From a virus: 30,500 bases of DNA. How positions within the stretch are numbered: the stretch's first letter is position 1; each line of letters starts with the position of its first letter. Below the pieces are notes generated by a model. It did no database searches, was not told the origin of the DNA, and worked only from the letters and a program-made list of their open reading frames with translations. Positions 1-30,500 of this stretch are shown one piece after another. Location: IMG/VR virus record IMGVR_UViG_3300027722_000142, positions 1-30,500 of that record; one strand, given 5' to 3'. Position numbers and translations under genes: made by a program.

Positions 1-221
1 TGAAAAAGGAAAGATGCAATCTGCGACTTCAGCCAGCAACCATGTCGGTCATCCGGCATCGGGCCGAATCCACGGGGAAGACGCTTAACCAAGTGGTTGA
101 AGACGCGATGCAATGCGCGGAGGTGGGTGGCAAGCTGGATCAAATATCGGCAAAACTGGACAAAATCGAAGAATTAGTATTGGCAAACGCACCCGGTGCC
201 AAAATGGCAGCATCGGATTAA
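1..221 (+). CDS. RHH (ribbon-helix-helix) DNA-binding protein, 5' part outside window
   Basis: The open frame enters from the left edge (codons in phase with base 3) and ends at TAA 219-221, giving the last 72 residues. The segment CNLRLQPATMSVIRHRAEST followed by GKTLNQVVEDAM has the pattern of an RHH fold: a short beta strand, then two helices with the turn at the T-G-K. The C-terminal part (GGKLDQISAKLDKIEELVL) is a heptad-like coiled coil that could add to dimerisation. RHH proteins bind operator DNA as dimers, so this is probably a viral repressor or an antitoxin-like regulator. The true start lies upstream and is not visible. Confidence 0.6.
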   Translation, partial: KKERCNLRLQPATMSVIRHRAESTGKTLNQVVEDAMQCAEVGGKLDQISAKLDKIEELVLANAPGAKMAASD

Positions 222-270
222 TATATATGAACAATTAACCGTAACAATAGTACTGCAAAAGTAGAATTGT

Positions 271-316
271 CCCCTCTCCCAATAGACGCGGGTTACCAAG
301 CCGCGAAGGAGAGGGG
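271..316 (+). other. Nested stem-loop, GC-rich, between genes
   Basis: CCCCTCTCC (271-279) and GGAGAGGGG (308-316) are a perfect 9-base inverted repeat. Inside it CGCGG (287-291) pairs with CCGCG (301-305) around a loop GTTACCAAG. The pyrimidine arm precedes and the purine arm follows, so the RNA could fold as a two-step hairpin. It may terminate the upstream RHH transcript or act as a regulatory RNA structure. The loop carries the TACCAAG string seen before several start codons in this window. Confidence 0.6.
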
Positions 317-324
317 TTTAAAGG

Positions 325-419
325 AGCATACCAAGCAAGAAATCCATTAAGGGATTTCTATGCAGGATATAACATATACTTGCATGTGGACCCTATATAT
401 ATCTTTTGCTTGGTGTGCT
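325..419 (+). promoter_or_regulatory. Leader/promoter inverted repeats ahead of the nrdD operon
   Basis: AGCATACCAAGCA (325-337) is the reverse complement of TGCTTGGTGTGCT (407-419) except for one position that still pairs as G-U. Between them lies a perfect 8-base hairpin, AGAAATCC (338-345) with GGATTTCT (352-359). The left arm is a copy of the GGAG..TACCAAG ribosome-site block but has no ATG beside it. The TATA box at 393-401 lies between the two arms, so the repeats could be operator half-sites or a DNA/RNA switch. Confidence 0.5.
391..402 (+). promoter_or_regulatory. TATA-box promoter for the 432-3286 operon
   Basis: CCCTATATATAT is a strong archaeal-type TATA element about 35 bases before the ATG at 432. 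A start of transcription about 25 bases downstream would leave a very short leader that still contains GGAG (421-424). Confidence 0.55.
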
Positions 420-431
420 AGGAGTTACCAC

Positions 432-530
432 ATGTCAAGCGAAATACACCAAGAATTATTTACATTTTATAGAATAGCCGACGCAATCATGATAGATACC
501 GCATACCATGACCACATGAGGCGGGTATGA
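432..530 (+). CDS. 32-aa leader peptide-like protein
   Basis: A short gene starting at ATG 432, preceded by GGAG and the TTACCAC spacer. Its stop TGA overlaps the next ATG as ATGA (527-530), which suggests translational coupling to the winged-helix gene. The product (starts MSSEIHQELFTFYRIADAI) is mostly helical and I recognise no family. An in-frame ATG at 360 would give 56 residues but would translate the TATA box, so 432 is preferred. Confidence 0.5.
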   Translation: MSSEIHQELFTFYRIADAIMIDTAYHDHMRRV

Positions 531-760
531 AGCTGCTCGATGTCATAGGCAAAGGCGGTCTAAGCGGCACGCGCCGAGTCGATTACATCCACCATGATCA
601 GGAAGTTCTTGATTATATCACACAAAACGGCCCATGTTCTAGGGAGGATATAGAGATGGATCTTAACCACTCATCAAAGGGCGCTATAGGCCATCTGGCG
701 GGCCTCCTGGGGCAAGGTAAGATAGAGCGCATAGGCAACGAATATAGGAGCATACCATGA
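527..760 (+). CDS. Small winged-helix protein
   Basis: 77 residues. The middle, from HHDQEVLDYITQNGP to KIERIGNEYRSIP, fits a winged helix-turn-helix: helix 1 (EVLDYITQ), CSREDIEMDL, a recognition-like helix (KGAIGHLAGLLGQG) and a beta wing (KIERIGNEY). It is coupled by ATGA overlaps to the 32-aa gene upstream and to nrdD downstream, so it may be a local regulator of nucleotide reduction. No ligand-binding domain is present; DNA binding is inferred from pattern only. Confidence 0.55.
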   Translation: MKLLDVIGKGGLSGTRRVDYIHHDQEVLDYITQNGPCSREDIEMDLNHSSKGAIGHLAGLLGQGKIERIGNEYRSIP

Positions 761-3015
761 AGACAGTTACCACTTCAGACAACCACAACCTAGAATTTAA
801 TCCCCAAAAGATTATAGACAGTATTCTTAAAGAAACCTCCCTAGACGAACCCGCTGCAAAGCGGATTGCTAGGTCCATCGAGAAAAAAACCGAAATGATG
901 GACTCGCTTACCGGCGCACTCATCCGGGGCATGGTCTTAGATTACATGGTCAGGCACGATTTAGGCGATGCCTACAATGACTATAAGCGGGTGGGCCTGC
1001 CAATGGCCGAGATCAAGAAGATTTGGGCAGTAGAAGGCGATTCTGTCCATGAGAATGCTAATATAGATGCCCGGAACCCGGAAGGTATCCATAAGCATAT
1101 TGCCGATGCCCTAAGCAAAGAGGCGGTCCTTACACTGTTGCCTAAGAATCTTAGGAGGTTGCATGTGTCGGGTGACTTGCACATCCATGATCTGGAGTAT
1201 TTTATGACTCGTCAATTTTGTTTTGACAGTGATTTAAGGTACTTCTTCATGTACGGCCTAATTCCAGATGGGACCGGAGAGTCTATTCCTGTGGCTGGTC
1301 CTGCTCGAAATGCGGAAGTGGCGGTCCTCCATGCCGCCAAGGCTCTCGGCTGCATGCAATGCATGTGTGCTGGTGGGCAGGGATTCCAGAACTTTCTAAC
1401 CTTCTTATCGCCATACCTGGAAGGCAAGTCTTACCAGGAAATCAAGCAGCTCATGCAGATGTTCATCTATGAGATGTCTCAGATGATGGTTGCCAGGGGT
1501 GCACAGGTTATCTTTAGTTCCGTGCAATTGACGCCCGGTGTCCCTAAGATCTGGCGGGATAAGCCAGCAGTTTGCCGGGGGGAAGTAGGCCCACAATTAT
1601 ACGGTGCATTTGAGAGGGAGGTCAGGCTGGCATTTGAGGCGTTCATGGATGTACTCTATGAAGGTGATGCATGGGGCAAGCCCTTCAGCTTCCCGAAGCC
1701 TGAAGTAGTGATCAGCCAGGACTTCATAGACAATGTGCCCTTGAAAGTATATCATCCTGATGAACATGAAGCATCGGATTTGGAGAATTTCAAGGCATGG
1801 AGCGATGGCCTTCAATTGACTGAGATCATACCGTCTTATCATTATCTATATCACAAATGTTTCAAGGTCATAGCAAAACACGGATGCATCTATCTGGAAA
1901 GCCAGCTTCATGCAAAGCCCGACACAATAAGCTGCGTGCAATGCTGTGCCTACAAATTTGAGAAGTCTAAGGACGATTCTGATTTTGTGGACCAATTAAA
2001 TTTCAAGGATGGCAAGCACTTCTCCCTGGGATCTATGCAGGTGGTTAGCCTGAACCTGCCAAGGGCTGCTTATGTAGGGCAGACCCTACATGGCACCATA
2101 GATTACCTGAGACAATTGATAGATCGCTCCATAGACATCTTCAGGATCAAGCGTGATGCCATCAATAAGCAGCCTTTGCCCTTTGCGAGACAAGGAGAGC
2201 CGGTCTTTGCAGATCTCAATGAACTGAGCTATGTTATAGGGGTAGTGGGCCTGAATGAAGCGGTGCAGCGCTTGACCGGCTCGCAAATGCATGAATCACC
2301 CGAAGCCTGGAAGATGGCTATCCGGCTCATGACAGAGCTAGAGATCTATGCCAAGACTCGCGGTGCTGCAAGCGGTTTCACTATTGCCCTGGCCAGGACA
2401 CCTGCCGAGACAACTGCCCAAAGGTTCGCTGTGGCTGACCTCCTAGATCCTGCCTACAGGGACTTTGCCAGCCATGTTGTGAAGGGTAATCTCGGAGAAG
2501 CCATGAGCGAGATGGCGCATACAAGGGATCTGCCAGTAGAATACTCCAATGGCACCCACATAGCGGCCAATGCGATGGTGTCCCTTGCCGAGAAGGTCAG
2601 GCTTGAACAAGTCTTTTTCCCAATAGTAGGCGGCGGAAACATCTTCCATATCTTCTTGTCGGATATCAATCCATTCTTTGATGCCAGCTACATAGACGAA
2701 ACATGCAAGCGACAGGACATCTCGGAAAGCCCTGGATTTGATCAGATCGTGGAGGATTTGCAGAATTATATATTTAACTTGATGCAAAAGTCACAATTAG
2801 GATACATAAAGATCTCTAAGGATACAACCATCTGCAAGGTCTGCCATTGTGTGAGGTCGGGCCTACTCACCAAATGCCATGATTGCGGTTCGGAGCAGGT
2901 TACACATATGGCTCTAGTGACTGGTTATTGTGGGGATGTTAGCAAGTTCAACGCGGCCAAACAGCTAGAGGTTGCGGAGAGGCATAGATATTCGTTGGCG
3001 GAGGTGGTGGGATGA
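757..3015 (+). CDS. nrdD: Anaerobic (class III) ribonucleoside-triphosphate reductase
   Basis: 752 residues, close to the usual family length. It reduces ribonucleotides to deoxyribonucleotides by glycyl-radical chemistry and works only without oxygen. The N-terminal 85 or so residues look like an ATP-cone regulatory domain (FNPQKIIDSILKET, RSIEKK). The core has the archaeal-type blocks CAGGQGFQNF, SVQCCAY-like Cys cluster (written CVQCCAYKFE) and GSMQVVSLNLPRAAY. Near the C terminus Cys 693, 696, 707 and 710 form the zinc site, and TGY at 722-724 carries the likely radical Gly 723. The start at 757 overlaps the preceding stop (ATGA) and has GGAG at 743-746. The activase NrdG, needed to make the radical, is not in this window and may come from the host. 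Confidence 0.95.
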   Translation: MKTVTTSDNHNLEFNPQKIIDSILKETSLDEPAAKRIARSIEKKTEMMDSLTGALIRGMVLDYMVRHDLGDAYNDYKRVGLPMAEIKKIWAVEGDSVHENANIDARNPEGIHKHIADALSKEAVLTLLPKNLRRLHVSGDLHIHDLEYFMTRQFCFDSDLRYFFMYGLIPDGTGESIPVAGPARNAEVAVLHAAKALGCMQCMCAGGQGFQNFLTFLSPYLEGKSYQEIKQLMQMFIYEMSQMMVARGAQVIFSSVQLTPGVPKIWRDKPAVCRGEVGPQLYGAFEREVRLAFEAFMDVLYEGDAWGKPFSFPKPEVVISQDFIDNVPLKVYHPDEHEASDLENFKAWSDGLQLTEIIPSYHYLYHKCFKVIAKHGCIYLESQLHAKPDTISCVQCCAYKFEKSKDDSDFVDQLNFKDGKHFSLGSMQVVSLNLPRAAYVGQTLHGTIDYLRQLIDRSIDIFRIKRDAINKQPLPFARQGEPVFADLNELSYVIGVVGLNEAVQRLTGSQMHESPEAWKMAIRLMTELEIYAKTRGAASGFTIALARTPAETTAQRFAVADLLDPAYRDFASHVVKGNLGEAMSEMAHTRDLPVEYSNGTHIAANAMVSLAEKVRLEQVFFPIVGGGNIFHIFLSDINPFFDASYIDETCKRQDISESPGFDQIVEDLQNYIFNLMQKSQLGYIKISKDTTICKVCHCVRSGLLTKCHDCGSEQVTHMALVTGYCGDVSKFNAAKQLEVAERHRYSLAEVVG

Positions 3016-3170
3016 TGGCCACCAATGCCGCCCCATGTATTCATGCTACTAGTATTCGCAATGGCGAATACATACGCTGGTGCCAGGAGACTGATAGCCC
3101 ATGTGTGGCTAGTTTCCCGACGCTGAATATTTGCATAGAAGAGCTAAGTTGCTATGAGGTGGATAAATGA
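3012..3170 (+). CDS. 52-aa Cys-containing protein, unknown
   Basis: Starts at ATG 3012 overlapping the nrdD stop (ATGA) and ends in another ATGA overlap with the next gene, so it belongs to the nrdD operon. Five Cys residues are spread along the chain (positions 9, 24, 31, 41, 47), with no clear CxxC pair. No family recognised; metal binding is possible but not shown. Confidence 0.55.
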   Translation: MMATNAAPCIHATSIRNGEYIRWCQETDSPCVASFPTLNICIEELSCYEVDK

Positions 3171-3286
3171 AGGATTGCCAGAACCAATATTATACGCAAT
3201 GGGCGGCATTATGCACACTTACGGGCAAGAAGTGCCCACCCGATAACGATAATTGCAAAGATTACAGGAAGATAGCGAATAAGTGA
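3167..3286 (+). CDS. 39-aa Cys-rich mini-protein
   Basis: Last gene of the nrdD operon, coupled by ATGA (3167-3170). Four Cys residues (4, 16, 23, 29) with intervening Tyr, Lys and Asp could bind one zinc ion. The stop codon lies inside the first ATAAGTGACA repeat. Function unknown. Confidence 0.5.
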   Translation: MKDCQNQYYTQWAALCTLTGKKCPPDNDNCKDYRKIANK

Positions 3287-3320
3287 CATCCATAAGTGAC
3301 ATCCACTTTCATAAGTGACA
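3279..3320 (+). repeat. Triple direct repeat ATAAGTGACA
   Basis: Exact copies at 3279-3288, 3292-3301 and 3311-3320; the first two extend to ATAAGTGACATCC. AAGTGACA also occurs before the ParB-like operon (near 14325). Spacing is 13 then 19 bases. Candidate binding sites for a regulator or replication protein. Confidence 0.6.
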
Positions 3321-3332
3321 AGATAAGAGACT

Positions 3333-3394
3333 GTCTATATAGACGGATGCAAAAGTATATAGATGGTCTAAAAAGTATATAGATCTATATAGAT
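3333..3394 (+). promoter_or_regulatory. Palindromes and TATA boxes ahead of 3426
   Basis: GTCTATATAGAC (3333-3344) and ATCTATATAGAT (3383-3394) are perfect 12-base palindromes sharing the core TCTATATAGA. Two direct copies of AAAAGTATATAGAT lie between or across them. The second palindrome sits about 32 bases before the ATG at 3426, as a TATA box should. A dimeric regulator binding the palindromes would compete directly with TBP. Confidence 0.55.
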
Positions 3395-3425
3395 TTGGAG
3401 CATTTACCAGTAAAGGAGCATTACC

Positions 3426-3566
3426 ATGAAAAATATTTGCGACCAATGCTATTTTCAAGTGAATAGAGAGGGATCTTGCACCCTACATAAGCCACGCGAG
3501 ACTTGCTTAGGATTCCGGCCAGCTTTGGGGCAGGGGCGGCCAAGGGGAAGCCGTGGGGGTGCCTGA
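3426..3566 (+). CDS. 46-aa zinc-finger-like protein
   Basis: The N-terminal half has CDQC (5-8), then C18, H21 and C27, a compact set of likely zinc ligands. The C-terminal half is Gly/Arg-rich (GQGRPRGSRGGA), typical of nucleic-acid-binding tails. It has the tandem GGAGCATTTACC / GGAGCATTACC ribosome site just before its ATG. Function unknown; RNA or DNA contact is inferred. Confidence 0.55.
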   Translation: MKNICDQCYFQVNREGSCTLHKPRETCLGFRPALGQGRPRGSRGGA

Positions 3567-3567
3567 G

Positions 3568-3771
3568 ATGAAGATCCTCCTCTTAATCTGCCTATGCTTG
3601 GCCTGTAACCTCTCAGACCTGATGGCCACAGACAACGGCGGGCAAGGGCCAACATTGGAGAGCAGGATGTTCCTGGCGGCCACGCATGGGTATGATGTAG
3701 ATTGCATGGGTATAGTGACCTTGGCTGATGGCAGCCTGTGGAGGATCTGGCCGGAGGTGAGGCAATGCTAG
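3568..3771 (+). CDS. 67-aa secreted or lipoprotein-like protein
   Basis: Starts two bases after the preceding stop. Residues 1-16 (MKILLLICLCLACNLS) form a hydrophobic signal-like segment with a lipobox-like LAC, so the mature protein could be anchored on the outside of the membrane. The rest contains THGYDVDCMGIVTLADGSLW, a beta-rich stretch. A GTG start at 3553 would add five residues; ATG 3568 puts the hydrophobic segment at the very N terminus. A role in host surface change is only a guess. Confidence 0.5.
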   Translation: MKILLLICLCLACNLSDLMATDNGGQGPTLESRMFLAATHGYDVDCMGIVTLADGSLWRIWPEVRQC

Positions 3772-4001
3772 ACCCCTGGAAGGGCACTGCCCTACGAAAT
3801 GCTCAGGAGCATCCGGGCGAGGAGTGGCCGCCAAACATGGGGCACAAGTTCGCCGTCAAGACGATGGACACCTGCTATTACGCAGATGAGGTCAAGCTCG
3901 ATGAGATGACCGGATATCCTGCGTGGGTGGTGCAAGCACCTGGTTATAAGTTGCATTGTACTCGTGTGGAGAATGCGGTTATTTATGAGTATGAATTTTA
4001 A
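3765..4001 (+). CDS. 78-aa hypothetical protein
   Basis: ATG 3765 has a strong GGAGGTG site (3753-3759) inside the end of the upstream gene, so I prefer it to the GTG at 3738. The product ends in a beta-rich region (GYKLHCTRVENAVIYEYEF). No family recognised. It is followed by a new promoter, so it closes this small operon. Confidence 0.6.
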   Translation: MLDPWKGTALRNAQEHPGEEWPPNMGHKFAVKTMDTCYYADEVKLDEMTGYPAWVVQAPGYKLHCTRVENAVIYEYEF

Positions 4002-4010
4002 TCGCATCAT

Positions 4011-4020
4011 CTATATATAG
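4011..4020 (+). promoter_or_regulatory. TATA-box promoter for the 4065-4936 operon
   Basis: CTATATATAG (palindromic) lies about 50 bases before ATG 4065, leaving a leader that includes GGAGTCGTACCAAGC just before the start codon. Confidence 0.5.
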
Positions 4021-4064
4021 CTGAAGATACAACCAACCACTACCAAAAAGGAGTCGTACCAAGC

Positions 4065-4283
4065 ATGAATCTTACCAGAGGCAAATCTACATGTAGGGCC
4101 GTGGATGGCTCTACATTTGAGCAGGAAGTTACGATAGAACGAGAGTCCGAAAAAGCATTTCTCATCAAGATCAAGAGACCAGACGGCGTAAAATCTCATT
4201 GGTTCCCCAAAAAGATGGTAGATTTCCGGGGCAATGACCTAGTTATTGCTGATTGGCTTTGGGATAAACGGCAGGCGGTTTAG
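4065..4283 (+). CDS. 72-aa hypothetical virus protein
   Basis: The pattern is beta-rich: EKAFLIKIK, then KSHWFPKKMVDFRGNDLVIADW. Small virus proteins with a run like 'KA.L.......W.PK...' are common, but I cannot name a family or function. Start fixed by the GGAG..TACCAAGC-ATG signal. It heads a three-gene operon with two helix-turn-helix-type proteins. Confidence 0.6.
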   Translation: MNLTRGKSTCRAVDGSTFEQEVTIERESEKAFLIKIKRPDGVKSHWFPKKMVDFRGNDLVIADWLWDKRQAV

Positions 4284-4514
4284 ATGCCAGCCACCATCGT
4301 TTATTCGCCACAGTTCAAAGATGTGGTACTAGGGCACCTGACATCTGAGTTCAAATCCACAGTGACCGATCTATGCACCGTATTGCCGGGACACCATAGG
4401 ACGGATATCCAAGAGGCGCTAAGGGCATTGCGTAAGTTTGGAGTAGCCGATTACAAGGTCACGAGGCTGCCCGCCCCTGGCCGGGGCATTACCTATCTAT
4501 GGAGACGGCTATGA
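4284..4514 (+). CDS. 76-aa winged-helix-like protein
   Basis: Begins directly after the preceding stop. SPQFKDVVLGHLTSE, then TVTDLCTVLPGHHRTDIQEAL, then RALRKFGVADYKVTRL and GITYLWRRL read as helix, helix, recognition helix and beta wing. A DNA-binding role is inferred. Its stop overlaps the next ATG (4511-4514). Confidence 0.5.
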   Translation: MPATIVYSPQFKDVVLGHLTSEFKSTVTDLCTVLPGHHRTDIQEALRALRKFGVADYKVTRLPAPGRGITYLWRRL

Positions 4515-4936
4515 TGACAGCAGCGAGTGCTCCGGGTCTGGATGCGGAGAATAGGCAGCTTATGGCTGCTATAGGGCTCCTGCAAGAAGAGAATACCGCA
4601 TTAAAGGCCCGGCTGGATAAAATAGAGAGCTGGATTAAATGGAGAGAGCCAGACATTGAGGGCGTCATTAATACTGTACATAAAACGGCAAAGCGAGTAT
4701 CTTCGTTAGAAGAGTCCAATAGTCCCGCAACCAAGGCGCATATTAATGCACTGGAGATATGGCTAAACGAGCATAAGCAAACCCGGAAAGGACTGACATA
4801 TGAAGAGGCTGCCGAAGAGTTACATGTGGATATAGATTACATCAGCCAAATGAAGGATGCTATTAATCTGGATGGTCGTTTGGTGGTTGAAAAGAAGCCT
4901 TTAGGAAAACGCAGGATGCAAATAAGGCTTGCGTAA
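4511..4936 (+). CDS. 141-aa coiled-coil plus winged-helix protein
   Basis: ATG 4511 overlaps the preceding stop and has GGAG at 4501-4504; ATG 4499 is an in-frame alternative with four extra residues. Residues about 10-50 (ENRQLMAAIGLLQEENTALK) form a coiled coil. The C-terminal 60 residues (GLTYEEAAEELHVDIDYISQMKDAI, then LVVEKKPLGKRRMQIRL) look like a winged helix. The layout suggests an oligomeric DNA-binding protein, perhaps a regulator acting with its two neighbours. A poly-T stretch follows the stop. Confidence 0.6.
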   Translation: MMTAASAPGLDAENRQLMAAIGLLQEENTALKARLDKIESWIKWREPDIEGVINTVHKTAKRVSSLEESNSPATKAHINALEIWLNEHKQTRKGLTYEEAAEELHVDIDYISQMKDAINLDGRLVVEKKPLGKRRMQIRLA

Positions 4937-4938
4937 AT

Positions 4939-4958
4939 GTTTTTTTTATTTCTTTTTG
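4939..4958 (+). terminator. Poly-T transcription terminator
   Basis: Runs of eight and five T residues (4940-4947 and 4952-4956) immediately after the stop at 4936, the usual archaeal termination signal. Confidence 0.6.
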
Positions 4959-5276
4959 TATCTAAGTTAGATTTTTAGGATAATATCAGTATCTCTAATG
5001 GCTTAGATTCTAACTTAGGCTAACCCTATATATATAAACTAGTTATACTACTTATATATAATAATAATAATAATAATGGATATCGATTTTGTGCATTTCA
5101 AATATAATAATGAAAAATATAATTAGTAGAAGATGAGATTTAAACCAATCCCTCTATAGTCTCGCGATAGTAAACTAAATTTCTAATTTAGATTCGCATT
5201 TTCAAGTATTTCTTCAATCCCTTTACAAAATGTAAATCGATAGCTTTAACTACTTTGCCTAATATATATTATATAC
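4959..5276. other. A/T-rich gap with inverted repeats; candidate origin or regulatory region
   Basis: No gene is visible on either strand. CTAAGTTAGA (4962-4971) is exactly inverted at 5009-5018 (TCTAACTTAG). CTAAATT (5175-5181) is inverted at 5185-5191. There are TATA-like strings at 5029-5037, 5051-5060 and 5261-5275, and a run of TAA triplets at about 5058-5078. The A/T richness, repeats and position before a GINS-like gene would suit a replication origin, but this is inference; it may only be a complex promoter. Confidence 0.45.
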
Positions 5277-5429
5277 ATGGCAACGAAAGAACGATTCTCT
5301 GAACCATTGACGACAACTGCAATCACTATAAAAGCATCTCAATTAAGCTGGATTCGTACCCGTCCTGAATTCAACCTATCTGCATTTGTCCGAAATGCTC
5401 TTGATAAGGAGATGAAAAAGCATGATTGA
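5277..5429 (+). CDS. 50-aa RHH-type DNA-binding protein
   Basis: TTTAITIKASQLSWIRTRP then NLSAFVRNALDKEM fits an RHH fold: a beta strand (AITIKA), helix A and helix B with Asn-Leu-Ser at the turn. The stop overlaps the start of the GINS-like gene by eight bases, so the two are translationally linked. It may repress its own promoter, since TATA-like sequence abuts its start codon, or bind the neighbouring A/T-rich region. Confidence 0.6.
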   Translation: MATKERFSEPLTTTAITIKASQLSWIRTRPEFNLSAFVRNALDKEMKKHD

Positions 5430-5760
5430 CATTCTTGCAACCTATCGAGAAGAAAAAAACAACGCCAAACTCGTTGAACTTCCACCGGGATTCTTTGATC
5501 TTGCTGACCAGGCCATTAAGGATATGCAGGCTGAAGAGATTGGGGGAGAATTTGGTGCAGACATCAAGGCCCAAAACATCAATTCATCCAGCCGATCCTT
5601 AGAGATGCTAAGTGACTTACGGCTTAAGAAGGTCCTGAAGGGAGCTATCGCAGATGCCTACCGGGAAGAGCCACAACATGGGAAGGATCACTTTACGAGC
5701 AAGGAACTTATACTATATAGGAATATCGTTTCAGGAATAAAAGAAATCAAGGGCACATAA
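5422..5760 (+). CDS. GINS-like replication protein, A-domain only
   Basis: 112 residues. The N terminus (DILATYREEKNNAKLVELPPGFF, residues 3-25) matches the start of archaeal Gins51/Sld5-type subunits, where a helix leads into the ELPPGF signature. The C-terminal helices (LRLKKVLKGAIADAYREE, then TSKELILYRNIVSGIKEI) match the end of the GINS A domain. The small B domain of cellular Gins51 is missing. GINS joins MCM and Cdc45/RecJ in the replicative helicase, so this could recruit, replace or inhibit the host complex. The start overlaps the RHH gene. Family assignment is by motif recall, not a search. Confidence 0.65.
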   Translation: MIDILATYREEKNNAKLVELPPGFFDLADQAIKDMQAEEIGGEFGADIKAQNINSSSRSLEMLSDLRLKKVLKGAIADAYREEPQHGKDHFTSKELILYRNIVSGIKEIKGT

Positions 5761-5761
5761 A

Positions 5762-5780
5762 GAGAGGCCCGCCCCCTCTC
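5762..5780. terminator. Hairpin between convergent operons
   Basis: GAGAGG (5762-5767) pairs with CCTCTC (5775-5780). It lies between the end of the GINS-like gene (+) and the end of the minus-strand operon, so it could terminate both. No long T run follows. Confidence 0.4.
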
Positions 5781-5798
5781 CCCGTAAGCCTTAAAAGT

Positions 5799-6071
5799 CT
5801 AGGTCACGCCCGGTCCCTCGAAATATTCTATAGGAAGCGGCTTAAGCTCGGATTCGCACTTTGCCCGCCATGCTTCCAGTGCATCGAGCCTCTGCTTCAC
5901 CTCCTGGTAATCATAACCAACAGATATGTATTTGGGCAGGGGCAGGTTGCTAGTATCCTCTTCAAGCTCATCAATGGCAGACCTTATTGCCAATCGTGTT
6001 CCTTCATGACACCCATCATTATATGAAACCGCCAGTTCTCTTAAGATCTCAATAGCCTTCTGCTTGCTTAT
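5799..6071 (-). CDS. Hypothetical protein, last gene of the mini-gene operon; start unclear
   Basis: The frame stays open and protein-like (KQKAIEILRELAVSYNDG, then RLAIRSAIDELEED) up to an ATA at 6071-6069 that overlaps the preceding gene's TAA as ATAA, the same geometry as the ATGA joints upstream. There is no ATG, GTG or TTG in this stretch. The first NTG codon is a TTG at 5993, preceded by AAGGA, giving 64 residues. From ATA the product would be 90 residues, helical, with a coiled-coil-like part (YQEVKQRLDALEAW). Function unknown. Confidence 0.5.
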   Translation of the reverse strand: MSKQKAIEILRELAVSYNDGCHEGTRLAIRSAIDELEEDTSNLPLPKYISVGYDYQEVKQRLDALEAWRAKCESELKPLPIEYFEGPGVT

Positions 6072-6223
6072 TGTCCCACCACCAGAAACAACGCCCCCAT
6101 AATCATCATTCCCACAAGTACCCCTAAGATAAATATATTCTCCGGCGTATATTGCCAGAGCAGCGATCTAGTGGCATAGATAAGATCGCGGCAAGATTGG
6201 GAGAAGGTTAGAGGATCATTCAT
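6068..6223 (-). CDS. 51-aa single-pass membrane protein
   Basis: ATG 6223 overlaps the preceding stop (ATGA) and has GGAGG four bases upstream. Residues about 30-49 (IFILGVLVGMMIMGALFLVV) form one membrane helix, preceded by a short polar N-terminal region with one Trp. Possible holin- or membrane-remodelling-type protein, but size and topology alone do not decide. Confidence 0.65.
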   Translation of the reverse strand: MNDPLTFSQSCRDLIYATRSLLWQYTPENIFILGVLVGMMIMGALFLVVGQ

Positions 6224-6450
6224 GTGGCCTCCAATTCCCGTAGTAGCCCTTCAATCATCTTGTCGGTGGACATCTCGCGATATTTATTAATATCCTCCGA
6301 TAATCTCAGGACGCTTTGCTCGAATTCGATACCATACTTAGATAGAATTTCATCCTTTCGCTTATGTACCCACGCATCCCATATCGAATCTCTTGCATCT
6401 CGATATTTGATTTTCATCGCTAAGGTGTCGTATTTTATTATTTCTGACAT
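6220..6450 (-). CDS. 76-aa charged helical protein
   Basis: ATG 6450 is chosen because it has GGAGG (same GGAGGCCACATG context as the gene at 6223) and overlaps the previous gene by 13 bases. The chain is helical and charged (RDARDSIWDAWVHKRKDEIL, RLSEDINKYREM). It ends LRELEAT. No family recognised. Confidence 0.6.
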   Translation of the reverse strand: MSEIIKYDTLAMKIKYRDARDSIWDAWVHKRKDEILSKYGIEFEQSVLRLSEDINKYREMSTDKMIEGLLRELEAT

Positions 6451-6755
6451 GTGGCCTCCAATGCTGTGATGTATGCCGCAAGCAAAGCAGCGGCGGGTGA
6501 ATCCCCCTCCAGCTCTGACAATTTTCTCGTTCCGCCCCAACCATCGACTATATCTTCAATTACTGCCCTATTTCGCTCTTGGTTGAATAGGATGATTCCT
6601 TGCCAGCCCTTCGCGCTAATCGCTTCCTGCAAAACCGCCTGTAACCAAGCCATCTTTTGCCTTTCGCTGTAATCGTAGATATATGCAGGCGATGATATAT
6701 ATTTTTCATAGGTGGTCGGGTCTGCCACCTTCAAGCGGTCCAAGTCTGCTTTCAT
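6438..6755 (-). CDS. 105-aa hypothetical protein
   Basis: Starts at ATG 6755 in an ATGA overlap. Mostly helical with Trp/Tyr-rich centre (YIYDYSERQKMAWLQAVLQ) and GWQGIILFNQERN. No known domain seen. Central member of the minus-strand operon. Confidence 0.65.
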   Translation of the reverse strand: MKADLDRLKVADPTTYEKYISSPAYIYDYSERQKMAWLQAVLQEAISAKGWQGIILFNQERNRAVIEDIVDGWGGTRKLSELEGDSPAAALLAAYITALEATCQK

Positions 6756-6907
6756 CTGTCGAGCACCGCCTCCTCTGAAAATTTGTAGTCGGAAATCTCC
6801 ACTTCGGCCCTATCGAAATAACCACAATTCATGCCAACACAATCACATTCTTCCTTGCCCCGCCCGCACCGATTGCCTGTCATGCTGAGGCAGATTATCG
6901 CTCTCAT
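6752..6907 (-). CDS. 51-aa Cys-rich protein
   Basis: Cys at positions 6, 14, 21, 23 and 28, the core reading GNRCGRGKEECDCVGMNCGY, a likely small metal-binding knuckle. Joined to both neighbours by ATGA overlaps. Function unknown. Confidence 0.6.
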   Translation of the reverse strand: MRAIICLSMTGNRCGRGKEECDCVGMNCGYFDRAEVEISDYKFSEEAVLDR

Positions 6908-7071
6908 GTGCCGTCCTCCTCCTCTTCTTCATATAGAATATACCCCCTCATATCCCCTTTGAACGTTGTGTCTTCTCGGACAAAATTACAAAATATCCGC
7001 AAAAGCTTTTCCGCCTGGACCGTGCCGTACTGCTCCACATCCAGCTCGATTACTGCGGTCAGTGCCTTCAT
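6904..7071 (-). CDS. 55-aa hypothetical protein with acidic tail
   Basis: ATG 7071 with GGAGG upstream and ATGA overlap at both ends. Begins MKALTAVIELDVEQYGTVQ and ends in YILYEEEEEDGT. The acidic tail could mimic DNA or bind basic proteins, which is speculation. Confidence 0.6.
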   Translation of the reverse strand: MKALTAVIELDVEQYGTVQAEKLLRIFCNFVREDTTFKGDMRGYILYEEEEEDGT

Positions 7072-7256
7072 GGGTAGCCCTCCAATATTTCATGCAGTTT
7101 TTCCGGCGGCATCGATTTGGCACATTTGCTGTAATGATCGCCCACAATCTCCACATACACCGTTGTGGTTTTACGTCGGGATGAAATTCTTTCACCACAT
7201 ATCGGGCAAATGAATATTCCATTTTTTTCGAAGCGGTCAATGGTTACTACCCTCAT
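7068..7256 (-). CDS. 62-aa protein with zinc knuckle
   Basis: CPICGER near residue 17 gives one CxxC; a later C (KCAKSMP) and H residues could complete a zinc site. The remainder (TTTVYVEIVGDHYSKCA) is beta-rich. ATGA overlaps at both ends. Confidence 0.6.
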   Translation of the reverse strand: MRVVTIDRFEKNGIFICPICGERISSRRKTTTVYVEIVGDHYSKCAKSMPPEKLHEILEGYP

Positions 7257-7519
7257 GCTTGTCCCTCTCGTATCTTGGTTAAGGCGGCTTGTGCCTCATC
7301 ATCGCTGCCCGTCGCGTTAAAGACCATATCCACATATGCCGCTTCCAGTCTCTTCTTCTCTCTGGCATGATCTCTGATTAATATTCGATATCGATCTTTC
7401 AATGTGCATATTCGATTCAGATTAGATCGAAGGCTGGCAATTTCAGCATCCTTGGTGGCGAGTTGCTTTCTCATACCCCCTATTACGTTGTCCTGATAAT
7501 CAGCGAAATCGTCACTCAT
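7253..7519 (-). CDS. 88-aa coiled-coil protein
   Basis: Long heptad-like helix from about residue 15 to 60 (MRKQLATKDAEIASLRSNLN, then RDHAREKKRLEAAYVDM). No catalytic motif. Probably a dimer or a scaffold for the neighbouring small proteins. ATGA overlaps at both ends. Confidence 0.6.
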   Translation of the reverse strand: MSDDFADYQDNVIGGMRKQLATKDAEIASLRSNLNRICTLKDRYRILIRDHAREKKRLEAAYVDMVFNATGSDDEAQAALTKIREGQA

Positions 7520-7806
7520 TGCATGTCCTCTCCAAAAATCACAGGCATCTCGCGGACCAATTCCTCGATTGCCGCCCTTCTCCGTGCATCATTATAGCAA
7601 CTTGGCGCGGTTGGCATTAGCCGATATTGCTTTTCGATGAGTGCAGCTTTTAGTGCGGCAATCTGCTTATCCTGCTCATCAACATGAGCAAGTATCGGCT
7701 TATATAGTTTAAATAAAATACATTGCTCACAAAAGGCATTATGTCTTAGTGGGTCTTCTAAATGCGCCACAAGTGCTCGCGCGGCGGTCAATTCATCAGC
7801 ATTCAT
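7516..7806 (-). CDS. 96-aa helical protein
   Basis: ATG 7806 overlaps the preceding stop, so it is preferred to a longer frame beginning at 7857. Contains FCEQCILFKLYKPIL, with one CxxC, and a helix VDEQDKQIAALKAALIEKQ. The C-terminal part reads RRRAAIEELVREMPVIFGED. No family recognised. Confidence 0.6.
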   Translation of the reverse strand: MNADELTAARALVAHLEDPLRHNAFCEQCILFKLYKPILAHVDEQDKQIAALKAALIEKQYRLMPTAPSCYNDARRRAAIEELVREMPVIFGEDMQ

Positions 7807-8120
7807 TCCTTCGCCTCTTCCATTCTTGCTGCCATCGCTTGATAGCGGCGCAAGCATGTGATTGTGTTGTCAAATCGTTCATGGTCATCAACAAAATATC
7901 CCATGCCGGTATTGATCGAATCTAGCGCATCAATTGCATCATCTATAAGCGACATATCGCCTGCCCGGAACTCTCCCAGGACATCAAGGAGGTCGGTGGC
8001 AGCATTCAGCATCCCGCAAACATACTGATATTCTGGATGGTCGCTCGTAAATGTGCCGGGGATGTCTTTTGCTGCCAGTTCTTTGAGCCGGGTCACGGTT
8101 TCGCTTAGGGATTCTGTCAT
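7803..8120 (-). CDS. 105-aa helical protein
   Basis: Residues 1-20 (MTESLSETVTRLKELAAKDI) and ATDLLDVLGEFRAGDMSLID are amphipathic helices. Acidic overall. ATGA overlaps at both ends. Unknown function. Confidence 0.6.
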   Translation of the reverse strand: MTESLSETVTRLKELAAKDIPGTFTSDHPEYQYVCGMLNAATDLLDVLGEFRAGDMSLIDDAIDALDSINTGMGYFVDDHERFDNTITCLRRYQAMAARMEEAKE

Positions 8121-8293
8121 GCTTTGTGCTCCTGGTACTTGATTTCCGTCAAAATCTGATCTATATCTATCAGCATCTTGGTAGTTTCTTGTCTCAGCGT
8201 TGCCAAATCGCGACCATTGACCGCCGCGACGGCAGCATTTCGCTCTCTGAAGATCTCAGATAGCAGGTTACGAAACATCTCGATATTCTTCAT
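8117..8293 (-). CDS. 58-aa helical protein
   Basis: ATG 8293 overlaps the stop of the zinc-ribbon gene (ATGA) and is preceded by GGAGAAG. The chain (MFRNLLSEIFRERNAAVAAV, then LRQETTKMLIDIDQILTEI) is two amphipathic helices. An upstream in-frame start at 8347 would overlap the zinc-ribbon gene fully and is unlikely. Confidence 0.6.
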   Translation of the reverse strand: MKNIEMFRNLLSEIFRERNAAVAAVNGRDLATLRQETTKMLIDIDQILTEIKYQEHKA

Positions 8294-8412
8294 GTTTTCT
8301 TCTCCCGTATTCCTTTCTTCCATTTCTTGCTTCCACAATCCGGGCACCGCTTCGGGTCTTCCACCCTAGGAAACCAGCGATAGTGGCATAGTTTGCATTC
8401 TTTCGCCTTCAT
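8290..8412 (-). CDS. 40-aa zinc-ribbon protein, first gene of minus operon
   Basis: Pattern CKLCHYRWFPRVEDPKRCPD plus C, i.e. CxxC...W.PR...CPxC, a compact zinc ribbon, with a Lys-rich tail (KKWKKGIREKK). It is clearly related to the 40-aa protein at 15947-16069. First gene after the minus-strand promoter. Possibly binds nucleic acid or RNA polymerase; function unknown. Confidence 0.65.
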   Translation of the reverse strand: MKAKECKLCHYRWFPRVEDPKRCPDCGSKKWKKGIREKKT

Positions 8413-8441
8413 ATATTATCTTTCGATTGTACTTCATGCTA

Positions 8442-8490
8442 CTTATAATTTTCCATCATGAAGGCGGATCGCCAAGCGAAAACTATATAA
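8442..8490. promoter_or_regulatory. Divergent promoters
   Basis: For the minus operon, a TATA element (ATTATAAG on the minus strand, 8442-8449) lies about 34 bases before ATG 8412, giving a very short leader. For the plus strand, CTATATAA (8483-8490) lies about 55 bases before ATG 8545. Confidence 0.55.
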
Positions 8491-8512
8491 ACCAATACGT
8501 GCATAGTAGATG

Positions 8513-8534
8513 TGCCGACATACCCCGGCAGGAG
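8513..8534 (+). promoter_or_regulatory. Leader stem-loop next to GGAG
   Basis: TGCCG (8513-8517) pairs with CGGCA (8526-8530); the loop contains ATACCC. GGAG follows directly (8531-8534), then TGTACCAAG and the ATG at 8545. The same order of parts appears before 16417. Confidence 0.45.
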
Positions 8535-8544
8535 ATGTACCAAG

Positions 8545-8727
8545 ATGCTTACAGAACAATCAGCTTTAAGCCATGCTTGCTACGAGCAGGGCAAATATCG
8601 CTATGCTGAAGATGGAATCACAATTCTCAATGAAGCCGGCGAGCCTGCCAAAACGGGAAATATCATTCTCCGGCACCCGGCCACCGGCTACCCATTGGTT
8701 CGTTTCGGTGACAAGGGGGCGGTTTAA
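8545..8727 (+). CDS. 60-aa beta-rich hypothetical protein
   Basis: Start set by GGAGATGTACCAAG-ATG. Residues 25-60 (GITILNEAGEPAKTGNIILR, then HPATGYPLVRFGDKG) look beta-stranded. After its TAA (8725-8727) the same frame continues directly as a zinc-binding sequence, so the gene may be the front half of a longer or formerly longer protein. Confidence 0.55.
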   Translation: MLTEQSALSHACYEQGKYRYAEDGITILNEAGEPAKTGNIILRHPATGYPLVRFGDKGAV

Positions 8728-8934
8728 ATCGGCGACAGTTTCAGATACTGTTTATCATGCGAACAGGTCACCCGGTGGCACAAATTTTGGCGAAACGGTG
8801 GGCATTCAATTTGCAAAAAGTGCGGGAAAACGTCCCTTTGGGCAGTCAAGGAACCTCTCTGGCCTGCCAAAATCGAGGAGCATAGGCAGGAGCTTCGGTT
8901 CCTCATGGGATACGTTGGCCCGATTCATGTGTAG
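8728..8934 (+). CDS. Zinc-finger protein without a normal start codon
   Basis: 68 codons directly after and in frame with the TAA of the gene before. It contains CLSCEQVTRWHKFW, then HSICKKCGKTSLW: two CxxC pairs spaced like a zinc ribbon, then a helix (AKIEEHRQELRFLMGYV). The only ATG lies near the end. Either translation starts at the ATC at 8728 (GGGGGCGG lies five bases upstream), or the TAA is read through, or this is a gene split by a nonsense mutation. Confidence 0.5.
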   Translation: MGDSFRYCLSCEQVTRWHKFWRNGGHSICKKCGKTSLWAVKEPLWPAKIEEHRQELRFLMGYVGPIHV

Positions 8935-8942
8935 GTGGTTAA

Positions 8943-9086
8943 ATGGCGACAAAAACATGCCGATGGCATACAAGCGGCAATGAGAACATGCCGCATAACT
9001 ACTGCAATAATCGGAACGTGACGACCGGCATATGCATCTGCACCACCTTACAAGAACAGTTCTGCAAGTACAAAGAAGCGGTCTAA
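8943..9086 (+). CDS. 47-aa Cys-rich protein
   Basis: ATG 8943 follows TAGGTGGTTAA. Six Cys/His-type ligands are spread over the chain (TCRWH, NYCNN, GICICTT, EQFCKY). Likely a small metal-binding protein; no family recognised. Confidence 0.5.
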   Translation: MATKTCRWHTSGNENMPHNYCNNRNVTTGICICTTLQEQFCKYKEAV

Positions 9087-9273
9087 GGCAATGTGCCGGT
9101 GCGATTCCGGCAGCCGCACTTGCCGGGTTTGCCTCCCTTCACCCCCGAAGATCAGTTGCCCGGCAATAATCCCCATGTCGGTAATGGATTGCATGGTCGA
9201 CCGAAAGACCTTCACAACTTACCATGCGCCGATTCGATCTCGGCCCGACACTTTCCGCAAGGAGCGTACCAAA

Positions 9274-9426
9274 ATGGAAGACTTAGCAGAACTCAAAATG
9301 CAGTCCATGAAGCTGGCAATGGAGATAAGCGATCTCCTGTTACAATGGCGAAAGGATCACTCGGAGATCTTGGATAGAAAGTCAGCAATCGATATCCAGA
9401 TAATGGAATTGGAAGAGGAGGCTTGA
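9274..9426 (+). CDS. 50-aa helical protein upstream of the annealing protein
   Basis: Start fixed by AAGGAGCGTACCAAA-ATG. The whole chain is a charged helix (ELKMQSMKLAMEISDLLLQW, then RKSAIDIQIMELEEEA). An in-frame ATG at 9091 would add 61 residues with a Cys-rich start, but lacks a ribosome site. It ends three bases before the next ATG, so the two genes are probably co-translated. Possible accessory factor for recombination. Confidence 0.55.
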   Translation: MEDLAELKMQSMKLAMEISDLLLQWRKDHSEILDRKSAIDIQIMELEEEA

Positions 9427-9428
9427 AC

Positions 9429-10295
9429 ATGGCAGCCAAGCCCATAGACATCTCGGAAATCGAGAGAGCCGTCCGAGAGACAGGCTACTCATACATCAAG
9501 CCAGGGCCTGAACTATTCGAGGTCGAGCTTCCAGATGGCACCAAAGCCACTGTAGGGCTCAAGGATGGCAAGATCGATTGTCCAAGGAGTAAAGATCTCA
9601 AAGAGAAGGTATCTCTGCTTATAGCCGATATTAGGGCCGGTATGGGGCAAGTGCCCGCTATAATGGGTGATGAGAAGACCAAGATCATGGGACTCATGCA
9701 GCAAGTGCCCGGATTCATGCCGGAGATCTCCATAGAGATGATAGCCAATCTGGTGCATTGCCCCGACGCAACCGCCGAAGACCTCATGATGCTTGCTGTT
9801 ACCGCCAAGAACATCGGGGCGAATCCGTTCCTGCCCGGTGAGATCTTCCTTATCAAGCCAAAGCAGCGAGACGATGGCAGCCAGCCGCCCGCCTATACGG
9901 TGATTGGTCAAACCTTGGTGGCTAAGAAGCTGTCTAATGCGCCTGGATTCTCCAAGGCCATCCGGGGTATTATCGTAGAATCAAAAGAGGGCGTCATATC
10001 CTTCAAGCAAGGCAATTACTACAATCCAAAGAGAGAAGAGCTAACCGGCGCGTGGTGCGAGATTCACTACGAAGATGGGCGAGTAATTCGCAAGGAGATG
10101 CCATTATGTGAGATCGCAGGTAAAACGTCCAACTGGACAAAGATGCCGGGACTCATGGCAGCCAAGGTGGTCTTTATGATGGCTGCCAGAGAGGCCGAAC
10201 CCAACCTCATGGGCGGATGCTACGACATTGATGAGATGGGTGGCCAGATCAAGATGGACGAAAGCAAGGAGATCAAGATGGGGGTCTCTGCATAA
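9429..10295 (+). CDS. RecT/Bet-like single-strand annealing protein
   Basis: 288 residues. The centre (ATAEDLMMLAVTAKNIGANP then FLPGEIFLIKPK, PAYTVIGQTLVAKKLSNAPG) matches the Bet/RecT pattern in which 'lGlnPf..eiylik' leads to a beta strand and 'R..a....g.'. The C-terminal WTKMPGLMAAKVVFMMAARE also fits. These proteins coat single strands and anneal complementary DNA in viral recombination. ATG 9429 has GGAGG at 9416-9420; TTG 9423 is less likely. The PD-(D/E)XK and XPF-like nucleases downstream are likely partners. A usual exonuclease partner (Exo or RecE) is not next to it. Confidence 0.75.
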   Translation: MAAKPIDISEIERAVRETGYSYIKPGPELFEVELPDGTKATVGLKDGKIDCPRSKDLKEKVSLLIADIRAGMGQVPAIMGDEKTKIMGLMQQVPGFMPEISIEMIANLVHCPDATAEDLMMLAVTAKNIGANPFLPGEIFLIKPKQRDDGSQPPAYTVIGQTLVAKKLSNAPGFSKAIRGIIVESKEGVISFKQGNYYNPKREELTGAWCEIHYEDGRVIRKEMPLCEIAGKTSNWTKMPGLMAAKVVFMMAAREAEPNLMGGCYDIDEMGGQIKMDESKEIKMGVSA

Positions 10296-10313
10296 TACCT
10301 CCTTGCCCCCATC
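10277..10313 (+). terminator. Hairpin at the end of the annealing-protein gene
   Basis: GATGGGGG (10277-10284) is exactly inverted at 10306-10313 (CCCCCATC), spanning the stop codon at 10293-10295. No T run follows, so it may be an RNA-stability or attenuation structure rather than a full terminator. Confidence 0.4.
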
Positions 10314-10366
10314 GGTCCACCCCTGCCAATCCCAGGGAGTTCAAATGCAATCTGAAGAAGATTATC

Positions 10367-10429
10367 ATGACATATGCAGAGGCAGATAAACAGTGCAATA
10401 AATGTGAGGAGGTTACATGCAATCTTTAA
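10367..10429 (+). CDS. 20-aa micro-ORF with CxxC
   Basis: Short frame MTYAEADKQCNKCEEVTCNL overlapping the start of the membrane protein gene. Three Cys residues, in keeping with other mini-proteins here, but no clear ribosome site. Low confidence; it could be a coupling leader. Confidence 0.25.
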   Translation: MTYAEADKQCNKCEEVTCNL

Positions 10430-10563
10430 TTTCGTTTATGGCCCTCATAGTGTTTTATGTGGGCTTCGCCGGATTTGTCCGAGCGGGCAAATGGTACTTT
10501 AGATTAATAGCATGCACGGGATCAATGACTGCCTTCCAATATCTGATCGGGGAACTTGCATGA
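10417..10563 (+). CDS. 48-aa membrane protein
   Basis: ATG 10417 follows GAGGAGGTTAC, a strong ribosome site. Two hydrophobic segments (LISFMALIVFYVGFAGFV and LIACTGSMTAFQYLIG) separated by a basic turn RAGKWYFR fit a two-pass hairpin. Holin-like by size and topology, but not proven. Coupled to the next gene by ATGA. Confidence 0.6.
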   Translation: MQSLISFMALIVFYVGFAGFVRAGKWYFRLIACTGSMTAFQYLIGELA

Positions 10564-10676
10564 AGCAATCCCCGCCCAAACCCAAGCACTCAGATACCTA
10601 CATCCACCAGCGACTTGTGCCCGCATATCGCCGGGAAGACTTCGATGGCAGCGAGCCCGTGGGAGTGGAAGAATGA
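10560..10676 (+). CDS. 38-aa hypothetical protein
   Basis: ATGA-coupled at both ends. Basic, Pro-rich N terminus (MKQSPPKPKHSDTY) and acidic C terminus. No family recognised. Confidence 0.45.
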   Translation: MKQSPPKPKHSDTYIHQRLVPAYRREDFDGSEPVGVEE

Positions 10677-10813
10677 AACCGATGCCCGTTCATGCAATAA
10701 TATGTGATTGCGGCGTAGTTATCACCTTCCCGGTTTCCTGGGAATTTGTAAGATGTTCTGACTGCAAAGCAGGATATCGAAAGTATGGCGATGATTATGC
10801 GAGGATAGAATGA
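10673..10813 (+). CDS. 46-aa zinc-ribbon protein
   Basis: CDCG at 11-14 and CSDC at 28-31 with beta strands between (VVITFPVSWEFVR) make a typical four-Cys zinc ribbon. ATGA-coupled to both neighbours. Function unknown. Confidence 0.6.
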   Translation: MKPMPVHAIICDCGVVITFPVSWEFVRCSDCKAGYRKYGDDYARIE

Positions 10814-11007
10814 CTGCCGAAGGAAGTGGAAGAATGATCACTATAAAAATATATCCTGACGGCGATCAAATATGCGCGTGTATAGGCGATATGCCCAATG
10901 AAGATGCTTGCGGATTTGGAGACAATATCATTCAGGCTCTTATATCGCTATCATACGACATGATGACAAAAGCAGAAGACGGTCATGAATGGGGTATGCC
11001 TCTATGA
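10810..11007 (+). CDS. 65-aa hypothetical protein
   Basis: ATG 10810 overlaps the preceding stop with GAGGA upstream. A second ATG at 10834 sits in the context AGTGGAAGAATGA, the same as that of the gene at 10673, and would give 57 residues. The core (ITIKIYPDGDQICACIG, then GFGDNIIQALISLSYDM) looks like a small beta-beta-alpha fold similar in shape to HicB-type partial domains, but this is only a resemblance. Confidence 0.5.
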   Translation: MTAEGSGRMITIKIYPDGDQICACIGDMPNEDACGFGDNIIQALISLSYDMMTKAEDGHEWGMPL

Positions 11008-11126
11008 GCCTACAAGCAGCACCCACCCAATCGGCCATGTCCCAACGCAAGCGATCTAAGCTCATTGAGGACGCCCTGGTAGATATCGCAGAAGATCAGG
11101 AGAATAGGAAAGATGATCAATGCTGA
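11004..11126 (+). CDS. 40-aa hypothetical protein
   Basis: ATGA-coupled to the gene before. Residues 12-36 (MSQRKRSKLIEDALVDIAED) form a basic-then-acidic helix. Unknown function. Confidence 0.45.
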   Translation: MSLQAAPTQSAMSQRKRSKLIEDALVDIAEDQENRKDDQC

Positions 11127-11217
11127 TGAATGGATGTATTTCATTTTGTCGCGTGCCGGAAAGGTAAGTGATGATGAAATGGAAGAAGCATTCGACGAAT
11201 GGCAGGCGGAAAGATGA
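11113..11217 (+). CDS. 34-aa hypothetical protein
   Basis: ATG 11113 has GGAGAATAGG upstream and overlaps the previous gene by 14 bases. Acidic helical chain (SDDEMEEAFDEWQAER). ATGA-coupled to the next gene. Confidence 0.4.
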   Translation: MINADEWMYFILSRAGKVSDDEMEEAFDEWQAER

Positions 11218-11354
11218 AGATCGCCGCTGATGCCCCCTGCAAACATGCCACACCCTCCGGCAAAGGATGGGACGAATGCGATAAGGGCTATCCATGTACG
11301 GGCAGCTTTGCAGATGTGATGTTTAGCCCGCAGGAGATGGATTGCTATGAATGA
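11214..11354 (+). CDS. 46-aa Cys-containing protein
   Basis: ATGA-coupled start. Cys/His pattern CKH, C, C, C (APCKHATPSGKGWDECDKGY, PCTG, DCYE) could hold one zinc. It overlaps the start of the nuclease gene by eight bases. Confidence 0.5.
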   Translation: MKIAADAPCKHATPSGKGWDECDKGYPCTGSFADVMFSPQEMDCYE

Positions 11355-12000
11355 ACGCATTTCTGTCATCTGCCACCCAAACGAAAAGCAAACTTCCGAG
11401 TCGGTTGATCCATATGCATACGACGGATGGGAAACGCAAAAAAAATGCGGACGCTGTGGGAAGGTGCTACCATTTAAATTCTTTAATAAGGCCAATAAAG
11501 GCAAATACCGGTTGCAATCGTGGTGCATTAAATGCAATGCAGAGAATGCGTTTGATTGGAGCCATAGAACCGGTAGGAAAATATCTATGGACCAAAATCA
11601 AAAATGTTCAAGTTATCTCGGGGTTCATATAGCAGAAAGCATACTTTCCAGATATTTCAAAGGCATACAGCGAATGCCATATGGTCATAAAGGATATGAC
11701 TATATATGTTCAAAGGGATATAAAATAGATGTAAAGAGCGGATGTATGCGTTATAGGGGTCCTTACAAATATTGGGCATTTTCTGTCTGGAAAAACAAAA
11801 TGCCTGATTATTACATGTTCTTAGCATTTGATAATCGCGATAAACTCAACCCAGAACATATCTGGCTTATTCCCGGCGCGGTTGTCAATAACCGGGATTG
11901 CATAACAGTGTCATATAATCGTCTTAAGGATTGGTCGGAATACGAACGCCCCATAAACAAGGTAATCGAATGCTGCGATTCAATGAAGGTGGTTGCGTGA
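11347..12000 (+). CDS. Zinc-finger PD-(D/E)XK-like endonuclease
   Basis: 217 residues. N-terminal zinc finger CGRC (about 34-37) with CIKC (about 60-63) and the KFFNKANKGKY block often seen next to phage and homing nucleases. Then a core with E in AESILSRYF, D in GYDYICSKGYKIDVKSG, giving D...D-V-K like the PD-(D/E)XK active site, followed by a beta strand YWAFSVW. Probably cuts DNA in recombination, repair or host takeover. The gene is richer in A/T than its neighbours, which hints at separate origin. Its TGA overlaps the next start as GTGA. Confidence 0.6.
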   Translation: MNERISVICHPNEKQTSESVDPYAYDGWETQKKCGRCGKVLPFKFFNKANKGKYRLQSWCIKCNAENAFDWSHRTGRKISMDQNQKCSSYLGVHIAESILSRYFKGIQRMPYGHKGYDYICSKGYKIDVKSGCMRYRGPYKYWAFSVWKNKMPDYYMFLAFDNRDKLNPEHIWLIPGAVVNNRDCITVSYNRLKDWSEYERPINKVIECCDSMKVVA

Positions 12001-12731
12001 ATCCACCCATTTTATTGTCCCTGTCAAACAACGAGAATAACACACCCGATCGGGTCAAAGACCTCGTTAAAGCAATCGAGTCTTTCAAGGGACAGATCGT
12101 GAGAATATCGGATGATCCGAAACAACCGGCTGATATCTGCATGAAAACGCGAGATAAACAAATATTCATCGAGGTCAAGGATACCAAACAGGCCGGAAAG
12201 GTATCTAATGATATTTGGGGATCGATGCAGGGCCATTTCGGGGATCAGCTTGTTAAGTTACTGGATGAGTCATCAGAGGCGTTTGTCATAGTGCTGGCAA
12301 CTTACCCAGAATGCCTCCAAGAAGTGCCACAGTTTACTCGGCAGGGGGATCATACCAAATGGGCAGGGAAAGCTCTCCAGGAGTCAAATAAGACCACTCT
12401 ACGGGCATTGAATGCCGATGCCTTTGGCTCTTGCATTCCTGTAATCTACCTGTCTAAGGACCGGGTACTGAGTTTCAAGGAAGCTCTGAGTTATGGGAAG
12501 GCCCGGCTCCTGGGCGCAAATCCCTTCCAATGGACCAGCCCACACAAAGGAAAGGCAGGGAAGATATCGGCGCTCACCAAGGCGCGGGGCATTGGCGTCA
12601 AGAACTCTGAGGCTCTGTTAGGGCACTTCGGGTCAATCAAGAATATTGCCCTGGCCGGATACGAGGATCTCTTGAAATGTCCGGGAATAGGGCCTGAAAG
12701 GGCGATTGCGGTTATGGAGTTGCTGGCATGA
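11997..12731 (+). CDS. XPF/Hef-like structure-specific nuclease with HhH motifs
   Basis: 244 residues from GTG 11997, which overlaps the preceding stop; ATG 11970 is an alternative. The nuclease part has PADICM (D46) and IFIEVKDTKQ (E59, K61, D62), a variant of the ERCC4 'GD...ERK..D' active site with V in place of R. The C-terminal 55 residues (KARGIGVKNSEALLGHFGSI and LLKCPGIGPERAIAVMELL) are a helix-hairpin-helix pair for binding DNA. Such enzymes cut forked or flapped DNA; no helicase part is present. Neighbours point to a recombination module. Confidence 0.75.
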   Translation: MNPPILLSLSNNENNTPDRVKDLVKAIESFKGQIVRISDDPKQPADICMKTRDKQIFIEVKDTKQAGKVSNDIWGSMQGHFGDQLVKLLDESSEAFVIVLATYPECLQEVPQFTRQGDHTKWAGKALQESNKTTLRALNADAFGSCIPVIYLSKDRVLSFKEALSYGKARLLGANPFQWTSPHKGKAGKISALTKARGIGVKNSEALLGHFGSIKNIALAGYEDLLKCPGIGPERAIAVMELLA

Positions 12732-12850
12732 TCCGCATATCCCGTCCCTGGCCACCAATCCATATCAGGATGCCTATTCACCCTCGCCGGTGGATCGAAG
12801 ATGTCCGGATTGTGAAAGCGAAATATAAGGAGCAGAAACATGAAGATTAA
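12728..12850 (+). CDS. 40-aa basic protein
   Basis: ATGA-coupled to the nuclease. Rich in Arg, Ile and Pro (SRPWPPIHIRMPIHPRRW). Overlaps the next gene by 11 bases. Function unknown; may be a translation-coupling ORF. Confidence 0.4.
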   Translation: MIRISRPWPPIHIRMPIHPRRWIEDVRIVKAKYKEQKHED

Positions 12851-12980
12851 TCGCTTAAATTTCATATTGGGTATTCTGTGCATATCCATATCGATGACCG
12901 GTACCGGAAACCCGATTTTAGCTTTGGCGCTCGGATTAATGAATTTGTCAATTTTCGTATTGACTGAGGCAATGGAATGA
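12840..12980 (+). CDS. 46-aa membrane protein
   Basis: ATG 12840 follows AAGGAGCAGAAAC. Two hydrophobic segments (FILGILCISISM and ILALALGLMNLSIFVL) with a Gly/Asn turn fit a helical hairpin. Similar in size to the membrane proteins at 10417 and 16089. Confidence 0.55.
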   Translation: MKINRLNFILGILCISISMTGTGNPILALALGLMNLSIFVLTEAME

Positions 12981-13183
12981 TCCTAGCCAAAGATCTCTCT
13001 CCCGATGCACAATTTGCCTTTGCCATCTTCCAATGCAAGGAGCGAGCCCGGCACTTGAAAGATGTAGCAAACATTGAGGCCGATCTGGAAAGGCTGCGGG
13101 CAATGGGTGTAGATGTGGATTTGGCCGCAAAGGTGGATTGGGGATTTGTGACCACGGAAGATACCCCCTTAGGATTTGCCTAA
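12977..13183 (+). CDS. 68-aa hypothetical protein
   Basis: ATGA-coupled start. Helical (DAQFAFAIFQCKERARHLKD, then NIEADLERLRAMGVDVDLA). Last gene before the operator palindrome. No family recognised. Confidence 0.55.
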   Translation: MILAKDLSPDAQFAFAIFQCKERARHLKDVANIEADLERLRAMGVDVDLAAKVDWGFVTTEDTPLGFA

Positions 13184-13190
13184 TACCGAA

Positions 13191-13218
13191 AAGTATAAGT
13201 AGTATTATACTTATACTT
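13191..13218 (+). promoter_or_regulatory. Perfect operator palindrome overlapping a promoter
   Basis: AAGTATAAGTA (13191-13201), six-base spacer GTATTA, then TACTTATACTT (13208-13218): an exact 11-base inverted repeat ending seven bases before the ATG at 13225. The A/T-rich repeat includes TATA-like sequence, so a bound RHH dimer or tetramer would block transcription of its own gene. The transcript is probably leaderless or nearly so. Confidence 0.7.
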
Positions 13219-13224
13219 ATTATT

Positions 13225-13356
13225 ATGAAACGGATTAACGTATTGATTTCAGAAGATGCTAGGCAAATTCTCGATGAATTTCAGAAGAAGAATAAAATAT
13301 CCACATTAGATGATGCGGTGGATCAATATATTAAATATCACGAGGCGCGAACGTGA
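13225..13356 (+). CDS. 43-aa RHH (CopG-type) repressor
   Basis: MKRINVLISEDARQILDEFQ then KKNKISTLDDAVDQYI is a complete minimal RHH fold: strand RINVLI, helix DARQILDEFQKKN, helix TLDDAVDQYIKYH. It lies just after a perfect 28-base palindrome, so self-repression is very likely. Its stop overlaps the GTG start of the HNH gene as GTGA, so it would control that nuclease too. Confidence 0.75.
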   Translation: MKRINVLISEDARQILDEFQKKNKISTLDDAVDQYIKYHEART

Positions 13357-13856
13357 CTGTGTATCTTAATCTAACCAGAAACAAAATCACATCGGTGGAC
13401 GACATCGATGGAGATCTTGCGAACGTTAGATGGTATGCGCTTTATGGGAACGGTGTTCCGTATGCCGCTAGAACATTATCACGTCGTTATGAGAATCATA
13501 GAACCGTGTTATTACATCGGATCATAATGGAAAGAATGCTAAATAGAAAACTAGCGCGCGGCGAACGTCCTGATCATATCAATCACGATAGTTTGGACAA
13601 TCGGAGATCAAATCTAAGACTTGCCAGCGTACTTGAGAACAACCGCAATGCCAGATGTGTTTCTTCTAAGAAGCTAAGCCATTTTAAAGGAGTGACAAAA
13701 AATAGAAGCGGTTGGATGGCACGGATACGCGTGAATGGAAAATTAAACGGTCTAGGGACGTTTCATTCAGAAGAAGAAGCGGCGAAAGCATATGATCGCG
13801 CAGCGCGAGAATACTTTGGTTCGTTTTGCGTATTAAATTTTTCGACGGAGGTATAA
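13353..13856 (+). CDS. HNH endonuclease with AP2 DNA-binding domain (homing type)
   Basis: 167 residues. HNH region: H55 in LLHRIIME, DHIN (74-77), N82 and LENNRNA (94-100). C-terminal AP2 domain at about 110-165 (FKGVTKNRSGWMARIRVNGK, LGTFHSEEEAAKAYDRAA). Such proteins are free-standing homing endonucleases in phages and make single-strand or double-strand cuts that spread their own gene. GTG start overlaps the RHH stop. The A/T-rich codon use suggests a recent arrival together with its repressor. Confidence 0.85.
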   Translation: MTVYLNLTRNKITSVDDIDGDLANVRWYALYGNGVPYAARTLSRRYENHRTVLLHRIIMERMLNRKLARGERPDHINHDSLDNRRSNLRLASVLENNRNARCVSSKKLSHFKGVTKNRSGWMARIRVNGKLNGLGTFHSEEEAAKAYDRAAREYFGSFCVLNFSTEV

Positions 13857-13858
13857 CC

Positions 13859-14047
13859 ATCTCAAAGCAAGAATGTTTGTCCTATTTGCAGTCTCACCCG
13901 GGCCAACACACACTACCAGAGATTGCCTTATCTACCGGGCAAAACATAGAGACGGCCCGCCGGTGCATGATAAGATTGGCTAAAGATGGCTTGGTAAATA
14001 AGAAGTATCCCGCGGCTGCGAATAAATTCATAATGTGGTGCATATGA
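13859..14047 (+). CDS. Winged-helix protein with apparent ATC start
   Basis: A perfect GGAGGT (13847-13852) stands six bases before an ATC at 13859, exactly where an ATG would be expected; no ATG or GTG exists nearby. The only NTG in frame is a TTG at 13826 without a ribosome site. The 62-residue product (KQECLSYLQSHPGQHTLPEI, IETARRCMIRLAKDGLVNKK) is a clear winged helix: helix, helix, recognition helix and wing. It probably binds DNA as a regulator. Coupled to the next gene by ATGA. Confidence 0.55.
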   Translation: MSKQECLSYLQSHPGQHTLPEIALSTGQNIETARRCMIRLAKDGLVNKKYPAAANKFIMWCI

Positions 14048-14286
14048 ACAATTCCATCGCTGCATGTGGTTTCTATCTCATGGCAAAGGGTATCCCGTTA
14101 GACGTTCTTGCCGGATTGCCTAAACGTTTATCGGGCCTGGATAGGGGGGTGGTAACGAAGCTGTCACAAGAAGGCATCATAGCCAAACATGGGCGGGTTT
14201 ATGAGGGCCGGGCATGGCGGAGAACGTGGAAGGCAGGGGCGAGATATGGGGCCTTTATGCGATGGGCAGAAACCCACCGCACATAA
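14044..14286 (+). CDS. 80-aa basic helix-turn-helix-like protein
   Basis: ATG 14044 overlaps the previous stop. SGLDRGVVTKLSQEGIIAKH fits a recognition helix and turn, with a basic C terminus (GRAWRRTWKAGARYG). Likely DNA-binding; may work with its coupled winged-helix neighbour. Confidence 0.5.
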   Translation: MNNSIAACGFYLMAKGIPLDVLAGLPKRLSGLDRGVVTKLSQEGIIAKHGRVYEGRAWRRTWKAGARYGAFMRWAETHRT

Positions 14287-14338
14287 ATTATAGATTGTTA
14301 TCCTTTTTTAGGGAAATCGCGATTAAGTGACAGCGATA

Positions 14339-14350
14339 GTTATATATAAC
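14339..14350 (+). promoter_or_regulatory. Palindromic TATA box for the ParB-like operon
   Basis: GTTATATATAAC is a perfect 12-base palindrome about 41 bases before ATG 14391. AAGTGACA, the repeat seen three times near 3279-3320, lies 15 bases upstream of it. Confidence 0.55.
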
Positions 14351-14390
14351 AGTAAGTTATTATGGTATGCTACCAAGAAAGGAGCTATCC

Positions 14391-15449
14391 ATGAATGAAT
14401 TGATTGTAATTGATCCTATCTTAGAAGCGGTATGCTTGCCGTTATCCGAGGAAGAATATACCGGGCTGGAATCGCAGATTTTAAGAGATGGTTGCTTAGA
14501 TGCTCTGAAAGTTTGGGACAGAGAAGGTAAAATCGTCCTGCTGGATGGCCACAACCGCCTGAAGATCTGTAAGAAGCATGGCAAGCCTTATGATACAAGC
14601 ACCATCGAGATAGATAGCATTGATGAAGCTATTATCTGGATTGTGGATAACCAGAGAGGGCGGCGCAATGTGGCCACGGATGAACAGAAAGATTACATCT
14701 CTGGCAAGCGATATGAGGCGCAAAAGAATATCAACCGTTTGCGAGACAAGAAGGGAGTATTTATATCTAATGCTCCTACTGAACAAAATGTTCAGGTGGA
14801 CTACAATAGACAGGATACACCGACCGCAAATAAGCAAGCATTCGATGAAGGTATAACTCCCATATTAGTCCGACACAATGCGCGGTTTGCCAAAGGCGTT
14901 GATGCCGTCCGGGAAGTCTCTCCAGAACTTGCCGATAAGATCCTGAAGCCCGATCCATCTGCGCCGACACTAACCAAGAAGGCAGTTGCTGCCCTTCCGA
15001 AGCTGAAGGCCTCAAATCCAGAAAAGTTTGTTGAAACGGTCAAAGAAATCGCAGAAGCACTGGAAACTAAAGACAAAGCTACCCTCGAAATGGTAGTAAA
15101 AGGCCACGTTTCACCAGACGAACCCACGCATGCTGAAAAGATGATCGCCAAAAAGCACCACCTGAAGCCCGAACATGTCCGATACGCAAACGAGCACAAT
15201 ATACCCTATGAGAATCTAAGGACAGTTGAACAGATCGATGCTATCAATGCTAGAAAGGCATTGGCAACTTGTTCAACCGCATGGGACGGCTTCTATGGGT
15301 GCGATTGTGGAATCAAATTTGAAATGTTTGGGTCTGAACATGCGCCGGTTTGTTGCCCGCATTGTGGGAAATCTGATACCCTGAGAAGAGTTTCACACGG
15401 ATTCGACGAAGGCTATCTCCAGATGAAAGAATTAAAACAGGAGCGATAA
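14391..15449 (+). CDS. ParB/Srx-domain protein with C-terminal zinc ribbon
   Basis: 352 residues. The N-terminal 100 residues (LVIDP-like VIDPILEAVCLPLSEEEY, LLDGHNRLKICKKHGKP) match the ParB/sulfiredoxin-like domain, with the 'DGHNRL' signature. The middle is a long helical DNA-binding-type region. The C terminus has CDCG and CCPHCGK, a zinc ribbon. ATG 14391 is chosen for GGAGCTATCC; an in-frame ATG at 14367 is less likely. In viruses such proteins partition DNA, nick it, or act with methyltransferases, one of which lies at 17720. Function in this case is inferred. Confidence 0.7.
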   Translation: MNELIVIDPILEAVCLPLSEEEYTGLESQILRDGCLDALKVWDREGKIVLLDGHNRLKICKKHGKPYDTSTIEIDSIDEAIIWIVDNQRGRRNVATDEQKDYISGKRYEAQKNINRLRDKKGVFISNAPTEQNVQVDYNRQDTPTANKQAFDEGITPILVRHNARFAKGVDAVREVSPELADKILKPDPSAPTLTKKAVAALPKLKASNPEKFVETVKEIAEALETKDKATLEMVVKGHVSPDEPTHAEKMIAKKHHLKPEHVRYANEHNIPYENLRTVEQIDAINARKALATCSTAWDGFYGCDCGIKFEMFGSEHAPVCCPHCGKSDTLRRVSHGFDEGYLQMKELKQER

Positions 15450-15452
15450 ATT

Positions 15453-15950
15453 ATGTTTAAATGTGGTGATAAGTGTACGGGCAAGTTCGCTGCTGAAGCC
15501 CGATTGGTCAGGGAAAAGATTTGCTACGAAAACGCAAAGAAGGAAAACGATCAACGTGGCATGAAATCAGCCGCCCGAAAAGTACAGAATACAAAGGATT
15601 ACATCAAGATAATGGAAGAGTGGCCGCCATCCGTCAATTTGGCCATCGGCCCGGCTCTGATGATTGGAAAGATCCGATTACCCGAAAAACAAGCCGCTAT
15701 TATGAGACATGTTCAACGGGCACAAGAGACTGGTATCAATCCCATGAACGGCTTGTCATTAGGACCGCAAGGCGTGACTGGTACCATCATACGATACTTG
15801 ATTGCAAAGCATGATCGCAAACCGTTTATCTTGGAGAAGCGCATTCTCCTAACAAAGGACACCATCAATGCAATTAATTATCTGATGGGTACTTGCCAGG
15901 GCAACGCAAAGGCAACGAACTTCCTGAGATCTCTGGTAGCGACTGCATGA
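15453..15950 (+). CDS. 165-aa hypothetical protein
   Basis: Starts three bases after the ParB-like gene. Basic and helical, with CGDKC near the N terminus. Regions ARKVQNTKDYIKIMEEWPPS and GTIIRYLIAKHDRK look folded, but I recognise no family. ATGA-coupled to the zinc-ribbon gene. Probably works with the ParB-like protein. Confidence 0.6.
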   Translation: MFKCGDKCTGKFAAEARLVREKICYENAKKENDQRGMKSAARKVQNTKDYIKIMEEWPPSVNLAIGPALMIGKIRLPEKQAAIMRHVQRAQETGINPMNGLSLGPQGVTGTIIRYLIAKHDRKPFILEKRILLTKDTINAINYLMGTCQGNAKATNFLRSLVATA

Positions 15951-16069
15951 AAACTTATCACTGTCTCCGCTGCCTGCATACGTGGTATCCCCGGAAGGAT
16001 GCCATGCCCAGGGTTTGCCCGCGCTGTAAATCTGCCTATTGGGATGTCCCTAAGAAAGCAGATCGTTAA
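15947..16069 (+). CDS. 40-aa zinc-ribbon protein
   Basis: CLRCLHTWYPRKDAMPRVCP then RC: CxxC...W.PR...CPxC. Same length and pattern as the protein at 8290-8412, so the two are likely paralogues. ATGA-coupled to the gene before. Confidence 0.65.
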   Translation: MKTYHCLRCLHTWYPRKDAMPRVCPRCKSAYWDVPKKADR

Positions 16070-16088
16070 ACCTTTTTTGGAGGTAATC

Positions 16089-16247
16089 ATGAAATATCTA
16101 AAAGATTTTGTATTCATTATACAACTGCTAGTAGGCTGTTTCTGTGTATATTGCATCTTCAAAGATGCGATAATACTTGGATTCGCTGCGATGTATGTGG
16201 TATTTATCCTCGGATTTCTCAGTGATCGCTTTATATCGCCTAATTAG
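16089..16247 (+). CDS. 52-aa two-pass membrane protein
   Basis: GGAGGT (16079-16084) precedes ATG 16089. Two hydrophobic helices (FVFIIQLLVGCFCVYCIF and IILGFAAMYVVFILGFL) separated by KDA. Possible holin or membrane anchor; unproven. Confidence 0.65.
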   Translation: MKYLKDFVFIIQLLVGCFCVYCIFKDAIILGFAAMYVVFILGFLSDRFISPN

Positions 16248-16349
16248 TTCTATGTCATTTCTCGCAATTCCCTACAAAATGCCATAGACCTTTTATCCTT
16301 CCCGGTGCCAATTTGGCCCTTTCAGGGTAATCACCTATTCTTATTATCC

Positions 16350-16416
16350 ATAACTATTTATAGGTTGCATTCTATCAGGATAATTGGGCAGCTTACCACT
16401 GCCTGGAGATACCAAG
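16350..16416 (+). promoter_or_regulatory. Promoter and leader stem-loop
   Basis: ATAACTATTTATAGG (16350-16364) is TATA-like and about 55 bases before ATG 16417. The leader then has GGCAG (16387-16391) pairing with CTGCC (16399-16403) around a loop with TTACCA, followed by GGAGATACCAAG and the ATG. The upstream gap 16248-16349 shows nothing else. Confidence 0.45.
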
Positions 16417-16953
16417 ATGGCAAGTCACTTTTGTAGGTCATGCGGAGATAAATTATCTCGCAAAAATGCTTATAAGAATCGCAAAAAAGGACATAGTTAT
16501 AGGCGAATTTGTAAAGAATGCAACAAAAAGGAAAGTTCTGATACAAGGCGAAAAAACAACGGGAATTGCCGCCTATTATTGAAGGGAAAATATCGAAAGA
16601 TTTCAATCACGTTTCTCAATCAAGAAGCCAAAAAACATTTCCTTCTATGCCGTCGCCTGCAAGTCATTGGCTGCCATCCCAAAGTTGGTCACGAAAGCAA
16701 AGTAGGCCAACGGGTCGAGCATCTGGTAGAGGAACGCACCGAACATGGCGAGATGCATCGCTACTTCATTGATACCAAATGCGATGAGTGCCAGGGCGAA
16801 GTGAAGTTTAATCCGCATGGCTTTAAGCAGTGTATTGAGTGTGGTTTGTTGTCCGCAAACTTTACCCTAGAAAACGAACTGGATGAGCCGCAAGATCGCG
16901 ACTTGCCACAAGAAGAATATTACGGTCATGCCAGGCCGGAAGAGGCTGACTAA
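16417..16953 (+). CDS. 178-aa protein with two zinc-binding modules
   Basis: N-terminal CRSCGDKL (6-9) with CKEC about 25 residues later, a basic middle region, and a second pair CDEC / CIEC (KCDECQGEVKFN, KQCIECGLLS). The acidic tail is LENELDEPQDRDLPQEEYY. Start fixed by GGAGATACCAAG-ATG. The N-terminal module resembles fingers found beside phage nucleases, but no nuclease site is visible. Likely nucleic-acid binding. Confidence 0.6.
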   Translation: MASHFCRSCGDKLSRKNAYKNRKKGHSYRRICKECNKKESSDTRRKNNGNCRLLLKGKYRKISITFLNQEAKKHFLLCRRLQVIGCHPKVGHESKVGQRVEHLVEERTEHGEMHRYFIDTKCDECQGEVKFNPHGFKQCIECGLLSANFTLENELDEPQDRDLPQEEYYGHARPEEAD

Positions 16954-17719
16954 AGCCTCGTGCATAAGTCCTGGCATTCATATTTACCAATAACTATTTA
17001 ACCGTTCATCACCTACTCACATATGCCATTGGCCGCCTTAGGTAAGCGACAATCACAAATGGCCTCCGCTACCTCGCTGGGGCGGGGCTCTTCTAATTAT
17101 CTGCGATGAGCCGGGCTACCACGCCCGCCGATGATCGCAATATAAGCCGCCTGTTATCATGATCCGGGTGTATAGAACGCTTCCTTTTCTTTTACCGGGC
17201 AGGCGGTTATCACAGTCATTGCAGCCTGATCCGCTGCCTTGGACCACATCGATGTGTGGCATTATCCTGTTGGCCGAGGGATAAGGGCTACTCAGGATCA
17301 TCGGCCATTCTATCACCTTTATTTGCCGCAAAAGACCTATCCCAAACGGATGATGCTGCCTATTGACAGATGGGACAAAGTAAGATAGGGCGCGGCTTTC
17401 TACGGCGTGTCTAACTGGTCGGACGGGCCGGGAACCCGGAAGAATGCAAGTTCGAATCTTGCCACGCCGATTATATCCTTTCCTAGTCATCCCTAGATGA
17501 CATCGATCCATCATGTAAGCCGTCAATTTGGCGAGCCGATGACGGTAAGGTACGGTACTACGCGGCCCGCCCGGTTAAATTCCGGGCAGGGTCTCCTAAT
17601 TATAAGCCGACTATTAATTGCCAATCATGCCATTCCCTTACCTATTGTGAATGAAAATATTAACAGTATATCGTTAGTTTCTGCTTATCGGCAAGCGCCG
17701 CTTGTCATAAGGTGATTTT
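16954..17719. other. Structured 766-base stretch without a convincing gene
   Basis: Several GC-rich inverted repeats are visible: GGCGGG (17081-17086) with CCCGCC (17124-17129); GCTC (17087-17090) with GAGC (17108-17111); GGCCGA (17272-17277) with TCGGCC (17301-17306); CCGTCA with TGACGG near 17521-17548; and CCCGG-TTAAATT-CCGGG near 17569-17585. CTAATTAT occurs at 17093-17100 and 17596-17603, each after a G-rich segment. A tRNA-like element lies at 17403-17470. ATAACTATTTA at 16990-17000 may be a promoter. The region could encode non-coding RNA; weak ORFs on both strands are discussed under rejected items. Confidence 0.5.
17403..17470 (+). ncRNA. tRNA-like element, shortened
   Basis: A perfect seven-base acceptor stem joins CGGCGTG (17403-17409) and CACGCCG (17463-17469), with A17470 as discriminator. 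A five-base T stem GCAAG/CTTGC encloses a canonical TTCGAAT loop (17446-17462). A D-arm-like part has GTC/GAC around TAACTGGTCG. The total is 68 bases, and the anticodon position holds only CCGGG-AA-CCCGG, a stem with a two- to four-base loop, so no normal anticodon can be read. No CCA is encoded. It is either a decayed tRNA or a viral tRNA mimic. Confidence 0.55.
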
Positions 17720-18721
17720 ATGGTAAGATGTGAAGAGTTTTATAAGAAATGGGATTCTTGCGGTAATTTCTGCGAGAAGCACCCAAATACCGCCGCACAG
17801 ATTGAAGCATATTTAGACCAGATGGATGAAATTGAGGAAATAACAGCAGATTGCTTACCGGACGTTAAACCTTCCGCGATCGCGGAAATGCGAATTTCTG
17901 AAAACGCATGCAGGCCGCTTATTCGTGAGAAAGACCCAGAAGTGCGCCGGGAAGTTATCAAGCAAATTGTAAAGAAAAGCGAGGAAAAAGCGCAAACCGG
18001 GGCACGGCCAACAGTAACCTCTAAAGAGGTTAAGAAGATCCTGGCTGATGTCAAACGGCCCGAACCACCGAAGCCAGAACTTACCAAGAATGCTCCAAGA
18101 TGGGAAGGCAGTTGGTTAATTCTTGGAAAGCATAAGGTCTTTTGTGGTGATTGCAACTCAGAAGAGTTCAAAGCAGAATGCAAAGGCGCAAAGTTCGCTT
18201 TCTCTGATCCTCCCTATAACGCGGGCGTTGCTGAGTGGGATCATGATTTTACATGGGCACAAGATTGGCTGGCCGATCTGGCGCCAATCGTTGCAGTCAC
18301 ACCTGGTATAGTTTCAATTCAAGACTTCTTCAAGTCTACCAATATGCCTTATGCGTGGTCGGTGGCTTGCCTGATCAAAAACGGCATGACTCGCGGCGCG
18401 TTGGGCTTCGGAAATTGGATTTACGTTTCACTCTTCAGCAAAGAATCTCTCTTCAGAACATCCCAGGATTATCTAGAAGTCTCTATAAAGACCTCCGAAA
18501 CAGAAGACAGCAACCACAAAGGCCGAAAGCCTTTAGACCTTTTGAAGTGGCTCCTGGAACGCTTCAGTAAGCCCGGTGATGTGGTTATAGATCCTTTCCT
18601 TGGATCAGGAACCACCTTAATAGCCTGTGAAAAAATGGGCAGAACGTGTATAGGTGCTGAAATAAGCCGCGAATACTGCGAAGCGATAGGAACGAGGTGG
18701 CTACGTGAGAACACCATTTGA
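17720..18721 (+). CDS. DNA methyltransferase, beta class (N6-adenine or N4-cytosine)
   Basis: 333 residues. The catalytic motif DPPY is at 163-166 and the cofactor motif DPFLGSGTT at 291-299; DPPY before FxGxG marks the beta class. HKGRKPLDLLKWLLE (266-280) is the usual block before the SAM site. The N-terminal 130 residues are extra, with Cys pairs and a ParB-like helical region (VRREVIKQIVKKSEEK, TSKEVKKILADVK). It likely methylates viral DNA against host restriction or marks it for packaging. The downstream gene overlaps it by 17 bases. Confidence 0.85.
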   Translation: MVRCEEFYKKWDSCGNFCEKHPNTAAQIEAYLDQMDEIEEITADCLPDVKPSAIAEMRISENACRPLIREKDPEVRREVIKQIVKKSEEKAQTGARPTVTSKEVKKILADVKRPEPPKPELTKNAPRWEGSWLILGKHKVFCGDCNSEEFKAECKGAKFAFSDPPYNAGVAEWDHDFTWAQDWLADLAPIVAVTPGIVSIQDFFKSTNMPYAWSVACLIKNGMTRGALGFGNWIYVSLFSKESLFRTSQDYLEVSIKTSETEDSNHKGRKPLDLLKWLLERFSKPGDVVIDPFLGSGTTLIACEKMGRTCIGAEISREYCEAIGTRWLRENTI

Positions 18722-19265
18722 CGCGACCAACGCCGGGTTCTCAGGAAAAGCGCACCTCGCGGCGAGAGAACAGTTCTATCCAAGACTATTTAATACTTCT
18801 CCTGGAAGCCTGAAATTCGTTGATACGGTGATGGATGGCACCGAAAGAAACCGAATTTTAGACGGCGAAATGGCCGTAGATAGGATGGTCTACGTTACAA
18901 AAACCGACTTACACCACCCATTAACATTCACCATTCAAGAACGATTTAGACGACCACAGTATAAACGATATCAAGATCTTACGATAACTGAGCATAACGG
19001 ATGCTCAGGCATGCCATCTGAACTTTATAAGCTGACATGTGGTATTTTCGTTTATGGCTATTACTCTGAGCAAAACGATAAGATCTTGCAGGCACTGGCC
19101 ATAAACACAAGCGGCTTGATGTATTCTTTTGCTGTTGGGGATCTAACTCCCGATTCAAAAAAGATTAACTGCAAAGAGCAGACATTCCTTTCCTTCCTAT
19201 TCGATCAATTGTATAGAAAGGGCCTGGTTCTGTTCTCTTACACATCACCCCAGGGGGCCAGATAG
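18705..19265 (+). CDS. 186-aa possible PD-(D/E)XK-type nuclease
   Basis: GTG start inside the methyltransferase gene with GAGGTGG upstream. The core NRILDGEMAVDRMVYV, LTFTIQERFRRPQYKRYQDL and SELYKLTCGIFVYGYY resembles a viral nuclease pattern with an Asp on one strand and Q-E-R-F-R on the next, where PD-(D/E)XK enzymes have E-x-K. The assignment is by pattern only. Its tight link to a methyltransferase would suit a restriction partner; a DNA-repair or packaging role is equally possible. Confidence 0.4.
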   Translation: MRTPFDATNAGFSGKAHLAAREQFYPRLFNTSPGSLKFVDTVMDGTERNRILDGEMAVDRMVYVTKTDLHHPLTFTIQERFRRPQYKRYQDLTITEHNGCSGMPSELYKLTCGIFVYGYYSEQNDKILQALAINTSGLMYSFAVGDLTPDSKKINCKEQTFLSFLFDQLYRKGLVLFSYTSPQGAR

Positions 19266-19287
19266 CTCCCTTAAAACCTTTTAGGAT

Positions 19288-19953
19288 TTGATTTTTACGG
19301 CAAAGCCCTGCCCAATCTGCCATCTGCCCATCGACACCCGCCGCTCATTGGAACTAGACATATCAGGTGGCATGAAGCCAGCCGAGGCAGGCCGCAAATA
19401 TGCAAGCTACATCACCACCCGCACCAGGCCCGATCTGGCGATCATCAAGCACACGAGCAAGTGCATGAAGCTTGGAAAGGACAAGCTATGGGAGTTGCAG
19501 AAGAAGCGAGAGGCTGAGGCGAGGGATAAGAAGATAGCAAAGGCTGTATTCGTTGAGCCTAAACCGGCACCTGACACACAGATTAAGGCAGAAGTTGCTG
19601 AACTAAAGCATGTCAAGACGGCCCTAGAGCGCAATGAGGCGGTTTATGAGCTTGCCATGTTGGGCGCGAGGACTGCCTTATACTACAAGGATGAGCTTAC
19701 TAAAAAATGGGAACTTCGGCCATCTGACAAAATAGATCGCAAAGGATTGGCTGCTTGCCTGGCACAAGTGAACGCTGCAAACGCTTTTCTAGGGAAGCCG
19801 GAACCGGTGAGCGTGCAACAGATTACGAATATCAATCTCACCGACACGTTCACAAAGATAAAGACATACGAAAAATATTTCGCGGATATGGAAAATGACA
19901 CCAGCCGAGAAAGCACTTCTGACCGCGACAATCTTAGAAAACAAGTATTGTAA
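19288..19953 (+). CDS. Possible terminase small subunit
   Basis: 221 residues from TTG 19288; the ribosome site is weak (TTAGGA too near), so the exact start is unsure. It has CPICHLP near the N terminus with later H and C, a helical region with many Lys (WELQKKREAEARDKKIAKAV) and a C-terminal helix. It overlaps the large terminase gene by 59 bases and stands in the usual place for the small subunit, which binds viral DNA at the packaging start. Call rests mainly on position. Confidence 0.5.
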   Translation: MIFTAKPCPICHLPIDTRRSLELDISGGMKPAEAGRKYASYITTRTRPDLAIIKHTSKCMKLGKDKLWELQKKREAEARDKKIAKAVFVEPKPAPDTQIKAEVAELKHVKTALERNEAVYELAMLGARTALYYKDELTKKWELRPSDKIDRKGLAACLAQVNAANAFLGKPEPVSVQQITNINLTDTFTKIKTYEKYFADMENDTSRESTSDRDNLRKQVL

Positions 19954-21244
19954 ACAGAAGCCTACCAAGAAGCAAGCCGCGTTTCTTGTGCGAAATGAGT
20001 TAGAAGCACTATACGGCGGCGCGGCTGCTGGTGGTAAAAGCTCCGCGTTGCTTATGGCGGGCCTGCAATATGTAGATGTCCCTGATTATGCGGCTCTGAT
20101 TCTAAGACGCACCTATGCGGATTTGGCCCTGCCCGGCGCCATCATGGACCGATCGTTTGATTGGCTGATGGGCACAGATGCGAAATGGAGAGACAAAGAC
20201 AAGACCTGGGACTTTCCGAGCGGTGCAACTCTCACATTTGGATATCTTGAAACTGACAAAGACCGCTATAGATATCAGTCATCGGAGTTTCAATTTGTGG
20301 GCTTCGATGAGCTAACACAATTTCCAGAAATTCCTTATACTTATCTATTCTCACGACTTCGCAAACTTGGTGGTGCACAAGTCCCTATCAGGATGCGAGC
20401 TGCTAGCAACCCTGGCGGAATCGGCCATGATTGGGTAAAATCTCGATTCTTCCAAGTTTATCCTAATCGGGTATTCGTTGGCGCTCGTCTGGAAGATAAC
20501 CCCTATGTGGATCAGGCCGCCTATGAGGAAAGCCTTAAACTTCTTGATTATGTGACCCGGGAGCAGCTAAGAAAAGGCGATTGGGACATATCAGAGAGCG
20601 GTGGAATATTCTTTGAGCCTAAGACATACCAAGTAACTAATCCCGATTTCCGAAAAGATCCCAATCTTACAAACTGTCAAGTTTATGCGGCATGCGATCC
20701 ATCCGAAGGCGGCCAGGACTTCGCTGCAATCGGGTTAGTTCTGAAGTTACCTGATGGCAGACTGTTGCCGTGGGCGTGTGATATGGCAGTCGATAATCAG
20801 AGTAAGACCATCGAGAAGATCATAGAATTCCAAACGCTTTATAATCCTGCCAAATTCTGGATAGAGGCAAATTCTCTCGGCCACGCCAAGAGCGCCGAGG
20901 GGATGTCTCTGTTTGAAAAGGATCTTCGGGCGCAAATGCAAAGGGCTGGCGTTACTGTCCCGTTTATTTTTGTGTGGAATACGGCAAACAAGGAGGCCCG
21001 CATAAGGTCTATGGAGCCTCATTACAGTAACGGAACATTACTTTTTAGATCTGACTATAACCAAGAATATCCCATGCTGATTAGTCAGCTCAAAGGCTTT
21101 AAGCCGGGCAGCAAAATGCATGATGACGGCCCGGATATGCTTGAGTTATGTGCATCAAATATCCTAAATATGCCAAAACAAAGGCAGTATAGTTTCACAT
21201 CACCAGGCCAAATATCCAGCTCCGGCATACAATACAGAGGTTAA
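19895..21244 (+). CDS. terL: Terminase large subunit
   Basis: 449 residues. ATPase part: Walker A-like GGAAAGGKS (41-49), Walker B VGFDE (135-139), and the coupling motif ASNPGG (170-175). Nuclease part (RNase H-like): ACDPSEGG with D268, IEAN with E324, and HDDGPD with D410/D411/D414. This motor cuts concatemeric DNA and pumps it into the prohead. Length fits the family. One base separates its stop from the portal start. Confidence 0.95.
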   Translation: MTPAEKALLTATILENKYCKQKPTKKQAAFLVRNELEALYGGAAAGGKSSALLMAGLQYVDVPDYAALILRRTYADLALPGAIMDRSFDWLMGTDAKWRDKDKTWDFPSGATLTFGYLETDKDRYRYQSSEFQFVGFDELTQFPEIPYTYLFSRLRKLGGAQVPIRMRAASNPGGIGHDWVKSRFFQVYPNRVFVGARLEDNPYVDQAAYEESLKLLDYVTREQLRKGDWDISESGGIFFEPKTYQVTNPDFRKDPNLTNCQVYAACDPSEGGQDFAAIGLVLKLPDGRLLPWACDMAVDNQSKTIEKIIEFQTLYNPAKFWIEANSLGHAKSAEGMSLFEKDLRAQMQRAGVTVPFIFVWNTANKEARIRSMEPHYSNGTLLFRSDYNQEYPMLISQLKGFKPGSKMHDDGPDMLELCASNILNMPKQRQYSFTSPGQISSSGIQYRG

Positions 21245-21245
21245 C

Positions 21246-22571
21246 ATGGTCAAAATTCATCGCCCTATTAAATACACAAATGCTGCCGGAGGCAAGACAA
21301 CGGGCCGGGCGAATGTGGCTCTGGCCAGCTCTGGCTTTGCCAGCATTGATCGCAATATCAATGCATCTGCGATCAATTCGGCCCTATCGGTTCCACCTGT
21401 GCAGGGCCTCTTACTGCCCATTTCCAAGATAGCTTTCAATGGCTATGACATCAAGCCCATGCCGTCTGAAGAGGAAAAGGCAAACGAGGCCAAGGTCGCA
21501 GAGGCTACCAAGGGCCTTCTATTGGCCGATAAGGTGGTCAGGAGCCGCAACCATATCAGGCAGACGTTCTTTGACACTTTGGGCTTCCGCCACGCCGTTT
21601 TCAATTACAGCATGGCCACGGCCGACCAATGGACCATACCCGATGTCTTCAAGCATCTTCCACCAGTATCCTTTGAGGTTGCCCCTGATAGTGCCAGGAA
21701 CTCGGATCAGTTCTTTTGCGATCCGCTCTTAAAGGGCATCGTCACAGATAACAATGATGATTCCACCCATTTTTACCAGTCACAATCGAAGATCGGCAAG
21801 CCAGTAGAGATTGATGCTGAGCAAATACTCCACATAAAGGATGAAACTCCAGGAGATCTTTCATATATTGCTGCAATTATACCCACAATCCGCCAATGGT
21901 CTTTTGCCCGGTCTCAAGCAGTAATGAAATACCTGCAACGGGTAGCGGCTCCTAATGCGGTAGGGATCATCGATTTCAATTATGTTACTGCGATGGCAGG
22001 AAATGGGGCAGATGATCCGGGATATCAGGGCACTAAGACGATGGGCATCCCCGCAGAAGTGTGGGATTACCTGGACAAAGTCATCAAGGCCCAATCCACA
22101 GATACCGCCTTTCTCATGCCACCCGGCACCAAGCTAGATTATCCTTCGCTTTCCGCCAGGCCACCTATTGAGATCGATCAATATTTGATACGAGAGATTA
22201 CTTCGCACTTAATTCCTGTGAATATATTAGATACTTTGGGAAGTGCGATCAGCAAATCAAGTGCTCCTGCCTTAGAACTCTTCCAGTTAATTGTAAATGG
22301 ATGGCGTGAAATATGCGCCCGCCCCTTCGAGGACTTCTATAGCAAAATATTGGAACTGAATGGCTTCGAAGGCTGGACTGCAAGCTTCCAATGGTGGCCG
22401 ATTATACCAGTGGACAAGGCACAAATTCACAGAGAATATTTGGAAGGTGCCATGAATAAACTGGTTACGGTAAATGAGTATCGGGCGGCACATGATTTGC
22501 CCCCATTAGACGATGCTGCATTAACTCAAATGTCCAACGAATATAATTCCCTAGGCGGAGGCATGATCTAA
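21246..22571 (+). CDS. Portal protein
   Basis: 441 residues directly after the large terminase, the classic position. Features include a middle alpha-beta core (EQILHIKDETPGDLSYIAAI, RSQAVMKYLQRVAAPNA) and the C-terminal EYRAAHDLPPLD, which is like the 'n.R...gl.p' ending of HK97/SPP1-type portals. It forms the dodecameric ring through which DNA enters. Its stop overlaps the next start (TAATG). Confidence 0.85.
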   Translation: MVKIHRPIKYTNAAGGKTTGRANVALASSGFASIDRNINASAINSALSVPPVQGLLLPISKIAFNGYDIKPMPSEEEKANEAKVAEATKGLLLADKVVRSRNHIRQTFFDTLGFRHAVFNYSMATADQWTIPDVFKHLPPVSFEVAPDSARNSDQFFCDPLLKGIVTDNNDDSTHFYQSQSKIGKPVEIDAEQILHIKDETPGDLSYIAAIIPTIRQWSFARSQAVMKYLQRVAAPNAVGIIDFNYVTAMAGNGADDPGYQGTKTMGIPAEVWDYLDKVIKAQSTDTAFLMPPGTKLDYPSLSARPPIEIDQYLIREITSHLIPVNILDTLGSAISKSSAPALELFQLIVNGWREICARPFEDFYSKILELNGFEGWTASFQWWPIIPVDKAQIHREYLEGAMNKLVTVNEYRAAHDLPPLDDAALTQMSNEYNSLGGGMI

Positions 22572-22723
22572 TGGATGAATCTTTCTTGGTCACATTGGCT
22601 CTGCGAGGGCATGGCTTCAAGATCGCCCGGCCCATCGCCAGACGGCTGAAGAAGCTGGACAGGGCGATAAGGGCAAGTGGGATTGTAATGCAGGGAAAAA
22701 AAAAGGGGCCTAAAGGGAAGTAG
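22571..22723 (+). CDS. 50-aa basic protein
   Basis: TAATG coupling to the portal gene. Very basic, ending QGKKKGPKGK, with an amphipathic helix ARPIARRLKKLDRAIRAS. Could bind DNA or the portal. The C-terminal coding end overlaps the minus-strand zinc gene by 14 bases. Confidence 0.5.
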   Translation: MDESFLVTLALRGHGFKIARPIARRLKKLDRAIRASGIVMQGKKKGPKGK

Positions 22724-22862
22724 GCGGTTCGCCGGTTATCAGCCACACCGCGAAGTAATCGCCGCACTTCCGGCACCTGTAGACGGATATATCACGTTTG
22801 CCGGGAAGTTGAACACCTGTCAAGTCGTGATCCAATGGGCCGCATAGCTTACCTGGTGTCAA
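22710..22862 (-). CDS. 50-aa zinc-binding protein, TTG start
   Basis: TTG 22862 lies inside the end of the upstream minus gene. The C-terminal half has YRCRKCGDYFAVWLITG, with an earlier C and H (KLCGPLDHDL) that could complete a zinc site. Last gene of the inverted cassette. Confidence 0.5.
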   Translation of the reverse strand: MTPGKLCGPLDHDLTGVQLPGKRDISVYRCRKCGDYFAVWLITGEPPTSL

Positions 22863-23256
22863 TATAAACCACATCCCCCCCAGTCCCTATCAAGAGCACT
22901 ATACCAGGATCGGCGGTGTCATCGAATATGATGAAACTGTCGTCTCCTGGTCGTTTTGCAAAGAACGGTGCAAGTGATTCATGAATAGGCCGCTTTGTTT
23001 CATAGTAAAGCATGTAAAGCGGCGCGATTGTTGGCCCATTTCCGATTAGGTTAAACGGAACACTCGCCAGTCGTTTTGATGCTCTCCAAAGATCTTCTAT
23101 GATATCGCGCGTTGTGTGCTTTCCTTCCCATTCGCCGCAATTCGTCACATCGTTTCCGATCATTTTATCTGGTCCGAGTCTATTTGGATAAATCGATGCC
23201 AGAAGCTTGCCTTTCGGATTGGCAAGCCCGATTGCTTTGAGTTCTTGAAAGTTCAT
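22849..23256 (-). CDS. 135-aa hypothetical protein
   Basis: ATG 23256 overlaps the RHH gene stop (ATGA). Mixed alpha/beta chain (NFQELKAIGLANPKGKLLAS, DSFIIFDDTADPGIVLLIGT). No family recognised. Part of the minus-strand cassette placed between portal and protease genes. Confidence 0.6.
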   Translation of the reverse strand: MNFQELKAIGLANPKGKLLASIYPNRLGPDKMIGNDVTNCGEWEGKHTTRDIIEDLWRASKRLASVPFNLIGNGPTIAPLYMLYYETKRPIHESLAPFFAKRPGDDSFIIFDDTADPGIVLLIGTGGDVVYIDTR

Positions 23257-23468
23257 GGTAATCCCCTCATCTTAATGATATTTCCTGATGCATCTCTTCC
23301 AACTAATCCACTTAGTGGCTTACGCAATTCTCCAAATTCTAATATCATTGCCACCGCCGCCTCATCTTGACCTAATCCTGTCTCGGACTTATAGGCTTCA
23401 AAGATTGTTTTGGCTTCGGATGACAGATACCAGTTTACTCTCGGCATTGGCACTCCGATTCTTGCCAT
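23253..23468 (-). CDS. 71-aa RHH-like regulator
   Basis: MPRVNWYLSSEAKTIFEAYK then TGLGQDEAAVAMILEFGE fits an RHH fold (strand VNWYLS and two helices). ATG 23468 gives 71 residues; ATG 23447, at MPRVNW, gives a more typical N terminus. Probably represses the cassette promoter. Confidence 0.55.
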   Translation of the reverse strand: MARIGVPMPRVNWYLSSEAKTIFEAYKSETGLGQDEAAVAMILEFGELRKPLSGLVGRDASGNIIKMRGLP

Positions 23469-23644
23469 ACATATGGGTTATATGGATCGATCTTTTTGGG
23501 ATGCAATCTCGTATATTCCCGGAGTTCATCGTCTAACTCTTTCGCGGATTTGGCAGACAAATGAAACACGTTTTTCTCTTTAGAATCTGGTATTAGGCGA
23601 ATGACATCCTCTAATAGGATTTCATCAATTTCTTCCATGCTCAT
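23435..23644 (-). CDS. 69-aa acidic protein, first gene of inverted cassette
   Basis: ATG 23644 is about 23 bases from the TATA box, so the mRNA would be leaderless; ATG 23659 would lie too near the TATA box. Helical and acidic (MSMEEIDEILLEDVIRLIPD, KSAKELDDELREYTRL). It overlaps the RHH gene. The pair has the look of a toxin-antitoxin or regulator-partner pair, but no toxin fold is recognised. Confidence 0.5.
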   Translation of the reverse strand: MSMEEIDEILLEDVIRLIPDSKEKNVFHLSAKSAKELDDELREYTRLHPKKIDPYNPYVWQESECQCRE

Positions 23645-23660
23645 AAGCACATCTCTCATT

Positions 23661-23672
23661 ATAATTATAACT
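23661..23672 (-). promoter_or_regulatory. TATA-box promoter of the inverted cassette
   Basis: On the minus strand the sequence reads AGTTATAATTAT at this position, about 25 bases before ATG 23644. It shows that the cassette can be expressed on its own. Confidence 0.6.
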
Positions 23673-23718
23673 TTTGGTAAGGTGATTTCCCATTGATGAA
23701 AAATTAGTAAATGCTGAA

Positions 23719-24981
23719 ATGTCGGTAGAGTACTTACGGGCCTTTCACAAATTCGTTTCCAGCCATCCACACATCTACGGTGCCGTCAAAGAAGAGATTC
23801 ATAAGAGGGCGCGGGGGAGCGCGGGCGGGCAAGCTAAGGCAAGACGTGCCCTAGAGGGCGGTGGTGAGGAGATCGACCTAGAGGATATGCTAGAACATCC
23901 TCTCGATGAAAGCCCGGTTAAGGCCACCAACGCGGCCCATATAGAGGGCGATATCCTAGAGACGGATGAATATTACGATGTCCCTACCGTATTCGCTAAG
24001 GAGGGCGTGTGGACCGGCACGAATGGCATTCCAACGCTGAAGACGTTTGAGGCTCTGAAGGCGTCCGCTCCTTGGTTTGTGGGCACACCGATTACACCAA
24101 AACACATCGAAACCGACACCATACGGCCCAATGACCGGCGGTTAGGCCATGTAATCTCTGCCACCGCTCGCGAGGATAAGAGAGATGTTTTTGGGATTTC
24201 CCGATTATATAAGAACTTACTGACATCTGAAGAAAACGAGAAAGTGGCAAACCGCCAAAATCTAGACGGTTCGCCTGGTTATTTTACCCCCGTGAGGAGT
24301 GAGACCGGTGTCTTTGGCGATAAGCAATATCAAGCCAAAGAAATAGGCCCCTACGTGCTAGGGGAATATGCGATGTTCTTTGACGGAACTCGCGGGGCTT
24401 GCTCAAGTGACGATGAATGTGGCCCATTCCAGAACGCAAAAGGCAAAAAGAAAGATGAGCCCGAGCAGACCGATAAACTGGTCTTAGACAAGAATGGGAA
24501 TGTGAGAAAGCGATGTCCAAAACTCAAAAATGAGGCTGATCAAATGGTAGAAGAAGTCGGGGCCGTAAGGGCCGAACTTACTAAGCAGCTTAACGCTGCC
24601 AATGAGATCATAACCGCTCAGGCGGGGCAGATCTCCGAAATGAAGAAGGTTCTGGATGGGCTGGTAGCCGATCACAAGACCTTAAATGAAGCCTTCTCCG
24701 GCAAGGTGGCCGCTGAGGATGCAGCCAAGACGATTGCATTCAAGACCGAGTTCAAGAAGGAACTCAATGCCGCCGCTGCAACTGAATACGAAACTCTGTG
24801 GGATGAGGTCAAGAGCCTGAACCCGGTAGAGTTCAAGGCTTGGAAGACCACAAATGCAGCCAAGCTGCTCAATGAGGCCGAGAGGAAGGAAGCGACTGGC
24901 AAGAAAGTCACCGACGCAGCGGGCGACCTGGTATCCGCTGCAAGAGCAAAGGCTGACGCCGCTCTGTTCAAGAGGAGATGA
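23719..24981 (+). CDS. Capsid maturation protease/scaffold fusion (DUF2213-like)
   Basis: 420 residues. Region about 85-230 (VPTVFAKEGVWTGTNGIPTL, GTPITPKHIE, RRLGHVISATAREDKRDVFG, LDGSPGYFTPVRSE) matches DUF2213-type phage prohead proteases. The C-terminal 160 residues are a long coiled coil (VRAELTKQLNAANEIITAQA) as expected for a scaffold. The N terminus is basic (HKRARGSAGGQAKARRAL). It would guide head assembly and then be cleaved. The start ATG 23719 has no clear ribosome site, so the 5' end is tentative. Confidence 0.8.
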   Translation: MSVEYLRAFHKFVSSHPHIYGAVKEEIHKRARGSAGGQAKARRALEGGGEEIDLEDMLEHPLDESPVKATNAAHIEGDILETDEYYDVPTVFAKEGVWTGTNGIPTLKTFEALKASAPWFVGTPITPKHIETDTIRPNDRRLGHVISATAREDKRDVFGISRLYKNLLTSEENEKVANRQNLDGSPGYFTPVRSETGVFGDKQYQAKEIGPYVLGEYAMFFDGTRGACSSDDECGPFQNAKGKKKDEPEQTDKLVLDKNGNVRKRCPKLKNEADQMVEEVGAVRAELTKQLNAANEIITAQAGQISEMKKVLDGLVADHKTLNEAFSGKVAAEDAAKTIAFKTEFKKELNAAAATEYETLWDEVKSLNPVEFKAWKTTNAAKLLNEAERKEATGKKVTDAAGDLVSAARAKADAALFKRR

Positions 24982-24987
24982 TTACAA

Positions 24988-25689
24988 ATGACAGTTCCTA
25001 GAAAGGTTGGGGCCACAGGCTCTAATTATTATGTATCTTATCCTGCGGCTTCCCGGATCGCTTGCGGTGCCGTGGTTACTCTCAGTTCTGCAACGGCTGG
25101 AGCTGAGACCGTTGCAGCTGCCGAGACCCAGACCAGCATCCTTGGCATAGCTGGCAACAGGCCCGAAGGCTTGACCAAAGGCAAGTACGACGGATTCTTT
25201 GAGACCTATGAGCAGGTGCCAATCGTTGATGACATCGGCTATGCTCTGGTAGCACCCAACAGCGGGGCCACCAACATAGACATTGGCGACTTCTTGGAAG
25301 TTGGCATCTTCGGTGATGGCTCCCCCGGCGCTCACGGCATCCTGGAAGAGGCCGGTGTCACGGACGGTACAGTATTCACCATAGCCACGGTTGCAAAGGC
25401 TCTTCAGAGCGTCACAATGGGCAGCAAGTCCTATAAGGTTCCTGCTTCAAGTGTCGCTGTCGGGGCATCTTCGGCCACAATGGTGGCGGGAGAGATTGCC
25501 ACAATGGGAATCGGTGTAGGCGATTACATCCTGATAGAGGATGATGATGGAGCCGCGCAGGTCAATAGGGTTGCGTCTCTGACTTCCACTGTGATAGGCT
25601 TTGAGATCCCGGCAACGAATGTGTGTGCCACCGGCGGCACTGACACGATTACCAGGCTCTATCAATGCTTAGTAAAGCTGGTGAAATAA
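24988..25689 (+). CDS. Head decoration-like protein
   Basis: 233 residues, Gly/Ala/Thr-rich and beta-stranded (AASRIACGAVVTLSSATAGA, ETYEQVPIVDDIGYALVAPN). Its place between protease/scaffold and major capsid gene, and the DUF2190-like pattern, suggest a capsid-stabilising decoration protein. GAGGAG (24973-24978) precedes ATG 24988. Family not certain. Confidence 0.6.
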   Translation: MTVPRKVGATGSNYYVSYPAASRIACGAVVTLSSATAGAETVAAAETQTSILGIAGNRPEGLTKGKYDGFFETYEQVPIVDDIGYALVAPNSGATNIDIGDFLEVGIFGDGSPGAHGILEEAGVTDGTVFTIATVAKALQSVTMGSKSYKVPASSVAVGASSATMVAGEIATMGIGVGDYILIEDDDGAAQVNRVASLTSTVIGFEIPATNVCATGGTDTITRLYQCLVKLVK

Positions 25690-26619
25690 ATGGCTACTGA
25701 TATGCTTTATGGAAGCGGTATAGTCCCTGGACAGTTTACCGCGACCTTCTACGATTACATCTCCGAATGGTACGACATCAATCTGGATAACCAGATGGCA
25801 AGAAAGTGCACTGTGGTTACTCCTGTTCCTGCCACAACCGAAGCCTACGAGATCAACAAGATCGATTTCGCTTCTGATGACGTAGTTCCCAAGTCCAAGA
25901 AGACCCCAGGCGTCGAGGTATCTCTTGGCAGCACGACCGAAAATACTCCGCTCTGGCGCTGGCCGGACTTCTTCGTCATGAACGAGGACGACCTGGCCAA
26001 AGATCCCATGCTCCAAAGAAGGTATGTCGAAGGCTGCATGGCCAAGATATACAGGGGCGAAGATAAGGTCTGGTTCGCAGGTCGCGCCGTGAATAACATC
26101 TCTGGTGTGGATGTCCAGGCCGGGCTGAATACCAACGGCGCTGTCACAGCTGCCGCCTCTTCTGGCGTTAATACCGGCAACGTTGGCGCATGGCTCACCA
26201 GTGACACAAACCGGGACATCTACGAGGATTGCAGGGTTGCAAGGGGCAAGCTGGATTCCAAGTACAGAACCAACCTCAAGAACCTGTTCATGATAGGAAG
26301 CGCTGCCTCAATGGATGCCTTCTGGCAGAAGGACCCCTACAGCGACAACTCCGAGCCCATCTACAGGTCGGTAGGGCCGCTGTTTGGCCGGAGCCCGGAC
26401 GACACCTCCTGGATGGTCACCAATGATCAGGTTACTGCTGGATACGTCTACATAGTCACCAAGAACCGGGAAGCTGCAGAGCTTATCCAGGCCCGTGGTG
26501 TCACCATTGATGAGAACTATCCGAGGAAGCCCATTAAAAACATCGAGTGCCATCTCTACCAGGATGTCGGTATCGCCTTCCATGACCCGAATGCCTTTGT
26601 CGAAATACAGATTACTTAA
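25690..26619 (+). CDS. Major capsid protein, HK97-fold type
   Basis: 309 residues directly after the decoration-like gene. The chain has the order expected of HK97-like shells: extended N arm, a long helix (LAKDPMLQRRYVEGCMAKIY with GEDKVWFAG), a P-domain and a C-terminal strand set (NIECHLYQDVGIAFHDPNAF). No N-terminal delta domain of usual length is visible, in line with a separate scaffold. Call supported by gene order; fold not tested. Confidence 0.8.
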   Translation: MATDMLYGSGIVPGQFTATFYDYISEWYDINLDNQMARKCTVVTPVPATTEAYEINKIDFASDDVVPKSKKTPGVEVSLGSTTENTPLWRWPDFFVMNEDDLAKDPMLQRRYVEGCMAKIYRGEDKVWFAGRAVNNISGVDVQAGLNTNGAVTAAASSGVNTGNVGAWLTSDTNRDIYEDCRVARGKLDSKYRTNLKNLFMIGSAASMDAFWQKDPYSDNSEPIYRSVGPLFGRSPDDTSWMVTNDQVTAGYVYIVTKNREAAELIQARGVTIDENYPRKPIKNIECHLYQDVGIAFHDPNAFVEIQIT

Positions 26620-26630
26620 ATGGTAATCTG
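26608..26630 (+). terminator. Hairpin after the major capsid gene
   Basis: CAGATTAC (26608-26615) is exactly inverted at 26623-26630, spanning the stop, and is followed by TTTATATTTT. It could end part of the transcripts and so keep capsid mRNA in excess. Confidence 0.5.
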
Positions 26631-26653
26631 TTTATATTTTAGGAGATGATTAT

Positions 26654-28201
26654 ATGGTAGGAATACCAAGGCCATCAAGTTTCTTCCGGGCAACTGGTTC
26701 GGTAGATTCAACGGCCATAGTTGATGATTCGGTCGGGGCGGTGGATGTAGCAAATTCGCTTGTCTACGATATGGACGCAAAGACGACTGCAGTTGGTGCG
26801 GATTCGGTTCTGCTCAATGATTCAGAAGCTTCAAATATCAACAAAAAAGCCACGTTGACCGTTGTGGGCGAGTTGCTTGCTGGTACCGTAGGCACAAGCT
26901 CCCTAGAGAACACGGCTGGCGTGCTGAAGGTAGATATCGGCAACACGACAGCAGCAACCGGACCTCTCACAACGAATAAGGTTCTAGTAGACGTATCCGG
27001 CGTGAACAAAGCCGTAACCCTTCAGAATCTTGCAAAACCAATCGGCGAAGTTTTCGCCGCCACCAATGCGACATCCGCCCTTTCCGAGGTAGATGGTGTT
27101 GGCCGGGTAAATATTGGCTCCGTGACGGCCAAGACTGCCCCCGTGGGAGCCGATATGCTCCTCATAGAGGACACGGTAGCGCCTGATGCCAATGTAAACA
27201 AGATGTGCACGATTACACAGCTTGCAGAGACCCTGGCGGGAACTGTAACCACCTCTGGCATTGAAAATACTACGGGCGCTCTGTCTATCGTTCCGGCGTC
27301 TCTTACTGCGATTGATGCTATTGCAGTGGCCGATACCCTGATAGTGGCAGATGCGACCGCCGCGAATGTAGCCAAAGCGGGCACAGTAACCATGCTTGCG
27401 GACACTCTGGCAGGAGCAGCAGCCGCAACCGGCGTAGTAGATGCCACGGGCACAATCAAGGTTAGCCCAACGGACGCTGCTCTTGACGTGGCTGCTGATA
27501 GCCTTGTCTTCATGACGGCTGCCGGCGTCCCCCAAAAGGACCTGGTTTCCGATGTTGCCGCCGCAATGGCTGGCACGATGCTCAACGCCGCGTCAGGTGT
27601 CATCTCTCATGAGGCAACCGGCCAGATGGGTGTGGGCACGATCCTGTTTGGTGCTACCGGGGATTGTACCTCGATAACTATCGGTGCCGTGACCTATCCT
27701 TACGATGGATCGCCAACAGTCGCAGACGGCGAATGGGATTATGGTGCATCTGCCAGCGAATCTGCTACCAATTTAGCCGCTGCGATCAATGGCAAGACCG
27801 GCTCTCCATATGCAGCTACCGCCAATACCGACACTGTGCATGTATATGCAAAGACGGTCGGAACCGCCGGGAACGTGACCATTACTCGGAACACTGGCGC
27901 ACAGCCGGCCACCGTAGCAAACACAGTGGGCGGTCTTGCTGCCGCTACCAAGCAATGGTGCATGAGGGCGCATACCGTAACGGCCAATGATGTCGATACG
28001 GCTGTACTGGTCAACATCCCAATGCCGTTCACGCCGACCATGTTTACGGTCCAGGTTCGAAGCTCAACCGGCACCATCCGGGACGGCCTGGTGACTGATC
28101 TGTTCACCATCGCGGCCACTCCCGCCAGGATTGTAGCAACGGATGCGGGCGCGGTGCATCTAGTCGCTGGTGACGTTATCACCATAACGGCTCATGAGTA
28201 G
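26654..28201 (+). CDS. 515-aa repeat-containing virion protein, probably fibre or tail
   Basis: AGGAGATGATT precedes ATG 26654. Residues about 60-320 hold imperfect repeats of roughly 60-80 residues, each with 'D.L...D.......K..T...LA..LAGT...S..ENT.G.L.V' (e.g. LAGTVGTSSLENTAGVLKV, LAGTVTTSGIENTTGALSIV, LAGAAAATGVVDATGTIKVS). A C-terminal part (SITIGAVTYPYDG, ATNLAAAINGKTGSP, VGTAGNVTITRNTG) matches a beta module common in phage structural proteins. Very rich in Ala, Thr, Val. Likely a surface fibre, spike or cement protein. Confidence 0.65.
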   Translation: MVGIPRPSSFFRATGSVDSTAIVDDSVGAVDVANSLVYDMDAKTTAVGADSVLLNDSEASNINKKATLTVVGELLAGTVGTSSLENTAGVLKVDIGNTTAATGPLTTNKVLVDVSGVNKAVTLQNLAKPIGEVFAATNATSALSEVDGVGRVNIGSVTAKTAPVGADMLLIEDTVAPDANVNKMCTITQLAETLAGTVTTSGIENTTGALSIVPASLTAIDAIAVADTLIVADATAANVAKAGTVTMLADTLAGAAAATGVVDATGTIKVSPTDAALDVAADSLVFMTAAGVPQKDLVSDVAAAMAGTMLNAASGVISHEATGQMGVGTILFGATGDCTSITIGAVTYPYDGSPTVADGEWDYGASASESATNLAAAINGKTGSPYAATANTDTVHVYAKTVGTAGNVTITRNTGAQPATVANTVGGLAAATKQWCMRAHTVTANDVDTAVLVNIPMPFTPTMFTVQVRSSTGTIRDGLVTDLFTIAATPARIVATDAGAVHLVAGDVITITAHE

Positions 28202-28224
28202 GTCGAAAGGCCTATTCACTTTTT
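28196..28224 (+). terminator. Hairpin plus T run
   Basis: GAGTAGG (28196-28202) pairs with CCTATTC (28211-28217) with one G-U, followed by five T (28220-28224). It separates the repeat protein gene from the next gene. Confidence 0.55.
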
Positions 28225-28247
28225 ATTATAAACTCAGGAGCTTAATA

Positions 28248-28649
28248 ATGACTTCCACTTATACAAGCCCGACCACTTCAAACACCGATTGGTGTCGCGA
28301 TAAATATGGGGACGTTGATAGTGCTGCTTTTATTTTAACAAATGAGGAGATTCAATCCGAAATAACAGCACAAAGCAACCTTTATATCGCCGCAGCTAAT
28401 TGTGCGTTCAAGTGCATTACCAGGCTTGGAGAATATGACAAGTTTGCCCTAATGTTTGAGAAACGCGGCAACCAATTACTAAAAGAGGCAAACCGGAATG
28501 CCGGGTTTACTTCGACAACGCCGAGCGTGGGCGTCCTTACCGACAGCGGAACAATGCCAGACGGATATCATGTATCTGACGAAAAACCTGCTAATTGGAG
28601 TTTGAACCGGGATGACATGCCAGACGAGGTGCGCGGGGTAGACTCGTGA
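28248..28649 (+). CDS. 133-aa head-tail connector candidate
   Basis: CAGGAGCTTAATA-ATG fixes the start; an upstream TTG at 28194 is unlikely. Helical core (NEEIQSEITAQSNLYIAAAN, EYDKFALMFEKRGNQLLKEA) like small gp6/gp15-type adaptors that bind the portal ring. Gene order supports this. No decisive motif. Confidence 0.5.
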   Translation: MTSTYTSPTTSNTDWCRDKYGDVDSAAFILTNEEIQSEITAQSNLYIAAANCAFKCITRLGEYDKFALMFEKRGNQLLKEANRNAGFTSTTPSVGVLTDSGTMPDGYHVSDEKPANWSLNRDDMPDEVRGVDS

Positions 28650-28653
28650 CGCG

Positions 28654-28757
28654 ATAACTATTTATCCGTTAGACGATAAAATATCTATTGTTCAAATGCA
28701 ATACGGTTGGGTCCGGTCGGGTATGGTCTGGACCATGTTTATTATTTTTTTCATGAG
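28654..28757 (+). promoter_or_regulatory. Intergenic signals: ATAACTATTTA, hairpin and poly-T
   Basis: ATAACTATTTA at 28654-28664 repeats the sequence seen at 16350 and 16990. ATGGTC (28723-28728) and GACCAT (28731-28736) form a hairpin followed by GTTTATTATTTTTTT, probably a terminator. GAGGTG (28755-28760) is the ribosome site for the TTG at 28766. Confidence 0.45.
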
Positions 28758-28765
28758 GTGTTTTC

Positions 28766-29650
28766 TTGTCTTCGAGATTTTTACATTTATCAAAAAGAAT
28801 CACCCAAACCGCTAAGGAGCTTTTCGATGGTGTCCCTCCTTCGGGGGCAGTTACCCTAACAGGGACCGCTCCAACCGTTTCCTTTCGGTGCCGGGTTACT
28901 GTTACTCCCCTGCCATATTATACCACCAACCTATCAGGCACGCATAACGATATCACATGGGCAGATACCCTCGGCACTACCGCACTGGCATCAATCGAAT
29001 ATACCAGCACAGCAAGCCATCCACTTAGCATAACGGTTACGGGTTCGGATGTCGTTGTCGATCTTGCTACCTCATCGGGCGGGGCAATTACATCTACAGC
29101 ATCAGATATAATTGCATTGGCTGCTCTGAATACAAGCCTGATAGCTCTCGGAATAACGGCCACCCTAAAGACCGGCGATACAGGCGCGGGTGTGGTTACG
29201 GTTCTAGCTCATACTCATTTCACAAGCGGTCTTGATGTGGCGGGCTCCCTGGCGATAGGCGCAGACACCTTAACATTTACCATCGCCAGCAAGAAGACCA
29301 CTACCAGCACTCTAACATCTTTGCCCACAGTGACCAATACGGGCCTCGATTGCCAGGTACTTATAGAGTGCATAGATCTGGCGGGCGCTACGATCTATAC
29401 CACCACCGAAACCGACCTACCTTGCACGATTGAGATCAAATCGAAAAGCATTCCATCTCCACAAGGTGGCTGGACTACTATCAGGGCGACCGAACTTGAG
29501 GCCAGAGGGCATTTCGATGTAGGTGAGATGATCAAGTTTGATGTAGATAACCCATTCAGTCCGACTAATGGCATTGAGTACCCTATTGTATCTTTTGCTC
29601 CAAAGGTCCGGTTAATGGGCAAGGAAGATATAAAAATTTTGCAATTCTGA
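28766..29650 (+). CDS. 294-aa virion protein, probably tail or connector
   Basis: TTG start with GAGGTG seven bases upstream. Thr/Ala-rich and beta-stranded throughout (HPLSITVTGSDVVVDLATSS, SLAIGADTLTFTIASKKTTT). The C terminus (GGWTTIRATELEARGHFDVG) ends with a small folded domain. Could be a tail-tube or adhesion protein; no specific family recognised. Confidence 0.5.
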   Translation: MSSRFLHLSKRITQTAKELFDGVPPSGAVTLTGTAPTVSFRCRVTVTPLPYYTTNLSGTHNDITWADTLGTTALASIEYTSTASHPLSITVTGSDVVVDLATSSGGAITSTASDIIALAALNTSLIALGITATLKTGDTGAGVVTVLAHTHFTSGLDVAGSLAIGADTLTFTIASKKTTTSTLTSLPTVTNTGLDCQVLIECIDLAGATIYTTTETDLPCTIEIKSKSIPSPQGGWTTIRATELEARGHFDVGEMIKFDVDNPFSPTNGIEYPIVSFAPKVRLMGKEDIKILQF

Positions 29651-29657
29651 GGTTTAC

Positions 29658-29963
29658 ATGGACGAAAATTATCCAACTGGCCGATATAAAACATCGAACT
29701 TGCAATACGATGTTGGCTCACCGGTGCGAATTACAAACAATGCTACAAGCCAATCGGTCACGGTTCCGGCAACTGCCAGGTCTTTCATGTGCATTGCAGA
29801 AGGCGGCCCGGTTAGGCTGGAAATCGGCGGGGCAGCATCGGCAACCTCAACATTGTACGTCCCTGAAGATACCGCCTTCATATATCCGATTATAGCAGCA
29901 TCCCAGACATTGTTCTGTTATGGAGCGGCGGCAACTTACGGAAACTTCCGTTTTCTGGTGTAA
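29658..29963 (+). CDS. 101-aa virion-type protein, copy 1 of a tandem pair
   Basis: Beta-rich protein with SQSVTVPATARSFMCIAEGG, PVRLEIGG and ATSTLYVPED. The sequence aligns along almost its full length with the next gene, sharing 'AEGGPVRLEI.G.A.ATSTLY.PE' and 'NFRF' at the end. Likely a small structural or adhesion subunit. Confidence 0.6.
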   Translation: MDENYPTGRYKTSNLQYDVGSPVRITNNATSQSVTVPATARSFMCIAEGGPVRLEIGGAASATSTLYVPEDTAFIYPIIAASQTLFCYGAAATYGNFRFLV

Positions 29964-30108
29964 TCATGGACTTTGAGGACAATTTTCGGTTCACAGATAC
30001 GGGATCGGACCGAATAACCAACGATGGGACAAGCAAGCCGGTAACGGTTCCCGCTGCGTGTGCAGCATTCTATTGTTTTGCAGAAGGCGGCCCGGTTAGG
30101 CTGGAAAT
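29795..30108 (+). repeat. 30-base exact repeat within the tandem genes
   Basis: Bases 29795-29824 and 30079-30108 are identical over 30 positions (core GGCGGCCCGGTTAGGCTGG), the best-kept part of the duplication. Confidence 0.8.
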
Positions 30109-30244
30109 TGACGGAGACGCCGACGCAACTTCGACTCTTTACATTCCAGAGGCTTGCCCTCGGACATATCCGTTGTGGTCCGGGCAATCATTGTCGTGCT
30201 ACGGGTTAGCGGGCACAATAGCAAATTTCAGATTTACGGGGTGA
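29966..30244 (+). CDS. 92-aa virion-type protein, copy 2 of a tandem pair
   Basis: Two bases after copy 1. Contains SKPVTVPAACAAFYCFAEGG, PVRLEIDG, ATSTLYIPEA and ends ANFRFTG. The first 20 residues differ from copy 1 (MDFEDNFRFTDTGSDRITND). The pair may form different oligomers or present different surfaces. Confidence 0.6.
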   Translation: MDFEDNFRFTDTGSDRITNDGTSKPVTVPAACAAFYCFAEGGPVRLEIDGDADATSTLYIPEACPRTYPLWSGQSLSCYGLAGTIANFRFTG

Positions 30245-30248
30245 GGGA

Positions 30249-30377
30249 ATGATAAAATCTTTTCAGGGAATGAGTATACCCAGGGCGCTTAAATTCCTAT
30301 ATTCCAAAGGGATGAAATTTTACTTTCTGAATAATTCTTATCCGTGGAACTCGGGATACCACATTTTTCATTGGTGA
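30249..30377 (+). CDS. 42-aa hypothetical protein
   Basis: GTGAGGGA precedes ATG 30249. Basic and aromatic (SFQGMSIPRALKFLYSKGMK, then FYFLNNSYPWNSGYHIFHW). No family recognised. Confidence 0.45.
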   Translation: MIKSFQGMSIPRALKFLYSKGMKFYFLNNSYPWNSGYHIFHW

Positions 30378-30383
30378 TTCTTC

Positions 30384-30500
30384 ATGGCTACAAAAACTTT
30401 AGCAGAGGCAGACGGCACGCAATTCGAGGCGCGCGTCTATGATTTGGGGGCAAGTGAATTCGCATCGGCAACGGTGCTGGAGGGCGGCTATGGCAGGATT
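30384..30500 (+). CDS. Start of a gene running off the window
   Basis: 39 codons from ATG 30384 without a stop (MATKTLAEADGTQFEARVYD, then GASEFASATVLEGGYGRI). Too short to identify; its position suggests a virion protein. Confidence 0.5.
   Translation, partial: MATKTLAEADGTQFEARVYDLGASEFASATVLEGGYGRI

Follow-up and report, generated by a model that had tools for sequence, protein, structure and literature searches.

Here we describe a gene for what is almost certainly a stand-alone GINS A domain, carried by a virus genome from the IMG/VR record IMGVR_UViG_3300027722_000142. The whole stretch analysed, hereafter the window, comprises 30,500 bases of this record. The open reading frame given in a preliminary description of this DNA is present with the reported coordinates and length, having an ATG at 5422, a stop at 5760 and a product of 112 aa. 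This gene and the features directly upstream of it are as follows.

4937 to 5276, no strand assigned: A/T-rich intergenic gap (G+C 23.5%), putative promoter region of the operon and candidate origin.
4961 to 5192, no strand assigned: three TCTAANTTAGA palindromes, at 4961-4971, 5009-5019 (one mismatch) and 5182-5192; no others occur in the window.
4962 to 5018, no strand assigned: inverted repeat with 17-nt arms at 4962-4978 and 5002-5018 that are 82% complementary.
5277 to 5429, plus strand: 50-aa ORF that overlaps the start of the GINS gene by 8 nt (ATGATTGA); by eye only, its product resembles a ribbon-helix-helix protein.
5422 to 5760, plus strand: putative stand-alone GINS A-domain gene, 112 aa, recognised by the NF053565 model, a profile built from PDB chains, hhalign and a homologue in a second virus.

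Two contigs of one metagenome, L002 and L007, overlap the window at 99.98%, and L007 adds 6.5 kb upstream of it with tail collar-like genes, a FilR1-type regulator and a UbiA-type prenyltransferase. The source is probably a tailed virus of archaea with a methanogen as its host. Such a host is likely because the name FilR1 derives from a methanogenesis regulator; alongside this, the full-length best relative of the window's terminase large subunit is that of the methanogen tailed virus psiM2, at 38% identity over 96% of the length. The psiM viruses differ in that tblastn against a phage collection found no match to the 112-aa protein in them. The homologues of the FilR1-type regulator and the UbiA-type prenyltransferase occur in both this virus (L007:3742-4527 and 5513-6295) and the second one (L026:16503-17249 and 18457-19191), and are unusual cargo that may alter host methanogenesis control or lipids. 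Elsewhere in the window, an ORF at 13353-13856 encodes an HNH plus AP2 domain protein, likely a homing endonuclease, and a 266-aa protein (11931-12731), which ends in a helix-hairpin-helix and weakly matches a nuclease-like domain (NOV_C), is possibly a repair nuclease.

The assignment to GINS relies on profile comparisons. Residues 8-111 of the product match positions 58-155 of the 159 in NF053565, the NCBIfam Gins23 model, with 27.7 bits (E=2.1e-6), and the matched part is the A-domain portion of the model. When the record was searched in six frames with NF053565, the 5422-5760 ORF was the sole match (E=8.9e-8). Both viral proteins score below the equivalog cut-off of the model, at 27.7 bits (window) and 24.2 bits (locus L015 of the second virus) against a required 120. 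As a control, the Thermococcus kodakarensis A domains were compared with the same model and gave E=3.8e-11 for Gins51 and E=4.5e-7 for Gins23, the latter value implying that the model detects the viral protein about as readily as a genuine Gins23. The A domains of four GINS chains from PDB, and no other sequences, also went into a test profile (3anw A, 3anw B, 9moj C and 7yil A), which among 1234 open frames ranked the two viral proteins first (L015, E=1.8e-8; window, E=4e-7). The real protein scored 26.6 bits with this profile, compared with a maximum of 12.9 bits in 2000 shuffles. Alignment of the two viral proteins to the four cellular A domains with hhalign gave P=1.6e-8 and a probability of 94.5% over 104 columns, with the general GINS A pattern kept over the whole length of the viral protein. 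The similarity to a GINS A domain proposed in the preliminary description is thus borne out by both profiles and by hhalign, the search against GINS families giving a significant match to the A domain over nearly the whole length.

It is very improbable that the product is an unrelated small helical protein which resembles an A domain by chance, as the two profiles agree and both viral homologues are significant singly, whereas shuffles are not. What speaks for a chance resemblance is that neither Pfam nor PHROGs nor a single-sequence phmmer search of PDB matched the 112-aa protein, and that structure prediction and fold search were uninformative. The silence of Pfam weighs little, since in a control the Pfam Sld5 model passed its own cut-off in only one of 14 control genomes (four of the six sub-threshold ringers were archaeal). 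No PHROG family was clearly matched by the T. kodakarensis A domains themselves. The predicted structures were poor (pLDDT 48 from the sequence alone and 60 from two sequences), with the helices in a plausible order, and a fold search of the pLDDT 60 model against PDB returned meaningless matches only. A hand-made GINS consensus served only as bait for real PDB GINS chains; as a tblastn query it had no match among phages or plasmids, which is not evidence of absence. Outside the window, the same virus has a 60-aa helical ORF (L007:4556-4738) with a weak match to the PDB-only profile (E=0.0015) and none to NF053565; this resemblance is probably coincidental, although the ORF is possibly a second GINS-like piece.

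The second virus (IMGVR_UViG_3300042808_000057, 56.7 kb) was reached by following the RecT-like gene, which is 82% identical to that of the window, and then by profile search. The homologue, at L015:5605-5946, is 70% identical to the window protein over the whole length and on its own matches NF053565 with E=3.8e-6 in six frames and E=2.4e-5 as a protein. Over the 110 codons compared, dN is 0.22 and dS about 2 (saturated), with a ratio near 0.11, a result similar to that for RecT; the GINS protein is therefore under purifying selection. Like the window gene, the L015 gene encodes an A domain only and overlaps a small upstream ORF; it differs in that this ORF is Zn-ribbon-like. Where the window gene has its ATG, the L015 gene has CTG, and its frame lacks an ATG upstream of residue 35, which makes its start codon uncertain. 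The order of several non-structural genes is shared by the two viruses, whose terminases and structural genes differ, and DNA similarity is clear from the GINS start onward. RecT and GINS rank among the products with the strongest conservation between the two. A 66-aa protein (L007:5245-5445 and L015:4808-5008) is 92% identical, more than either of these, and its genome position differs between the two viruses. Scans of IMG/VR with an alignment of the two proteins, and with a DNA pattern derived from LKKVLKGA, yielded no third family member. Pattern-plus-tblastn searches that used the protein as query gave no match in IMG/VR, GTDB genomes, phages or plasmids, as divergent relatives escape short exact patterns. 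The A-only GINS family thus has two known members.

In both viruses the A domain has no B domain attached on either side, be it N-terminal (as in Gins23) or C-terminal (as in Gins51). The open frame in the window begins 6 nt (two codons) before the ATG at 5422, leaving no space for an N-terminal B domain; the upstream ORF overlaps it in another reading frame and is no N-terminal extension of GINS; and the GINS frame closes past the last predicted helix, leaving none for a C-terminal one. These limits define the A-only architecture and, with the same arrangement in L015, substantiate the earlier claim that the B domain is missing. We discarded the idea of a frameshift fusion between the upstream ORF and GINS, as the frames differ and no slippery site was seen. 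A separate, highly diverged B domain coded elsewhere in the virus is possible.

Which of the two archaeal paralogues the viral protein descends from is less clear from these comparisons. The preliminary description called it Gins51-type, and its A domain does lie at the protein N-terminus, as in Gins51; pairwise hhalign scores against the Gins51 and Gins23 A domains were mixed and favoured neither, so that the position fits the label and the type itself is not borne out. Archaeal Gins51 (Gins15, AB-type; T. kodakarensis 3anw chain A) has its A domain at the very N-terminus and the same helix order, and its profile aligns end to end with the viral protein, but it is cellular, has the C-terminal B domain that the viral protein lacks and shows low pairwise identity. 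Archaeal Gins23 (BA-type; NF053565, 3anw chain B) has the curated model that matches best, in its A-domain part at 58-155, but carries an N-terminal B domain absent from the viral protein, whose 27.7 bits compare with a family cut-off of 120. A call of Gins23 from the model name was abandoned after the T. kodakarensis control: NF053565 scores T. kodakarensis Gins51 above T. kodakarensis Gins23, and its name therefore does not discriminate between the paralogues.

The 50-aa ORF upstream of GINS matched no family. At the same position L015 has an unrelated ORF, the Zn-ribbon-like one (L015:5475-5612), with the same kind of overlap with GINS. The Zn-ribbon-like gene has a homologue in the window at 15947-16069, 10 kb from GINS, which indicates that the small genes next to GINS are shuffled between viruses. 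The intergenic gap at 4937-5276, which includes the lowest-GC 200 bp of the window, is A/T-rich and repeat-bearing as had been described, but its repeats are short and exceed chance only modestly: the three TCTAANTTAGA sites compare with a mean of 0.9 expected, and seven of 100 shuffles reach three. In L015 an A/T-rich intergenic stretch likewise lies upstream of the GINS operon, with repeats different from those of the window. The gap fits a promoter, an origin or both, and is a candidate origin.

MCM, PolB, DnaB and Prim-Pol were not recognised in the window, its sister contigs or the L015 record, and Pfam scans of many other ORFs found no replicative enzyme; the records may be incomplete, and a viral helicase could have been overlooked. 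A 127-kb archaeal virus record does carry MCM, and has an NrdD related to that of the window. The window's anaerobic ribonucleotide reductase NrdD (757-3015) is 44% identical to it, and no match to NrdD was seen in the L015 virus.

The preliminary description proposed that a viral GINS piece could capture the host replicative helicase or block it, either of which is plausible from the sequence. The reading we favour, which we hold to be about evenly poised between right and wrong, is that the viral A-only GINS becomes part of host GINS or imitates it, and directs host MCM to viral DNA. The small helical protein would use its GINS A-domain surfaces to bind host replisome partners, through pairing with Gins51/Gins23 of the host or through contact with its MCM, and would thereby recruit this helicase to viral DNA or retain it there. 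In this reading the A/T-rich gap next to the operon is the candidate origin and a possible binding site of the coupled small upstream protein. Consistent with recruitment are the profile matches, the homologue in a second virus, purifying selection, the failure to find a viral helicase or polymerase, and the position of the operon by the most A/T-rich stretch. In T. kodakarensis the Gins51-Gins23 interaction persists without the Gins51 B domain (PMC3114041), and in several euryarchaea the MCM helicase is stimulated by GINS (PMC4356968). The missing B domain counts against recruitment, as it could be needed for activation, and so do the poor structure models, the small size of the family and the uncertain start of the L015 copy. 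A more elaborate version is tentative and rather unlikely as a whole: a stand-alone GINS A domain, translationally coupled with an exchangeable small DNA-binding protein and located by an A/T-rich origin, would hijack host MCM, so that initiation depends on supplying a helicase accessory factor and not a viral helicase.

The same A-only anatomy and GINS homology would also fit a decoy, in which the viral A domain enters the host GINS tetramer or occupies its MCM site and the resulting B-less, inactive complex halts host chromosome replication in favour of the virus; the sufficiency of the Gins51 A domain for pairing with Gins23 (PMC3114041) serves this reading too. We nevertheless consider it doubtful, because the virus, in which neither a replicative helicase nor a replicative polymerase was detected, probably needs the host replisome, and because the gene sits with RecT in a non-structural block common to both viruses. 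That block, and the strong conservation of RecT and GINS within it, could instead point to a helical adaptor that works with RecT or the helix-hairpin-helix protein in recombination-dependent viral replication and has lost contact with MCM. Such a role is improbable, more so than the decoy, as RecT lies ~4 kb from GINS in the window with opposite-strand genes between, and the retained GINS A pattern extends over the whole protein.

GINS is a defining part of the CMG helicase in archaea and eukaryotes and had been reported absent from viruses; searches of an open-access literature library found no later report of a viral GINS. A virus-borne A-only GINS means that viruses can carry a GINS factor, and offers a natural minimal GINS for asking what effect the A domain alone has on MCM. 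More generally, it suggests a possible replication route for archaeal tailed viruses that lack a helicase of their own.
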